Assembly: GCF_035975855.1 (NCBI RefSeq)
Contig: NZ_CP109055.1
Span: forward strand, 186,001-250,000
Length of the DNA: 64,000 nucleotides
Direction: 5' to 3'
Source of the DNA: Streptomyces sp. NBC_01304
Lineage (GTDB): Bacteria > Actinomycetota > Actinomycetes > Streptomycetales > Streptomycetaceae
In this document: positions 1-64,000 of the stretch, one piece after another
How positions within the stretch are numbered: position 1 is the first letter of the stretch
How the letters are laid out: each line of letters begins with the position of its first letter
The notes under the pieces: generated by a model
Told to the model about the DNA's origin: nothing
The model's database searches: none
Seen by the model: only the letters and a program-made list of their open reading frames with translations
Position numbers and translations under genes: made by a program

Positions 1-60
1 CCTGCTCCAACTCCACCCGCCAGCCTCCAAACGGTGACTGGCGGCGCCATCCCGTCTCCC

Positions 61-98
61 CACGCTGGTTGGAGGTGTCGTCACCTCCAACCAGCGTG
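61..98. terminator. 17-bp stem-loop, probable terminator
   Basis: A perfect inverted repeat with 17-bp arms (61-77 and 82-98) around a TCGT loop. It most likely ends a transcript entering from the left edge of the window. No U-tract follows, as is common for Streptomyces terminators. A weaker hairpin (CGCCAG/CTGGCG) lies just before it. Confidence 0.6.
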
Positions 99-275
99 AC
101 GGGCAACCCCACCAGGAGGGCATCCTCGCTCGCACCGCCCAGGGCGGCGAGTGCGAGGTCTGGGGACGGGACACCAAGCAGCAGAGGATGCCGCGGCGAG
201 CGCGCCACTCAGTGGAAACGGCAGATTGATGCTGCACCGCCCTCTGGCTGGCTAGACGCCTCACGAAGCTAAGAG

Positions 276-1502
276 TCAAGCCGCAGCAGCAAGTGGAGTG
301 GGGAACGCCATTTGTTCGTCGAACGGCTCGTGCTTCTGCAGGCAGTGGAAGAGCTGGCCGAGCAGGCGGTTGAAGAGGTTTCGGAGGGCCGACGCGTGCC
401 AGTCGCCGTGGTCGCGGCGTCGACGGTAGTGAGCCTTGGCGCCAGGGGAGCCGTTCGGGGCCGCGAAGGCCCAGAGGTAGCCAGCGTGGTTGAGGCGGTC
501 GTTCTTGATCCGGCGTCGGGTGATGCTGGACTTCTTGCCGGAGGCCCTGGTGATGGGTGAGGCACCCGCGTACGCCTTCAGCCCGCGGGCATCGGCGAAC
601 CGATTGTGGTCGTCGCCGATCTCGGCCAGCACCCGGGCGCCGAGCTGGACGCCGAGACCCGGGAAGCTCAAGATCACTTCAGCGTCCGGGTGCTGAGGGA
701 AAGCCTCCTCCACCGCCTTCGCCAGGTCATTGGCGGCCGTGCAGGCGGCGTCCAGTTGGCCCAGGAGAGCGAGCGTCTGCTTGCCGAGTGCGTCTTCGAC
801 CAGCGGCGGCTGGTGGGCCCAGTCAGCGCGGAGGGCCTCACGGAGTCGCTCGGCCTCGGCCTCGATGCCACGCTTGCGGCCGGCCCGCTTGAGTGCCGCA
901 CTGATCTGTGAGCGGCTCAACCGGGCAGCCCTGGCAGGAGTGGGGGCGACTTTGAGGAGTTCGCGGGCCTCTGGGCGGCAGAGGCCGTTGGTCCAGGTGG
1001 CGAAGGCGTCCAGGGCGGCGGGGTAGTACTCGCGGAGCAGTGAGCGAAGTTGGTTCGCCATCTGCTGGCGGTTCCACGTCGCGTCCTGCTGGGCGCGGGC
1101 CAGGACTGCGATGGCGCGGGCCAGGTCGCTGTCGTTGGGCAGAGGGCGGTGGGCGTGCATGTCGGTCCGCAGCACGTTGGCGAGGACGAGGGCGTCGCCT
1201 GGGTCGGACTTCTTGCGCGAGACGCTGTGCCGGTCGCGGTAGCGGGCCGCGGCCATCGGGTTGATCGCGAAGATCTGCCGCTTGCCCTGCCGCAGCACTG
1301 CGACCAGCAGGCCGCGGGAAGTCTCGATGGCGACCGGGATCGGTTCCTCTTCGGTGTCGCCGTACTCGGCGAGCAGGTCCACCAAGATCTTGTAGCCAGC
1401 GGCGTCATCAGTGATGTGCCGCTTGGCCAGTAACTCGCCGGTGTCGTTGACCAGGGCGACGTCATGTGTCCGTTCCGCCCAGTCGATTCCGCAGTAGATC
1501 AA
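276..1502 (-). CDS. IS110-family transposase
   Basis: A full-length 408-residue DEDD transposase/recombinase of the IS110 family, which moves DNA by an RNA-guided recombination mechanism. The N-terminal RuvC-like part carries GIDWAE (residues 5-10), VAIETSRG and KKSDPGDAL, supplying the expected acidic residues. The C-terminal Tnp20-type part has the FPGLG...GARVLAEIGD...AYAGASPITRASG signature that carries the catalytic serine. Nothing is missing, so it may be active. The element has no obvious inverted ends, as usual for this family. It lies next to ligA with a 0.7-kb gene-free stretch between them. Confidence 0.93.
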   Translation of the reverse strand: MIYCGIDWAERTHDVALVNDTGELLAKRHITDDAAGYKILVDLLAEYGDTEEEPIPVAIETSRGLLVAVLRQGKRQIFAINPMAAARYRDRHSVSRKKSDPGDALVLANVLRTDMHAHRPLPNDSDLARAIAVLARAQQDATWNRQQMANQLRSLLREYYPAALDAFATWTNGLCRPEARELLKVAPTPARAARLSRSQISAALKRAGRKRGIEAEAERLREALRADWAHQPPLVEDALGKQTLALLGQLDAACTAANDLAKAVEEAFPQHPDAEVILSFPGLGVQLGARVLAEIGDDHNRFADARGLKAYAGASPITRASGKKSSITRRRIKNDRLNHAGYLWAFAAPNGSPGAKAHYRRRRDHGDWHASALRNLFNRLLGQLFHCLQKHEPFDEQMAFPTPLAAAA

Positions 1503-2225
1503 GGTAGTTCCTTCCTCATGGTGCAGGTGTTTGCGCTGTTCACGAGCGCGTGTGGGCCACGCGGCGACCTAATTCCAGGACTCGGCCGCAACAGATCCGG
1601 TCCGACGCCTCACTAGCCGTGTTCGTGGCACCAGCGCACCGCGCGGGCCTCGGTCTATTGCGGGAGCTCAGACAGCTCAGGCATATCGAGAGGTCACCGT
1701 GCGATGGGCTCGCCCCACCAGCACCAACGAGTGATCAAGGTGGTAGGTGTTGACGCCCGAAGGTGCCGGGCGTTGCCTCTCTAGCCAGAGGCATCAAGGC
1801 CGGGGCGTCTTCGGGCATCCGCCCGGCGCCCACGGGCGCCAACATCCACGGGACGGGGTGGTGGCGGCCACGAAGACACCGGACGGCGCCGCTCTACAGC
1901 GAAGACGTTGATCGCCTGGTTCTCAATAGACGTCCGTACGGTGCCCACGCGGCAGCCACCACCACGAGCAACAGGGCCATCCGCACGGTCTAACCAGAGG
2001 CTTCACAAGCCGGGCTCGAAATGGGCGTGACGGTCCTCACTGCTCGAACACCCCCGGGACTCGACCTGACGTCCCGGGGCCGTTGCAAAGGAATTAGGGC
2101 GTCTCCTTTGGGCACCGGCGAGGCGAGTTCAACTGGGCCCATTTCATGGTGGGTTAGCGAAGATCAAGCGTTGTGTTCTCGCTCCGCGAGGCGCCTTGGC
2201 CGCAACGCCTGTCCTTATCTCCGGG
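1503..2225. other. Gene-free stretch between IS110 transposase and ligA
   Basis: No ORF here resembles a protein. The part next to the transposase start should contain the non-coding end of the IS110 element, where IS110-group elements encode their bridge RNA. Several short hairpins occur between about 1640 and 1830, but no boundary or fold can be assigned by eye. The rest carries the hairpin listed at 2052-2079. Confidence 0.4.
2052..2079 (-). terminator. Hairpin downstream of ligA
   Basis: Arms CCCCGGGAC and GTCCCGGGG (9 bp, perfect) flank a 10-nt loop about 150 nt past the ligA stop codon. It may end the ligA transcript. Confidence 0.4.
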
Positions 2226-4298
2226 TCAGGGCAGGAGATCGGCCACCAGGGTGGCGAAGTCGTCGGGGGTGGTGAGGGTGACGCCGAGGTCTTCGGCCTT
2301 GGCGCGCTTGGATCCCGCGCCTTCCCCCGCCACGACCAGCGAGGTGCGCTTGGAGACGCTGGAGGAGGACTTGCCGCCCGCCCGCTCGATGAGCTCGTTC
2401 ATCTGGTTACGGCTGAGGGACTCCAGTTGACCGGTCATGGCACCGGTGACGACTACGGTCATCCCGTCCAACGGGCCTGCCGTCGTGGCGGGTTCGTCCT
2501 GGCCTTCGCCGTCTGCGGCCGGTGGGGTGGCGCCGGGTTCGGTCATGTTCACCCCGGCGGAGACAAGTTTGTCGATGACGTCGGCGAGTTCGGTGAGCTC
2601 GGCGACGATCACTGGTGCCTTCTCCGAGCCGATGCCCTCGACCTGCTGCATGGCATCGGCGTCGGCGCCTCGGATCGCGTCCATGGTGGCGAAGTGGCGG
2701 GCGATGCGGCGGGACATGGACCGTCCGGTGCCGCGCACCCCGAGCGCGCACAGCACCCGGTTCAACGGCTGCGTTTTGGCCTGCTCGATCGCGGTGAGGA
2801 GGTTGTCGGTGCTGGTGGATCCCATCCGTTCCAGGGCGAGCAGCTGCTCGGCGGTCAGGGTGAACAGGTCGGCGATGTCAGAGACCAAGCCCCCCTCGAC
2901 GAGCTGGACCACGCGGGAGGCGCCCAGGCCTTCGATGTCGAGCTGGTCGCGGCCGGCGGCGTAGGTGAGGGCCGCGACGAGGTGGCAGTTGCGGCCGCGT
3001 TCACAGCGCCAGCGCTGCTCGCTGGTGTCGATGCCGGAGCCACACTGCGGGCAGGTCTCGGGGAAGGTGATCGGCTGCTCGTTGCCGGTGCGCAGGTGGG
3101 CGACGGGGGCTTCGATGCGCGGGATGATGTCGCCGGCCTTGTAGACCATGACCTGGTCGCCGAGGCGCAGGTCGCGTCGGGTGATGTCGGCGGGGTTGTG
3201 CAGGGTCGCGTAGCTGACGGTGGAGCCGTCGATTTCGACCGGCGCGAGTTCAGCGCGTGGGGCGATGACACCGGTGCGCCCGACGTTCCATTCGACGGCG
3301 ATCAGCGTGGTGATCTTTTCGACGGCGGGGAGTTTGTAGGCGATCGCCCAGCGCGGAGCGCGGCTGCCGAAGCCGGCTTCCTGCTGATCGGCGGCTAGGT
3401 CGGCTTTGATGACGATGCCGTCGATGCCGAACGGCAACGCGGCCCGCAAGCCGGCGATTTCCTCGATGCGGTTCTGCACTTCGGCCGGGGTGGGCACCGT
3501 GCGGCCGGGCACGTCGGTGGCGTCCGCGGTGTGCACCCCGAGCTCGCCGACCCGGTGCATCAGCTCGCTGTGCGGCGCGCTGCGTAGCCGTTCGGCCAGG
3601 GCATCAGGGGTGTCGGCGAGCGGGAGCATGCCGTAACCGAAGAAGGTCATCGCCACGGTGTAGGCGCGGTCTTTGGCGCGCAGGCTGCCGGCCGCGGCAC
3701 TGCGCGGGTTCGCGAACGGATCACCGCCGTGTTCGGTGCGCACGGTGTTGGCCTGCTCGAACTGGGCGGTGGTCATGAGGACTTCGCCGCGCACCTCCAA
3801 GGTGAGCGGCTCGGCAAGCTGCTGTGGCAGGCCTTCGATGATGCCGATGCCGTGCGAGACGTCCTCACCGGCGGTGCCATCGCCGCGGGTGATCAGCTGC
3901 GTGAGCCGGCCGTCGCGGTAGCGGGCCGCGATGGCGAGCCCGTCGAGTTTGGGCTCCACGCTCCACGCGGTCACGGGCCGGCCGATGCGGCGCTCCACGG
4001 AGGCGGTCCAGGAGGCGAACTGCTCGGCGGAGAACACGTTGTCCAGGGACAGCATCGCCACCGTGTGCGGCACATCGCCCACCGCGGCGCCGCCGGCGAC
4101 CTTCCCACTCGGCGATTCAGGAAGCACCTGTTCCGGATGGGCCTCCTCGTACACGGCGATCTCCCGCAGCAAACGGTCGTAGGCGTCGTCGTCCAAGGCG
4201 CTGTCGCCGCCCGCGTAGTACGCGGCCGCAGCCTTCACCGCATCCTCGACAGCCTGCCCGTACGCCGCGGCATCGGGAATCACCCGCATGTTCGTCAT
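2226..4298 (-). CDS. ligA: NAD-dependent DNA ligase, divergent LigA-type
   Basis: Seals nicks in duplex DNA using NAD+. The protein has 690 residues from the ATG at 4298; the frame is open 87 codons further upstream, but that extension shows no domain. Order: Ia domain with YY...D...YD (27-41), adenylation domain with the lysine motif KLDG at 117-120 and [12 protein letters not shown], an OB fold, a four-cysteine zinc finger (C416, C419, C432, C438), helix-hairpin-helix repeats, and a C-terminal BRCT domain (about 605-690). All catalytic elements are present. The N-terminal region departs from the usual housekeeping LigA and the gene sits among insertion sequences, so it may be a second, accessory ligase. 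That last point is inference. Confidence 0.93.
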
Positions 4299-4622
4299 GA
4301 CGCTGATTGTGCCGCCCACCACTGACAACGGCCGCGAGGAGTGCGTGAAGCAGCGGCTGGTCAGCAGGCCGACAAGGCCCGTGCCCCCTGCTTCGGAAGT
4401 GGAGCCGCTACGCCCCCTCCCGGGCTGGAGAAACTGCGTTGGATGCCGAGCTCGACCGTCGTCTGAGCGGCGCACAGCTGCCTGGGTGTGTCCGGGTTGA
4501 TGTACGCGACAACACCGCGAGCACGCAGTCCGAGCACGGGGAGAATCGGTGAGGCCCACTACAGTGCGCCCATCGGCCTCAGCCCCTGTTACAGCCCTGG
4601 AGGCCGGGGCCCTTCTCCGAGA

Positions 4623-5087
4623 TCACGCCTGGTCGTAGAACGTTCCCGCGTCGGTGGCGTCCCCGAGGACCTGCTCGACGAACTCTGCGTGCTCCACCGA
4701 GGAGTAGCGAAGTCGGCGCCAGCGCGACAGGTGGTCTGGGTGGCCGGCCCACCGCGAGGCGGTGTCGACGAGGCGGTTCCAGTCGGTGGCGATGCTCTGG
4801 CGCAGCATCTGGACGAGTCCGGGCTCCTGGATGCGTCGCTCACGGACCGTCACCTCCCAAGTGACCAGGTCGTCGTCGAGGTCACGGCAGTAGGTATCGA
4901 TCACCTGCGCCAGGTGTGCGGCGGTCCAGTGCGCATCGGTGCCCTCAATCTGGTTCTCGGCGAGCTCGCCGAACCGTGCGGCCAGGAACGCCTGCAGCGG
5001 ACGGACGTCCGCGCCACGCAGGTCGTCGGAGAACTCCAGAACGGCGGCCTGCTTGCCGACGGCGTCTTCGGGGTCGAGGTGGCTCAC
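4623..5087 (-). CDS. Hypothetical protein, 154 aa
   Basis: I do not recognise this family. The GTG at 5087 is preferred because GGAGGG lies just upstream at normal spacing, whereas the ATG at 5153 has no good ribosome site. The product is soluble, acidic and mostly helical. It is rich in tryptophan and histidine near residues 60-130, has no signal peptide or membrane segment, and shows one DLDDD stretch. It stands alone, divergent from the VOC gene at 5337. Confidence 0.6.
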   Translation of the reverse strand: MSHLDPEDAVGKQAAVLEFSDDLRGADVRPLQAFLAARFGELAENQIEGTDAHWTAAHLAQVIDTYCRDLDDDLVTWEVTVRERRIQEPGLVQMLRQSIATDWNRLVDTASRWAGHPDHLSRWRRLRYSSVEHAEFVEQVLGDATDAGTFYDQA

Positions 5088-5336
5088 GTGGCGGTTTCCC
5101 TCCCTCAGGACGGACCCGGCGTCCGCCCGGCCGTCCTGCCCTGTCTGTCGCATCGGATAACGAAGCTAGTCGACGCGATGGGGGCAAGCAGCCCGAACGT
5201 CCGGAACATCCCTCCGTCCGGCGACTGCCAGCGCAACGCGCCCGAGGGCGTGTTGCGAAAGTGTGTGCGGCGGCGGATGTGCCGTAGTACTCCTGAGGGG
5301 ACGTAGAGACACGTTTGTTCTCACTTGGAGTCGTCC

Positions 5337-5684
5337 ATGACCGTTCGCCGTGTCGTGCCCAACATCCAGTCGGAGGCCGCGCAGGAAAGCCGGGAGTTCT
5401 ATGGCCTGCTGGGCTTCGAGGAGGTCATGAACCACGGCTGGATCATGACGCTCGCCTCTCCGTCCACCCCGGCAGCGCAGATCAGCGTCATGACCAGTGA
5501 CAAGACCGCGCCTGTCACCCCCGATATGAGCGTCGAAGTGGACGACGTGGATGCGGCCTATGCGGTGATGCGGGAGAGCGGTGCGGAGATCGTGCACCCC
5601 TTGCAGGATGAGGAGTGGGGCGTGCGGCGGTTCTTCGTCCGCGACCCCAGCGGACGGGTGGTCAACGTGCTGGGCCACCGCTGA
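5337..5684 (+). CDS. VOC (glyoxalase/bleomycin-resistance) family protein
   Basis: A 115-residue single-unit vicinal oxygen chelate protein: N-terminal VVPNIQSE...SREFYGLLGFEEV, middle beta strands SVEVDDVDAAYAVMRESGAEIV, and the C-terminal FFVRDPSGRVVNVLGH motif. Members are metal-dependent lyases, dioxygenases or drug-binding proteins; the substrate cannot be read from the sequence. The ATG at 5337 follows TTGGAG at good spacing. It forms no operon with the next gene, whose start lies 115 bp downstream. Confidence 0.85.
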   Translation: MTVRRVVPNIQSEAAQESREFYGLLGFEEVMNHGWIMTLASPSTPAAQISVMTSDKTAPVTPDMSVEVDDVDAAYAVMRESGAEIVHPLQDEEWGVRRFFVRDPSGRVVNVLGHR

Positions 5685-5798
5685 CGACCTCTCCCGCACC
5701 CCTGGTGAACCTCACGGCCTGACTGAGGACCGAGCTCCCGAGGAACTCCCTCTACTGGTTACATTTGCACCTTCAGATGGGCCGCCCATCGATAGCGT

Positions 5799-6431
5799 GT
5801 GGTCGTGACGGAGCATTCGTATGACGCTGCTGACATCACGGTGCTGGATTTCGATGCCGTCGTGCGCAAACGACCGGGCATGTACTTCGGAGTGGGGCTC
5901 GGAAATCCGACGCTCCCAACCCACTTGATCTGCGCGGTGGGGCGCCATGTGCTTCATCCAGCGACAAGCGTTGCCGGGGAACACACACTGCATGGTCTCC
6001 TCGAGATCACCAGCGACAGCAGCTTCACAATATCCATCGACCAGGCTCACACCTGGGAAGCCTCCGGGGCCCCCGTTCCCGGTTACTTCGGCTCCCTCCT
6101 CGGCCCCGAGTGGTGGCTATTGGCAGCAGCTGCCGCGGTGTCCCGACAGACATCCGTGGAGATGTGGCACGCCGGGCGCGGATTGCGTCAAGTCCACACC
6201 GGCATCCGGCCTCTCACCGCTCCCCAAGAGTTCCATCCACCACAAGGCAGCGGCACGAGCGTGAGCTTCGCCTTCGACCCGGCATACGTCGGTCCCTATT
6301 TCGTACTCCCCGTGGACCTCGAGAGCCTCGACCTGCACGGTCCGGACTGCTCGCAACCGGCAGGCTCAGGCCATGTTCTGATCAGAGATGTCCGCTGCGG
6401 GCAAGCAGCGCGAGAGGTCTTGCACCACTGA
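5799..6431 (+). CDS. GyrB N-terminal-like protein lacking ATPase residues
   Basis: A 210-residue protein that opens like the GHKL ATPase of DNA gyrase B (VVRKRPGMYFG, residues 21-31) and ends with a strand resembling the later GyrB ATPase fold (GSGTSVSFAFDPAYV). The catalytic boxes are gone: the GyrB N-box Glu and Asn align to Ala and His in THLICAVGRHVLH, and the DxGxG box is replaced by DQAHTWEA. There is no transducer, TOPRIM or DNA-binding domain. It therefore cannot be a normal gyrase subunit and may bind or decoy one. GTG starts at 5799 and 5805 are both possible. Confidence 0.65.
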   Translation: MVVTEHSYDAADITVLDFDAVVRKRPGMYFGVGLGNPTLPTHLICAVGRHVLHPATSVAGEHTLHGLLEITSDSSFTISIDQAHTWEASGAPVPGYFGSLLGPEWWLLAAAAAVSRQTSVEMWHAGRGLRQVHTGIRPLTAPQEFHPPQGSGTSVSFAFDPAYVGPYFVLPVDLESLDLHGPDCSQPAGSGHVLIRDVRCGQAAREVLHH

Positions 6432-6587
6432 CCATCGGTGCCAGATCAGGAACGTCCCTCGAGGCGAACCACACCCAACCCGATTCGCCCAGTCACCTAC
6501 TCACGCGACCACCCCCGCCCCAGGGCCCCGGCGTATCCCGGTTGTCGGGTTCGCGGGGATCATGTGATGCCGTGGAGCGCGCTCCCG

Positions 6588-7472
6588 TCAGGTGTTCGGC
6601 AGGAGACGCAGGGTGAGGCCCAGTCGGCTGGGCCGTTCGGCCGTACTCTCCAGCGGGGAGTTGATGCGTGCGGTCTCCACGCACAGGAAGTGGCGGTAGT
6701 CCTCGTCCGTGAGGTCGACCATGGAGGCGGACAGTTCTGCGCCGGGATTCCAGACGACGACGTCGCTCGCCTCGTGGTGCGTGATCTCAAGGGTCTGGCC
6801 GCGGGCCTGGTCCGCGAGGACGCTGAGCCTCTCGGGATGTGTGTAGACCCGCTCAATGTGATCCTCGGGCGTCACCGCGCCGGCGGCATCGGCCCGGTCC
6901 GTCGCAAGAAGGTTGTCGCGAAACTGCGTACCGAGACCGGAGACCTCCGCCTGGCCGAGGGCGCCGATCGACAGGTAGGTGTGCAGGGCAGCTGTGCTGG
7001 TGTAGTCACCGTGCGCCTCGACCGCAATGTCGCACGCCGCGCCGAGCGTGATTCGAGTGCGCAGCGTGAACTCGTGCGGCCACATACGACGCGTCGATTC
7101 CGAGCTCTTGAGCTCCAGCGTCAGGCCGACCTTGTCCTCGATGTCGTCGTGCGCCGTGAGATCCCAATCAAGGAGGCGGGCGAACCCGTGCGACGGCTTT
7201 GCGACCGTGCCGAACCACGGCCAGCACAGGGGCACACCGCCCCGCACGGGCGTCCCCGCCCGCCACGTGTTCAGCTCGCCCAGCCACAAGAGCGGTTCGG
7301 ATCCCGTCGGTTGCCAGGCAACCAGCTGGCCGCCCTGGAGGCTGACCGCGCCCCTGACGCACGGGTGGTCGACGACCACGATCGAGAGGTCACCGAGCCG
7401 GCGGCGGGTCAGCGATGCCGACAACCGTTCGATGACAGGCAGGGCAAGGACAGTAGAGAACGCATCGTTCAT
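6588..7472 (-). CDS. D-hexose-6-phosphate mutarotase (aldose 1-epimerase-like)
   Basis: A 294-residue galactose-mutarotase-like protein predicted to interconvert alpha and beta anomers of hexose 6-phosphates in the cytoplasm. Diagnostic segments are RGGVPLCWPWFG, HGFARLLDWDL with the conserved His, and a late VVVWNPGAE...YRHFLCVETA segment carrying the general-base glutamate region. The ATG at 7472 begins MNDAFSTV, a usual start for the family, although the ribosome site is weak; the frame is open another 74 codons. A strong palindrome sits beyond its 5' side at 7755. Confidence 0.85.
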   Translation of the reverse strand: MNDAFSTVLALPVIERLSASLTRRRLGDLSIVVVDHPCVRGAVSLQGGQLVAWQPTGSEPLLWLGELNTWRAGTPVRGGVPLCWPWFGTVAKPSHGFARLLDWDLTAHDDIEDKVGLTLELKSSESTRRMWPHEFTLRTRITLGAACDIAVEAHGDYTSTAALHTYLSIGALGQAEVSGLGTQFRDNLLATDRADAAGAVTPEDHIERVYTHPERLSVLADQARGQTLEITHHEASDVVVWNPGAELSASMVDLTDEDYRHFLCVETARINSPLESTAERPSRLGLTLRLLPNT

Positions 7473-7754
7473 GTGACGACTCTTCAGAATCACGACAAAA
7501 GATGCAAGTCGCGCCATCACGAGGAGTCTCAGCTCGAGATCACACCCCGGCCGCCGCCCTTCGCCACCGCCCTGCAGCCCTGGGCCCCAGCACGACACGA
7601 CACCGTCCACTGGCCCACGACGCCCGACGCCCGTCGCCCCTGCCGGATGCTCCAGGCGCCGATCGGAGACACCCCCGGGAGAGAAGCGGCCCATGACACC
7701 CTCGCCCGCTACGAGTTACCTCGGGTGGGGCTCGTCCTGATAATCCGCTGACCA

Positions 7755-7798
7755 CCCCCGCGGGTGGGCTCCGGCATGCCGGAGCCCACCCGCGGGGG
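7755..7798. terminator. Perfect 44-bp palindrome, probable terminator
   Basis: Left arm CCCCCGCGGGTGGGCTCCGG plus CA, with an exact reverse complement directly after it: 22-bp arms and no loop. It lies between the mutarotase start and the lipoprotein stop, on the downstream side of the minus-strand lipoprotein gene. It could end that transcript and insulate the mutarotase promoter. Confidence 0.6.
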
Positions 7799-8019
7799 CG
7801 CCACACAACGTACGCCCCCGAAACCCCTTGGGCAGAACGCTCTCTACGTCATCCACAGTTCTTGAAAATTACTCGTGCCACGACGAGGGGCCGGGCCGGC
7901 GATGCCGGAACCCGCGCGGCAGGGGCAGGGCGGCCACGCAGGCGCGAAGGGGGGGCCTTCGCCGCTGGTGACCGGGGCTGCCGCCTGGGACAAGGTGGCC
8001 TGGAAGTCCAGGGCCTCGG

Positions 8020-8727
8020 CTACCAGTTGAGCGCGGCGGACTCGGTCTGCTGCCAGTAGGTGACCTTGGCCGTGTTGTCGCTGTACCACTTCACCGACGC
8101 CGGCAGCTCAAGGGTGACCCAGGGGCCCTCGACAACGGGCTCATCGCCCTCGCTGGCGTAACCCATGCCGATGGCCACCGAGGACGGGTCGAAGCCCTTG
8201 CCGTTCTCCTCGCTGATGTCCCCGGTGGAGATCCCGGCGTAGGCCGACTTGCCGGGCTTGAGCACGACCGTGGACTTCGGCAGGGTCTTCTCCTCGACCA
8301 TCGCCGCGGGATGGTCGTCGAAGGACGCCTCGGCGATCCAGGCCCAGCAGGCCTCGTCGCTGACGTTCTTGGCGGTGACGAGCAGCAGCGGAACCGTGCC
8401 GTTGGGGTTCTTCTCCGCGATGCTCATCTGCAGGCTGTCGCTGTTGCACTGCGGGACGTCGGTGCCGGGACCGTCGGCGTCGGCGCCACCGGCGCCGTTC
8501 CCGCCACTGGAGTTGCCGCCGCTGTTCCCGCCCTCGCTGGGCTTGGCGTCGCCGCTCGGCTTGGCGTCGCCCGTGGGCTTGGCGGAAGCGGTCGCGGACG
8601 GCGTGTCGGCAGGGGTGCCGGACGCGTCGCTGTCGCCGCTCGGGTCGCAGGCGGTGGACGTCAGGATCGTGGCGACGGCCGCCGCGCCGAGAGCGTACGA
8701 CTTCCAGGTCTTGCGAGCTGAATGCAT
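8020..8727 (-). CDS. Secreted lipoprotein, DUF4232-like
   Basis: A 235-residue lipoprotein: basic N-terminus, hydrophobic segment AAAVATILTSTAC (lipobox TSTAC, Cys27), then a low-complexity Ser/Pro/Gly/Asp linker with short KPSGDA-type repeats up to about residue 90. A folded beta-rich domain follows, from the CNSD segment to the end, with two cysteines and several tryptophans. This domain resembles DUF4232 of actinobacterial surface proteins, of unknown role. The ATG at 8727 has GGGGGAAG upstream. It is anchored to the outer face of the membrane. Confidence 0.75.
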   Translation of the reverse strand: MHSARKTWKSYALGAAAVATILTSTACDPSGDSDASGTPADTPSATASAKPTGDAKPSGDAKPSEGGNSGGNSSGGNGAGGADADGPGTDVPQCNSDSLQMSIAEKNPNGTVPLLLVTAKNVSDEACWAWIAEASFDDHPAAMVEEKTLPKSTVVLKPGKSAYAGISTGDISEENGKGFDPSSVAIGMGYASEGDEPVVEGPWVTLELPASVKWYSDNTAKVTYWQQTESAALNW

Positions 8728-8880
8728 GGTCTTCCCCCGTGGGACATTTCTTGGTCGGCGCGTACTGAACTGCCACACAGAGCGTGCACAGTCAGGTGGC
8801 CCAACTCGCGTGTGCCCCGCGACCGTTACGGATCACGTACACGGAAGTTGCCCTACCGTTCCGTCGCCTCAGGGCTCACC

Positions 8881-8901
8881 CTGAGACCGTGTTTGAGATC
8901 T
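8881..8901 (+). repeat. Left inverted repeat of IS5-type element
   Basis: Contains GAGACCGTGTTTGAGATCT. It pairs with 10396-10416 with one mismatch in 21 bases. Confidence 0.75.
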
Positions 8902-8969
8902 GGCCAGCCCAGGTTGTGTTGACGCGTTTGCTGTGCTCACTGTCGGCAGATGCCTCGGCAGGTCACCAG

Positions 8970-9473
8970 TCAGCTGAAGCCAAGTTCGGTGAAGGCACAA
9001 CCCCCGCGTTCGGCATAGGGCAATGCCTGCCGGGACACGAGCTTCGGAGTCTGCCGGACGTACTGATGGAAGCCCGAGGCCCGGAACTTCAAGTCAAACG
9101 CGTGGCCTTCGATGTGCCAGAGCGGACAGTGTGCAAAGTTCGGGCGGGCATCATTCGGCACTAGCCGGTGCACCCTGTCGACCTCCAAGTCCAGGGCGAA
9201 ACCCTTGAAGTCGAGGTCGCCCTCAAGGTCGAAGACATCGTCGAAAACGAGTGTCGCCGGAGAGACCCAGAATGAAAAGTGTGTTGCGGGCGGGACCGGG
9301 TGGACCCAGCGGACGATGTAGTCGAGGTCGAGGAGGAGACGCGGCAGGATGCCATGCGTCAGCTGGACGGACAAGCCGTGGACGGTGGCGTCATGCCACC
9401 CCATGTTTTCGAAATCCGCGTCGCTCCAGGTGCTCTTGGAGAGACCTGAATCCTCGTGGCTACCGTTGCCCAT
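8970..9473 (-). CDS. Immunity-like protein with WHDA motif
   Basis: A 167-residue soluble protein with NMGWHDATVHGLSV near the N-terminus, then LLLDLDYIVRW and FSFWVSPATLVFDDV. This pattern occurs in widespread small proteins often annotated as YxiG-like or polymorphic-toxin immunity proteins; the assignment is from memory of the pattern and is tentative. The ATG at 9473 and a TTG at 9485 are both possible, and GAGGTG precedes the TTG. It lies between a broken IS5 transposase and the left IS end with no toxin gene beside it, so it is an orphan. Confidence 0.55.
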   Translation of the reverse strand: MGNGSHEDSGLSKSTWSDADFENMGWHDATVHGLSVQLTHGILPRLLLDLDYIVRWVHPVPPATHFSFWVSPATLVFDDVFDLEGDLDFKGFALDLEVDRVHRLVPNDARPNFAHCPLWHIEGHAFDLKFRASGFHQYVRQTPKLVSRQALPYAERGGCAFTELGFS

Positions 9474-9543
9474 GTCCGAATCCAACCAGACACCTCAACG
9501 GAAGCAGTCGCAGGCCAGGCGCGGACGAGAGGGGACGGGGTCC

Positions 9544-10385
9544 TGGGCGTGAGGCTGGTCGGCCTCGAGTGGTTCGACGGACCATGATGCCGATCATCGC
9601 CCAGCGGATCATGGTCTCGGACCGGGGCCGGACTGGTTTCGTAGTCGCGGGCCAGGCGCCGGTGGGAGGTGATCCACGAGAGTGTGCGCTCGACGGCCCA
9701 CCGCTTCGACTGGACCTGGAAACCGCGCTGGCCCGGAGCCTTGCGCACGATCTCTAGCTCGCGGCCGAGGACGGTACTGGTCCACTCCACGAGGCGTCCG
9801 GCGAAGCCTTGATCGGCCCAGATCTTCTGCACGCCCGGGTGGTCCAGGCGGGTCCACAACAACGAACGCTTCGCGACGTCGCGGTCCTGGATGTTCGCTG
9901 CGACCACGTGGACCGCCAGAAGCAAGCCGAGGGTGTCCGTGCTGACCGCTTGCGGCCCTTCACCTCCCGACATCGAACCCTCTGGTCCCCACGGGCACTG
10001 TGTCGGCAGACCGAACCGACTGTGAATCGATCAGGCCCACGCTCGGCTCGGTGTCGCGTCCGACGGCATCGCGCACTTTGTCTCGCAGGGCGTCGTGGAT
10101 GCCCTCGACAGTGCCGTCGTCGTGCCACCAGGTGAAATACCACTACACCGTCGGCCAGGGCGGAAAGCCCTTCGGTAACTGCCGCCAGGCACACCCGGTC
10201 CGCACCACGTAGAAGATCGCGTCCACGATCCGCCGCCGTGGGTGCTTCTCTCGCCGCCCGCCCTTCGGCCCCACCCTCGCCGCTGGCAGCAACGGCTCGA
10301 TCAACACCCACTGCCCATCCGTCAGATCCGACGGGTACCCGCTCTCGGAACCACTCACCCAAGGCTCAACGGCCTCTCCAGCCAC
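9544..10385 (-). pseudogene. IS5-family transposase, frameshifted
   Basis: The N-terminal part from the ATG at 10385 reads YPSDLTDGQWVLIEPLLP...GGRREKHPRRRIVDAIFYVVRTGCAWRQLP, the normal beginning of IS5-type DDE transposases. The frame is then broken. The middle (ADQGFAGRLVEW) and end (VERTLSWITSHRRLARDYE) appear in another frame. A further one-base slip separates the last motif from a matching tail (ETMIRWAMIGIMVRRTTRG). At least two indels are needed, so no active enzyme is made. Confidence 0.85.
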
Positions 10386-10395
10386 GGGATACGGC

Positions 10396-10416
10396 AGATC
10401 TCAAACGCGGTCTCAG
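10396..10416 (-). repeat. Right inverted repeat of IS5-type element
   Basis: Reverse complement contains GAGACCGCGTTTGAGATCT and matches 8881-8901 at 20 of 21 positions. It lies directly upstream of the transposase start. Confidence 0.75.
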
Positions 10417-10528
10417 ACACTTGGTTAATCACTTACGGGACACGTTCTGCACAAAGCCTCAGCAGTGTTGGTGCGGGTGATGGCCCACTCTCCCGTGCGT
10501 ACCCCCGGCAAGGAGCCAAAGATGGGTG

Positions 10529-10556
10529 GGGCTCGACCGGTTCACCGGTCGAGCCC
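10529..10556 (-). terminator. Stem-loop after the secreted protein gene
   Basis: Arms GGGCTCGACCGG and CCGGTCGAGCCC (12 bp, perfect) with a TTCA loop, 16 bp past the stop codon of the minus-strand gene ending at 10573. Confidence 0.8.
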
Positions 10557-10572
10557 GTTCGGCTCGGTCACC

Positions 10573-11976
10573 TCACTTGGAGGGCTTCTCCAAGAGGTCT
10601 TCGTCGAGCCAGTTGTTCTTCCTGTCGTCGATTCTCACGAAGCTCTTGGTTTCACCCCAGCCAGTGGGAGTCCAGTTCCCGCTCTTCGTGGAGTAAACGA
10701 ACTTGCCCGTTTTCCGTTCCAGTACCTCGCCGAAGCACTGGTAGGGGCGGACATGGGATTCGAGCTGAAAGACAGGTTCGTGTAGGTATTCGTCCCCGAC
10801 GTGGTCGCTGTACCTGTAGATGCGGCCGCCCCAGCGACTGGCGATGAGAGTGCACTCGGCCTGTTCGGGGATGTCGATGCCCAGGTCCCGCGCGGCGTAC
10901 ACCGTGTTGCCCGTGGCGGCGGCGTCCCTGTAGAAGACCTTGTACACCGCCGGATTGTCAGGGTCGGTGGTCCGCGGAGACGGTTCCCAGAAGGTGGCCC
11001 CACTCTCCCTACGGTGGATGAACCATCCCTGCTCGACGATCTCCAAGTCCTTGAGACAGGAGCCCTCTTGCGGTGACCGGGAGTCGTCAGTGTAGGCGCG
11101 AGGCGGTCCAGAGGCAGGACGTGGTGGGTTTGCGTAGCGATATCCCTGAACGCCTGACGGCGCCGTCAGGGAGCAGATGTCCTTGTCGAGCTTGCCCGCG
11201 TCGTCCGCCAGGTAGCGGGCGTCGACGTACTTGGGGGTGGCTGCGCCCTCAGCCGGCACCGGCTCGCGGAGGAAGAGCCGGTTGAGTCCGCCCGACTCGG
11301 CGCGCACGAGCCCACCGCCTTCGCCCGCCTTGAAATGGCCTTCAAGCCGGTCGCCGATCGCGCCGAAGCAGGTGAACGGGTCCATGGTCCCTGCAGGCTT
11401 GAGGGTCTTGGTGGCCTCGTCCCACTCGTACGCAGGCGGTCCGACGATGTCGTTCAACGAGAACTGCCCATCGCTGGCCACGTAATGGTCCGGGTCCTCA
11501 ACGGGTTCGGTGACCGCTTCGCAGCCTTGCGGGTTGACCTGCGGTGCGCCCGACTGGTCGACGGACTCGATGAGCAGCGGCCTGTGCCAGCCGCCTACGG
11601 GTGGCACCAGATGGTAGAACCGCCGGTAGACCGCCCGGCTGTCCTCCTTCTTTGCCTCATCGGCGGGCACCTCGTACCAGCGGCCGTCGGTCTCTTCGAA
11701 CCACCCGGATTCGGCGTGCAGGGCGGGAGAGCAGGTCCCGGCCGCACCGGCAGGCAGTTCGACGGGCTTCCAGTACTTCGTGACATCACCGTCCTCGTCC
11801 TCTTCTTCGCCTCCTGCCCAGGCGGTCTTGGCGTTCTTGTCGATGCAGGCCTTCGGCGCGGCCGCGACGGCGCCTGAACTCGCCGTTGCCGGGGCCGCAC
11901 CCAGACCGGACGTCAGACCGGCCAGCGCCAGCCCCGCCGCCAGCAGACCCGGGCCCCTTCGATAAGTACGTGTCAC
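10573..11976 (-). CDS. Secreted protein with internally repeated halves
   Basis: A 467-residue exported protein of unknown function. The GTG at 11976 follows GGAAGGGG and begins VTRTYRRGPGLLAAGLALAG...ATA, a standard Sec signal peptide ending near residue 32. The mature part is Cys/Trp/Tyr-rich. Similar units recur: ESGWFEETDGRWYEVP...VYRRFYHL against EQGWFIHRRESGATFWEP...VYKVFYRD, and DPFTCFGAIGDRLEGHF against RPYQCFGEVLERKTGKF. This suggests three or four small beta-rich modules stabilised by disulfides, as in cell-wall or carbohydrate-binding secreted proteins. A strong terminator follows. Confidence 0.65.
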   Translation of the reverse strand: MTRTYRRGPGLLAAGLALAGLTSGLGAAPATASSGAVAAAPKACIDKNAKTAWAGGEEEDEDGDVTKYWKPVELPAGAAGTCSPALHAESGWFEETDGRWYEVPADEAKKEDSRAVYRRFYHLVPPVGGWHRPLLIESVDQSGAPQVNPQGCEAVTEPVEDPDHYVASDGQFSLNDIVGPPAYEWDEATKTLKPAGTMDPFTCFGAIGDRLEGHFKAGEGGGLVRAESGGLNRLFLREPVPAEGAATPKYVDARYLADDAGKLDKDICSLTAPSGVQGYRYANPPRPASGPPRAYTDDSRSPQEGSCLKDLEIVEQGWFIHRRESGATFWEPSPRTTDPDNPAVYKVFYRDAAATGNTVYAARDLGIDIPEQAECTLIASRWGGRIYRYSDHVGDEYLHEPVFQLESHVRPYQCFGEVLERKTGKFVYSTKSGNWTPTGWGETKSFVRIDDRKNNWLDEDLLEKPSK

Positions 11977-12207
11977 GCGCGCCCCTTCCGTCGCAGTTCC
12001 CTCGTTCCAAGGGCCAGTCTCGGGGCGCAGCACACGGCAAAAACGATTCCTGCCGCCGTATGGGCCAGCAGATTCGCTGCCAAGAGCGGACTCGTGCGAT
12101 CAAAGCTATCGAGGGACAACTGCCGCTCTATACCGGCGATGATTGCGCGCGCCCCACCTCCGTTTTACTGATCGACCCGGCCGGATTTCGCCCTTAGCAA
12201 CGTTGCG

Positions 12208-12560
12208 ATGGCATTCCCCACCGGGCAGGGCAGGAGCATGCTCGTCGCCGATGGCGAATCCACCTGGATGCGGAACGGCCGCGAGGTCGGCAACATGAAC
12301 GACTCAACAACCCTCCGCAAGCTGGACGTCTCGGGCTCCGGCCAGCACAACGGCGCGAACGTCCAGACGTACAACCCCAACGACCCCTCCGCGCAACGCT
12401 CGTGGATCACCGAGACCGGCCCGGACACCGTCATCGTCATGAGTGTCTGCAGCGGCAAGGCCTGGACATCGAGCGCCAGCGCCGCGACAACGGCGCGAAC
12501 GTTCACATTTACGACCTGCACCGCAGGCCCACCCAGCAATAGCACCTGGCCCGCCACAAC
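12208..12560 (+). pseudogene. Broken ricin-type lectin gene fragment
   Basis: Reads GREVGNMNDSTTLRKLDVSGSGQ, followed by HNGANVQTYNPNDPSAQRSW and, after a frame slip near 12440, a second GKALDI...DNGANVHIYD unit. These match the EVGDMND junction and the GANVxQW lectin repeats of the intact gene at 12803. It appears to be the decayed remains of a paralogue, lacking the start and most repeats. Confidence 0.6.
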
Positions 12561-12802
12561 CTGCCCAAATAGGACACGGCGCCGATCAGTGCTTCACACG
12601 CCGACTTCGAGCCCAGTCTGTGGAGTTCCTTGCTGTTCCGGGCAGTTGCCGCAGGTCAGCGCGCAGCTCACGACTGGGTTCGCTGCCATGACGGGTTCCG
12701 GCCATGGCACGGATGGCGCTGTGGACGGTGCCCTGTACCCGGCCTAGCGTGGCGCCGCCCCGACCGGCTGGCGGGCGGGGGTTGCGGAGGAAGTGGGTCG
12801 GC

Positions 12803-14059
12803 ATGACAGTGCGGATCATCCGAGGACAGGGGCCCGACGCGTGCCCGTGGGGGTACTGGGCGCTCTACGAGAACAAGCAGTACAACGAGAGCGAGCCGGC
12901 GGACATCCTGATATCCGACACCAGCGTCTGGAACCTCAAGGACGTCGGCTTCAACGACCGCGCCTCGTCGTATGTGAACCGGACGAGGTACACCATCAGC
13001 CTGTACGACGATGCTGGCTACGAGGGGCGGGAAAGGGGCGTCGGGAGCGGGAGTCAATACCACCACGTCATCCATGAGCGGACGACCCGCCCCTACCTCT
13101 TCAGCGACGAGGAGGTCGGCGACATGAACGACGCCGTCTCCTCAGTGCGCCTGCGGGAGCCCGCCCTGGAAGCGGCCACATTCCCTGCCGGCCTGTACAC
13201 GCTGGTCAACGGGGGATCCGGCAAGGCTCTGGAAGTCGCCGACGGCGCCCTTGAGAACGGCGGGAACATCCAGCAATGGGAGTTCAACCAGTCCGCCGCC
13301 CAGCAATGGCAGCTCGACCCCCTCGGCGACGGCGAATACACCCTGACCAACAAGGTCAGCGGCAAACGCATGGACGTCGCAGGCAATGACAGCGACAAAC
13401 GAGAAAACGGCGCCAACGTCCACCAGTGGGCAGCCTTCGACCACGACTCGCAGAAGTGGCGGATACGCCTTCGGCCCTCCATGGGCAACTACACCCTCAC
13501 CAACGTCTTCAACGGCAAGGCCCTGGACGTCGCCGACGGCTCCACCGCCAACGGCGCCAACGTCCAGCAGTACGATCACAACGACACCGACGCGCAGAAG
13601 TGGACCATCAGGCCCGTCTCCCGGAATCCGGCCGCCGGCACCTACACGCTCACCAACGTGGGCAGCGAAAAGGCGCTCGATGCCGTCAACACCACGGTCG
13701 AGGGCGGCGGCGCCGTCGTGCAGTGGTCACGCCACGGGCACCCGAACCAGCAGTGGACCCTGGCCGAAGTCACCGACGGCGTGTTCACACTGACCAGCGT
13801 GTACAGCGGCAAGGTCCTCGACGTCACCGGCGGCAGCAAGGACAACGGGGCCCCACTCCAGCAGTGGGCGGGCAACGGCTCACCTGCCCAGCAGTGGAAG
13901 CTGACCGAAGCCGGCGAGGGGATCTACCGGCTGCAGTGCATCGGCAGCGGCAAGTTCCTAGATGTCGCGGCCAACAGCACCGACGACGGGGCGATCGTGC
14001 ACCAGTGGGACGCCAACGACTACAACAGTCAGAAGTGGCGGCTGACCCCGGTCGGCTAA
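12803..14059 (+). CDS. Crystallin-like/ricin-type beta-trefoil lectin protein
   Basis: A 418-residue protein with no signal peptide that I can see. The first ~115 residues (MTVRIIRGQGPDACPWGYWALYENKQYN...SVWNLKDVGFNDRASSY) resemble a beta/gamma-crystallin or peptidase-inhibitor I36 fold. The remainder holds six successive ricin-type units of the form YTLTN-xx-SGK-LDV-xx-NGANVQQW, about 45 residues each, making two beta-trefoils. Such domains bind galactose-type sugars. The ATG at 12803 follows GGAGGAAG; the frame is open 33 codons further upstream without a ribosome site. A decayed relative lies just before it. Confidence 0.75.
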   Translation: MTVRIIRGQGPDACPWGYWALYENKQYNESEPADILISDTSVWNLKDVGFNDRASSYVNRTRYTISLYDDAGYEGRERGVGSGSQYHHVIHERTTRPYLFSDEEVGDMNDAVSSVRLREPALEAATFPAGLYTLVNGGSGKALEVADGALENGGNIQQWEFNQSAAQQWQLDPLGDGEYTLTNKVSGKRMDVAGNDSDKRENGANVHQWAAFDHDSQKWRIRLRPSMGNYTLTNVFNGKALDVADGSTANGANVQQYDHNDTDAQKWTIRPVSRNPAAGTYTLTNVGSEKALDAVNTTVEGGGAVVQWSRHGHPNQQWTLAEVTDGVFTLTSVYSGKVLDVTGGSKDNGAPLQQWAGNGSPAQQWKLTEAGEGIYRLQCIGSGKFLDVAANSTDDGAIVHQWDANDYNSQKWRLTPVG

Positions 14060-14311
14060 ACCCATCCCCGAGTCGGACGGAACGGTCACCGTCGCAGCGA
14101 TCCAGCTGTGGCTGCGGTGGATAGGGTCGGACCGCAACCACACGACTTCCGAAGCGAGTACGCATGGCCCGCCTCCTCGCATGCTGGAAAGCGGCCGGAG
14201 TCGAAAGAATGAACCGCGGCCGATGCAGGCCAGAGGCTGCGGGCAGGACACGATGAGCAGCCTGGTGGTCCGGCGAGAAGGTACGCCGAACCACCAGGCC
14301 CAGACCGGGTG

Positions 14312-14613
14312 TTACTGGCAGGTGGCCAGGATGACGGAGACAACGGTGCACGTGGCCGGGCAGCCGGCGCAACGGGCCCCGAAGGACTTGGCCGCATCGG
14401 CGCCATTCGCAATGCTGCCGTAAGGGCCTCGATGTGTTGGGCAGTTGATTCGGCAAGGCCGCCGCCCTTCTCCTCGAACCAACTCTTCCACGCACACGTA
14501 GTCCAGTAGGAGGGCGAACCGCCATAGCAGCGCCTCACGCCGGTGCCCGGAAGGTCATCCAGCTTCGCCGCCAGCTGTGACACCTCCGCGTCCGATCTTG
14601 TCTCCTCAGCCAT
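14312..14613 (-). pseudogene. Small Cys-rich ORF interrupted by a frame slip
   Basis: From the ATG at 14613 the frame reads MAEETRSDAEVSQLAAKLDD, then TTCAWKSWFEEKGGG, up to IEALTAAL. A one-base shift then gives ANGADAAKSFGARC and CAGCPATCTVVSVILATCQ before a TAA stop at 14312. The helical front and Cys/Thr-rich tail recall a peptide precursor or a small secreted domain, but no modifying enzyme is nearby and the join needs an indel. The function is unknown. Confidence 0.3.
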
Positions 14614-14769
14614 GGCCACATTGTCTTCGGCTGGTCTGACATTAGCTGTGGCGGCGCCCTTGAGCCTCGTACGATCAAGTTGGGTGCGGGGCCGCCAGGA
14701 GGGATCGTGGTGTCCGTGCCGCCGAGCGCACACTGTGGGAGCTGCACCGTACTGTCTCGCAGCTGCGTG

Positions 14770-14902
14770 AGGATCTGACGCGGTAGGCAACCTCGGAAAC
14801 CCCGTTGGCCTGCTCGTTCACCGCCTGCAGGGTCGCCTCAAGCACCGGCGCCACATGGGCTTCCGGGAAGAGACGGACCTGCACAACGATGTTCACCTGC
14901 AC
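14770..14902 (-). pseudogene. TnpB (IS200/IS605-type) N-terminal remnant
   Basis: Encodes VNIVVQVRLFPEAHVAPVLE followed by ATLQAVNEQANGVSEVAYR, matching the usual first 40 residues of actinobacterial TnpB proteins. The frame breaks straight after this; the RuvC and zinc-finger parts are absent. Confidence 0.6.
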
Positions 14903-15007
14903 GAACCTACCCACCCCACACCATCCCAGGGAGCTCCCACCAGATGCGACGCTGCTCAGACGCGATGCTGCGACGCTCCGCGCCGCACACCACAGGATGC
15001 GATTCCT

Positions 15008-15027
15008 CCCGGGCCTAAAGGCCCGGG
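15008..15027 (-). other. GC hairpin resembling a TnpB-element right end
   Basis: CCCGGGCCT/AGGCCCGGG arms around AA, followed on the minus strand by GAGGAATC. Hairpins of this form commonly mark the right end and guide-RNA tail of actinobacterial TnpB elements. The TnpB remnant nearby is in the wrong order to belong to it, so this would be a second remnant. The rest of 14914-15235 shows no gene. Confidence 0.35.
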
Positions 15028-15235
15028 GTTCCTCGCAAGATCGCGCTGAACACCTCGTGGCCGCAACGTCTTGGCCGCAGCAGGATGGCCTGCCCTTGGT
15101 CGACCACGTGTGTGATCGGCATGGTGTTTCGCTGCCTCCGCAAAGAACTCACGCGTCGACCATGCACAGCACCACTGACCACTACGCCACCTCTGCGCAG
15201 CAGACCCCACGTGACCAGGACTCTCACAACAGGCC

Positions 15236-16870
15236 CTAGGGGGCCTGTCCGGGCAGGCCCGACCAGAAGGTGCACTGGTGTTCTTCGGTGAATGCCGTCG
15301 AGATGCGGTCTCCCGCAGGGTTCAGCGCGAGAACGGTGTCGTGTGGTTCCGCCTTCGGCCAGTGGCCCTGGCCTGGTGTGTTCGGGTTCCCGGTGCGGGC
15401 GAACGCCGCCCAGTAGCGCTTCATCCGGTCGGCGAGGGCCATCTGGACGGGGGTCAGCGGCCGGTCGCCCATGGTGAAGTCGTGCAGGTAGGCGAGTTCG
15501 GCGCTGTGGGCGTTGGCCATGTTCAGCCCTGGCACCTGCGCTCCGTACAGGGTCGGCGAGTTCGGGTCGTCGAATTCGTAGGCGTAGGCGGGTACTTGTG
15601 CGGCGAAGACGCGGGCCGTTGCGCCTGTATGGCAGGCGAAGGTGGCGTCTGTGGAGAGTGCGGACAGCGCGAGGTACGGGGAGGCGTGGTCGGACAGCGG
15701 ATAGCGGGCCAGCACCTGCGGCGCTGCTTTGCCGTACCGCTCGTTGATCTGCTCGACGTACTGCTCGGCGGTGAGGTGGGGCTGCGTCAGCGCGACGAAC
15801 AACCGGCTCTCGGCACGGGTGCTGCCGATCAGGACGGGCACCTTGTTCCAGGCGCCGGCGGCGATGGCGTCCGACGGCTGGACGGGCAGCAGCCGGTCAC
15901 CGTACGCCGGGCCGGACGTCGGTAGGGCGCGGGCGGCGGCGATGAGGTCGGTCAGGGAGGCGTCGCGGAGACACTCGGTGCGTGTTGCCGCATCCGGGCA
16001 GCCCGCGGCGGTGGCGTAGGCCCGGCTTGCGTCGACGGCTTGGGCGGAACTGGGGGCTCGCAGCAGGGTGCAGGGGCCGCTCTGCAGCACGGCGCGGGAG
16101 AACAGGCCGGCCGCCCGTGGTGCGGCGAGCATCGCGCAGACCGATCCGGCGCCGGCGGACTGGCCCGCGATCGTGATGTTCGCTCGGTCGCCGCCGAAGG
16201 CCGCGATGTTGGTGCGGGCCCACGTCAGGGCCGCGATCTGGTCCAAAAGGCCGTACGAGCCAGTTGCCAGGGCGTTCTCCCGCGTGAGTTCGGGCAGGGC
16301 GAGATTGCCGAGTTGGCCGAGCCGGTAGTTGATGCTGATGACGACGGTATGCGTGCGGTCGGCCATGGTGCGGCCGCCGAACTGCGTTCCGGTGCCCTGG
16401 CTGTAGGCGCCGCCGTGCATCCAGAACAGCACCGGCAGGCGGTCGCCCGGCCGACTGCCGCGCGGCCGGTACACGTCGAGCCGGAGGCAGTCCTCGCTGA
16501 TTGCCTGGGGGTCGCGCACTCCGTACGGGGAAAATTGCGGACAGGCGGGTGCCTGGTGCACCGCGTCCCGCACTCCGCTCCATCGGGCCGGTGGTTGCGG
16601 TGGGCGGAAGCGCAGGTTCGCCACCGGCGCGGCCGCGTACGGGATGCCGAGGAATTCCTCGGCGCGGTCGTGAACCCGCCCTGCGATGCGCCCGTCGCCG
16701 AGGGAGACGAGGGGGCGCCCGGGCGACGGGCTGGCGGACGTCGGGCTGCCCGTCGCCGCCGAGGCGGACAGAAGCTGTCCGATGAGGGCGGCCAGAACGA
16801 GCGTCACTGCCAGGCCTCTTGGTCGCCTGGTCAGGACGGCCGACCACGCGGACACGCTTAACGCCTTCAT
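15236..16870 (-). CDS. Secreted type-B carboxylesterase
   Basis: A 544-residue serine esterase of the cholinesterase/carboxylesterase family, predicted to hydrolyse ester bonds outside the cell. A signal peptide spans about residues 1-39. The alpha/beta-hydrolase core shows FLGIPYAA, the oxyanion MHGGAYSQGTG (151-161), INYRLGQLGNL, nucleophile GQSAGAG (Ser238), a TRAESRLF glutamate region and a late NAHSAELAYLHDF histidine region. The ATG at 16870 follows GGAGGCAAG. It is divergent from a second esterase; two copies of the LacI-type operator lie between them. Confidence 0.88.
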   Translation of the reverse strand: MKALSVSAWSAVLTRRPRGLAVTLVLAALIGQLLSASAATGSPTSASPSPGRPLVSLGDGRIAGRVHDRAEEFLGIPYAAAPVANLRFRPPQPPARWSGVRDAVHQAPACPQFSPYGVRDPQAISEDCLRLDVYRPRGSRPGDRLPVLFWMHGGAYSQGTGTQFGGRTMADRTHTVVISINYRLGQLGNLALPELTRENALATGSYGLLDQIAALTWARTNIAAFGGDRANITIAGQSAGAGSVCAMLAAPRAAGLFSRAVLQSGPCTLLRAPSSAQAVDASRAYATAAGCPDAATRTECLRDASLTDLIAAARALPTSGPAYGDRLLPVQPSDAIAAGAWNKVPVLIGSTRAESRLFVALTQPHLTAEQYVEQINERYGKAAPQVLARYPLSDHASPYLALSALSTDATFACHTGATARVFAAQVPAYAYEFDDPNSPTLYGAQVPGLNMANAHSAELAYLHDFTMGDRPLTPVQMALADRMKRYWAAFARTGNPNTPGQGHWPKAEPHDTVLALNPAGDRISTAFTEEHQCTFWSGLPGQAP

Positions 16871-16953
16871 TCTTCTTGCCTCCAGCAAGTCGATGCCGAT
16901 GGATGCGTGGAGGGCCGCAACCGTGGGATGCGGCCGCCTCCCGATGAGAATTA

Positions 16954-16967
16954 GTTACACGTGTTAC
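16954..16967. promoter_or_regulatory. LacI-type operator copy 1
   Basis: GTTACACGTGTTAC, 84 bp upstream of the secreted esterase start. It shares the core with the copies at 17067, 18944 and 19124; consensus G-Y-W-A-C-R-CGTG-Y-W-AC. Confidence 0.65.
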
Positions 16968-17066
16968 ATCGACGTTCAGCGACCATTTAGCACCCTCCGG
17001 CACCTTCACGCCAGAGTCCGCGAGAGATGGAGTCGAACCGCCAACTAGGCGCGAGCAACGCGCCAT

Positions 17067-17080
17067 GCAGCACGTGTAAC
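17067..17080. promoter_or_regulatory. LacI-type operator copy 2
   Basis: GCAGCACGTGTAAC in the divergent promoter region between the two esterases. The left half is the most degenerate of the four copies. Confidence 0.5.
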
Positions 17081-17375
17081 GTTCCGGGAGTCATCTCCCA
17101 TCGAACCATTGTGTCGACCGTCACAGCAGCGCCATACTCGGCCCGATGGCCTCCGTCGGCACACATGCCACCCGCGGCGACACCGCCCCGCCCCCGCCAC
17201 CCGCAGCGGCCCTTCGAACGCCTCAACTGCGCGCCAGCTCAAGACAATTCGCCCGATCGGCGACCCCACGGTCCGGCCGCCACGAGCAGCTCATGCCCGG
17301 CGCCCACCCTCCGCCGTCGACGTGCCACCACCCCTCCTCTCAGGCGCGTGAAGCACCGCCCAGGAAAGGAATGCC

Positions 17376-18944
17376 ATGACTGAAGCACCAGGAGCCAACG
17401 TCTCCCCCGTCGTCCAACTGGCCGCCGGCCGGCTGCGAGGCACCGTCGAGGGCGGTGTCGCCGCGTTCAAGGCAGTGCCCTACGCCGCGCCGCCGATCGG
17501 CCCGCTCCGGTGGCATCCGGCGCAGCCCCACGCGGGCTGGGACGGCATACGGGACGCCACCCGCTACGGTCCGAGCGCACCGCAGATGTTCTTCGAGGGC
17601 GGCGATCCCGTGCTGGGCGGTCATGGATTCCCGCCGTTCGACGAGGACTGCCTGACCCTCAACGTCTGGACACCGGCCGTCGACGACGCGGCGCGACCGG
17701 TCCTGGTCTGGATCCACGGCGGCGGCTTCCTCTCGGGGTCCGGCAACCTGCCCCACTACTCCGGCGAGACCTTCGCCCGAAACGGCGACCTGGTCGTCGT
17801 CGCGCTCAACTACCGCCTCGGCCCGCTCGGTTATCTCAGCTTCGACGAGACGGACACAGGGCAACCGGAGCCGGGCAACCTCTGGTTCTCCGACCAACTC
17901 GCCGCGCTGCGCTGGGTGCACGACAACATCGCACGCCTCGGCGGCAATCCGGAGAACGTGACCGTCGCCGGGCAGTCGGGCGGCGCGCTGTCGACGGCGG
18001 CCCTGGCCGCTCACCCCGAAGCCTCCGGCCTGTTCCATCGCGTCATCCTGCAGAGCCCACCCCTCGGTCTGCACCTGCCGTCCCCCGCCGAATACCAGGA
18101 GCGGACGGCCGCCTATCTGGAGATTGCCGGAGTCAAGAGCGTCGACGAGCTCCGCGCCCTGCCCTGGCCACGCCTGATCGAGGCGACCGCGGGACTCTTC
18201 GGCCGCACCGCACAGTGGGGACACTGGCCCACCCCGTTCCTCCCCGTGCGCGACGGCCTCACGCTGACCCGCCACCCGGCCGAAACGCTCCTGCACGGCG
18301 CCGCCCAGGACCTCGACGTACTGATCGGCTGGACCCGCGAGGAAGCCAACTTCGGACTGGCGCTGGACGCGCAGTACGCGAAGGCGACCAAGGACCGGGT
18401 GATCGGCAGGATCGCGGAGACCTTCGCCCACGACGCGGCACACGTGTACGCGGCGTACGAGCGCAAACGGCCCGGAGCCAGGCCTGTGGACGTCCTCATG
18501 GACGTACTCACCGATGAGCTCTTCCGCTCACCCGGTCTGGAGCTGGCCGAGTCCCGAGCCGCTCTCGGACGCCCGGTCCACATCTACCAGTTCGACCTCC
18601 CCACCCCCGCCCACGAGGGGCGACTGCGCGCCGCACACTGCCTGGACCTGCCCTTCGTCTTCGACAACTTCGACCAATGGACCCACGCACCCTTCCTCGA
18701 AGGGATCGATCCCACCGTGCGGGACGGACTCGCCCAGGCCATGCACCAAGCCTGGATCGCGTTCATCCGCACCGGCGACCCCCACCACCCCGGCCTGCCG
18801 CAGTGGGATCCGTACGACCTCGAGACGCGCATCACGATGCGCTTCGACTCCGTCATCACGGCCATCGGCGACCTGGCCGCGGACGCCCGCCGACGGCCGG
18901 CCACCGGGATGCAGGACAGCACCCGGCTCCTGCACGGCCATTAG
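17376..18944 (+). CDS. Cytoplasmic type-B carboxylesterase
   Basis: A 522-residue carboxylesterase without a signal peptide. It shows FKAVPYAAPPIGPLRW, oxyanion loop WIHGGGF (112-118), LNYRLGPLGYL, the nucleophile GQSGGAL (Ser201) and the segment DVLIGWTREEANF that carries the acidic residue; a late AAHCLDLPFVFDNF supplies the histidine region. AGGAAAGG precedes the ATG. It is transcribed towards the LacI gene 236 bp downstream, and the operator copies around it suggest repression that is relieved when an ester or its product is present. Confidence 0.88.
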   Translation: MTEAPGANVSPVVQLAAGRLRGTVEGGVAAFKAVPYAAPPIGPLRWHPAQPHAGWDGIRDATRYGPSAPQMFFEGGDPVLGGHGFPPFDEDCLTLNVWTPAVDDAARPVLVWIHGGGFLSGSGNLPHYSGETFARNGDLVVVALNYRLGPLGYLSFDETDTGQPEPGNLWFSDQLAALRWVHDNIARLGGNPENVTVAGQSGGALSTAALAAHPEASGLFHRVILQSPPLGLHLPSPAEYQERTAAYLEIAGVKSVDELRALPWPRLIEATAGLFGRTAQWGHWPTPFLPVRDGLTLTRHPAETLLHGAAQDLDVLIGWTREEANFGLALDAQYAKATKDRVIGRIAETFAHDAAHVYAAYERKRPGARPVDVLMDVLTDELFRSPGLELAESRAALGRPVHIYQFDLPTPAHEGRLRAAHCLDLPFVFDNFDQWTHAPFLEGIDPTVRDGLAQAMHQAWIAFIRTGDPHHPGLPQWDPYDLETRITMRFDSVITAIGDLAADARRRPATGMQDSTRLLHGH

Positions 18945-18957
18945 CTACACGTGCAAC
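18944..18957. promoter_or_regulatory. LacI-type operator copy 3
   Basis: GCTACACGTGCAAC, starting on the last base of the esterase stop codon and upstream of the LacI gene. Confidence 0.6.
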
Positions 18958-19123
18958 TTGCCGGGTCCCTCCGCCACACCGCCCCATGGAGTTCGGCGAC
19001 TCCCCCGCTCCACCGGCCCGCCCAGTACGGCCAGTTCGGCCATTGCGGCCCCTGATGCAGCATGACGTTCCGGATCCCGATACTCACGCTCCCTCACGAT
19101 CGAATACGCGTCAACAAAATGTA

Positions 19124-19137
19124 GTAACGCGTGTAAC
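19124..19137. promoter_or_regulatory. LacI-type operator copy 4
   Basis: GTAACGCGTGTAAC, 44 bp before the LacI start codon. This position fits autorepression. Confidence 0.65.
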
Positions 19138-19180
19138 CTGGAGAGGAACCCGTAGCGAGGGAACGACGAGCAAGGACGAC

Positions 19181-20185
19181 ATGGCCAAGGATTCCACCGC
19201 GCCGACGGTCACCAGCGCAGACGTGGCCCGGCTGGCGCAAGTGTCACGGGCCACCGTGTCCTTCGTACTCAACAACACCCAGACGCACCGGGTCAGCGAC
19301 AGCACCCGGGCACGCGTGCTGGCCGCGGCCGACCAACTCGGTTACGTGCCGCATGCCGCCGCCCGCTCGCTGCGCGCCGGGCGCAGCAACCTGGTCCTGC
19401 TGCCCACGTCCGTCTCGGCCATCGGCCGCCTGGTCAGCAACTGGCTGGACGACCTGCAGAGCGAGCTCGAACGACACGGCTACACCACCGTGCTGCACGC
19501 CGGCCGGTTCGTTGACGTGGTCACCGCCGCCCGGGCCTGGGCGGAACTGCGGCCCGCCGCGGTCTTCGCCCTGGAAGGCGATCGTTACACCGCGCAGGCG
19601 GCCGAGGTACTACGGCGAGCGGGCGTCCGCGGCCTTCTCGTATGCGCTGCCCGACCCGTGGAGGGCGTCCGGACCATCTCGTTCGACCACGCCCGCATCG
19701 GAACGGTGGCCGCCGAGCACCTCCTCGCGCAGGGGCGGCGCGCCATCGGCGTGATCATGCCGCGCGAGCGCGGGCTCGACACCTTCGCCAGGCCGCGGCT
19801 GGCCGGTGCACGGTCGGTCGCCGCCCGCAGCACCGCGACCGTCACCCCACTGGAGATGGCGTACACCCGGCAATCCGCGGCCGAGTTGGCCGGGCGCTGG
19901 CCCACCCTCTCCCTCGACGCGGTGTTCGCATACAACGACGAGTACGCGGCCCTGCTGCTGCGCGCACTGCAGGACGCGGGCCTGTCCGTCCCCGACGAGG
20001 TGGCGATCGTCGGAGCGGACGACCTGCTGGTGGCCGAGCTGCAGCGGCCCGAACTCACGACCATCCGGCTCGATCTGCCCACTCCGGCCCAGGTCGCCGA
20101 CCTCCTCCATGAGCTGATCGAAGGACGTGAGGCGCCGGGCGCGTTCGGCGTGGAACCCGTGCTCATCCACCGCCGCTCCTCCTGA
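19181..20185 (+). CDS. LacI-family transcriptional repressor
   Basis: A 334-residue regulator. Residues 10-60 hold the LacI helix-turn-helix and hinge helix (TSADVARLAQVSRATVSFVL, then RVLAAADQLGYVPHAAARSLRAGRS). A periplasmic-binding-protein-like effector domain follows, with AVFAYNDEYAALLLRALQDAG and VAIVGADDLLVAELQRPELTTI. The ATG at 19181 follows AAGGA; the open frame extends 168 codons upstream through the esterase end and is not coding. The operators around it and both esterases suggest it governs all three genes. The ligand is unknown. Confidence 0.92.
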   Translation: MAKDSTAPTVTSADVARLAQVSRATVSFVLNNTQTHRVSDSTRARVLAAADQLGYVPHAAARSLRAGRSNLVLLPTSVSAIGRLVSNWLDDLQSELERHGYTTVLHAGRFVDVVTAARAWAELRPAAVFALEGDRYTAQAAEVLRRAGVRGLLVCAARPVEGVRTISFDHARIGTVAAEHLLAQGRRAIGVIMPRERGLDTFARPRLAGARSVAARSTATVTPLEMAYTRQSAAELAGRWPTLSLDAVFAYNDEYAALLLRALQDAGLSVPDEVAIVGADDLLVAELQRPELTTIRLDLPTPAQVADLLHELIEGREAPGAFGVEPVLIHRRSS

Positions 20186-20279
20186 GCGGCCCGCCGCTGC
20201 TGCCCGGCACAGATTCCGGGACCGCCGAGTTGCCCTCGCGCAGCGGTGGCGGCGCGCAGGCCACCGCCGCAGAACAGAT

Positions 20280-20990
20280 CCCGATCTGGCGCCGGAATGG
20301 CGGGCCAGGAACGCGACGCTCTCGGTCATGATCGGGGTCACGTCCGGGGCCCCGAGGAAGGGGTGGTCGGCGCCGTCCACCGGCCGGAGCGTCACCTCGC
20401 CGCCGGCCTGACTCAACGCCTTGGCCAGCACCTCACCCTGCCCGTACGGCACCAGGCCGTCCGCCGTTTCGTGGACCAGCACGAACTGGCCGCGTACGTC
20501 ACGGGCCTGGCGGCACGGGCCTGTTCCAGCAGCTACCCGGGGGCACCGCCCGGCAACGTGGTGAACGGATTGGGGTACTCCCTGCCGGGCGGAGCCGGCG
20601 GCAACGCGTACGAGAGCAGAGAGCCCAGCTCGGAGACCGCGTACCAATCGACGACGACCGCGACGCCACTGTCCTCGCCGTCCACTCCCTCGGCGCCTTC
20701 TAGATCCGCTCCCCCGGGGACATCGGGACCGACGAGACCCGCGAGGGCGGCGAGTTGGCCGCCCGCCGCGCCCCAGACCTGATCCGGTCGAGTCCGGCCC
20801 CGGGCACCGAGCCGTGCAGCAGATCGACGGGCACGGTGGGCGGCGGAAAGCGCCGGTCACCGTCCAGCCCGCCCCCGCCGTGGATCCGGATGAGAGCGGG
20901 CACCGCGCTCGTCGCGGCCGGCACGTCGACCCACCGGCGCTTGCTGGGTCCGAGGGGTTCATCTGGGCGGAGTTCCTCGCCCGTTGGCTC
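20280..20990 (-). pseudogene. Decayed alpha/beta-hydrolase (esterase) gene
   Basis: The front part reads WVDVPAATSAVPALIRIHGGGGLDGDRRFPPP, with the HGGG oxyanion motif. In a different frame the end reads FVLVHETADGLVPYGQGEVL and GADHPFLGAP...VAFLARH, with the usual acid and histidine of an alpha/beta hydrolase. The middle is scrambled by several indels. It converges on the LacI gene, so it may once have belonged to the esterase group. Confidence 0.6.
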
Positions 20991-21150
20991 TGGTGGGCAA
21001 CCGACGCCATGCAGCCCACGAGGTGATGGCATGCCATCTCCAGGGCCAGCGGACCGGGGGCGCGGCGCCCTATGCTCCTTTGGCCTCATCCTCCGGATGG
21101 GAGAGCGGGCCGCAGCATGCCACCGATGGTTGGACGGGGGACGGGGCGTC

Positions 21151-21678
21151 ATGGAGGAATTGGCGGAGCTCGAGGAATGGGTGGCAGTGATCGATGCATG
21201 CATCGAGCCCATCGCGACGAGGCCGGTGGATCTCACTGACCCTGACTGGATGCAGAAGATGCAGCAGGGCCTGCATCCGCTGGACGAGGCGGGGATCCGG
21301 CGGGAGGCCGAGGCGGCGCTGCGAGACGTGCTTTCCCTGTACGAGGCGGGCGACGAGGACGTCCGGGCCGCCCTGCGTGCGCTCCTGGAGCGCTGTCACT
21401 CGTTTGGTTGGGCGACGACTTTGCCCTTCGAGCCCACGCCCCAAGGCTTCCGGCAGCGGCTGCTGGAGATGTCGGCCGAGGATCAGGGCCGCGACGCACG
21501 GGACATGGTGGCCAACCTGAACGGTCTGTGCGGGCAGGCACGGGACTCCGGTGTCGACCTCCGGGCGCTCCTGCTGGACGTGGCCGAACTCTCCAGTGAC
21601 GTCGACAAATACGGGATGGGTTCCACTCGGGTCATCTTGCTCCGGGCGGCCGGAAGGGAGCCCAGCGGACTCTGGTGA
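21151..21678 (+). CDS. Hypothetical protein, 175 aa
   Basis: No family recognised. The ATG at 21151 is preceded by GGGGGACGGGG. The protein is soluble, acidic and largely helical (EELAELEEWVAVIDACIEPI...REAEAALRDVLSLYEAGDEDVRAALRALLERC), with no signal peptide or membrane segment. It has three cysteines but no metal-site spacing. The open frame upstream of this ATG has no coding character. It is monocistronic. Confidence 0.6.
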   Translation: MEELAELEEWVAVIDACIEPIATRPVDLTDPDWMQKMQQGLHPLDEAGIRREAEAALRDVLSLYEAGDEDVRAALRALLERCHSFGWATTLPFEPTPQGFRQRLLEMSAEDQGRDARDMVANLNGLCGQARDSGVDLRALLLDVAELSSDVDKYGMGSTRVILLRAAGREPSGLW

Positions 21679-21894
21679 GCGGGTGGCACGGGAAAACCAC
21701 CGACGCGGACCACGTCTCCGCAGCTCAGCGGATTCCGTCGACCTGCCCCTGGTAGCAGGGGACTTCACCGCTGCGGTTGAGCTCGGTTCGTGCGGGCCTG
21801 AGTGATTGTTTTTGAACGTCGGTCTCGATCGCCTGGGCTCTCTGTGAGAGGTGAGGTCTGTCGTCTCGCGGACCTCATGAGGCAGACTGCCCGG

Positions 21895-23160
21895 ATGAGG
21901 CGTGCGGGGGTTCGAGTCGCGCTCTGCGTCGTGATGTTGTCGTTGCTGTCTGGCACGGCGTGCACGACGGAGCCGCCACCGAAGGCAAGCACGAGTGCGC
22001 GCATCGAGATCGACCGACCGACGGCGCTCGTGGACGAGCCGATACGGATCCGGGTGGCTGGATTACGTCCGGGTGAGCACGTGACGGTCACCTCTCAGGC
22101 CGTCGACCATGAGGATTTGGGCTGGTCGGCCAGGGCCCAGTTCACGGCCGACGGCAAGGGGGCGGTGGATCTCGCGCGCCAGCGGCCTGTCGCGGGCACG
22201 TTCCGCCACGTTGACGGTATGGGCCTGTTCTGGTCGATGCGCCCGCAAAGGGGGGAAGCGGACGAGAGCTGGTTCTTTTCCGACGCGCCCGCACGCAAGC
22301 CGTCGTACGAGGTTCGGATCGCGGTGCGCAGCGGCAAGCGGGAGATCGCACACCGGGTGACGACACGGCAGTGGCGGGCCGATGGCGTACGGCACAAGCA
22401 GCTCACCGTCGCGGACGACCGGATTGACGGCATGCTTTTCCTGCCCCGGTCCGGGGCCTCCCGCAAGGCCCCAGTCTTGCTGATCGGTGGGTCGGAGGGC
22501 GGGCGCAGTTTCGACTACGAGGCCGCGCTGCTGGCATCCCGAGGCCATCCGGCGCTCTCCATCTGCTATTTCGCCTGCAAAGGGCGACCGAAGGAACTGC
22601 GCGGGATCGACCTGGAGTACTTCGCCCGGGCCGCCCGGCTGCTACAGAGCCAATCCAGCGCCGCCCCGGACGGACTCGCAGTTCTCGGTGCTTCGCGTGG
22701 CAGCGAGGCGGCCCAGCTACTCGCCCAGTACTACCCCCACTTGGTGAGGGATGCGGTGGTACTGGCACCTGGTACCCGGACCTTTTCCCCGGGCGGGGGC
22801 TCGGCTGCGGATCTTGTGAGCTGGACGCGGGCGGGCCGGCCGATACGGCTCGACCCCATCCCGCTCAACCGGGTGCGTGGCACGGTCCTGGCCGTGGCGG
22901 GCAAGGACGACCGGCTGTGGCCTTCCGCCGACGCGGCCGCGAGCATCGCCGAGCGCATCAACGCCTCCGGCACCCGGCATCAGGCACTGATCTACGACGC
23001 GGCCGGGCACGGCGGTGCTGGCGTGCCTTATCAGGCCACGGGCAGGTGGATGTCCCACCCGGTGTCGAAGCAGTGGATAGACCTGGGCGGGACGCCGGCC
23101 GCCGATGCCCGGTCGAAGGCCGACAGCTGGCCACGGATACTGCAGTTGCTCGACCGCTGA
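21895..23160 (+). CDS. Lipoprotein acyl-CoA thioester hydrolase/BAAT-like hydrolase
   Basis: A 421-residue lipoprotein with lipobox SGTAC (Cys23). Residues 40-150 form an immunoglobulin-like domain as in the bile-acid-CoA N-terminal family (PTALVDEPIRIRVAGLRPGEHVTV). Residues 175-421 are the alpha/beta-hydrolase part: VLLIGGSEGG, nucleophile GASRGSEAA (Ser267), acid in AGKDDRLWPS and histidine in AAGHGGAGVP. Relatives act on acyl thioesters or transfer acyl groups; here the enzyme would face the outside, so the substrate is uncertain. A second ATG at 21877 is possible. Confidence 0.8.
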   Translation: MRRAGVRVALCVVMLSLLSGTACTTEPPPKASTSARIEIDRPTALVDEPIRIRVAGLRPGEHVTVTSQAVDHEDLGWSARAQFTADGKGAVDLARQRPVAGTFRHVDGMGLFWSMRPQRGEADESWFFSDAPARKPSYEVRIAVRSGKREIAHRVTTRQWRADGVRHKQLTVADDRIDGMLFLPRSGASRKAPVLLIGGSEGGRSFDYEAALLASRGHPALSICYFACKGRPKELRGIDLEYFARAARLLQSQSSAAPDGLAVLGASRGSEAAQLLAQYYPHLVRDAVVLAPGTRTFSPGGGSAADLVSWTRAGRPIRLDPIPLNRVRGTVLAVAGKDDRLWPSADAAASIAERINASGTRHQALIYDAAGHGGAGVPYQATGRWMSHPVSKQWIDLGGTPAADARSKADSWPRILQLLDR

Positions 23161-23183
23161 GCATTTGTGAACCCTTGACTATT

Positions 23184-23530
23184 TCAGTCCGTTCCGGCGG
23201 CCGTAGCCACCTTCTTCGCCCTTTGCGGTTGTTTGCGGGGGAGTCTTCTCGTCATCAAGGTGATGAGTGACCAGGTCAGGTGGGCTTCTTCCGCATGCTG
23301 TGGGAGCCGTTCGTAGTCCCTCGCGTTGCGGCAGGCTTTCATGATCCACCCGATGGTCCGCTCCACTCTCCGACGCCTTGGGAGGACTACGAAGCCCTTC
23401 GCGTCGCGGGGGCGGGAGACGGCTTTCAGGGTGACGGGGAGGAAGTCGCGGGCCCAGTCGACGAGTTGGCCGGCGTACGCGGAGTCGGCCCAGACCTGGG
23501 TGATCTGCGGCTGGGTGAGGCCTACAGCAG
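23184..23530 (-). pseudogene. IS5-family transposase C-terminal fragment
   Basis: Encodes ITQVWADSAYAGQLVDWARD through GFVVLPRRRRVERTIGWIMK and ARDYERLPQHAEEAHLTWS, the last third of an IS5-type DDE transposase with its catalytic Glu region. The N-terminal two thirds are missing; sequence upstream of about 23530 is unrelated. It differs from both other IS5 copies in the window. Confidence 0.8.
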
Positions 23531-23660
23531 GGTGCCCCCGACCAGCGGCAGGTTGCTCCGGCGGTGGGCATCCTCGATAGCGTGACCTTCTGCTGCGTGG
23601 AGTGTCCATGTGTCGGGCTGGTCCGCGAGAGGGCTTGCGACGGAGAGCGATGAGGCGGCA

Positions 23661-24068
23661 ATGAGTGAACTGACGAAGCCCGAGGTCGACATTCCCGAGG
23701 GTGACGCTCCTACCGAGCTGGCCATCCGGGACCTGGTCGTCGGGGACGGGGCTGAGGTGAAGCCGGGCATGGTGGTCAGAGTCCACTATGTCGGGGTGAC
23801 CTTCGAGTCCGGGAAGGAGTTCGATGCCTCCTGGGACCGGGGCCAGCCGTTCAAGTTCGGCCTGGGCAGTGGCAAGGTCATCAAGGGCTGGGACCGGGGA
23901 GTGAGGGGGATGAAGGTCGGCGGCCGGCGCGAGATCATCATTCCCCCGCGTCTCGGCTACGGCAATCAGTCGCCCTCGCCGTTGATCCCGGCAGGCTCGA
24001 CCCTGGTTTTCGTGGTGGACCTGCTTGACTCGTATTCCGGCACAGCCGGCTGGAGCAACGCCTCATGA
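23661..24068 (+). CDS. FKBP-type peptidyl-prolyl cis-trans isomerase
   Basis: A 135-residue cytoplasmic FKBP that speeds prolyl bond isomerisation. It is a single FKBP domain with VRVHYVGVTFESGKEFDASW, GQPFKFGLGSGKVIKGWDRG, GGRREIIIPPRLGYG and a closing LVFVVDLLD strand; the aromatic pocket residues are in place. The ATG at 23661 follows GAGG; 17 more codons are open upstream. Many actinobacterial genomes carry one such short form of about 124 residues, so this copy has a slight C-terminal extension. Confidence 0.92.
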   Translation: MSELTKPEVDIPEGDAPTELAIRDLVVGDGAEVKPGMVVRVHYVGVTFESGKEFDASWDRGQPFKFGLGSGKVIKGWDRGVRGMKVGGRREIIIPPRLGYGNQSPSPLIPAGSTLVFVVDLLDSYSGTAGWSNAS

Positions 24069-24339
24069 TCCTGGCCGCTCCTCCCCCACGAAGTGCCGCG
24101 TCGTCTCCCGCTCCTCGCTGCCGCCCCTGCTTTCCGCTTCCGCAGCGTCCGAACAGTTCCGCTACGACTCGTTGGCCCCCAATGGCGACGAGGCGAACGT
24201 CTTCCTCCTCCCGGCGTGTGGGCTTCCGCGTCCTACTCTCCTTCGGGTTCGTGTCGGGTGGAGCGGACGGGTTCCTCAGCCTGCCAGGCGTTCCACCAAC
24301 AGGAAGGCGCCGATGGCGATCCTCAGGGCGCCGCTGGTC

Positions 24340-24490
24340 CGGGTGACGATCCGGACGGTGGAGGGCCGACCCTTCAGGACCCTGCGTTCAAGACCACCAA
24401 CACGCTCGACGAAGACGGCGCCACGCAGTGGGAACTCAACGTCGAGTTCTCCGCGGGAACCGGCTACAAAGCGCGGCTCGTCTTAGACGA
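24340..24490 (+). pseudogene. Truncated coding remnant before an IS5 element
   Basis: One frame reads GPTLQDPAFKTTNTLDEDGA and TQWELNVEFSAGTGYKARLV, which has the composition of a real beta-rich protein. It has no start and runs into the IS5 element that begins shortly after. The rest of 24069-24339 shows nothing identifiable. Confidence 0.3.
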
Positions 24491-24523
24491 TGTCTTGATT
24501 GGCGGTAGCTCGTTGCTTCGGGC

Positions 24524-24877
24524 ATGGACATAGTTGAGCGGCTGGTGCCGGACGGGCTGTGGGAGATCTTCCAGGACGTGGCGCCGGAACCGCCGGTACG
24601 CGCTCAAGGCGGGGGCCGGCGGCGATGCGATGACCGCGCGGTTCTGGCTGCGATCATCTTCGTCGCCACGTCAGGGTGCACTTGGCGGCAGTTGCCGCCG
24701 GTCTTCGGCGCGTCCTGGCAGACGGTGCACCGACGTTTCACGACCTGGTCCACGGCGCGGGTGTGGGCCAAGCTGCACCGCGTGGTCCTCGATCGACTTG
24801 GCGTGAACGGCGAGTTGGACTGGTCGCGTTGCGCGATTGATTCGCTCAGTGTCCGGGCGGTCAAAGGGGGCCCTTGA
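24524..24877 (+). CDS. IS5-family transposase, first frame
   Basis: A 117-residue N-terminal half: MDIVERLVPDGLWEIFQDVA, then CDDRAVLAAIIFVATSGCTWRQLPPVFG, HRRF and the first catalytic Asp in CAIDSLSVRAVKGG. It ends at a TGA inside AAAGGGGGCCCTTGA. The A3G5 run there is a plausible slippery site: a -1 shift joins it directly to the second frame, as known for several IS5 groups. Confidence 0.8.
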   Translation: MDIVERLVPDGLWEIFQDVAPEPPVRAQGGGRRRCDDRAVLAAIIFVATSGCTWRQLPPVFGASWQTVHRRFTTWSTARVWAKLHRVVLDRLGVNGELDWSRCAIDSLSVRAVKGGP

Positions 24878-25326
24878 CCGGACCGAATCCGACCGATCGC
24901 GGCAAGCTCGGGTCGAAGATTCACCTGGTCTGTGACCGCAACGGGCTGCCGCTCTCGATCGGCATCTCCGGTGCCAACCTCCACGACAGCCAGGCACTGA
25001 TCCCGTTGATGCGCGGCATCCCGCCGGTCCGATCCCGCTTTGGACCCCGGCGCCGACGGCCAGCCAAGCTGCATGCGGACAAGGGCTACGACTTCGACCA
25101 CCTGCGAGGTTGGCTGCGCCGCCGGCAGATTGTGCCACGTATTGCCCGCCGCGGGGTCGAAAACTCCAGCCGCCTGGGCCGGCACCGCTGGGTGGTCGAG
25201 CGGACCATGTCCTGGCTGAACGGGTGCCGTCGCCTGCACCGCCGCTACGAGCGCAAGGCCGACCACTTCCTGGCATTCGCCGGCATCGCCGCGGCGCTGA
25301 TCTGCTATCGCAGGCTGACAGCCTGA
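24874..25326 (+). CDS. IS5-family transposase, second frame
   Basis: The C-terminal half: GPNPTDRGKLGSKIHLVCD, the second Asp in HADKGYDFDHLRGWLR, and the Glu in RWVVERTMSWLNGCRRLHRRYER. It lies in the -1 frame relative to the first ORF and overlaps it by 4 bp. It is probably made as a fusion by frameshifting rather than from its own TTG. Confidence 0.8.
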   Translation: MTGPNPTDRGKLGSKIHLVCDRNGLPLSIGISGANLHDSQALIPLMRGIPPVRSRFGPRRRRPAKLHADKGYDFDHLRGWLRRRQIVPRIARRGVENSSRLGRHRWVVERTMSWLNGCRRLHRRYERKADHFLAFAGIAAALICYRRLTA

Positions 25327-25389
25327 TCAGTGTGATCTCGGAGCTGGCATGATCCTGCTGTTGAAGACGACATCGCAGCGAGGAGCGTC

Positions 25390-25989
25390 ATGGCCAACTA
25401 CCTGCCCGCAGTCATGGCGATGCTCGGACAGGCTCAGAACCGCTACGCGGACCCCTCCGCCTGGGACCGCCTCCGTGCAGAACTCGGCATCCGACTGCCG
25501 ACCGACTACCAGACCCTCGTGGACGCATACGCTCCCATCCAGCTCAACGGTCACCTGCGTCTGGGCCATCCCGCCACCGAACGCTGGAACCTGGGCGACT
25601 GGATCCGCGACACGGCCGGCGCTTGGTCCGCAACCTCATGGGACGACCTTGACCCGGACGAGGACCCTCGCCTGCTGTTCGGAATCACAGAGTTGAGCTT
25701 CGGCACGCCCAACGGACTGTGGCCGATCGCAAGTACCGACCGCGGCGAGACACTGTTCCTCGCAGCTGCGGCCGACACAGCCCCCTCGATTCTGGTCGAA
25801 GATGGCGAGGGCGGTTGGGCACGGCACAACATGAGCTTCGCCGAATGGCTCTACCGCTATCTCATCGGCGAGGACATGGCCGGCCCCAACACCTCAGCCT
25901 TCTATCCCGGCCCAGTACAGCTGTGCCGACTCCCGATGGCCGTCGGCGAACGGCCAGAGCCATGGAGCGGACCGGACCGCGGCATGTAG
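25390..25989 (+). CDS. SMI1/KNR4 (SUKH) family protein, probable immunity protein
   Basis: A 199-residue protein with the SUKH opening WDRLRAELGIRLPTDYQTLV and the later LLFGITELSFGTPNGLWPIA...TLFLAAAADTAPSILVEDGEGGW. A trailing FAEWLYRYLIGED segment completes the usual layout. Many SUKH proteins neutralise toxins from polymorphic or contact-dependent systems. The ATG follows GAGGAG at ideal spacing. No toxin gene adjoins it; an IS5 element lies 63 bp upstream and may have removed its partner. Confidence 0.75.
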   Translation: MANYLPAVMAMLGQAQNRYADPSAWDRLRAELGIRLPTDYQTLVDAYAPIQLNGHLRLGHPATERWNLGDWIRDTAGAWSATSWDDLDPDEDPRLLFGITELSFGTPNGLWPIASTDRGETLFLAAAADTAPSILVEDGEGGWARHNMSFAEWLYRYLIGEDMAGPNTSAFYPGPVQLCRLPMAVGERPEPWSGPDRGM

Positions 25990-26416
25990 CCCTTCCTGCC
26001 ACGGCAGCACACACCACGATGCCAGGAAATCCAAACGAGACATCCTCTTAGACGGCTCCCTCACGTTCGACCGCACCAAGTGCGCGGCAGGCACCTCCCA
26101 CGTGACCGCCGTCATCTGGCTCCGCTCCTGACAGGTGCTCATGGAACGGAAGCATCACCGGTAGCAACTCGGAGTTCGTGTTTCAGGATGCCCGGTCACG
26201 CTGTAAGTCCGGATGTGCGAGGACAGGGACAACGCACTCGACGTGTGCGGCGACAAGAAGAACATCTCTCTTGGCGACTGAGACGCGGACCTGACCGAGC
26301 TGCGCGAATAGCACGCGTTCACCTTCCCGACCCTGACGGACCGTCCGCAACCGGCAAGGACGGGCTCGGCGTCCTGCTTGGTGTGCGCGTGCACGCTGAT
26401 CCCCGAGGGGGAGCCG
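25990..26416. other. Gene-free stretch
   Basis: No intact gene. Short segments look coding-like but contain stops in every frame, so they are at best remnants. Confidence 0.4.
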
Positions 26417-27172
26417 TTGAGTTACCGCCAGTCCCCACAGCAACCAGGGCCATACGGCGCGCAGTCGCAGCCGCAGTCGGCGCAGCCTCAGCTGCCGCCG
26501 CTACCGCCGGGACCGCCGGCCGTCACCGGCAAGAACAGCGGGCGGAAGCTGGCCATCGTCACGCTGGCTCTCGCGGTCACGCTGGCAGGAGGCGGTGCCT
26601 GGTACTTCCTGAGTCAGGACTCGGACGGCCCGAACCTCAGGGACGACGGGAAGAGCTACGAGCTGACGATGCCCGAGACCCTCCTCGGCGACTACAAGTT
26701 GAGCAATGCGGACGAGGCCGAGGACGACGTCACGTACGAGGAGATGAAGCAGCTGGGGATCGAGCGGGCCCATGCCATCGACCCCGTCTACCGCGCCGGA
26801 GACGGCACTGACAGTTCTCCGTCGTTCCGGTTCGACGGGCTCTGGGGCGAAGTCGCGGATCCACCGAAGACCCTGGACCTGATCATGGCTGCCCTGCCCG
26901 ACAGCACGGGCAACGGCGACCGCGTGAAGGCGGTGGGCGACCCACAGAGCGTACGGCCACAGGGCCTCGACAACGCCGTCATGAAGTGCCAGAAGGTGGC
27001 CCAGAAGCACGAGAACCTGGAGTGGACCTACTGCGTCTGGGCCGACTACGACACCATCGGCATCCTGGATCCGCAGAAGGACAGCTATCAGGGCGGCGAG
27101 ACATACTCCATCGACGAAGCCGCACAGCTCGCAGCCGATCTACGCGCCGAGGTACGGCGTGAAGTGAAGTGA
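26417..27172 (+). CDS. Single-pass membrane protein, unknown extracellular domain
   Basis: A 251-residue protein. The TTG at 26417 follows GAGGGGGAG and gives a cytoplasmic Pro/Gln-rich tail (YRQSPQQPGPYGAQ), one transmembrane helix (KLAIVTLALAVTLAGGGAWY, about 40-60) and an outer domain of about 190 residues. That domain has a pair of cysteines (MKCQKVAQ...WTYCVWAD) and an ADYDT...GETYSIDEAAQLAADLRAEV ending. This is a common actinobacterial layout, but I do not recognise the function. It is followed by a bidirectional terminator. Confidence 0.65.
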   Translation: MSYRQSPQQPGPYGAQSQPQSAQPQLPPLPPGPPAVTGKNSGRKLAIVTLALAVTLAGGGAWYFLSQDSDGPNLRDDGKSYELTMPETLLGDYKLSNADEAEDDVTYEEMKQLGIERAHAIDPVYRAGDGTDSSPSFRFDGLWGEVADPPKTLDLIMAALPDSTGNGDRVKAVGDPQSVRPQGLDNAVMKCQKVAQKHENLEWTYCVWADYDTIGILDPQKDSYQGGETYSIDEAAQLAADLRAEVRREVK

Positions 27173-27265
27173 AGCGACGGCGCTTCAGGGCGTCGCGGGC
27201 CCGCAGAGATCGGGGAGACAGGCCCTAGCCTCGTCAACCTCCAAGCCCGCCCCGTCCGTTGAGCC

Positions 27266-27301
27266 GGCCGGCTCGCTGTCCGTGATCACAGCGAGCCGGC
27301 C
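27266..27301. terminator. Bidirectional stem-loop terminator
   Basis: Arms GGCCGGCTCGCTGT and ACAGCGAGCCGGCC (14 bp, perfect) around an 8-nt loop, placed between the convergent genes ending at 27172 and 27324. Confidence 0.85.
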
Positions 27302-27323
27302 GCAGCCTCAAGAAGGCGGTGGG

Positions 27324-30300
27324 TCAGATGCGTACGCGGTAGCCCGGTGCGCCGGTGCCGCCGGCGATCACGCCTTGGCTGTCCCAGGCCGGGGTGCCGT
27401 CAGCCTCGGTGACGTTGTGGTAGCCGGTGAGGCCGCCGTTGTCGTCGAGGATGAGGTAGTCCGCTTTGGCGTCGCCGCCGATGTCGGCGAACCGGATCTG
27501 GCTGCCGATCCAGTCCGCGGAGCCGGAGGCGATGTAGCCGCGGTTGTTCCATTTGAGGGTGCCCTCGGCGGTCGTGGTGTTGACGAGGGCGCGGGTGGCA
27601 CCGTTGTTGTCGACGATCAGGTAGTCGGCCTTGGCGTCGCCGCCGATGTCGGCGAACCGGACCTGATCGGCGGTCCAGTCGGATCCGGTGGCGACACTGC
27701 CGCGGTCGTCCCACTTGATGCTGCCGTCGGCAGTCGTGGTGTTGACGAGGGCGCGGGTGGCGCCGTTGGGGCTCAGGACGAGGTAGTCGGCCTTGGCGTC
27801 GCCGCCGATGTCGGCGAACCGGACTTGGGCTGCGGTCCAGTTGGTGGAGCCGGTGGCGATGGTGCCTGCGTCCTTCCAGCCGCCGTGGCCGTCGCCGCCT
27901 TCATTGATGAAGGCGTGCACCGCGCCGTTGGGGCTCAGGACCAGGTAGTCGGCCCTGTTGTCGCCGCCGATGTCGGCGAACCGGACCTGGCCGCCGGTCC
28001 AGTTGGAGGAGCCGGAGGAGATGTAGCCCTGGGCGCTCCACTTGGCGGGGCCGGTGTTCAGCCAGGCGCGGGTGGCGCCGTTGTCGTCGACGACGAGGTA
28101 GTCGGCGCGGCCGTCGCCGTTGATGTCGACGTGGTAGTCCCCGGCGGTGGTGTTCTGGCTGGGTGGTGCGGGCTTGACGTTCACTTCAGCCTTGATCCAG
28201 CCCTTGCCGGCGGTTCCCACCACGCCGCCGAGGAACGCACTGGTCATCTTGGCGTAGCCGTTGTTGTTGGGGTGGAGGTTGTCGTTGAGGTCGGCGGTGG
28301 TCAGGGCGCCCATGCTGACCTGAGAGATCGGGTAGCCCTGTTGGGCACGGTCGGCGACGATCTTCGGGATCGCCTTGTTGTAGGCGTTGACGCGCGCCTG
28401 CACGGTGGGGTCGGTGGCAGGCACCAGGGAAGCGACCACGACCGCAGTGTCAGGTGAGGCGTCGTGGATCTGGTCGATGAGTTTGCCCAGCCGTTGCGGG
28501 GCGGTGCTGACCTGGTAGTTGCGGTTCATGTCGTTGGTGCCGATGTGCAGCAGGACGACGTTGGGCTTGGCGTCGGCCAGCCAGGTTTCGATGTTGGCCT
28601 GGAGCTGGTCGATGCGCCAGCCGGAGTGCCCCTCGTGGCGGGTGCCGTCGGGGTCCTGCTGCGAGCCGACGAACTGGACGTCCTTCACGTCCTGGCCCAA
28701 CTGCTTGGCCAGGGCGGGCCGGTAGCCGGTGCGGGTGTTGCTGCCCACACCCAGGGTGATCGAGTCTCCCAGCGGCATGACCGCCAGGCGCGGCACCTTC
28801 TCCGCCCAGTGCGCGGGCCGCCAGACCGCGGGAGACAGGGAGAAGGAGGTGGTGTAGTCCGGGTCCGCCCTCAGGGACATGTAGGCCGGGTCGTAGTCGC
28901 GGCCGTGCCCCAGAACATAGCCGTCAATATTGCGGATCGTCCCGTTGACGTATTCCCACGCCTGATCACGGCCGCCTGAGGAGCACGGTTCGCCATCGGT
29001 GTATCCATCGGGGTGATCGGGGCCTGCAGTGACAAGCCTCAGGTCAAGGCAGAGCCCGGTGCTGTTGTTGACAACGTGGACTCCCCCAGGCACACCGGAC
29101 GGCTCGAACCGCCACTGCTCGTCGAGCGGGGCGTACGCATCGTCGCGGAGGGTTCCCTCAAAGATCCCGCCCGCCGGGTCGCCGTGGAGCCCCGCCTCGC
29201 TGCGCACCGAGTGGGATGTGGAGGTGTCCGTGATGACCGTGTCGCCGTCGGGGAAGCCGGAGTTGTTCCAGTACCTCAGGTCGACGGGTTCCATGCTCCA
29301 CGCCGACAGCGCGAGGCGGGTGGACACCTCGAGCCTCTCCGCGCCCCCCTCGGGCGCGGCCATGACCTGTCCCCCGGCGGCGTTGATCAGACTCGCTGTA
29401 CTGTAGCGCCACAGCTGGCCGTCTCCCACGGATGCACCAGTCGCGCAGGTCCGCTGGATCGGCATGCGCATCGGGGCGCCGGTCGGGGAGACGCCGTTGA
29501 CGACGTCGAGGCACTGGCCGGAGTGCACGTTCTCCAGTTGGGAGTAGAACTCGCCGCCGACGACCTGGAATCGAGTGGCCCGCCACACCTGCCCCAGACT
29601 GTGACGCCAGGCGCTCTGCTCCACCACGGCGTCGTTGGTCGTCGAGTCGCCGGCCACGCCGATGGCCACGTTCTGTCCCCAGTGGTTCCAGCGGAATCGG
29701 TAGGTGTAGTCCGGGTAGGCCTCGGCGTGCAGCGCGCCGAAGACCACCGGCCAGTGATCGCTGCCTCCGCTGCGGTCCACCGCCGCCCGCCATGTGTGCT
29801 GGGGGAGGTTGGTGACCAGATAGTCCAGGTTGCCGCCCATGAGCTGGGTGCGGCTGTCGTCACCGGCGTGGATGACGCTGGCGTTGTAGATCCCTTGGGT
29901 GCTGCTGAGGTTGCCCGGCTCGCGGTTGAAATCGCCCAGGACGGCCCAGTTCCACTGCGCGCCGCCGTGGATGCGAACGGTGTCCGCCACGTTGCGGACC
30001 ATTTCGGGGGCACTGTTGTTGGCATGCGCTCCGGCGTGGAAGGAGGCGTACGCCATGTGCTCGGCGTCGTCCATGACGACGAGCGCGTTCCGTGCGTTGT
30101 TGACGGCTGCGACCGAGAGCACGCGGGGCATTCGTTCAGCCGTGACCATGCCCACGGGCAGGTTGGCGGTTTGCATCAGATACACATAGCGCCACTCGGG
30201 GCGGGACGCCGTCCCGAGGTTCCAGGTGTACTCGGTGACACCGGCAGGCAGGGGAGGAAATGCGGCGTTCGGTGCCCTGTCGGTCGTTTGCTGGGCGCCG

Positions 30301-30626
30301 GCCGGGGCGGTGGGGACGTTCTGGGCGTTGGCAGGAACCTCCTGCAGCGCGACGACATGGCTGTCCCTGGCCAGGGCTATCGCGCGGCCGCTCCAGTAAC
30401 TGGCTTGGCGCTGCATGTTCCAGGTGGCCAACCGTGCGTTCCCGGGCGCCACGGCCACTGCCTCGGCCGGCTGGACCAGGACCGTGACGAGACCGGCCAA
30501 CAGGGCCAGGATGCAGGTCATGGCGGTCCGGGCACGGTGCGTACGTATCCCGCTCGACCGCCTGGGCCGTGAGCCGGGCCGCAGCCGGCCAAGCGCTTCG
30601 GGCTGCCAACGGGCGCCTGCACGCAC
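27324..30626 (-). CDS. Secreted CdtB-like nuclease/lectin/SGNH esterase/VCBS protein
   Basis: About 1100 residues, exported by a long signal peptide (hydrophobic core ALLAGLVTVL). Residues 67-300 resemble a CdtB/DNase I-type endonuclease: ATWNMQRQ, LQEV (Glu96), LGDFNREP (Asp232, Asn234) and SDHWPV (His291). Residues 310-580 are lectin-like, with QLENVHSGQCLDVVNG and NSTGLCLDL ricin-type units. Residues 612-805 are an SGNH hydrolase: GDSITLG (Ser622), GTNDMN and DNLHPN. The end holds about six VCBS/FG-GAP units of the RFADIGGDxKADYLV form. The GTG at 30626 follows GGAGG/GGGGG; an ATG at 30521 is the alternative. The combination suggests a secreted effector acting on nucleic acid and acylated glycans. 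Confidence 0.75.
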   Translation of the reverse strand: MRAGARWQPEALGRLRPGSRPRRSSGIRTHRARTAMTCILALLAGLVTVLVQPAEAVAVAPGNARLATWNMQRQASYWSGRAIALARDSHVVALQEVPANAQNVPTAPAGAQQTTDRAPNAAFPPLPAGVTEYTWNLGTASRPEWRYVYLMQTANLPVGMVTAERMPRVLSVAAVNNARNALVVMDDAEHMAYASFHAGAHANNSAPEMVRNVADTVRIHGGAQWNWAVLGDFNREPGNLSSTQGIYNASVIHAGDDSRTQLMGGNLDYLVTNLPQHTWRAAVDRSGGSDHWPVVFGALHAEAYPDYTYRFRWNHWGQNVAIGVAGDSTTNDAVVEQSAWRHSLGQVWRATRFQVVGGEFYSQLENVHSGQCLDVVNGVSPTGAPMRMPIQRTCATGASVGDGQLWRYSTASLINAAGGQVMAAPEGGAERLEVSTRLALSAWSMEPVDLRYWNNSGFPDGDTVITDTSTSHSVRSEAGLHGDPAGGIFEGTLRDDAYAPLDEQWRFEPSGVPGGVHVVNNSTGLCLDLRLVTAGPDHPDGYTDGEPCSSGGRDQAWEYVNGTIRNIDGYVLGHGRDYDPAYMSLRADPDYTTSFSLSPAVWRPAHWAEKVPRLAVMPLGDSITLGVGSNTRTGYRPALAKQLGQDVKDVQFVGSQQDPDGTRHEGHSGWRIDQLQANIETWLADAKPNVVLLHIGTNDMNRNYQVSTAPQRLGKLIDQIHDASPDTAVVVASLVPATDPTVQARVNAYNKAIPKIVADRAQQGYPISQVSMGALTTADLNDNLHPNNNGYAKMTSAFLGGVVGTAGKGWIKAEVNVKPAPPSQNTTAGDYHVDINGDGRADYLVVDDNGATRAWLNTGPAKWSAQGYISSGSSNWTGGQVRFADIGGDNRADYLVLSPNGAVHAFINEGGDGHGGWKDAGTIATGSTNWTAAQVRFADIGGDAKADYLVLSPNGATRALVNTTTADGSIKWDDRGSVATGSDWTADQVRFADIGGDAKADYLIVDNNGATRALVNTTTAEGTLKWNNRGYIASGSADWIGSQIRFADIGGDAKADYLILDDNGGLTGYHNVTEADGTPAWDSQGVIAGGTGAPGYRVRI

Positions 30627-31231
30627 AGCTGCCCCCGACCTCCACGGAAGCGATATGCGGCAAGAACGGAGGGAAGGGGGTCTGAGGCCAGGCATGGATC
30701 GTCTTTCCTAGAAGAGTGTGGCAAGGGGCATCCGGATCAGCGGCAGGAAGGCAGTCCCGGACAAGCGGTGCGCACGGGAGCCTCTCGATGGCCCAGTGCT
30801 GCCAAAAGAAGGGGTGCACGGAAGCCGGCCGCCGCCCCGCGCCCCGGCAGGAACAGCCCTCGAAACCGGCGTATGGAGACCGATCCCGAGATGCTGACGC
30901 TGACCACTATCGGGCCCGCCGCTCACGTCCCGCTGACGTTGCGCTGACGCGTGAGGCCTCGCCCGCCCTCAGCCGGCCTGCAGCAAGACAAGAGCCGATC
31001 CGCCAACGGGTCGCCCGGCGCGTTCGGCCGGAACCTGCTGCACCTGCAGGGTGTTGGCATGCACGAGCGGGACTGGAGCAGGGCGAGCATCGACGTTGCG
31101 GCGTGGTCCTTGTCAGGGCCGGGCGGGGCGCCGTCTTTGCCGTAGCGGGGCACGGTCCGCAGACCGGCGCCCTGCTCGACCCGTACGCGGGCGGCGTACA
31201 GCCCCGCCCGTGATCGTGGCGCCTCGTTCCT
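30627..31231. other. Gene-free stretch upstream of the CdtB-like gene
   Basis: About 0.6 kb between two minus-strand genes with no convincing ORF. It must contain the promoter of the large secreted protein; I cannot pick one out. Confidence 0.4.
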
Positions 31232-31678
31232 TCAGCCTGGTTGGCCCGTGTCGTCCGCCTCGAGGCTTGCGCGCAGGGCGGCCAGCGTGGCGGCGAGGCG
31301 TTTCAGATCAGCGGCGGGAACCGTCTGGGTCAGTGCGGCGAGCGCGCTCTCCACCACGGGCCGGGAAGCCGCCAGCACCTTCTCACCCTCGGGCGTGAGG
31401 CGCAGCACGGAGGAGCGGCGGTCCTGCGGGTGCGCGACCCGCACGCACCAGCCCGCGGCCACCAGCCGGTCGACCGCCTTGCTGACGGCCCCCACGGTGA
31501 TGGCCAACTCGCTCACGATGTCGAGCACGCGGCATCCGTCCACCCGGTCGATGATCTGCAGGAACTCGAACTGGCCGAGCGCCAGGCCGTGTTCGGTGCG
31601 CAGGCGCGAGCCGACCGCGTTGTAGAGGCGGGTCTCCACGCGGACGAGATCGAGGAAGACCGGGGTGACGTGGCTCAC
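31232..31678 (-). CDS. MarR-family transcriptional regulator
   Basis: A 148-residue winged-helix repressor: ETRLYNAVGSRLRTEHGLAL, FEFLQIIDRVDGCRVLDIVS, recognition helix ITVGAVSKAVDRLVAAG and wing RVAHPQDRRSSVLRLTPEG, with long dimerisation helices at both ends. The GTG at 31678 has GGAGG at ideal distance; the open frame further upstream is not coding. It is divergent from the hydrolase at 31788 with three matching operators in the 109-bp gap. It probably represses the hydrolase and itself until a phenolic or ester-type ligand binds. Confidence 0.9.
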   Translation of the reverse strand: MSHVTPVFLDLVRVETRLYNAVGSRLRTEHGLALGQFEFLQIIDRVDGCRVLDIVSELAITVGAVSKAVDRLVAAGWCVRVAHPQDRRSSVLRLTPEGEKVLAASRPVVESALAALTQTVPAADLKRLAATLAALRASLEADDTGQPG

Positions 31679-31691
31679 AGAACCTCCAATA

Positions 31692-31705
31692 GATTCCTGG
31701 GAATC
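31692..31705. promoter_or_regulatory. MarR operator 1
   Basis: GATTCCTGGGAATC, a perfect 6-2-6 palindrome just upstream of the MarR start. Confidence 0.65.
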
Positions 31706-31708
31706 ATC

Positions 31709-31718
31709 TTCCCTGGAA
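31709..31718. promoter_or_regulatory. MarR operator 2 (short)
   Basis: TTCCCTGGAA, the TTCC-N2-GGAA core, 3 bp from operator 1. Confidence 0.45.
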
Positions 31719-31741
31719 GCCGGTTGGACACGAGCAGATGC

Positions 31742-31753
31742 ATTCCGAGGAAT
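31742..31753. promoter_or_regulatory. MarR operator 3
   Basis: ATTCCGAGGAAT, the same core on the hydrolase side, 35 bp before its start codon. Confidence 0.6.
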
Positions 31754-31787
31754 CCATCCTCGCATCCCGACCCCATGGAGGCCCACC

Positions 31788-32723
31788 ATGTCCCGACAGC
31801 AACGCCAAGCCCTGGACGCCCTGCTCCGCTCCGCCCCGCAGAGCGAGACGCGACCCACCCCCGACGAAGAGCGCACCTCGTTCGCCGCGGTCATGACGCG
31901 ACCGGCACCGCACGGCGTGACCACCCGCCGGACCGTCCTGGGCGGGCGGCCCGCGCTGGACCTGGAGCCGGCCGGCGCGGCAGACCGTGGCCGGCTGCTC
32001 TTCTTCCACGGCGGCGGCTACGTCATCGGCTCCCCCGACACCCACACCGGCCTGGCCGGTGAACTCGCCGCCCGCGCCGGACTGCGGGCGACATCGGTGG
32101 ACTACCGGCTGGCTCCCGAGCACGTCTTCCCCGCGGCGGTGGACGACGGTCTGGCCGCCTACCGCGACCTGCTGGCCACCGGAGTCGACCCGCGGGAGCT
32201 CGTCGTGGCGGGTGACTCGGCCGGCGGCGGCCTGAGCCTCGCCACCCTGCTCGCCGCCCGCGAGGCGGGACTGCCGCAGCCGGCCGCCGTGGTCGTCTTC
32301 TCCCCGTGGGTCGACCTCACCCTCTCCGGAGCGAGCATGCGCACCAAGGAGGATGCCGACCCGATCTTCACCGAGGCCGACGTACGCGCGTACGCGGATC
32401 TCTACATCGGCTCGGGCGACCGGAGCCACCCCCTGGCGAGCCCGGTGTTCGCCGACCTCTCCGGCCTGCCCCCGCTACTCGTGCAGGTCGGGGCGAACGA
32501 GGTGCTGCTCGACGACGCGGTCCGCCTGGCCGGCCGCGCGGGCGCCGCCGACGTCGAGGCCACGCTGGAGATAGGGCCGGGCCTCCCGCACGTCTACCAG
32601 AGCCAACACGGCCGTCTCGACGAGGCGGACGCCGCACTCGAGCGTGCCGCCCGCTTCCTTGTCAGCCACCTCGACGTCCCGGTCGACGCCGGTCACGTAC
32701 GGGAACGCCTGCTCGCGGTGTGA
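31788..32723 (+). CDS. HSL-type alpha/beta hydrolase (esterase/lipase)
   Basis: A 311-residue hormone-sensitive-lipase family esterase: oxyanion FFHGGGYVIGSP (HGGG 74-77), SVDYRLAPEHVFPAAVDD, nucleophile GDSAGGG (Ser144), the acidic-residue segment LLVQVGANEVLLDDA and the histidine in GLPHVYQ. It is cytoplasmic, as there is no signal peptide. The ATG at 31788 follows GGAGG. Its likely substrates are short-chain esters. Control by the divergent MarR gene is suggested by the shared operators. Confidence 0.92.
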   Translation: MSRQQRQALDALLRSAPQSETRPTPDEERTSFAAVMTRPAPHGVTTRRTVLGGRPALDLEPAGAADRGRLLFFHGGGYVIGSPDTHTGLAGELAARAGLRATSVDYRLAPEHVFPAAVDDGLAAYRDLLATGVDPRELVVAGDSAGGGLSLATLLAAREAGLPQPAAVVVFSPWVDLTLSGASMRTKEDADPIFTEADVRAYADLYIGSGDRSHPLASPVFADLSGLPPLLVQVGANEVLLDDAVRLAGRAGAADVEATLEIGPGLPHVYQSQHGRLDEADAALERAARFLVSHLDVPVDAGHVRERLLAV

Positions 32724-32851
32724 GAGTGACAGGCGGTCAAGTTGCCTGCCACCGAGTGCACCTCGCCGCGGCGGCACACCACCGGCGAGCCGATCATCCC
32801 CTCACCCCCGGCAGCGAAGAATCCAGACTGCGGCCAGATGACCCACAGTGA

Positions 32852-33028
32852 TCACCAATGGTCTCTGACTGCCGTGTCCTGTAACCAGGTGCCGGAGGAG
32901 CTGAGGCTGGCCTTCACCCGCCAGCCCATCCCCAGGCCGCCCATGCCCACCTCGTTCCCGCGGAAGACGAGTTCGTCGATTCCGTTCATGGCGGCGTAGG
33001 CGCAGGACGGGAGGCTGTCCCGGGTCAT
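32852..33028 (-). CDS. Small hypothetical protein, 58 aa
   Basis: Reads MTRDSLPSCAYAAMNGIDEL, then VFRGNEVGMGGLGMGWRVKA and TWLQDTAVRDHW. Its ATG overlaps the stop codon of the upstream fragment (ATGA), the mark of translational coupling. I do not recognise it. The composition (glycine and hydrophobic residues, one cysteine) looks like a real protein rather than a shadow. Confidence 0.4.
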   Translation of the reverse strand: MTRDSLPSCAYAAMNGIDELVFRGNEVGMGGLGMGWRVKASLSSSGTWLQDTAVRDHW

Positions 33029-33175
33029 GGGGACGTAGCACTGGGCTGGTTCGCGTTCTTGGCTTCCCGCTGCTTCTTGCGCAGCTCTTCAGCCTTGCGT
33101 TTCGCTTCGGCCTGTTCTGGGCCGTCCTGCCCGACAGCGACGACGTGCTGCGCGCCCGGTGGTGACCCGCCGCAT
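33025..33175 (-). pseudogene. C-terminal remnant with basic coiled coil
   Basis: One frame gives QHVVAVGQDGPEQAEAKRKA, EELRKKQREAKNANQPSATS and a stop coupled to the 58-residue gene. No start is present; the frame is lost near 33180, next to the SDR gene. The Lys/Glu/Ala helix is typical of the tail of a larger protein. Confidence 0.35.
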
Positions 33176-33195
33176 CCCGGTCTGCCCCTGTCCCA

Positions 33196-34110
33196 CTATC
33201 GAACGCCGGCTGCCTGGTCGTCGTGGTCGGTGGATTCGGAGACCTTGCGCCAGGTGTGCAGTTCGGCAACCTGGGTCTCCAGCTTGGCCAGGGTGAACCC
33301 GTAGGCGTCGGAGCCCAGGACCAGGCGCAGTGGCGGTTCGGCGATCTCGGTGACATCGGCGATCGCGCGGGCGCCCTTGACCGGGTCGCCGGGCTGTGCG
33401 TGGTTCACACCGGCCGCGTGGGTGCGGGTGGCGCCGGCGGTGGAGGCGTAGTCGTCGATGACGTGGGCTTCGGTGTCCAGGCTGGAGGCGTCGAGGAAGT
33501 CGGTGCGGAAGTAGCCGGGCTCGATGAGGGTGACCTTGATGCCGAGCGGGGCGAGTTCGTGGGACATCGCCTCGGTGAAGCCCTCCATGGCGAACTTGGT
33601 TGCGTTGTACAGGCCCCAGCCCGGGATGCCGACGACGCCGGCGACGGAGCTGATGTTGAGGATGTGCCCGGAGCGCTGCTTGCGCAGTTGCGGCAGGATC
33701 GCGCGCTGGACGTTGAGGGCACCGAACACGTTGACGTCGAACGCGGCGCGCACCGCGGTGTCGGAGGCTTCTTCGACGGCGCCGAGCAGGCCACGGCCGG
33801 CGTTGTTCACGACGACGTCGATACGGCCGAACCGCTCGATGGCGGCGTCGGCGGCCTGTTGGACCTGTGCTTCGTCGGTCACATCGACATCCAGCGCGAG
33901 CAGGTTCGCACCCGCCTCGGGCAGCAGGTCGGCGATCCCCGCCGAGCGGCGAGCGGTGGCGACCACCCGGTGGCCGCGGGCGAGGGCCTCGCGGGCAATC
34001 TCCAGACCGAAGCCACGGGAGGCGCCGGTGACAAACCACACCTGCGAGCCGTCCGGGGTGGCGTTGCTGCCGGCGGCGGTGTCGGGCGAGGTGGTGGGAA
34101 GGCTGCTCAT
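33196..34110 (-). CDS. SDR-family NAD(P)-dependent oxidoreductase
   Basis: A 304-residue classical short-chain dehydrogenase: cofactor motif VTGASRGFG (28-36), basic ATARR pointing to NADP, NNAGRG, SSVAG and the catalytic YNATK, followed by a longer substrate-side tail typical of the group that begins VWFVTGASRGFG. The ATG at 34110 follows AGGAGAAG. The substrate cannot be told. It stands alone; the upstream neighbour is the minus-strand WhiB gene. Confidence 0.9.
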   Translation of the reverse strand: MSSLPTTSPDTAAGSNATPDGSQVWFVTGASRGFGLEIAREALARGHRVVATARRSAGIADLLPEAGANLLALDVDVTDEAQVQQAADAAIERFGRIDVVVNNAGRGLLGAVEEASDTAVRAAFDVNVFGALNVQRAILPQLRKQRSGHILNISSVAGVVGIPGWGLYNATKFAMEGFTEAMSHELAPLGIKVTLIEPGYFRTDFLDASSLDTEAHVIDDYASTAGATRTHAAGVNHAQPGDPVKGARAIADVTEIAEPPLRLVLGSDAYGFTLAKLETQVAELHTWRKVSESTDHDDQAAGVR

Positions 34111-34311
34111 GATGGTGCTTCTCCTGGCGGGGGTCGAGGTGCTCCGCGCCGTCATACCGCGGCGCTGACCTCAATGTTTCGCCACCCCAGCCAACCTACC
34201 CAGCCCTCTGCTCAGCGTAGGTCCACCAGAACCACCCTCCGCCCCCACTCCCATGACGCTGCCCGGACGCTGTCCGTGGCGGGGTCGGCGCATTGTGGCC
34301 CGCCGGCTCGG

Positions 34312-34623
34312 TCAGGTACCGGTGAGGGGGAGGTCTACCTGCTGCCGTGCATGCTCTGCACGGGCGGTCCTGAGGAGGGTCCGCCAGGAGGTCACGGTCG
34401 GCCTGCGGCGCAGCAACGCCCGGCGCTCCCGCTCGGTCATCCCACCCCACACACCGAACTCGATGCGCTCATCCAGGGCATAGGCCAAACACTCCGTCTT
34501 GACCTCACAGGCACCACAAATCCGCTTCGCGTCCGACTGCGCGGCCCCCGCCACAAACAGCTCGTCCGGATCCGCCGTGCGGCACGCCGCACGCTCCTCC
34601 CACGCCTCACGGTCGTAGTCCAC
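34312..34623 (-). CDS. WhiB-family iron-sulfur regulator
   Basis: A 103-residue WhiB-like protein that binds a [4Fe-4S] cluster and works with the principal sigma factor. Cysteines C14, C36, C39 and C45 are in standard spacing (C-x21-C-x2-C-x5-C), followed by the GVWGG turn (57-61) and a basic C-terminus ERRALLRRRP that contacts DNA. The GTG at 34623 follows GAGGGG. The upstream frame extension is not coding. Which Wbl subclass it belongs to is unclear. Confidence 0.92.
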   Translation of the reverse strand: MDYDREAWEERAACRTADPDELFVAGAAQSDAKRICGACEVKTECLAYALDERIEFGVWGGMTERERRALLRRRPTVTSWRTLLRTARAEHARQQVDLPLTGT

Positions 34624-34975
34624 TGCCCCGCCCCTCAAATACCTTGTGGATGACTGTAGTTGACCGGTGACACTACGCCACACTTCTGATCTTCCACAGC
34701 CTCTCACCAGCACCTGAACAGACAGTGACCGGCGTCGCACTGCCCACCCATGGCCCACGTGCCGTCAGTGGTGATTGCCATCCGGCAAGAGCACGGCCTG
34801 CGGTCGGTGAGCGGGCGAGGCGACGCTGTGCGCGCCGTCCGGTGTCGCTGGTCAGAAGGTGAGGAGCCGAACCAGTGGCACCACCACGGCCCATCCGCCG
34901 CATTCCACTCACTGCGCTCATTATTTGCGTTGGAAATTAAGCAGTTCACCACGCAATGATCGCGTTTATGATCTC

Positions 34976-35004
34976 TTGACAGTCATGCCGGGCGGCAGTA
35001 ATTT
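34976..35004 (+). promoter_or_regulatory. Predicted sigma70-type promoter for the 35.2-40.6 kb pair
   Basis: TTGACA (34976-34981), a 17-bp spacer and TAATTT (34999-35004), set in unusually AT-rich sequence for this genome. If used, the transcript would carry a leader of about 210 nt before the gene at 35224. Confidence 0.55.
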
Positions 35005-35223
35005 CCTTCTTCAGCGCAATAGGGGCGGAGAATCTCTTACGGGCACTGGGGGCATGGCCGGTTTTCATCAGGCTCTTCCAATTGATACGTCATATCGCGT
35101 CGGCATGGGGGTTGCCTACGTTTCATCGTGGCGACCAAAAGCCAATCAGCGGCACTGCTGCGCAGCAAATGCGCCCGCAGTGCCACGCGTCTTTCCTTCC
35201 ACCTCGGCCAAGGTCGTGACCCG

Positions 35224-36918
35224 ATGACTGCACAGAAATCGAACCTCACTTCACCCAAATACGGCTACGACTTCGTCGTCGCCACCACACAGGCCAGCAT
35301 CAACGCCACCATGAAGGCGTACTTATCCGCTCTCACCCAGCCCGTCGTCACGGTCTGCTATGTGGCAGACCACCTGGGCAATCCGGTGCTGATCGACTAC
35401 GACCAACTGAAAAAGAACGCCCACGGTTCGGATCCTTTCGCCGTGCCGGCCAATGCCGACCCGAACACCAGCCAGGACCTGCGCAACCTCGTCGAAGCCC
35501 GGTTCATGATGGGGTTCCGCGCCCAGATCGGGCTTCCGCCGGGACTCGCGCCGGGCGTCATCCCGGACATCGTGGTGCTCGGCAGCAATACCGCGTCCGT
35601 CACCTACAACTTGCTGTGCTCCAAGTTCTCGGTGGTGAAACTCACCCCGGGCGGCGGCTACTCTCCTCCCTCGTGGTTCAGCCAGTCCCAGCCCGCAGGG
35701 AATCCCTGGATCTTCCAGTCGAAGGTCGACCTCAGGCTTTCCACCACCTCACCGACCGCGTACAGCAAGCTTCCGCCGGCCGTCCAGAAGCAGATCAAGA
35801 ATCTTGGTGCGGGAGCGTTCACGGTTCAGCAGTTGCTGTTCGACCTCGACAATGCGGCACTCCAGACGGTTCCGACGATAAAGAACGTGCCGCCGGGTGA
35901 CCCGCTCTATTCCGTGCTCCAACAGTTTTTCCTGGGAGCCTATTTCGCGCAGATGCGGCAGAACGGATCCCCCGTCCTGGGTTGCACGATAAAGGAGACG
36001 AAGGCTCCGGTTTCGACGCTCACCCTCACCGACCTCAATTTGGAGGTCCTGCCGTTCCTCGGCACCAATGGCCAGCCTATCCTGAATCCGACGGCCGCCC
36101 AGCAGGATCTGGCCGCCCTGAGCTACCTGTGCGCGGCCGACGGGAATCCGCTGCCTGCCGCCGTGCCGTTCGCCTGGAACTGGGTCGAGGCGAACGAACA
36201 GTCCGATTTCGACGGCGTGGTGGCCATCAACCGCAACACCTTCGCCAACTACTTCCGCCGCCAGCTGGCACCGTACGTGCCCAGCAACTGCTACCTGCCC
36301 ACAGTGCGGGTGACGTACGACGCGGCCAAGGTCGCGACCTCCTACGCGTGGAGCATGACACCGGGTCAGGCACCGAGCTTCACGATGCCCGCGACCGGCC
36401 CCACGGTGCTGACGTTCCACTACGGCGCGGACGCCGTCGACCAGGCCGGGCTCAACGGCGACCTGGGCAAGATGCAGGTGCGCCCGTCGTACGACATCAG
36501 CGTCACGTTCACCGGTAAGACCATCAAGGTCGTGCAGCACCTGGTCGTCTATCTGTACGTCAGGAGCCTGGCCACCTCCACCGACGGCAACGTGGTGGAT
36601 CTGACGGTCACCGACACCTACGCGCTCGCCGTCGGCCAGGACGGCCGGCTCGTGGCGAACCTCACCACCACCAAGCAGGACGACTCCAAGAACCCCTCCG
36701 TCGACCCGTTCCTGAACTTCTGGACCGACCTCAACAAGATCATCGGCGCGGTCGAGAACTGGCTCCGCGCGGTGATCTCGCCCAGCCTGAAGGCCATGCC
36801 GGTATCCGCGGCCCAGAACTTCGTCTTCCCCGGCGGCAGGACCTTCGCCTTCAAGGACGCCGGGTTCTCCGACTTCGGCGACCTCATCTCGCACATCACG
36901 TACACCGATCCGAGCTGA
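35224..36918 (+). CDS. Unrecognised 564-aa protein, first gene of a pair
   Basis: The ATG at 35224 gives a protein opening YGYDFVVATTQASINATMKA. This recalls the first helix and strand of P47/OrfX-type (TULIP-fold) proteins of toxin clusters, but the resemblance is short and I treat it as a hint. There is no signal peptide. The body is beta-rich with repeated Thr/Val/Leu strands (VSTLTLTDLNLEVLPFLG; ISVTFTGKTIKVVQHLVVYL) and a closing amphipathic segment (NFWTDLNKIIGAVENWLRAV). The next gene starts 133 bp downstream on the same strand and is probably co-transcribed. Confidence 0.5.
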   Translation: MTAQKSNLTSPKYGYDFVVATTQASINATMKAYLSALTQPVVTVCYVADHLGNPVLIDYDQLKKNAHGSDPFAVPANADPNTSQDLRNLVEARFMMGFRAQIGLPPGLAPGVIPDIVVLGSNTASVTYNLLCSKFSVVKLTPGGGYSPPSWFSQSQPAGNPWIFQSKVDLRLSTTSPTAYSKLPPAVQKQIKNLGAGAFTVQQLLFDLDNAALQTVPTIKNVPPGDPLYSVLQQFFLGAYFAQMRQNGSPVLGCTIKETKAPVSTLTLTDLNLEVLPFLGTNGQPILNPTAAQQDLAALSYLCAADGNPLPAAVPFAWNWVEANEQSDFDGVVAINRNTFANYFRRQLAPYVPSNCYLPTVRVTYDAAKVATSYAWSMTPGQAPSFTMPATGPTVLTFHYGADAVDQAGLNGDLGKMQVRPSYDISVTFTGKTIKVVQHLVVYLYVRSLATSTDGNVVDLTVTDTYALAVGQDGRLVANLTTTKQDDSKNPSVDPFLNFWTDLNKIIGAVENWLRAVISPSLKAMPVSAAQNFVFPGGRTFAFKDAGFSDFGDLISHITYTDPS

Positions 36919-37051
36919 GCCGAACGGCCCTCATCCCAGCCGCAGTTCACGCCCCGGGCAGCCACCGTGCCCGGGGCTCCTGTCCGGCCGCGACCGCCCA
37001 TGGCCGGCCGTGACCGTCCACGTCCGACCGCTCCCGACGGGACTGGTACCG

Positions 37052-40000
37052 ATGAGCAGCTACTCCCTGACGTACTCCACCGAACTCATGCAGAACTACC
37101 TCCAGGGCGAGATCCTGGCCCCGGACGCGAAGTTCGAGGCCCTCCAGGCACAGGGCGGCACGTCGCTGCTGTTCTCGCTCGGGACAAACCACGCGCTGTA
37201 CGTGACCCGGGAGGTCCCCAAGGCGCGCAGCGGCTGGGAGCGTTCCGACCTGAGCACCGCACAGATACGCAAGGACTTCGCCGGCCGGACCGGGGTCACC
37301 TGCAAGGACTTCGCCACCGCCCAGGCCGCCACCACCACCGCGGGCACAGCCCCGGTGCACCTGGCGATGGTGCTCTCCGACGGCCAGAACGACCGCCTCT
37401 ACCTCAGCCTCAACAACTCCGACTCCCCCGCCTCCTGGGACGCGGCTCCGGCCTGGACCGCGTACCCGTTCGACGACCCGGACCACCCGCTCGCCCAGGT
37501 CAAGATCGCCGGTGTCTTCATCGGAGAGGCGACGGACGCCGGTTACATCGTGGTGGACGTGATCCGCAACCCCGCTGCCGCCCAGCCGCTGGTCTTCCGC
37601 TACTACATCGACCCGGCCCGCACCGGCGGCCGCGCCTGGCGCCCGCACGACCTCGCGATCGACCTGGCACCCGGGAAGTACTCCAGCTGTCTGGGCCGCA
37701 GGGCCGGGCAGTACGTGGACGGCCTCTACACCATCGGGCAGGTGGCCGGCGCGCCCCAGTTCATGTACCAGCCTCTGTACAACGTGTTCAACCCCAAGGT
37801 CGCCGCACCGCCGAGCCTCTACACCCTGCCCGGGGGCCGCAAACCGGAAGCCATCGCCACCTGCCGCAACGCCGACAACTCATCCGACCTGTACGTCACT
37901 TCCGGCGGGACGCTCTACTACCTCGCCAGCAACGGCCAGCAGAGCGGTGCCGTCGCCACCGCGCTGTTCAGCAGTGCGCGGTTCAACGGCGTGCGCAGCC
38001 TGTTCGCCGCGACCACCGGCAGCAGCGTCATGGTCTGGGGGCTCAACGCCTCCAACGAAGTCTTCTTCACCACGTGCCAGACAGCGCAGGTGACCACCGG
38101 CGCCCTCGGCTGGAGCGTGCCCCTGCCCCTCCTCACCGGCGCACAGCAGGTCTCGCCGTACCTGGACCGGACCAACAGCGCCGGCACCTTCTTCGCGCAC
38201 ACCGGGCAGAACAAGCTGACCAAGGCAGTGAAATCACCCGCCACCGGCATGTGGACGTTCAGCGACATCACACTGGACCCGCCGAGCGACAGGTCGCCCG
38301 CCCAGAGCTTCACCTCGTACACCACCCAGGTGCGGATCACCGACACCGTCGGCGGGCAGCCGGCGGCCGGGGTGCCGTTGACCCTCACCGCCACCAACGT
38401 CACCGCCGTACGCATCAACTACCTGTACTACGTGATCGGCCCGACGCCCGTCCAGGTTCCCACCGACGCGCTCGGGACCGTCACGATCGTCGAGCCCGTG
38501 GACACGCTGGCCGGTACCCGGCTGTCGGTGTCGGCAGGCGGGGCCCGTGCCGAGATCAATCCGATGGACAAGGCATTCAAGAAGGCCGTCGCGCTCAACA
38601 CACCCGCACTGCTGACCGGTGCCACGATCATCCGTCCGAACGGCAGCACCAAGAAGCTGGTGCCGCTCGGAGCCAGCCAGGCGGCCCTGCAGACCGTGGC
38701 GATGGCCAACACCCGGCTGGGGCAGGCGTATACGGCCCTGCCGGCCTCGCTCGCCGCTGCCGGGCGCCTGCCCTCGGCTCCCGGGCGCGGCCCGAGCGCC
38801 GCCCCCGCGGTGACGTCGCTCGGCAGCCCCGCATCCATCCTGGTCGATGCCGGAGACCTGTTCTGCTGGCTCGGCGAACAGATCGAGGACGGCCTGACCT
38901 ACGTCGTCCAGCTCATCGAGGACGGGGCCACCCGCCTGTGGAACTTCGTCGTCACCATCGCAGGCCAGGTCTACCAGTGCGTCCTCAACAGCGTAGAGAC
39001 GGTCGTCGCCGCGGCACAGTGGCTCTACTCGCAGATCAAGACCGGCCTCAGCGACCTGCTCAGCTACTTGTCGTTCCTGTTCGAGTGGAACGACATCACC
39101 CGCACCAAGAACATCATGGCCCATCTGGCCAAGGTGTACCTGAACTACCAGGTCGGACAGATCCTGGTGGTCAAGGGGGAGTTCGACCACATGATCGCCA
39201 GCATGGAGCAGGCGATCGGCAAATGGGCCGGCGTCGGCGGCTGGGCCGGCCTCGGCGCCGACGGCAACGCCACCCCCAACAGCAAATCCACGCCCAACGC
39301 CCAGCACAGCGCACCCGGTTGGCTGCTGGCCCACCACTACCAGAACAACGGAGCATCGCTCACCGAGGTCAAACCCCTGCCGCCGGCAATGCCGTCACCC
39401 AACCCCATCACCGTGCTGATCCAGGCGGTCCAACGCGAGGGCGCGGTCATCGGCGACACGATCACCCGACTGCAGTCCCTCGCCGCCGACTTCGAGAGCA
39501 AGCCGCTGCTCGACACGCTCAAGAAGCTCGTGGCGATCCTCGCCGACCTGGTCCTGGAGAGCGCGCGGAACGTCATCGACGCCCTCTTCGACGTCCTGTA
39601 CGACATCGCGAAGACGGCAGTGAAGCTCCTGGACACCCCCATCCACATCCCGGTGGTCTCCGACATCCTCAACAGCTTCGGCGTACCCGACCTGTCCTTC
39701 CTCGACCTCGCCTGCTGGGTCGCCGCCGTGCCGGTGACGCTGGCCTACAAGGTCGCCAAGGGCAAGGCCCCGTTCCCGGACAACGCCGACACCGCCTTCC
39801 TGACCACCGTGGCGGACTACCCGACACTGCTCAACGCCTTCCAGCCCAAGCAGGCAGCCGTGGCCCCTGCCACACCATCCCCCACCGTCCACTCGACGGC
39901 CGCCTCCCGGTCCGCCACCGCGGGCGCCGCGGCCGCCAGCGGGCCGATCAGCATTTCGGCGACCACCGCCTTGGCGATCCACGTCACGGGCCACGGTTTT

Positions 40001-40582
40001 TGCGGCTTCAGCGCGCTGTTCGGCGGCGCCCTGATCTCCGGCTTCGAGGCCGCCCAGGAGACCGGGGACAACCCCTGGGCCATTCCGTCCGCCGTCCTCG
40101 GCGTGCTCGGCGGAGTGTCGGGCGGCCTGGCCAACGCAGTGTCCAACTACGTGGTGCCCAACGACCCGATCGACAACCCCTACGTGTCGGCCGTCGCCAC
40201 CGCCACCACCGCCGTACGGATCCTGGGCAAGCTCGTCTTCTCGGGGCCGGCACAGGAGAAGTTCGCCGCCTCGGCGAAGCTCGGCAGCCTGGCCGTCTCC
40301 GACGGCCGCGGAGTCGGCGCCATCGTCGACGCCGTCCTGGTGATCCCGTCCCTGGCCTGCAGCGCATACCACTTCTATGAGCTCTCGCAGAAACCGGTCG
40401 GCGCCCCGCGGAGCATCGCAATCGTCGAAGAGACCAGCAACCTCACCAATGACATCGCCCGCGTCAGCTACGCGGTGGCCGTCAACACCGAGGAGATCCC
40501 CAAGGCGGTCGCGGTGGGCGTCATGGTCGTCGCCAACATCTGCACCGGCGGCCTCCAGATCGCCGAGAGCGCGATGCACTGA
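37052..40582 (+). CDS. Unrecognised 1176-aa protein, second gene of a pair
   Basis: No family identified. Residues 1-420 are beta-rich with many aromatic and NLS/DLYV-type strands, possibly a propeller. Residues 424-495 look like an immunoglobulin-like domain (VRITDTVGGQPAAGVPLTLT). Residues 605-730 are long amphipathic helices with a distinctive FLFEWNDITRTKNIMAHLAK motif, and a second helical block spans 786-890. A Gly/Ala-rich hydrophobic stretch near 980-1035 could enter a membrane. No signal peptide is seen. A GTG at 37010 is an alternative start. The design (beta-rich head, helical middle, hydrophobic tail) fits a large exported or pore-type protein, but that is inference. Confidence 0.5.
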   Translation: MSSYSLTYSTELMQNYLQGEILAPDAKFEALQAQGGTSLLFSLGTNHALYVTREVPKARSGWERSDLSTAQIRKDFAGRTGVTCKDFATAQAATTTAGTAPVHLAMVLSDGQNDRLYLSLNNSDSPASWDAAPAWTAYPFDDPDHPLAQVKIAGVFIGEATDAGYIVVDVIRNPAAAQPLVFRYYIDPARTGGRAWRPHDLAIDLAPGKYSSCLGRRAGQYVDGLYTIGQVAGAPQFMYQPLYNVFNPKVAAPPSLYTLPGGRKPEAIATCRNADNSSDLYVTSGGTLYYLASNGQQSGAVATALFSSARFNGVRSLFAATTGSSVMVWGLNASNEVFFTTCQTAQVTTGALGWSVPLPLLTGAQQVSPYLDRTNSAGTFFAHTGQNKLTKAVKSPATGMWTFSDITLDPPSDRSPAQSFTSYTTQVRITDTVGGQPAAGVPLTLTATNVTAVRINYLYYVIGPTPVQVPTDALGTVTIVEPVDTLAGTRLSVSAGGARAEINPMDKAFKKAVALNTPALLTGATIIRPNGSTKKLVPLGASQAALQTVAMANTRLGQAYTALPASLAAAGRLPSAPGRGPSAAPAVTSLGSPASILVDAGDLFCWLGEQIEDGLTYVVQLIEDGATRLWNFVVTIAGQVYQCVLNSVETVVAAAQWLYSQIKTGLSDLLSYLSFLFEWNDITRTKNIMAHLAKVYLNYQVGQILVVKGEFDHMIASMEQAIGKWAGVGGWAGLGADGNATPNSKSTPNAQHSAPGWLLAHHYQNNGASLTEVKPLPPAMPSPNPITVLIQAVQREGAVIGDTITRLQSLAADFESKPLLDTLKKLVAILADLVLESARNVIDALFDVLYDIAKTAVKLLDTPIHIPVVSDILNSFGVPDLSFLDLACWVAAVPVTLAYKVAKGKAPFPDNADTAFLTTVADYPTLLNAFQPKQAAVAPATPSPTVHSTAASRSATAGAAAASGPISISATTALAIHVTGHGFCGFSALFGGALISGFEAAQETGDNPWAIPSAVLGVLGGVSGGLANAVSNYVVPNDPIDNPYVSAVATATTAVRILGKLVFSGPAQEKFAASAKLGSLAVSDGRGVGAIVDAVLVIPSLACSAYHFYELSQKPVGAPRSIAIVEETSNLTNDIARVSYAVAVNTEEIPKAVAVGVMVVANICTGGLQIAESAMH

Positions 40583-40955
40583 CAGCCTGCCGTGCTGTGT
40601 CCATCCATCCCCAGGACGGAGCTTGGTCATGATCCGCGATCGAGTGCGGTGCAGCCCGGATCGGCACTCCGGGCATCGCCAGAGCCCGGTGATCAGCGCC
40701 GCCTCGAACGGGGCCACGACCTGGTAAAAATTCAGGCCGTGGCCCCGTCGGTCGGGCCGAGGCGTCGATCTCCTCAGATCCTGCCGGCACACCAGCAACA
40801 GGACTCTTCCAGGATTCCCTCAGGCCTTGATCAACTCCAGGCCTGTTGCGCAGGATGAACGGGCGCCGGACGCGGCTGCCGGCTCGGCCGCAGAGCTGCC
40901 GCTTGATGAGTTGGGGCATTCCGTACGAGCACTCACCAACGCGCGAGGCCCGCCG
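40583..40955. other. Gene-poor gap between the gene pair and valS
   Basis: A minus-strand frame around 40610-40740 reads LNFYQVVAPFEAALITGLWR followed by CPECRSGLHRTR, which looks like the C-terminal zinc-ribbon tail of a lost protein. No start is visible. Nothing else is recognisable. Confidence 0.3.
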
Positions 40956-43595
40956 TCAGGAGGCCGGCAGGCTGTCCAACTGCGCCTGGATACGGGCGAT
41001 GTCCGCCTCCGCCTTGGCGAGACGCCCACGGATCTTGTCGACGACGTTGTCCGGCGCCTTGGCGAGGAACGCCTCGTTGCCGAGCTTACCCGTGGCCTGG
41101 GCCTTCTCCTTCTCGGCTGCGCCGAGGTCCTTGGTCAGGCGCTTGCGCTCGGCAGGGACGTCGATGGTGCCGGACAGGTCCAGGGCCACCGTGGCACCCG
41201 CGACCGGCAGGGTCGCGGTGGCCGCGAAGGCATCGCCCTCCGGCTGCAGGCGCAGCAGTTGGCGGATGGCCGGCTCGTGCGCGGCGAGTTCGGTGCCGGT
41301 CAGGTCCAGGCGGGCGGGCACCTTCTGGCCGGGCTGCAGGCCCTGGTCGGCGCGGAAGCGGCGGACCTCGGTGATCACCTGCTGGAGGTTCTCGATCTCC
41401 TTCTCGGCCGCGGCATCACGCAACCCGCTGTCGGTGGGCCACTCAGCGACGACAAGAGACTCCTTGCCCGTGAGCGTGGTCCACAGCGTCTCGGTGACGA
41501 ACGGGACGATGGGATGCAGCAGCTTGAGCGTGACGTCCAGAACCTCGCCCAGGACCCGCTGGGAGACCTCGGCAGCCTCGCCGCCCGCGAAAAACGTGGT
41601 CTTCGACAGCTCGACGTACCAGTCGAAGACCTCGTCCCACGCGAAGTGGTAGAGCACATCGGCGAGCTTGGCGAACTGGTAGTCGTCGTAGAGCGCGTCG
41701 ACCTCGGCCACCACCGCGTTCAGGCGGGACAGGATCCAGCGGTCGGTCGCCGACAGCTTCTCCGCCGGGGGGAGCTCTCCCTGAAGCGTCGCGCCATTCA
41801 TGAGCGCGAAGCGCGTCGCATTCCAGATCTTGTTGGCGAAGTTGCGGGACGCCTGGACCCAGTCCTCGCCGATCGGCACATCGGTGCCCGGGTTGGCGCC
41901 GCGGGCCAGGGTGAAACGCAGCGCGTCGGAGCCGTACTTGTCCATCCAGTCCAGCGGATTGACGGTGTTGCCGAACGACTTCGACATCTTCTTGCCGTGC
42001 TCGTCACGCACCATGCCGTGGAGGGCGATGGTGCGAAACGGCGCCTCGCCGTCCATCGCGTACAGACCGAACATCATCATCCGGGCGACCCAGAAGAACA
42101 TCAGGTCGTAGCCGGTCACCAGAACCGAGTTCGGATAGAACTTTTCCAGGTCCGGCGTCTGCTCCGGCCAGCCCATCGTCGAGAACGGCCACAGACCCGA
42201 CGAGAACCACGTGTCCAGCACGTCCGTGTCCTGGCTCCAGCCCTCCCCCGCCGGCGGCTGCTCATCCGGGCCGACGCAGACAGTCTCGCCGTTCGGACCG
42301 TGCCAGACCGGAATCCGGTGACCCCACCACAACTGCCGTGAAATACACCAGTCGTTGAGGTTGTCGACCCAGTCGAAGTAACGCTGCGACATGTCGGCCG
42401 GGTGAATATTGACCTGGCCGTCGCGGACCGCGTCACCCGCGGCCTTGGCGAGCGTCTCGACCTTGACCCACCACTGCAGCGACAAGCGCGGCTCGAGCGT
42501 GGTCTTGCAGCGCGAGCAGTGCCCCACCGAGTGCACGTAGGGTCGCTTCTCGGCGACGATCCGGCCGTCAGCGCGCAGCGCGGCGACGATCGTGGAGCGG
42601 GCCTCGAAACGGTCCAGGCCCTGGAAGGGGCCGTGCACCGTGATGATCCCGCGCTCGTCGAGGACCTCGATCGACTCGAGGTTGTGGCGCTGGCCGATGG
42701 CGAAGTCGTTCGGGTCATGGGCCGGGGTGACCTTGACCGCGCCCGTGCCGAACTCGGGGTCGACGTGGGCGTCCGGGACGACCGGAATGGTGCGGTCGGT
42801 CAGCGGCAGCTTGATCCGCTTGCCGATGAGGTGGGCGTAGCGCTCGTCGTCCGGGTGGACGGCGACCGCGGTGTCGCCGAGCATCGTCTCGGCGCGTGTG
42901 GTGGCCACGACGATGGTCTCGTCGCCGTCGCCGTACGTCATGGAGACGAGCTCGCCGTCGTCGTCCTGGTAGTCGACCTCGATGTCGGAGATCGCGGTGA
43001 GGCAGCGCGGACACCAGTTGATGATGCGCTCGGCCCGGTAGATCAGACCCTCGTCGAACATCGTCTTGAAGATGGTCTGCACGGCCCGGGACAGGCCCTC
43101 GTCCATGGTGAACCGGTCACGGCTCCACGCAACGCCGGTACCCAGGCGCTTCATCTGCCCGGCGATCTGCCCGCCGGACTCTTCCTTCCACTGCCACACC
43201 CGCTCGACGAACGCCTCACGCCCCAAGTCGTGCCGGGACTTGCCCTCCTTGGCGAGCTCACGCTCAACGACGTTCTGCGTGGCGATGCCGGCATGGTCCA
43301 TGCCCGGCTGCCACAGCGCCTCGAAGCCCTGCATGCGCTTACGGCGGGTGAGGGCGTCGATGAGGGTGTGCTCGAAGGCGTGGCCCAGGTGCAGGGAGCC
43401 GGTGACGTTCGGCGGCGGGATGACGATGGTGTACGCGGGCTTGTCGCTCTTGGCGTCGGCCTCGAAGTAACCGCGCTCTACCCAGCGCTCGTACAACTGC
43501 CCCTCTACCTCGGCCGGCGTGTACTGGGTCGGCAGTTCAGGGGTGCTGTTCGGCCCGCTGTCGGGGCGCTGAGTGTTGTCGGTCACAACGGTCAT
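40956..43595 (-). CDS. valS: Valyl-tRNA synthetase
   Basis: An 879-residue class I synthetase that charges tRNA-Val and edits threonine. It shows the opening [20 protein letters not shown], the HIGH-type motif [17 protein letters not shown], editing-domain segments ([17 protein letters not shown]), [18 protein letters not shown], the KMSKS motif in [11 protein letters not shown], the anticodon-binding domain, and the C-terminal coiled-coil arm ([20 protein letters not shown]). The ATG at 43595 is chosen because the usual N-terminus starts there; 105 upstream codons are non-coding. The common folC neighbour is absent, so this may be a moved or second copy. Confidence 0.97.
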
Positions 43596-44073
43596 TCTAG
43601 GACCTTGCACCCCCTGCGCTTGCGCGCGCTGCTGGGCTGAGTCCGGGGCCCGGGTAGGCATGAGAGTGGCCGCACGGAGGCAATTCAAGTGTGACCAAGA
43701 ACACTCCCGCGCGGCCGCCCCCACCTTAGCGTGCTGCCAGCTTGCGGCCTGAGCATGCTGCCGCGGTGGATTCCGCGTGCGCATCGTGAGGCGACGCGTG
43801 GACGGCCCGGTCGCTGGACTCTGCCGGTGCGGCGAACGAAGACGGGTGCAGTTCCTGGAGGGAAGCCGGAGCCGCAGAGACGGGTTATGGGGGCGCTGTT
43901 GGTGCCGCACTGACGGCCGGGATGAACACGCAGGCCCTGCACGGATCTACCAGAACATCGTGGAAATCGTCCCCCGCCGCCTCATCGCCGATCGGCTCGA
44001 CATAACCGGCAGCAGATGGAGCGTCCCGGGGGCCGAGGCCCTCCTCACCCTCGTACTTCTCCCTCGTGTGCGG
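43596..44073. other. Gene-free stretch upstream of valS
   Basis: Must hold the valS promoter; no T-box or attenuator could be made out. No ORF is convincing. Confidence 0.35.
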
Positions 44074-44097
44074 AGCTCCTGCGACGTCGCAGGAGCT
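44074..44097. terminator. 24-bp perfect palindrome
   Basis: AGCTCCTGCGAC followed by its exact reverse complement. It sits at the stop end of an IS21 fragment and may be a terminator. Confidence 0.4.
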
Positions 44098-44099
44098 GG

Positions 44100-44390
44100 T
44101 CACAGGCGGGCCGCCGAGGGCAACGGCCGGCTCTCGGGGGGCAGTCGGGAGAATCGCCACGCGGCGAGCGATGTCGCGTCCGCCGCCCTCAGCCGCGGCA
44201 GCCGAGTCGGCTCGGGACGGGCGATGGAGGCCGGAATGGCCGGGGCGTCGTCGGCTTCGGCGCCTTTGCGGGCTTCGATCGCGACGACGTCCGACGTAAG
44301 AGTGCCGGCCCGCAAGGCGGTGGCAAGTCCGGTGACGATGTGCTCGTGCATCATGTGGCGGTCCAGCAGCAGGAGCCCGCTCCGTAGCCC
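44100..44390 (-). pseudogene. IS21-family transposase (IstA) C-terminal fragment
   Basis: Reads MMHEHIVTGLATALRAGTLT, SDVVAIEARKGAE and LAAWRFSRLPPESRPLPS, the closing section of IstA proteins (usually ALRAG...SDVVAVEARK...LPPDxRPLPSV). The DDE core and the istB helper gene are missing. Confidence 0.6.
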
Positions 44391-44431
44391 GCAAGCAACC
44401 GACCTTGGAGCAGGCTCTTTTCACAAGGACG

Positions 44432-44453
44432 CAAGCGTTCAACGCGTTCACGC
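44432..44453 (+). promoter_or_regulatory. Shared 22-bp operator, terpene synthase copy
   Basis: CAAGCGTTCAACGCGTTCAC plus GC, identical over 22 bp and in the same orientation to 48971-48992. It contains GCGTT-N-AACGC and AACGCGTT symmetry and two GCGTTCA direct repeats 9 bp apart. It lies 100 bp before the first terpene synthase. It is probably the binding site of the regulator at 47580. Confidence 0.7.
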
Positions 44454-44553
44454 CCTGCCCGGCTTCGACCTGTTCCCTTGAGGCGACAGCCCCTGGCGAA
44501 CTGGAAAGACACATATCCGGTGGGTTTCCTCGAGAGCGAGTCGGTGTTCTGCC

Positions 44554-45600
44554 ATGACGGTCGATCTTGTTGAGATTCCGGACTTCACGCTGCCGTTCCA
44601 GTCATCCATGCACCCCGACGCGGACCGGGCGAACGCAGAAGCCACTGAGTGGGCTGTCGACAGGGGCCTGATGGAACGGACGGCGGCTGACGGCTTCGCC
44701 GGGATCGCGTTCGGGCACCTGACTGCGAGGGTTCTTCCCTCAGCGGCATACGAGGATGTGCTGCTGCTGGCACAGTGGATGGCCTGGTCGTTCGTCCTCG
44801 ATGACCAGCACGATCACCTCATTCGGGCTGGGCGGCTGGGACCCTGGCTGCCGTTTCGGTCAGCGGTGGACGCGTACGTGTCCGACCAAGCCGCCGACAC
44901 TCCAGCCGGTCCGGACAACCCGTTGACGCGGGGGTTCGTGGAGTTGGCCGACCGCATCACCGCGCGCCTGCCCGACGAGACCGCTCGGCGGTGGAAGGGA
45001 CATGTCCGGCAGATGATGGCGTCCTTGGACCAGGAGGCCGCCAACCGTGCCACGCCCCGTCCACCCTCAGTGACCGACTACATCCTGACTCGCCGGCACA
45101 GCTCTCAACTGCCCGCGATGATGGACATGTCCGAGGCCTCACTGGGCGTTGAGGTGCCCGCAGCCGTCTACACCAGCCCCGTGTTCCAGGAGCTGTTGTG
45201 GAGTGCGATCGATGTCATTTCGTGGAGCAACGACGTGTTCTCCCTGCCCAAAGAGGCAGCCTGCGGCGACAACAACAACATCGTCGTACTGCTCGCCGCC
45301 AGAGATGACCAAGACGTCGCCGCCGCAGTACACGTGACACGAGATCGCGTCGCACGCCGCGTGGAGGACTTCCTGGACGCGGAGCGTCGGCTGCCTGCCG
45401 CACTGAACACCCTTGACGTCCTCGCCCCCTCAGCCCGCGCCGCCGCACTGCGCTGCGCGGCGCATTACCGCGACTGGATGATCGGCGCTGATCAATGGCA
45501 GCGGCACGACTGCACGCGCTATCAGGACCAACGATGGGCCCAGGGGCTGGAAGCCCTCTACACCCGAGACGACATGTTCCTCGGCCGAGGCAACCAGTAA
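44554..45600 (+). CDS. Class I terpene synthase 1
   Basis: A 348-residue terpene cyclase that ionises an isoprenyl diphosphate and cyclises it. It has the Asp-rich metal motif DDQHD (83-87) and the NSE/DTE-type motif NDVFSLPKE (226-234), with the closing RY pair region HDCTRYQDQRW near the end; all metal-binding features are intact. Length and motifs fit bacterial sesquiterpene synthases; the product cannot be predicted. The stop codon overlaps the P450 start (TAATG), so the two are translationally coupled. The shared 22-bp operator lies upstream. Confidence 0.9.
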   Translation: MTVDLVEIPDFTLPFQSSMHPDADRANAEATEWAVDRGLMERTAADGFAGIAFGHLTARVLPSAAYEDVLLLAQWMAWSFVLDDQHDHLIRAGRLGPWLPFRSAVDAYVSDQAADTPAGPDNPLTRGFVELADRITARLPDETARRWKGHVRQMMASLDQEAANRATPRPPSVTDYILTRRHSSQLPAMMDMSEASLGVEVPAAVYTSPVFQELLWSAIDVISWSNDVFSLPKEAACGDNNNIVVLLAARDDQDVAAAVHVTRDRVARRVEDFLDAERRLPAALNTLDVLAPSARAAALRCAAHYRDWMIGADQWQRHDCTRYQDQRWAQGLEALYTRDDMFLGRGNQ

Positions 45601-46985
45601 TGGCCCCCCGGACACAGGGCACCGCAGCGGTCGTCCCGAAAGCCCCCAGGGGCCTTCCAGTCCTTGGACACGCACTGAGCCTGGGACTACGACCGATGGA
45701 GTTCCTCGAGTCACTGCGCGCCTGCGGCCCCGTCGTGCGCGTACGAGCCGGCAGCTGGACCATGTATGTGCTCACCGACTCCGAGCTTGTCCACCGCGTC
45801 CTGGTCGAAGACTCCCGGCAATTCGGTCGCGGCCGAGTCTTCCAACGCCTTCGCCCCCTGTTCGGTGACGGCCTGGTCATCACCGATGGCGCGTTCCACC
45901 GCAAACAGCGTCGCCTCGTGCAGCCGGCCTTCCACCACGCGCGCATCAGCGGCTACGCCCAGGTGATGCGCGAGCGCGCGGAAACGATGGCCGATGCCTG
46001 GCGCGAGGGAGAAACCGTCTGGATAGACCGCGAGATGCGCCAACACGCCCTGACAGTCGTGGCCGACACGATGTTCTCCAGCTCTCTGGCCCGACCCGCC
46101 ATCGCCGAGGTGCACCGCTCACTGCCCACCATCCTCGAAGGCATGTTCCTGCGCGCCATCGCCCCCAACTGGCTGGACAAGGTGCCCTACTCGGTCAACC
46201 GGCGCTTCGATACCGCTGCGGCCAGGCTCCGCAACGTCATCGACCAGGTCATCACCGCCTACGGCGACGACTCAACCGTCCGCGACGATCTCCTGTCCGC
46301 CCTGTTGGCCAGCAAACTCCCCGACACCGGTGAGGCGATGAGCGCAGACCAGGTCCGCGACGAAGCCATCGCCGTCATGTTCGCCGGAACCGAAACCACC
46401 GCCACCACCATGGCCTGGGCATTCCACGAGATCAGCCTCCGCCCCGAGGCCGAGGCCAAGCTGTACGCGGAGGCCGGCGACAGCGAGCTCGACCCCGCCG
46501 ACTCCACTTCCATGCCCTACACCCGGGCTGTGATCGAAGAGGCCCTCCGTCTGCACTCTCCCCTGCTGTTCACTCGACGTGCTCTCTCACGGGTACAACT
46601 CGGCCGGTACTCCATTCCCCCCGGAGCCGAAGTCGCCTACAGCCCCTACGCATTGCATCGCGACCCTGCTCTGTTCCCCGACCCCACAGCCTTCCGTCCC
46701 GAGCGCTGGCTCGGCCCGCGTACCGGCTTGCTCAGTGACCGCGGATTCATCCCGTTCAGCGTCGGCCCCCACAAATGCATCGGGGACGCCTTCGCCATGA
46801 CGGAAGCCGTCATCACCTTGGCCACCGTCGTCCGCAAGTGGCAACTCACCCCTGTGGCCGGCCATACAGTCCGTCAACGGGCGGCGGGTATGCCCCAGCC
46901 CAACACACTCCCTATGACCCCCCTCGCGCGACAGCGGGCCCGGACCCCAGATCCCACAGCTCCGCCGAGCGCCACAGGACGGTGA
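45600..46985 (+). CDS. Cytochrome P450
   Basis: A 461-residue bacterial P450. It shows the I-helix AGTETTATT (262-270), the ExxR motif in EEALR (E314-R317), PERW and the heme loop FSVGPHKCIGD with Cys393 as ligand. It lacks a membrane anchor, so it is soluble and needs ferredoxin partners, none of which are nearby. Its start overlaps the terpene synthase stop, making it the probable oxidase of that terpene, as with other synthase-P450 pairs in Streptomyces. The proline-rich tail after residue 430 looks disordered. Confidence 0.92.
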   Translation: MAPRTQGTAAVVPKAPRGLPVLGHALSLGLRPMEFLESLRACGPVVRVRAGSWTMYVLTDSELVHRVLVEDSRQFGRGRVFQRLRPLFGDGLVITDGAFHRKQRRLVQPAFHHARISGYAQVMRERAETMADAWREGETVWIDREMRQHALTVVADTMFSSSLARPAIAEVHRSLPTILEGMFLRAIAPNWLDKVPYSVNRRFDTAAARLRNVIDQVITAYGDDSTVRDDLLSALLASKLPDTGEAMSADQVRDEAIAVMFAGTETTATTMAWAFHEISLRPEAEAKLYAEAGDSELDPADSTSMPYTRAVIEEALRLHSPLLFTRRALSRVQLGRYSIPPGAEVAYSPYALHRDPALFPDPTAFRPERWLGPRTGLLSDRGFIPFSVGPHKCIGDAFAMTEAVITLATVVRKWQLTPVAGHTVRQRAAGMPQPNTLPMTPLARQRARTPDPTAPPSATGR

Positions 46986-47333
46986 ACAGCGGCGCCGGAG
47001 CCTGCCCCGAACGGTGATCACGTCACAGCCAACGACTTTCCCGACGGCCCCTCTCCGTTCATGCTCCTCTTCGCCACGGTTTCGTCGCCCGTGGCAGGTC
47101 ATTCCTGCAGGCCATGACCGAGGCCGGGTGCCCCAGCGGGACCAGTCATCGCGGAGGCGCGTGAACCCGTTGCATCGTCGTGCGCCTGTAAATCAGGCAG
47201 CCCACAGGCGCCGGCCCGGTCGGCGATCCTCGTCACGAAGAGTCGCTCCGGGTCGCCACGGTGCAGCCGGCGATGCATTCGCCGGACGGCGGCGGGAGTT
47301 GATCATGTGGCGTAGCGCGTACCGCTCCTGCGA

Positions 47334-47546
47334 GTGGATCTTGATGCAAGTGGCCGCATAGCTATCACAGTCCTCGCTCAGCCCTCTAAACAGTCACCTG
47401 TGGATGATCCATTTGCTCTAGAAACAGTTGTTCCCCTTCCCGAGCAGCCCGCCGACGCGCCCTCCGATGTGGACAAGGACTGGACCGATACACCGGTGGC
47501 CGACCCTCTGGCGGAAGGGAGGGACCCCGACGATTCGGATGCCTGA
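47334..47546 (+). CDS. Possible small acidic protein, 70 aa
   Basis: From a GTG the frame reads through VDDPFALETVVPLPEQPADA, DVDKDWTDTPVADPLAEGRD and stops. It is strongly acidic, with no hydrophobic core. Local GC is lower than around it (near 47355-47430), so it may be regulatory sequence instead. It converges with the regulator gene. No ribosome site is clear. The stretch 46986-47333 holds no gene. Confidence 0.25.
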   Translation: MDLDASGRIAITVLAQPSKQSPVDDPFALETVVPLPEQPADAPSDVDKDWTDTPVADPLAEGRDPDDSDA

Positions 47547-47579
47547 GAGGAGGGGGCCTGACATGGCCGCGTTCTGCCG

Positions 47580-48929
47580 CTACTTCGCGAACTCGCGAGC
47601 CCGTTCCAGGACAGCGCCAGCCTGACGCTGCCGTCGATACGGGCGCAGACACCGCACCATCTCGGTGAAGGCCTGGTCCACTTGGGCGGAACGCAGATGG
47701 GGATAGTGGTCGAAGAAGGCCTGCCAGTGGCCGCAGGCCTCATCCAGGTTGCCGGCTCGCAGCAGTGATTCGGCCAGCTTGGCGCGGGTCAGCGCGGCGG
47801 GCCGGTGCTCGTCCGGCGACCGGTGTGCGAGGGAGGCGTCGAGGGCGGCCCTGGCCGGCACGTCGTCACCGAGGGCCAGCAGCACCTCGGCCCGCTGGTA
47901 GTAGAGGCCCGCCTTCGGATACGCCGCGAACGGGCCGCCCTCCTCGGCGGCGCGCTCGTGCCGACTCTCGGCGGCGGAGAGATCGGCAACCGCCGCCCGG
48001 CGCTCCCGCCGGCGAGCTCGGGTAAGCGCCCGCTGGGCCAGTAAAAAGCTGTGCACCCCCCGATCGCCCCGGTCGCCGCAGACTTCGATCGCGGCGTGCG
48101 CCAGCTGATCGGCGTGCCGGTCGTGAAGCAGCCGTAGCGCCTGGGAACTCATGGCCCGCAGGGTGATGGCGTACTGGCGGCGATCACCCGCCTGTTGGGC
48201 CAGCGAAAGCGCGAGGTAGAAGTATCGCTGGGCCAGCCCGTCACGCCCGGCATCGGCCGTCATGTCGGCGAGCAGATGCACCAACTGGGCGACGGCGACC
48301 TGGGTTTCGGTGCGCAGCCGTCCGGGTCCCGGGGCGTCCAGGAGCCTGCTGACGTCGTCGGCGATGTACGCGGCCAGGCTGGTGCGAGCGTGTCCGCCGC
48401 CGTGGCTGCGACTCAGGCCGGAGAAGACCCGCGCCATCTCCTGCAGCAGCTGCACGTCCTCGGCGGCCACCCGGTGAGCACCCGAGGCGGTCGTGCTCGG
48501 CGCGGCGGCCTCGGGCAGCCAGCCGGGTAGCGCGAAGGCGGTCAGGGTGTATCCGGAGCGGGCCAGGAAGGCCCGTCGCTCGGGTGCCGCTTCCGCGCGG
48601 CACAGGCTGATCAGACGAAGCACGGCTCCACCGTCTCCCGGTCCAGGAGTGAGCAGCAGATCCGGGGGATGCGGGTTCTGGGCCAGCCCGGTTTCCGCCG
48701 GCATGACAAGGCGGCCCAGTCGCTGAGTGAGGGCGGCGGCGACAAGATCAGGGATCGGGGGACGCGGCCGGGACCCCGTGAGCCAATGCGCCACCGAGGT
48801 TCGGTCGTAGCGTAGGCACAATCCCTGCGCCATGCCCAGGCCGTTGACCGCACGGGCCAGTTCACCCGCGGTCCAGTCCGCCTCGGCGATCAGCGCGGCC
48901 AGCAGACCGTTCGCGTCACGACGCGCCAC
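47580..48929 (-). CDS. HTH/tetratricopeptide transcriptional regulator
   Basis: A 449-residue cytoplasmic regulator. Residues 5-60 look like an XRE-type helix-turn-helix (LLAALIAEADWTAGELARAV, then YDRTSVAHWLTGSRPRPPIP). Residues 130-440 form tetratricopeptide-like helical pairs (AQRYFYLALSLAQQAGDRRQ; AKLAESLLRAGNLDEACGHW). The GTG at 48929 follows GGGAGG. Divergent from the prenyl synthase operon, with the 22-bp operator in the gap and a second copy before the terpene synthase gene; this suggests it is the pathway-specific regulator of both arms. Confidence 0.8.
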   Translation of the reverse strand: MARRDANGLLAALIAEADWTAGELARAVNGLGMAQGLCLRYDRTSVAHWLTGSRPRPPIPDLVAAALTQRLGRLVMPAETGLAQNPHPPDLLLTPGPGDGGAVLRLISLCRAEAAPERRAFLARSGYTLTAFALPGWLPEAAAPSTTASGAHRVAAEDVQLLQEMARVFSGLSRSHGGGHARTSLAAYIADDVSRLLDAPGPGRLRTETQVAVAQLVHLLADMTADAGRDGLAQRYFYLALSLAQQAGDRRQYAITLRAMSSQALRLLHDRHADQLAHAAIEVCGDRGDRGVHSFLLAQRALTRARRRERRAAVADLSAAESRHERAAEEGGPFAAYPKAGLYYQRAEVLLALGDDVPARAALDASLAHRSPDEHRPAALTRAKLAESLLRAGNLDEACGHWQAFFDHYPHLRSAQVDQAFTEMVRCLRPYRRQRQAGAVLERAREFAK

Positions 48930-48970
48930 AACACCTCCCAGCAGCAGTGATTCATCGGCGCACAAATGCA

Positions 48971-48992
48971 CAAGCGTTCAACGCGTTCACGC
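48971..48992 (+). promoter_or_regulatory. Shared 22-bp operator, divergent-promoter copy
   Basis: Exact repeat of 44432-44453, located 42 bp upstream of the regulator start and 155 bp upstream of the prenyl synthase start. It could serve both directions. Confidence 0.7.
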
Positions 48993-49147
48993 ACCGATCA
49001 AGGTGGTGCCGTTCCAACTGCCCGCCTGTGGGTCCTCCATAGAGGTATGCCCGTCCGGACGGAGGCTGCCCCTCCCCCGGGCTTTCGGCTCATCACGCCC
49101 GCTCCGCTCGGCCAACGTCCCCCACCGTCTGCCCGCGAGGACCTGCC

Positions 49148-50197
49148 ATGGCGTCCCCCGTCCTGCCCGCCCCTGCACTCGACAAGACCGCCCGTCACCT
49201 ACTGCTGCAGGCCCAGGAGTTGGTGGTGCCGGCCCTGCGTGACTGGGCGACACGGCTGCCCGGCTCCCTGGCCGCCCTGGCCGGCTACCACCTGGGGTGG
49301 CGCGATGAGCAGGGACGCCCGACGGCCGGTCCGCCACCGGGCAAGGCCATCCGCCCGGCGCTCGCGTTCAGCTGCGCCGAGGCCGTGGGGGGCACCCGCG
49401 CGGATGCGGTGGGTGCGGCCGTGGCGGTCGAGCTGGCGCACAACTTCTCCCTCATCCACGACGACGTGATCGACGGCGACGAGCTGCGCCGGCACCGGCC
49501 GGCGCTCTGGGCGCAGTTCGGCGTGCCGGCCGCACTCCTCGGCGGGGACGCCCTGCTCACCCAGGCACTGCGGGTGCTGGCCGACACCCGTGCGGACGAG
49601 GCCGGACGCTCCGTCTGCGTACTGGCCGCCGCCGTACTGGAGTTGATCGAGGGCGAGGCGCTGGACACGGCCTTCGAGCGGCGCAGTGATGTGACCGTGG
49701 CCGCGTACACCGCGATGGCCGTGGGCAAGACCGGGGCCCTGATGGGCGCAGCCTGTGCCCTCGGTGCGCTGGCCGGGGATGCGGACGAGGCCCGAGCCGG
49801 TCATCTGGCCCGTTTCGGCCGGCGCATCGGGGTGGCCTTCCAGATCACTGATGACCTGCTCGGCGTCTTCGGCGACCCGGCGGTAACCGGAAAGCCGGTG
49901 GGCAGCGATCTCACGTCGCGCAAGAAGACCCACCCGGTCCTCGCCGCGATCGGCTCGCGCACGACGGCCGGTGATCAGCTGGCGAAGCTGTACGCGCAGG
50001 CCGATCCGCTGGACGAAGCACAGGTGCGAGAGGCGGTCGCCCTGGTCGACCGGGCGGGCGGAAGGCGCCTCTCGCAGCGGGCCGCCACCTTCGAACTCGA
50101 GCGGGCATTCGCCGAGTTGAGCGCCGCCGACCCCGACCCCACCGCGGTCGCCGACCTCACCGCCCTGGCCCATCTGATCACGCATCGCAGCAGCTGA
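49148..50197 (+). CDS. Polyprenyl (geranylgeranyl) diphosphate synthase
   Basis: A 349-residue trans-prenyltransferase that joins IPP to an allylic diphosphate. The first Asp-rich motif is DDVID (105-109), without the two-residue insertion, with Phe100 five residues before it and Ser at -4; the second is DDLLGVFGD (235-243). KAIRPAL binds IPP. The FARM layout fits type I geranylgeranyl synthases, but chain length is uncertain. GCGAGGACC precedes the ATG. It is the first gene of a five-gene run with spacings of 14, -4, 1 and 8 bp. Confidence 0.93.
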
Positions 50198-50211
50198 AAG
50201 GAGGCTCCGCC

Positions 50212-51540
50212 ATGAACAAAACAAGCGCGCCGCACGTACGCATGCTGCCGGTCGCCGCCCTGAACGACTGGGAGATCGTGGTGGCCACCGAGCTCCTCAC
50301 CGCAGACGGCCGGGCGGCCTTCTGCCCGGCCGCTCCGCTGATCGCCGGATCGGTGGCCAGGGCCGGCCATCGAGTCCACACCGCTCCGGTACGGCTGTTG
50401 CCCGAGGGCACACCGGCGCAGTGTCTCGCGGCAGTCGCCGGTCCCATCGCGGCCGGGGGCGCCCCGCATGGGCCTACCAGCGATCAATCCCCCACGACCG
50501 ATTCCTCCCCGACGCCCGCCCTGGCCGTGGCCGCCGGCACCGCCGCCGGTGCCGACCCTTGGCGCGCAGCCCGCGTAGCCGTCGTCGACTGGTCGCGCGC
50601 GATGCGCCCGCGCACCGTCCTGCTCGCTTCGCCGCGCTCGTTCTGCGCGGGCGTGGAGCGGGCCATCGAGGTCGTGGAGCTCCTTCTCAAGCAGCGCGAG
50701 AACCCCGTCTACGTCCGCAAACAAATCGTGCACAACACCCATGTGGTCGGTGAACTCGCCGACCGCGGAGCGGTGTTCGTGGACGAGCTCGACCAGGTGC
50801 CGGACGGGGCGACGGTCGTCTTCTCCGCGCACGGGGTGTCGCCCGCGGTGCGCCAGGAGGCGGTGCGCCGCCGTCTCGACGTCGTCGATGCGACCTGCCC
50901 CCTGGTGACCAAGGTGCACTCCGAGGCCCGCCGCTACGCCGAGCGCGGCAACACCGTCGTCCTCATCGGGCATGCCGGGCACGAGGAGGTCGAGGGCACG
51001 ATGGGCGTGGCGCCGGACGCGACGGTCCTGGTCGAGTCGGCCGACGACATCGCCGCGCTCGAAGTGCCGGATCCGGCCAGGGTGACGTTTCTGACCCAGA
51101 CCACCCTCGCCGTGGACGAGACGCGCGAGGCGATCGAAGCCCTGCAGCGGCGCTTCCCGGCGGCGCGCGGACCCGGTGCCGAGGACATCTGCTACGCCAC
51201 CACCAACCGTCAGCGCTCCCTGCAGTCGGTGGCGGCGGAGGCGGACCTGGTTCTGGTGATCGGTTCGGCGAACTCCTCCAACTCCGCTCGCCTGGTGGAG
51301 CTTTCGCGTCGCTGCGGCACCCCGGCCCAGCTCATCGAGGACGTGTCCCACATCCGCCCCGAATGGCTGACCGAGGCATCGGTCGTCGGACTCACCGCCG
51401 GCGCCTCGGCCCCGCCTTCCCTCGTCACCCAGACCGTCGCCGCCCTTTCCGGACTCGGCCCGGTCACCGTCACCGAGCACACCACCGATGTCGAAGGCAT
51501 CCGCTTCGCCCCGCCCGCCGCCGTAAGGAGCCGCTCATGA
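50212..51540 (+). CDS. ispH: HMBPP reductase IspH with N-terminal extension
   Basis: Makes IPP and DMAPP in the last MEP step using a [4Fe-4S] cluster. The IspH core starts near residue 134 ([20 protein letters not shown]) with cluster cysteines C145, C229 (DATCPLV) and C327 ([10 protein letters not shown]), plus the conserved HNTHVV and SAHGVSP segments. In front lies an extra domain of about 130 residues ([20 protein letters not shown]...) ending in a Ser/Thr/Pro linker; I do not recognise it. AAAGGAGG precedes the ATG at 50212. The stop overlaps the dxs start (ATGA). Confidence 0.95.
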
Positions 51541-53417
51541 CCGCCCCGGTCCTCCCCCCGCTTTCCGGGGCCATCGATCCGAAGGATCTGCGCGAGCTCC
51601 CGGACGAGGCGCTCGACGAACTCGCGGCACAGATCAGGGAGTTCCTGATCGAGAAGGTCTCCGCGGTCGGCGGTCACCTCGGCCCCAACCTCGGCGCGGT
51701 GGAGCTGACCATGGCCCTGCACCGGGTCTTCGACTCACCCCACGACACCCTGCTCTTCGACACCGGGCACCAGTCCTACGTCCACAAGATCCTGACCGGG
51801 CGGTCCGCCGACTTCGACCAGCTCCGCCTCCCTGGCGGCCTGTCCGGCTACCCGTGCCGCGCCGAATCCGACCACGACGTCATCGAGAACAGCCATGCCT
51901 CCACCGCTCTCGCCTACGCCGACGGCCTGGCCAAGGCCCGGCAGTTGACCGGGGAGAGCGAGCGCGCCGTGGTCGCCGTCATCGGCGACGGAGCGATGAC
52001 CGGCGGCATGGCATGGGAGGCGCTCAACAACCTCGGCGGCGCGCAGGACCGCCCCGTCATCGTCGTCCTCAATGACAACGAACGCTCCTACGCCCCCACC
52101 ATCGGAGGACTCGCCGACCATCTCCAGGAGCTGCGCGGGGACAATCCCCCGGAAGACATCGGCTGGCTCCTGGAGGCTTCCTCGCAGTGCGCTCCCGAGG
52201 GTGTGATCGGCCCGATGCCGATGGCCCGGAGCCTCTTCGAACTCCTCGGCTTCGCCTACCTCGGCCCCATCGACGGTCACCACCGCCCCTTGGTCGAGGA
52301 AGCCCTGAACATCGCGCGCGACATGCGCGTGCCGGTCGTCGTCCATGTCGTCTCCGTCAAGGGCAAGGGGTACGCCCCCGCGGTCGCCGACCGCGCCGAG
52401 TGCATGCACGCGGTGGGCGTCATCGACCCTGCCACGGGCCGGGCCCGCGCCTCCTCGCCTTCCCCGCCCTCCTGGACCAAGGTATTCTCCGAGGCACTGA
52501 CCGAACTCGGATCGACATCGCCGGAGTTGGTGGCCATCACCGCCGCCATGCCGGGACCCACCGGCCTGAGCCGCTTCGGGGACCGCTTCCCGGAGCGCTT
52601 CTACGACGTGGGGATCGCCGAACAGCACGCGGTCACCTCGGCCGCGGGCCTGGCCATGGGCGGGCTGCACCCGCTGGTCGCCGTCTACGCCACCTTCCTG
52701 GGCCGCGCCTTCGACCAGGTCCTGATGGACGTGGCCCTGCACCGGCTGCCCGTCACCTTCGTCCTGGACCGTGCGGGCATCACCGGCCCCGACGGGCCCT
52801 CGCACCACGGCATGTGGGACCTGACGATCCTGGGCGCGGTCCCGGGTATGCGCGTCGCCGTCCCGCGGGACGCACTCAGGCTGCGCGAACTCCTCGCCGA
52901 GGCGGTCGCACACTCCGCCGGGCCGACCGCCCTGCGCTTCCCCAAAGCCACGGCCGGTCCCGACATCCCGGCCCTGGAACGCATCGGTCCGGTCGACATC
53001 CTGCACTCCTCCTCCGGCATCCGCGACGTCCTGCTGATCCCCATCGGCCCCCTCGCCGTCCCCGCCCTCGCTGCAGCCCACTACCTCTCCTCCCAGGGCA
53101 TCGGCACCACGGTCGCCGACCCCCGCTGGGCCCTCCCCGTCCCCGCCGAACTCACCTTCCTGGCGGGCCGCCACCGCCTGGTCGTCACCGTCGAGGACAA
53201 CACCCGCGCGGGCGGCGTCGGCACGGCCGTGGCCCGCGCGCTCGCCGACACGGGCTCAGCCGTGCCCGTACGCGCCCTCGGCCTGCCCGGCCGCTTCATC
53301 CCGCACGGGGCGCGCACCGACCTGTTGGCGGCCGCGGGACTGAATCGCGAAGGCATCGTCCAGGCCGTTCTCCGGGCACGCGCCGGACTCCCCCACACCG
53401 ACGCACAGGAGAACTGA
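51537..53417 (+). CDS. dxs: 1-deoxy-D-xylulose-5-phosphate synthase
   Basis: A 626-residue thiamine-diphosphate enzyme that condenses pyruvate and glyceraldehyde 3-phosphate, the entry and main control step of the MEP pathway. It has [29 protein letters not shown], the ThDP motif GDGAMTGG...NDN (150-181), [16 protein letters not shown] and [16 protein letters not shown] cytoplasmic dimer in the family. AAGGAG precedes the ATG, which overlaps ispH by 4 bp. Placed in a terpenoid operon, it is probably an extra copy that lifts flux for the cluster rather than the housekeeping enzyme. Confidence 0.95.
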
Positions 53418-55547
<2,130 letters not shown>

Positions 55548-56149
55548 CGCCCAACGGCGGGCGTCGTGGTCCGTCCCGACAGCCTGCCGATGGAGCCCGA
55601 GTCCCCAACGCCCGCCTCGGCTCGGGCCTCCAGCCCGACGAGCCCGGTTTCAAGGACGGCCTATGACGACACGACTCCTCTCCCCGCCCACACCGTTGGA
55701 GGCAACTGCGGCGCCGTGCCCAGCCCGCGACGAGCACCAGTACCGCTGCTTCCGCGCCATCGGCTGCGGTCCTCCTGACACGCACCCCCATCAGCCTTCT
55801 TGCCCCGCTGTCCATGTTCAGGGACCTGCCGGACCATCGGGCGCTCCAGCATGGAGGGCTACGCCGTCTTCAGTTGCCTTCAAGGACACTCGGATCGAGT
55901 AGGCGACACCGGTACGCGCCCCGTGCTGTCCACGCCCCGCCAGCCTCGCCCACAGCGACGCCAGCGCGTCGGCCAGGGCAAGCGCGACTGTCAGCTCACC
56001 GTCCAGACAAGGCACTTCACCAGGACCGGGCCATGGCAGGAGGCCGGCTCATCCATCACCTCTGATCGATGAGCCGGCCCGGGTTGTTCCGCTCAGTGAA
56101 GGCCCGCGGCTGCCCGCTACGACGTTCCCGCGAGCGCTGCCGGGACCTG
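55548..56149. other. Gene-free stretch after the terpenoid operon
   Basis: A 79-codon frame from an ATG at 55663 with AAGGAC before it shows no protein-like pattern. Otherwise nothing is recognisable. Confidence 0.35.
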
Positions 56150-56286
56150 CTACTTGCAGTTCGGAACCGACGTGCGGTTCTTGACGTAGCGGCCGACGAC
56201 CCAGCCCTTCGGCGTGTTACCTGGTACCAGATGGGGTTGCTGTCGACGGGCTGGACCTTCTTCTTGACAAGCCGTACTGCGGACAA
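56150..56286 (-). pseudogene. SH3-like domain remnant
   Basis: Reads VRLVKKKVQPVDSNPIWYQV, then after a one-base slip PKGWVVGRYVKNRTSVPNCK and a stop. This is the end of a small secreted bacterial SH3 protein, with its signal peptide and start lost. Confidence 0.5.
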
Positions 56287-56325
56287 GCCCCACCCAAGAC
56301 GACCGCGTTCAGGCCGCCCAGCGCG

Positions 56326-56835
56326 CTACTTGAGCCGGCCCTGTTCGCCCTTCATGGCCTTCTCGAAGGCCGCGAGCTTGTCGAAGGGGAACTTGCTGAG
56401 CGCCTCCTCGTTCCGGTACTCGGGCTTGAGGTGGAGCTTGTTGTCGTTGTCCGTGAGCTTGTCGAGCTCGTCCAGGAACGCCGCCCTGGAATCCGTGCAG
56501 ATCCGAGTGCGCATCGCGTCACTCAGGCCCGCAGGGCCGGTGCCGAGCATGTCCTCGCTGCTGCTCTCGGCACGGTCGGCGATCCTCGCCAGGGCCTCGT
56601 CGACGGGGACCGTGCCGTTCTTCCAGGCCCAGACATCGAGCCGCCAGGCGTCCAGGTGCTCCTTGTAGTACGTGTCGTCGTGGTGCGGAGTGTTGCAGAA
56701 GTACTTCAACGTCGCTTCGGTGCGCCGCTGGAGTTCCTGCTCCTTCGGATCAGGCTTGGCCACGGCCGTAGTGGTGCCGGCAGCTGCCAGAGCGATCCCC
56801 AGGGCAGCCGCAGTGACATATCGGGTGATCTTCAT
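56326..56835 (-). CDS. Secreted protein of unknown function, 169 aa
   Basis: The ATG at 56835 gives a clear Sec signal peptide (MKITRYVTAAALGIALAAAG...AVA, cut near residue 26). The mature 140 residues are charged and helical with two cysteines (YFCNTPHHDDTYYKEHLDAW; RICTDSRAAFLDELDKLTDN) that may form a disulfide. I do not recognise the family. It is followed at a short distance by the SH3-like remnant on the same strand. Confidence 0.65.
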   Translation of the reverse strand: MKITRYVTAAALGIALAAAGTTTAVAKPDPKEQELQRRTEATLKYFCNTPHHDDTYYKEHLDAWRLDVWAWKNGTVPVDEALARIADRAESSSEDMLGTGPAGLSDAMRTRICTDSRAAFLDELDKLTDNDNKLHLKPEYRNEEALSKFPFDKLAAFEKAMKGEQGRLK

Positions 56836-57185
56836 ATGCCCAGCATGAACGGGCGGCTCAACGCGGGCGTACGGGACACACGTGGGCATCCCCCGCACAG
56901 CGTAGGCGAAGACACCCTCCCTGGAGGAGCCACACCCATCCAGGACTCCGCCGCGATTCCTGCCGGGCCATCGCGGCAGGACCGAACCGGTGTTTGCATT
57001 GCCGTAATCCGGCAACCTCTACGGCGACTTGATGCCATGTTGCGGCCCTCATGACGCCACCACACCCGGCCCGGCGACGCCCCGCCTCAGCCACCGATTG
57101 CCGCTATCGCCAGAGTCAACTCGCCCCGCGTCCCAGCACCACGACGGGTGCTGGCCCCCAATCTGACGTGCACGTACGGCCGGGC

Positions 57186-58052
57186 CTACGGCACTGGCCG
57201 GCCTGTGTGCGCATCGAGGAGTACGCGGTCAGCCACGGGGCGGTCCAGCTTCACGGATATTTTCTGCTCTTTTGCCTGTGTAGTGCAGAGGCCATCCTCT
57301 GGATTCTTGACGAAGGCTGACAGGACGATGCTGCCGTCTGTCTCCAACACATCCACGGCGGCACCGTCGTCGCAGGCACCGTTAAAGGCGATTACTGTCA
57401 CCGACCGCTTGTCCGGAGAGATGCGGACCAGCCGGTCGAGTGGAGCCAACTGGCTGTCGGAGAGGCCGTGGGCGGGCTTGATCGGCGGCTCAGGGAGCTG
57501 CGACGGATCGACAGCGGCCCGTTTGAGAGGCGACGTATAGCCCTTCAAGGTGAAGAGCCAGGCGGGGACCGTCGCCGGTCCGCGACTGGTCGCCACGCTC
57601 ATCTCACCAAGCTTGGCCCCGGTCACGGTGAGGGGCGGCTCGTTCACGTCAGCACGGTCCAGCGCTTTGTATGTCTGGTCGGCCCCCATCAATGGCCGTC
57701 TCAGTGATTTGCCGCTCGTCCAGTCGACCACGCCGTCCTTCGGCGCTTTGGAGGGCAACTTGCTGGCGAGGGTGAAGTTCTGGGATTGGTATGCGCGTCT
57801 GTCGACCTGGCTTCGCAGCCCGCCCCGCGGCAGCTGGACCGTCTCCCCCACGGGATGGTAGCCAGCCCGCCACGTGGCACCCGCAGTTGACCCGTCCCAG
57901 GCTGCGGCGACCTGCCGGGCCCGCTTCGCCGGCGCGTCGGCGACGCCGCCACTCTCCTTCTCACTGCCGCAACCGGCCACGACGACCACTCCGGCGGCAA
58001 GCGCGGTCACCACGCTGAACTGGCCGAGGGTGCGCGAAGCCATGCTGTGCAT
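57186..58052 (-). CDS. Lipoprotein of unknown function, 288 aa
   Basis: The ATG at 58052 has GGAGG upstream. The signal sequence ends in the lipobox VAGCGSEK (Cys near 31). The mature part is beta-rich, with VPAWLFTLKGYTSPLKRAAV, GVVDWTSGKSLRRPL, a DGAAVDVLETDGSIVLSAFV strand pair and two further cysteines (GACDD, LCTTQ) likely to pair. The closing VKLDRPVADRVLLDAHTGRP recurs in many actinobacterial lipoproteins. The role is unknown; no operon partner. Confidence 0.65.
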   Translation of the reverse strand: MHSMASRTLGQFSVVTALAAGVVVVAGCGSEKESGGVADAPAKRARQVAAAWDGSTAGATWRAGYHPVGETVQLPRGGLRSQVDRRAYQSQNFTLASKLPSKAPKDGVVDWTSGKSLRRPLMGADQTYKALDRADVNEPPLTVTGAKLGEMSVATSRGPATVPAWLFTLKGYTSPLKRAAVDPSQLPEPPIKPAHGLSDSQLAPLDRLVRISPDKRSVTVIAFNGACDDGAAVDVLETDGSIVLSAFVKNPEDGLCTTQAKEQKISVKLDRPVADRVLLDAHTGRPVP

Positions 58053-58437
58053 TCGGCCTCCATGACGATGGGTGCGTGCGCCGCGACAAGTCATGCCGTG
58101 GTTCTGACGCTGTTGGTGAACGACAGGTTCCGCGGACTTGGAACAGGGGAAGGGGGAGCCCCGTCCGTAAACGTGAAGGCCCCGTTCCTCGATCACCAGG
58201 TGCACCTCTGTAAAGAGGGTGCGGCGGTCCGGGTCAGCCTTCCAGCGCCAGCCTTGACGGACGACAAGAGGAAGCCAGGGCGTATCGGAGGTGTGCCGGC
58301 TGCATCGTGATCATTGGTCTGGGAAAGCGACATGCGGGCCTGATCTGTGCGCTGACGGCCAATGCCTTCAACGTGGTGATGTCGAGCCGGCTTAACGCAT
58401 GGTGTGAGGCAGTCCGGAGCTGTCCAACGGGTCGTGG

Positions 58438-59172
58438 ATGAGAAGAGGTTCAAGCGTGGTGCACGTGGTGCGAGGTGGGCAGGGGCCGTTGCTGGTGCTG
58501 CTGCACGGACTGGGTGCGAATGCATCCGTGCGGCATTCCGCTGCGACGGCCTGGCCTGGATCATGGATGGCTGTGGACTTGCCCGGCCACGGCCGATCAC
58601 CTGCGGTGGAGCGCTACTCGTTCGGGTCGCTGGCCGCTTCGGTGGCCACCGTGGCGGGTCCGGGCCCGGTGGCGGTGCTGGGGCACTCATTGGGCGGTGT
58701 GGTCGCGTTGACCTTGGCCAGCGGGTGGTTCGGCCTGGACGTGCGAGCCGTGGGCGGGCTGGGGATCAAGCTGCGGTGGACCGCCGAGGAGTTGGCGAAG
58801 GCCGAGGCGATGGCGGCACGGCCCCCGAGACTGTTCTCGAAGCGCGACGATGCCTCCGCGTGGGCCGCCCGACTGGCGGGCGTAGCGTTGGACGACGGCG
58901 CCGTGGTCAAGGCGGACGGCGGGTGGCAGGCGGCGCTGGACCCCCGAGCATTCGCCGTGGGCGCACCGGACGTGGCGGGGCTGCTCGCGGTCGCGAAGGC
59001 TCCGGTCGTGCTGGCGGCCGGTGAGCAGGACCTGATGTGTCCGCAAGAACACCTGCGCGCGGTGCAGCCGGAAGCAATGGTGCTACCCGGAGTCGGCCAC
59101 AACGCCCATGTGGAGCGGCCCTCCTCGATTGAACCTGTGCTTGACCGGCTGCATCGCGCGTTGCTGCAGTAA
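58438..59172 (+). CDS. Alpha/beta-fold hydrolase
   Basis: A 244-residue hydrolase: LLVLLHGLGANASV, DLPGHGRSP, nucleophile GHSLGG, acid in VLAAGEQDLMCP and histidine in GVGHNAHVERP. All triad residues are present. The lid between the nucleophile strand and the acid is short and alanine-rich. It is cytoplasmic. A GTG at 58456 preceded by AGAGG is an equally good start. It is monocistronic; the substrate is unknown. Confidence 0.85.
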   Translation: MRRGSSVVHVVRGGQGPLLVLLHGLGANASVRHSAATAWPGSWMAVDLPGHGRSPAVERYSFGSLAASVATVAGPGPVAVLGHSLGGVVALTLASGWFGLDVRAVGGLGIKLRWTAEELAKAEAMAARPPRLFSKRDDASAWAARLAGVALDDGAVVKADGGWQAALDPRAFAVGAPDVAGLLAVAKAPVVLAAGEQDLMCPQEHLRAVQPEAMVLPGVGHNAHVERPSSIEPVLDRLHRALLQ

Positions 59173-59462
59173 CGTCCGAGCTGCCCCCGCCCGCCAGGCC
59201 CGCCTCCCCCGCACAGACACTCAGCGCAGGGCCACGTCGCCTCAACCTGACTTCCCTCACGTGATGATGGGCGATTTTGGTGGTCAGCCGAGTCCCCGTC
59301 ACCAGGCCCACAGCGCCTCTGCCCAGCTCCACGACCAGCACATACGCGAAATGCGCGCCTGGACTCCGAGCACGTTGATCCGGCGGTTTCTGGTGTCCTC
59401 ACGCAGGGCCACGGCCCTCTGCCGATCCGGGACCAGCTGTAGCCGGTGGGCATGGTCGGGGC

Positions 59463-59594
59463 ATCGCCCTCGTCTGCACCGCCGACTTCATCGGCCGCAA
59501 GGTCATCGCGCCCGCTCAGCTGGGCGCTGGCCTGATGACGGCTGTGATCGGTACGCCGTACTTTCTGTATCTGCTGGTCAGGAGGCGGAGGTAG
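59463..59594 (+). pseudogene. FecCD-type iron-transport permease C-terminal remnant
   Basis: One frame reads IALVCTADFIGRKVIAPAQL, then GAGLMTAVIGTPYFLYLLVR and RRR before TAG. This is the characteristic last helix and tail of siderophore ABC permeases (APAQLPVGVVTALIGAPYFLYLL type). The rest of the gene is absent; the fragment ends 3 bp before the kinase stop. Confidence 0.6.
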
Positions 59595-59597
59595 GGC

Positions 59598-61385
59598 TCA
59601 AAACTGCGTCCAGCGCTGCGAGGCCCGACCCGACTGGCAGTCCACGGTCTGCACCCCGTCGGCTACGTCCAATTCGAGGCAGCCGTCGCTGGCGGCACTG
59701 ATGAGGGAGGAGCCCGAGCCCGATATCCAGAGCCGGCCGGAGCCCATGTCGCAGTTCTTGACGAAGACGGCCTGGTCCTTCAGAGAGCTCCCCGCAAGGC
59801 ACCCTCCGGTGGACTTGTTGACCAGCTTGTAGGTGCCGCCCGCGCCGCTGCGGATGGTCCAGTAGGCCGAGGCGCCGGAGCAGCCACCCGTATAGGCGGA
59901 CCCGGATTCCCCATTCAGGCAGGTGCCGTCATTGCCGTTGCGCAACCGGAAGCTGCCCGTGGCGGGGGCGGTGGTGGGCGCCTTGGTGGCCGTACCACCC
60001 GAGCTCGACCCCGTACCGCCAGAGCTGTCGGACGAATCGCCGGAGCCTCCCGACGTACTGGTGGAACCCCCGGGAGCCTCCCCGGAATCGTCCGATCCGG
60101 ACGACGTACCGGAATCGCCCTTCCCGGTGGAGTCCTGCTCCTTGCCGCCCTTCTTGCCCCGGTCGGGCTTTTTGTCCTCTCTGTCCGCGCTATTGGACGG
60201 CGAGGCGGCAGGGGTCGTCGAAGCAGTCACAGGCGGAGCCGCCTTGTCCGGCCCGGGAGCGGACACATGCGGAAGCAGCTGTACGGCGATCAAGGTCGCT
60301 GCGCCCGTCACGACGATCGGCACGACACCGAACACGAGAGTGCGGGAGCGGCGGCGCTGCGGCCGGAGCGTGGCGGCGGCGGCCCCGTCGGCGGGGGTGG
60401 GCTGCTCGTTCTCAGGGGTCGCACGGACTACGGGCGGCACATCCGGCGGGGGCACCTGCGCCGCGAACTCCGCGCGGACGGCGAGGCGGTCGGCCAGCGC
60501 CGGCGGCCAGCTGTTCGGCAGTGACGGGCGCTCGAGCGCTACCCGGTCGGCCAGCTCGGCGGCGGTGGGGCGGCCCTCGGGGTTCTTGTCGAGACAGTCG
60601 GCGACCAGCGCGGCGAGGGAGGGATCGGCCGCACGCAGCGCTTCGAGATCGGGTTCCTCGTGCACGATCCGGTAGAGGAGGCCGAGGCCCGCGCCCTCGC
60701 CGAAGGGGGCCAGGCCGCCCGACGCGTACGCGAGCAGTGAACCGAGGGCGAAGACGTCGGCGGCGCCCGTCAACAGCCGTGAACCCGAGGCCTGTTCAGG
60801 TGCCATGTAGGCCGGAGTGCCGGCCACCATCCCGGTCTGGGTGAGGCGTGACTGGTCGGCGGCGCGGGCGATGCCGAAGTCGATGAGGGTGACGCCGTCC
60901 GTCGTCAGCATGACGTTCGACGGCTTGAGGTCGCGGTGGACCATGTCCAGTGCATGCACCGGGGCGAGCGCGGCGGCCGTTTCCCGCAGCAGCAGCCACA
61001 GCGCGTCCGAGGGGAGCCCGACCTCGCCCTTCGTGGTCGTCACGGCCTCTGTGAGTGTGAGCCCCGGAACGTACGCGGTGGCGAACCACGGCGGCCGGGC
61101 CTCCCGGTCGGAGGCGAGCAGCGGTGCGGTGGCCCCCTCCGGCAGCCGGGAGAGATTGTCCAGCTCGTGCCCGAAGTGGCGGAGGAAGTTGTCGTCCTCG
61201 GCGAGCAGCGGAAGGACCTGCTTCACGGCCGCGAACCGGCCCTCGGTAACCCCCAGGTAGACCCGGCCCATACCGCCCGAACCGAGCCGTCCGAGCAGCG
61301 GGATCGACCCGATTCGTGCTGGATCGTCGTTCCCCAGCGGAACCGCCCCGCTGCCCGTCAGGCCGAAGTCGTCCCCCGTGCTCAC
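59598..61385 (-). CDS. Ser/Thr protein kinase with ricin-like ectodomain
   Basis: A 595-residue receptor-type PknB-like kinase. The cytoplasmic kinase domain (about 25-290) has the glycine loop LGSGGMG, Lys55, HRDLKPSN (150-157), DFG (169-171) and GTPAYMAPEQ. After a Pro-rich juxtamembrane segment comes one helix (TLVFGVVPIVVTGAATLIAV), a Ser/Gly/Asp-rich linker, and an outer ricin-type domain (RNGNDGTCLNGESGSAYTGG through QSGRASQRWTQF) with six cysteines. The GTG at 61385 follows TTGAGG. The lectin part suggests it senses a sugar or cell-wall fragment; the PASTA repeats of PknB are absent. Confidence 0.9.
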   Translation of the reverse strand: MSTGDDFGLTGSGAVPLGNDDPARIGSIPLLGRLGSGGMGRVYLGVTEGRFAAVKQVLPLLAEDDNFLRHFGHELDNLSRLPEGATAPLLASDREARPPWFATAYVPGLTLTEAVTTTKGEVGLPSDALWLLLRETAAALAPVHALDMVHRDLKPSNVMLTTDGVTLIDFGIARAADQSRLTQTGMVAGTPAYMAPEQASGSRLLTGAADVFALGSLLAYASGGLAPFGEGAGLGLLYRIVHEEPDLEALRAADPSLAALVADCLDKNPEGRPTAAELADRVALERPSLPNSWPPALADRLAVRAEFAAQVPPPDVPPVVRATPENEQPTPADGAAAATLRPQRRRSRTLVFGVVPIVVTGAATLIAVQLLPHVSAPGPDKAAPPVTASTTPAASPSNSADREDKKPDRGKKGGKEQDSTGKGDSGTSSGSDDSGEAPGGSTSTSGGSGDSSDSSGGTGSSSGGTATKAPTTAPATGSFRLRNGNDGTCLNGESGSAYTGGCSGASAYWTIRSGAGGTYKLVNKSTGGCLAGSSLKDQAVFVKNCDMGSGRLWISGSGSSLISAASDGCLELDVADGVQTVDCQSGRASQRWTQF

Positions 61386-61570
61386 CGCTGCCTCAACTCC
61401 CCGTGTGTCCAACCGATTTGGCGCGGGTCGACGCCCACCTCGCCCCCTGTGGGAGGGGCGGCCGTCAGTCCGCGCCAAGTGTGGCTGATCAAGCGACAGA
61501 AGTGGAAGCCGAATCCACGCGGCTTGGGTGAAGTTCGGTGCTGATTGACGGATCCTGTCGCGTCGGCGGG

Positions 61571-61790
61571 TCAGGGCCTCGTCGAGGCCTCGCCGATGTC
61601 CTTGGTGCCGGTCTGGGTTCGCTGTGGGTAGTCCTCGTACTTCGCCTGCCGCCAGACCAGCTCGATAGCGTTCAACTCCGGGCCGTATGGCGGCAGATGG
61701 ATCAGCTCCACCCCGGTCTTCGCCAGGTGGCGGCGGCGGCCCTTGAATGCCTTGGCCATGTGCGCGGACGCGTTGGCGAAGGGCCTGTTG
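61571..61790 (-). pseudogene. IS630-family transposase C-terminal fragment
   Basis: Reads ASAHMAKAFKGRRRHLAKTG, VELIHLPPYGPELNAIELVW and RQAKYEDYPQR, the last third of an IS630 DDE transposase with its final catalytic Glu (ELNAIELVW). The front is missing. It begins right where the recombinase part of the next gene breaks off. Confidence 0.75.
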
Positions 61791-61818
61791 TGCCTCCGAG
61801 TTGCTGAGCGTGCGGTGT

Positions 61819-63789
61819 TCAGGGGCGGGGTTTGAGCTGTCGGAGGGTGTAGCCGTTGCCCGTGGGGTCGATGGGCTTGGTGGCCTGTTTGAAGAGGTAT
61901 TCGGCCCGTTCGTAGGAGAGCCGGTTGCGGCCGGTGTCCGGGCACAGGTCGGTGTGGGTGGGTGTCCGGGCGGGGCCGGGTCGGCGGTCGGTGAGGAAGA
62001 GGGGGCCCCTGGTGCGGCCGGCCACCAGGGCGGGGAGAAGTCGGGCGGTCGCGGAGCGCCAGTGCACCCAGGTGTCGCCGGTGCGGGCCCGGCGGTCGTC
62101 CAGGTCCAGGTCTTCGATGTTGAGGGAGAGGACGGTTGTCACGGCGGCCGCGGACTCGTGGAGGAGCCGCCACAGGGTGTGTTCGCGTAGCGGCAGGTCG
62201 GGGTTGTTCCAGAGCGTGTCGAGCTGTGCCGGTTCCAGGCGTTGTGTCGTGTGGGGGGTCTGGGTGCGCCGGTCCAGGGCGGCGGTGAGGTCATCGATGT
62301 GGGCCCAGGCGCAGAAGGATCGGAGGGTCGAGCGGTGGCGGTTCCAGGTGGTGGGTGCGGCCTGGCCCCAGGCGGTCGTGAAGACCTGAGCCACCTGGTC
62401 GCAGGTCAGTGAGGCCAGTGGCTGCTGGTCGCCCAGGGTTCGGCGCAGCCGTTTCAGTGTCTGGGTGTACGAGCGGATCGTCGGGGCGTCGAGATCGTCG
62501 CGTTGGAGGAAGTCCTGGGCGGCCCGGGCGAGCGTGGGGCCGTGGGTGTCGGTCGCGGTGATCTCGTCGGCGCGGCGGCGCAGGAAGGCGCGTTCGGCGG
62601 CGTTGTGCGTGAGGGATGCTGCGCGTTCGAACTCGTGCCGGGCTTCGGTGGAGCGTCCGAGCCGGAGCAGGAGGTCGCCCCGGACGCCGGGGAGCAGGTG
62701 GTAGTCCTTCAGCGTGGGATCGGCGGTCAGGGAGTCGACCAGGTCGAGCCCTTGCTGGGGACCGTGCGCCATGCCCACGGCCACGGCTCGGTTGAGCTGC
62801 ACGACGGGTGTCGGCAGCAGCCTGGCGAGGGCCTCGTACAGGGCCGCGATCTGCGCCCAGTCGGTGTCCTTCGCGGTCGGCGCCTGCGCGTGGCTCACGG
62901 CGATCGCCGCCTGCAGGACGTAGGGCCCGGCGGGACCGCCGATTTCCCGCGCGCGCAGCATCGCGGCGAAGCCACGGCGGATCAGCAGCTGGTCCCAGCG
63001 GCCCCGGTTCTGCTCGTGCAGCGGGATGGGCTCGCCCGCGGGGCCGGTACGCGCGGCAGAACGGGACTCATGGAGCTCCATCAGCGCGACGAGGCCCTGG
63101 ACTTCGGCTTCTTGCGGGGCAAGTTCAGCAAGGAGACGGCCGAGCCTCAGGGCCTCAAGGGTGAGCCCGGGCCGCATCAGGTCGTCGCCCGTTGTCGCCG
63201 CATAGCCTTCGTTAAAGATCAGGTAGATGACCTCGAGTACCGAGTTCAGGCGTTCGGCCAGCTCGGCGCCCTCCGGGAGCTCGAACGATGCCTGTGTATC
63301 GGCCAGCGTGCGTTTCGCGGTGGCGATGCGCTGGGCGATCGTCTGCTCGCCGACGAGGAATGCCCGTGCGATCTCTGCGGCGGTCAGGCCGCCCAGGAGG
63401 CGCAGGGTGAGCGCGACGCGTGTGGGGGTCGCCAGCACGGGGTGGCAGGAGATGAACATCAGCCGCAGGACGTCGTCCTGGTCGGGGTCCTGATCAGTGG
63501 AGGGCTGGTGTTCCAGCTCGTGGGCGAGCTGCTGCTGCTTGCGTTCCAGATTCTGGGTGCGCCGGATGTGATCAACGGCGCGGCGCTTGGCGATCGCGGA
63601 CAGCCAGGCACCGGGATTGTTCGGGATGCCCGACTGAGGCCATTGCTCGAGCGCGGCGACGAGGGCGTCCTGCGCCAGTTCCTCGGCGAGTCCGACGTCT
63701 CGCACCATCCGGGTGAGCCCGGCAATGATCTTGGCTGACTCGAGTTTGAAGACGGCGTCGATGGTGCGATGGGTGTCGCTCACGGGCAT
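61819..63789 (-). CDS. ECF42-type sigma factor fused to truncated tyrosine recombinase
   Basis: 656 residues in one frame. Residues 1-170 are sigma regions 2 and 4 (LAEELAQDALVAALEQWP; GLTAAEIARAFLVGEQTIAQ). Residues 180-405 are the long tetratricopeptide-type tail of ECF42 factors (NEGYAAT, LNRAVAVGMAHGP, YHLLPGVRGDLLLRLGR). After a short linker, residues 418-656 are a recombinase: core-binding domain (FLQRDDLDAPTIRSYTQTLK) and part of the catalytic domain (LSLNIEDLDLDDRRAR; PLFLTDRRPG). The catalytic Arg position reads SAAAVTT, and the protein stops at TLRQLKPRP before HxxR and Tyr, so no recombination is expected. The ATG at 63789 follows GGGGCGG. The DGPF gene is just upstream. Confidence 0.85.
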   Translation of the reverse strand: MPVSDTHRTIDAVFKLESAKIIAGLTRMVRDVGLAEELAQDALVAALEQWPQSGIPNNPGAWLSAIAKRRAVDHIRRTQNLERKQQQLAHELEHQPSTDQDPDQDDVLRLMFISCHPVLATPTRVALTLRLLGGLTAAEIARAFLVGEQTIAQRIATAKRTLADTQASFELPEGAELAERLNSVLEVIYLIFNEGYAATTGDDLMRPGLTLEALRLGRLLAELAPQEAEVQGLVALMELHESRSAARTGPAGEPIPLHEQNRGRWDQLLIRRGFAAMLRAREIGGPAGPYVLQAAIAVSHAQAPTAKDTDWAQIAALYEALARLLPTPVVQLNRAVAVGMAHGPQQGLDLVDSLTADPTLKDYHLLPGVRGDLLLRLGRSTEARHEFERAASLTHNAAERAFLRRRADEITATDTHGPTLARAAQDFLQRDDLDAPTIRSYTQTLKRLRRTLGDQQPLASLTCDQVAQVFTTAWGQAAPTTWNRHRSTLRSFCAWAHIDDLTAALDRRTQTPHTTQRLEPAQLDTLWNNPDLPLREHTLWRLLHESAAAVTTVLSLNIEDLDLDDRRARTGDTWVHWRSATARLLPALVAGRTRGPLFLTDRRPGPARTPTHTDLCPDTGRNRLSYERAEYLFKQATKPIDPTGNGYTLRQLKPRP

Positions 63790-63838
63790 GACGACACCGC
63801 CCCGGCCGGCCTGCGACGGGGGCGGTGTCGTCGGGCTG

Positions 63839-64000
63839 TCACTGGCCGAACACCTGCCGGATCTCGCTCTCGCCGTCACCGACGATCTTGCGGAAGCGGC
63901 GGGCCAGCTCGATGGCCTCTTCCTGTGAGCGGGCCTCGATCAGTGCGAAGCCCACCACGGCCTCCTTGGCCTCGGCGAACGGTCCGTCCGTCACCGTGAT
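63839..64000 (-). CDS. YCII/DGPF-domain protein, partial
   Basis: The visible C-terminal 53 residues read ITVTDGPFAEAKEAVVGFAL, then IEARSQEEAIELARRFRKIV and end REIRQVFGQ-like (SEIRQVFGQ). This is the DGPF form of the YCII family. The 5' part lies beyond the window. Its stop is 49 bp before the sigma factor start, the usual gene order for ECF42 sigma factors, whose activity is thought to depend on the sigma C-terminal tail and on DGPF partners. Confidence 0.85.
   Translation of the reverse strand: MTVTDGPFAEAKEAVVGFALIEARSQEEAIELARRFRKIVGDGESEIRQVFGQ

Follow-up and report, generated by a model that had tools for sequence, protein, structure and literature searches.

An ECF42-type sigma factor fused to a catalytically inactive tyrosine-recombinase domain, a candidate reader of its own promoter

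A gene in a 64,000-nucleotide stretch of Streptomyces sp. NBC_01304 (positions 186,001 to 250,000 of contig NZ_CP109055.1; hereafter the window) encodes an ECF42-type sigma factor joined in frame to the DNA-binding part of a tyrosine recombinase that has lost its catalytic residues. Sigma factors are thought to find promoters by their own regions 2 and 4, aided by separate activators. We propose that here, probably, a domesticated half-site reader guides the sigma factor to the promoter of its own operon, largely in place of -35 recognition. What is new is a 13-bp arm that lies upstream of all fused operons tested and is absent from the unfused ECF42 loci compared with them. A literature search limited to papers available without subscription found no published account of a sigma-recombinase fusion; the available portions of PMC11256431 and PMC11119718 mention DUF6596 and no integrase. 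According to the accessible part of PMC8999054, control of ECF42 factors is believed to work by contacts that their TPR extension makes with other proteins. Loci, genomes and contigs are cited below by L, G and C numbers.

Architecture and neighbourhood of the fused gene

The preliminary description of this DNA placed a complete ECF42 sigma factor, tail included, and a recombinase in one uninterrupted frame, and both points are borne out. The frame runs from an ATG at 63789 and encodes 656 residues (Table 1); an alternative upstream start, GTG 63879, would give 686. Pfam matches in the 686-residue numbering are Sigma70_r2 (55-109), r4_2 (141-192), DUF6596 (210-310) and Phage_int_SAM_1 (466-526), and all other residue numbers here refer to the 656-residue form, which are lower by 30. 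The ECF42 traits present are sigma regions 2 and 4 without region 3, a DUF6596/TPR-rich C-terminal extension of about 200 residues (DUF6596 by its match to PF20239, the TPR part by alignment with unfused ECF42), and a DGPF/YCII gene immediately upstream. The genome holds four unfused ECF42 genes, the closest of which is 62% identical over residues 8-403 of the fused protein.

Beyond the linker, the core-binding and catalytic fold of tyrosine recombinases is present, with the catalytic domain only half there. The modelled domain has the fold of recombinases solved on DNA, with matches to lambda Int, XerH, Tn1549 Int and Cre; the predicted structure of the full-length protein is poor (mean pLDDT 69) and too weak to place the domains. 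About 45 bp past the stop of the fused gene is what remains of an IS630-type transposase, and just beyond it is a gene for a serine/threonine protein kinase with a C-terminal ricin-type lectin domain (59598-61478, minus strand). Across the family, a DUF998 gene is adjacent and divergent in 62 of 81 fused loci.

Table 1. Features of the fused locus (window positions; residues in the 656-residue numbering)
Feature	Position	Strand	Evidence
Fused gene, ECF42-type sigma factor plus pseudo-recombinase, 656 aa	61819..63789	-	ORF translation, Pfam, family conservation
Sigma region 2, residues 25-79	63553..63717	-	Pfam PF04542
Sigma region 4, residues 111-162	63304..63459	-	Pfam PF08281
Codon 157, Thr in the window copy	63319..63321	-	alignment
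DUF6596, residues 180-280, opening the ECF42 C-terminal extension	62950..63252	-	Pfam PF20239
ECF42 C-terminal extension continued as far as residue 405, followed by a short linker	62575..62949	-	alignment with unfused ECF42
Tyrosine-recombinase core-binding domain, about residues 415-510	62260..62547	-	PF02899, fold match
Catalytic-domain N-terminal half, catalytic residues lost, about residues 515-652, stopping at box II	61834..62247	-	
DGPF/YCII gene, 3' part, first gene of the operon	63839..64000	-	ATG at 64162, outside the window
IS630-type transposase remnant (DDE_3), decayed, outside the fused gene and not part of the system	61634..61774 (remnant 61571-61820)	-	Pfam
Palindrome of the window operon	G000:C1:250217-250250, equal to 64217-64250 counted past the window end		

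Arms and promoters of the fused operons

First, we compared the upstream regions of fused and unfused loci. The arm TTCCCTGTCACAT, scored at 11 or more matches out of 13 on either strand within 260 bp upstream, is found at all 82 fused loci with a YCII hit, as against none of 28 unfused ECF42 loci. This count leaves aside L044, L105 and four unfused loci in which YCII had no hit; L210, a longer stretch of L105, has two arms. Inverted arms, ATGTGACAGGGAA with TTCCCTGTCACAT at 21 or more matches out of 26, lie upstream of the DGPF/YCII gene in 66 of 77 fused loci, with spacers of 8 bp (52 loci), 9 bp (9), 10 bp (3), 12 bp (1) and 16 bp (1). The commonest arrangement, 13-8-13, has the geometry of loxP. 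Single arms occur on the right in L035, L039 and L066 and on the left in L060, L091 and L092. The palindrome of the window operon, ATGTGACAGGGAA-CGCCGCCA-TTCCCTGTCACAT, is perfect (26/26) and ends 54 bp before the YCII start.

The site is rare outside this context. The exact palindrome occurs in six of 394 genomes, once in each, with no occurrence of a reversed control pattern; four of the six sites are at fused operons, one is near a free recombinase (G241) and one is at the edge of an insertion (G315). The pattern TCCCTGTCACAT followed after 7-11 bp by CGACG is present in eight of the 394 genomes, each time at a fused locus. Only one more sampled genome, the ninth, has a fusion of the truncated type; in this genome, G180, the two arms of the site are altered alike. 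The site is carried by the genomes of both L099 (G180) and L101 (G267). With arms at every tested fused operon and, in 394 genomes, the exact palindrome near members of this family only, the earlier suggestion of a new way to target a sigma factor now has strong genomic evidence behind it.

Symmetric changes in the two arms were also seen in L024, L027, L059 and L209 (for example GTGGCAGGGAA with TTCCCTGCCAC), which suggests that within a species both arms follow the same reader. We considered a wide regulon and rejected it: in its own genome, the arm at one mismatch or fewer is found only at the promoter of the fused operon and as one single arm at 8539951, the latter without CGACG in the stretch inspected. 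Since the genome holds no second site with a -10 element, a local two-way autoregulatory switch at the operon itself is expected.

Second, we analysed the promoters in which the arms lie. The standard ECF42 promoter motif is a TGTCGA -35 with a CGACG -10. Unfused ECF42 operons have TGTCG(N)-N16..18-CG in 22 of 28 cases. In early-branching fusions the upstream arms are direct and number one or two; six of the eight examined have the standard promoter pattern too, the altered forms in L104 and G016 giving no match. L090, L095 and L106 have the start of the arm 41-43 bp before that of the -35 element; in L081, L103 and L107 this interval is 52-54 bp, about one helical turn more.

Throughout the main clade TGTCGA is gone from the -35 place. 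CGACG follows the right arm at 8-9 bp in 65 of 66 loci, and 59 of the 66 also have a CGACG-type box (CGACG, CGTCG or CGATG) at this distance on the outer side of the left arm; L042, L048, L058 and L062 have a perfect left arm without a left -10. "Canonical" matches in L059, L065 and L072 sit upstream of the arms, and these loci are counted as arm-type. The window operon keeps CGACG and lacks TGTCGA, and we therefore file its protein as ECF42-derived and not as a standard member. Two divergent promoters with a common centre account for part of the palindrome. As its sole origin, divergent promoters are only partly true: the four loci just named keep the left arm with no -10, but the loci with a right arm only have lost the left one.

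The sigma factor changed in the same lineage. Residue 157 is Arg in 32/32 unfused ECF42 rows and 8/8 early-branching fusions, and in only two of 75 main-clade loci (L089 and L092); L101, a truncated-type locus outside the 75, also keeps it, and L099 has Gly. The main clade has various residues in its place (A, G, E, T, D, S, V among them), with K in four loci. The Arg of the sigma-H FRAR motif is presumably R176 in E. coli sigma-E numbering. Residue 157 aligns with this Arg in P. aeruginosa sigma-H (6in7), and the available portion of PMC6713349 reports a hydrogen bond from R176 to the first base of the -35. Because the main clade is a single lineage, its loss of both TGTCGA and Arg157 amounts in essence to one event and not to a set of independent ones. 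L089, L092 and L101 have arm-type promoters yet retain Arg157, which suggests that loss of the Arg came after the arrival of the arms.

Free-standing recombinases and the origin of the site

The same palindrome (21 or more of 26 matches) is present at six of 27 free-recombinase loci scanned (19 long stretches and eight short ones), namely at five intact genes and at a remnant in G315, and the six include both closest free relatives of the fused domain. The spacers are 7 bp in L084, L170, L171 (the G315 remnant), L172 and L174, and 6 bp in L173; in L172 and L173 the palindrome lies at or just before the recombinase gene. It was not found at the other 21 loci (the eight short stretches, L175, L185 and L186-L196, which are more distant), a point against the reading proposed here that would fit if more distant free recombinases read other sites; L175 and L185 are themselves close to L110. 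For each of nine stretches with the site, including L111-L113 as shorter stretches of the L172-L174 loci, none of 200 shuffled sequences reached the palindrome score, and the score of L175 is at shuffle level. An ECF hit is present in just one of the 19 long stretches, L171, and the arms therefore go with the recombinase and not with the sigma factor.

The two closest relatives, L084 and L170, have domains 57-58% identical to the fused one and the same 13-bp arms, here around a 7-bp spacer, with no sigma domain; L084 has all six catalytic residues and L170 has box II and the Tyr. In G241 the exact palindrome lies 0.9 kb from an intact free recombinase. That genome holds both a fused gene (C58) and L170, the closest intact free recombinase (C64), with a perfect 13-7-13 site. 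A frame between the site and the L170 gene contains SNQKGG, resembling a broken ParA-type start, from which the carrier may be an integrated plasmid. At L084, a pentapeptide-repeat-like protein, recognised by eye, is encoded between palindrome and recombinase gene (4542-5639). A viral carrier was considered and rejected, as IMG/VR contained neither a relative of the L170 recombinase nor the exact palindrome.

At L171 (G315:C50, about 5150-10034) an insertion of roughly 4.9 kb splits an unfused ECF42 gene inside region 4. The palindrome stands at one junction; about 4.7 kb from it, near the other edge, a recombinase core-binding domain survives in part, with a single exact arm beside it. Other frames in the insertion are transporter-like and TetR-like by eye. 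The arms here mark an integration edge, as expected of a recombinase site. The insertion shows at least one entry of such an element into an ECF42 gene and so hints at how recombinase and sigma factor may first have met.

These data bear on two other readings of the arms. According to one, sigma region 4 reads them as a changed, doubled -35 element and the recombinase domain does another job, such as dimerisation or protein contact. The CGACG-type boxes outside both arms would suit this, as would the sufficiency of a single arm in some loci and the change of region 4 in the same clade. We nevertheless consider it unlikely, because the palindrome occurs without an ECF hit in the stretch retrieved at all five intact free-recombinase loci (the sixth site, in G315, does sit in a split unfused ECF42 gene), the arm is apart from an intact TGTCGA -35 in early-branching fusions, four loci have a perfect left arm and no left -10, and the base-reading Arg was mostly lost rather than exchanged.

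The other reading takes the palindrome as the operator of a separate regulator, or as an attB of free recombinases, with the fused domain as a passenger. It draws on the presence of the same site at free recombinases and at the insertion edge in G315, so that promoters could be targets. Spacers, however, are 8 bp or more at fused loci and 6-7 bp at free ones; ten of 15 genomes with a fused gene in the 394-genome class sample have no other domain match; early-branching loci show direct arms and not a core site; and the fused domain is under purifying selection. Taken together, these points leave it improbable, and reading of the arms by the fused domain itself is preferred.

Catalytic decay, descent and a model

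Third, we examined the active site. The catalytic set of active tyrosine recombinases (Arg, Lys, His, Arg, His/Trp, Tyr) is absent from the window copy, which has Ala, a gap, Arg, Lys, a gap and a gap at the columns of the box-I Arg, the Lys, the box-II His, the box-II Arg, the third-box His and the Tyr, respectively. These losses at the alignment columns support the earlier view that an inactive recombinase could add only binding functions. Free recombinases retain the box-I Arg in 15/15 rows and the Tyr in 13/15; fused rows retain the Arg in 3/88 and the Tyr in 1/88 (L081), with Phe for Tyr in four. The surviving forms can be set out as three stages: (i) a near-complete domain with Tyr (L081), (ii) near-complete domains with Phe for Tyr (L103, L104, L105 and L107), and (iii) domains that stop at box II. 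It could be supposed that a frameshift or readthrough supplies the rest of the recombinase and that the domain is still an enzyme, and box II with the following region is indeed kept in some early-branching members. The residue counts argue against this, and no C-terminal remnant was found in any frame within 500 bp downstream of 90 loci, where only the own tails of L103-L105 matched; we rate it very improbable.

Searching with the C-terminal region as query gave 525 proteins at E <= 0.001. Among the best 120 of these, 117 also carry the DUF6596 label and 118 have a TLxxL motif within 60 residues of the C-terminus, near box II; their genera include Streptosporangium, Streptomyces, Amycolatopsis and Saccharopolyspora. 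A scan of GTDB representatives yielded 217 loci encoding a relative, of which 80 were retained. The domain is matched at E <= 1e-5 in 65 of the 394 genomes of the class, free-standing and fused forms together, and at least 15 of those 65 have the fused form, as judged by sigma motif or ECF hit in the best 30 loci. In the phylum sample, four of 296 genomes match at E <= 1e-30, namely the genome studied here and three with frames of 301-319 aa.

Quick trees separate the fused proteins in both parts. The domain tree places 86 fused rows on one side of a branch and 13 free rows on the other, with an SH-aLRT of 85, which is not strong; the sigma tree splits 84 fused from 32 unfused rows with a support of 99. 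L097-L102, L115, L119-L121 and L038 were left out of the former, and L030, L038 and L071, in which the sigma part is broken or cut, out of the sigma alignment. Among L097-L102 only L097, L098, L100 and L102 are duplicates; L099 and L101 are distinct, and we assign them to the main clade on the strength of truncated ends and promoter type and not from a position in the tree. Median dN/dS (Nei-Gojobori, 23 non-overlapping pairs) is 0.31 for the core-binding and 0.25 for the pseudo-catalytic part, and exceeds 1 in a single pair with very low dS; the added recombinase domain has therefore been kept by selection. On this sequence evidence, the fused proteins are a conserved actinobacterial family under purifying selection. 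The fused gene of L062 (Rhodococcus rhodnii NRRL B-16535) is 92% identical to the Kibdelosporangium aridum copy, and the record may be misnamed. The idea that a rearrangement made the fusion by chance and that an IS630 insertion then truncated it, to which the DDE_3 remnant gave some colour, has next to no likelihood left, because more than 80 loci of many genera share junction and end point, the family is under purifying selection, and nothing of the missing C-terminus was found within 500 bp downstream.

Based on these observations, we propose the following model. In one ancient fusion, an ECF42-type sigma factor would have gained a tyrosine recombinase whose target was a 13-bp half-site; the recombinase part would then have lost catalysis and retained its DNA-binding part, and half-sites would have been built into the divergent promoter region of the DGPF-sigma operon and, usually, the DUF998 gene. 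The tethered domain may bind an arm and bring RNA polymerase holoenzyme to both promoters. In early-branching members the arms would serve much as an activator site does, upstream of an ordinary TGTCGA-N17-CGACG promoter. Members of the main clade, including the window protein, would use the arm in place of the -35 (arm, 8-9 bp, CGACG), with region 2 reading CGACG and with a region 4 that is nearly always without the Arg expected to read a -35. A point against the model is that the truncated domain is missing C-terminal helices that, in complete enzymes, also contact DNA. With somewhat less assurance than we attach to the half-site reader as such, we lean towards the fuller history, in which -35 recognition was handed to a domesticated recombinase, a dead loxP/dif-like crossover site became a two-way promoter, and the early lineages preserve an upstream-activator stage.

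How does this arrangement compare with known systems? The fused family resembles ECF42 factors such as Sven_0747, Sven_7131, Sven_4377 and P. putida ECF-10 in regions 2 and 4, the DUF6596/TPR extension, the DGPF/YCII gene and the CGACG -10, as far as the accessible parts of PMC8999054 and PMC6180224 describe them; it differs in its extra domesticated recombinase domain and in main-clade promoters that have recombinase arms instead of a TGTCGA -35. With MrpR-type regulators it shares the recombinase fold, catalysis being lost in the fused family. MrpR (YopR), the SPbeta master repressor (PDB 8A0A), is described in the available text of PMC10516654 as stand-alone, with a full-length catalytic domain that includes the Tyr and with no sigma fusion. 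The MrpR type is a stand-alone prophage repressor, whereas the fused protein belongs to a DGPF-sigma operon; from genomic association, the fused domain may act on transcription by binding a conserved DNA element, as MrpR-type regulators do. SroF of phage phi3T (PDB 9rd5/9rgl), in the partial account available, is likewise a stand-alone repressor, unlike the fused protein. Cre-loxP, Xer-dif and lambda Int core sites have the same two inverted arms around a short spacer, and their enzymes match in fold, but the window protein is without the catalytic Arg, His, Arg and Tyr, and its site is a promoter.

The sigma factor has thus apparently taken in its own sequence-specific reader, from a mobile-element enzyme and together with that enzyme's DNA site. 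Living lineages preserve what appear to be the stages, from free enzyme through fusions with arms upstream to arms that replace the -35. If this is true, it would be a route by which promoter specificity changes, and synthetic biology would gain a sigma factor that is portable and has a long target of high specificity.
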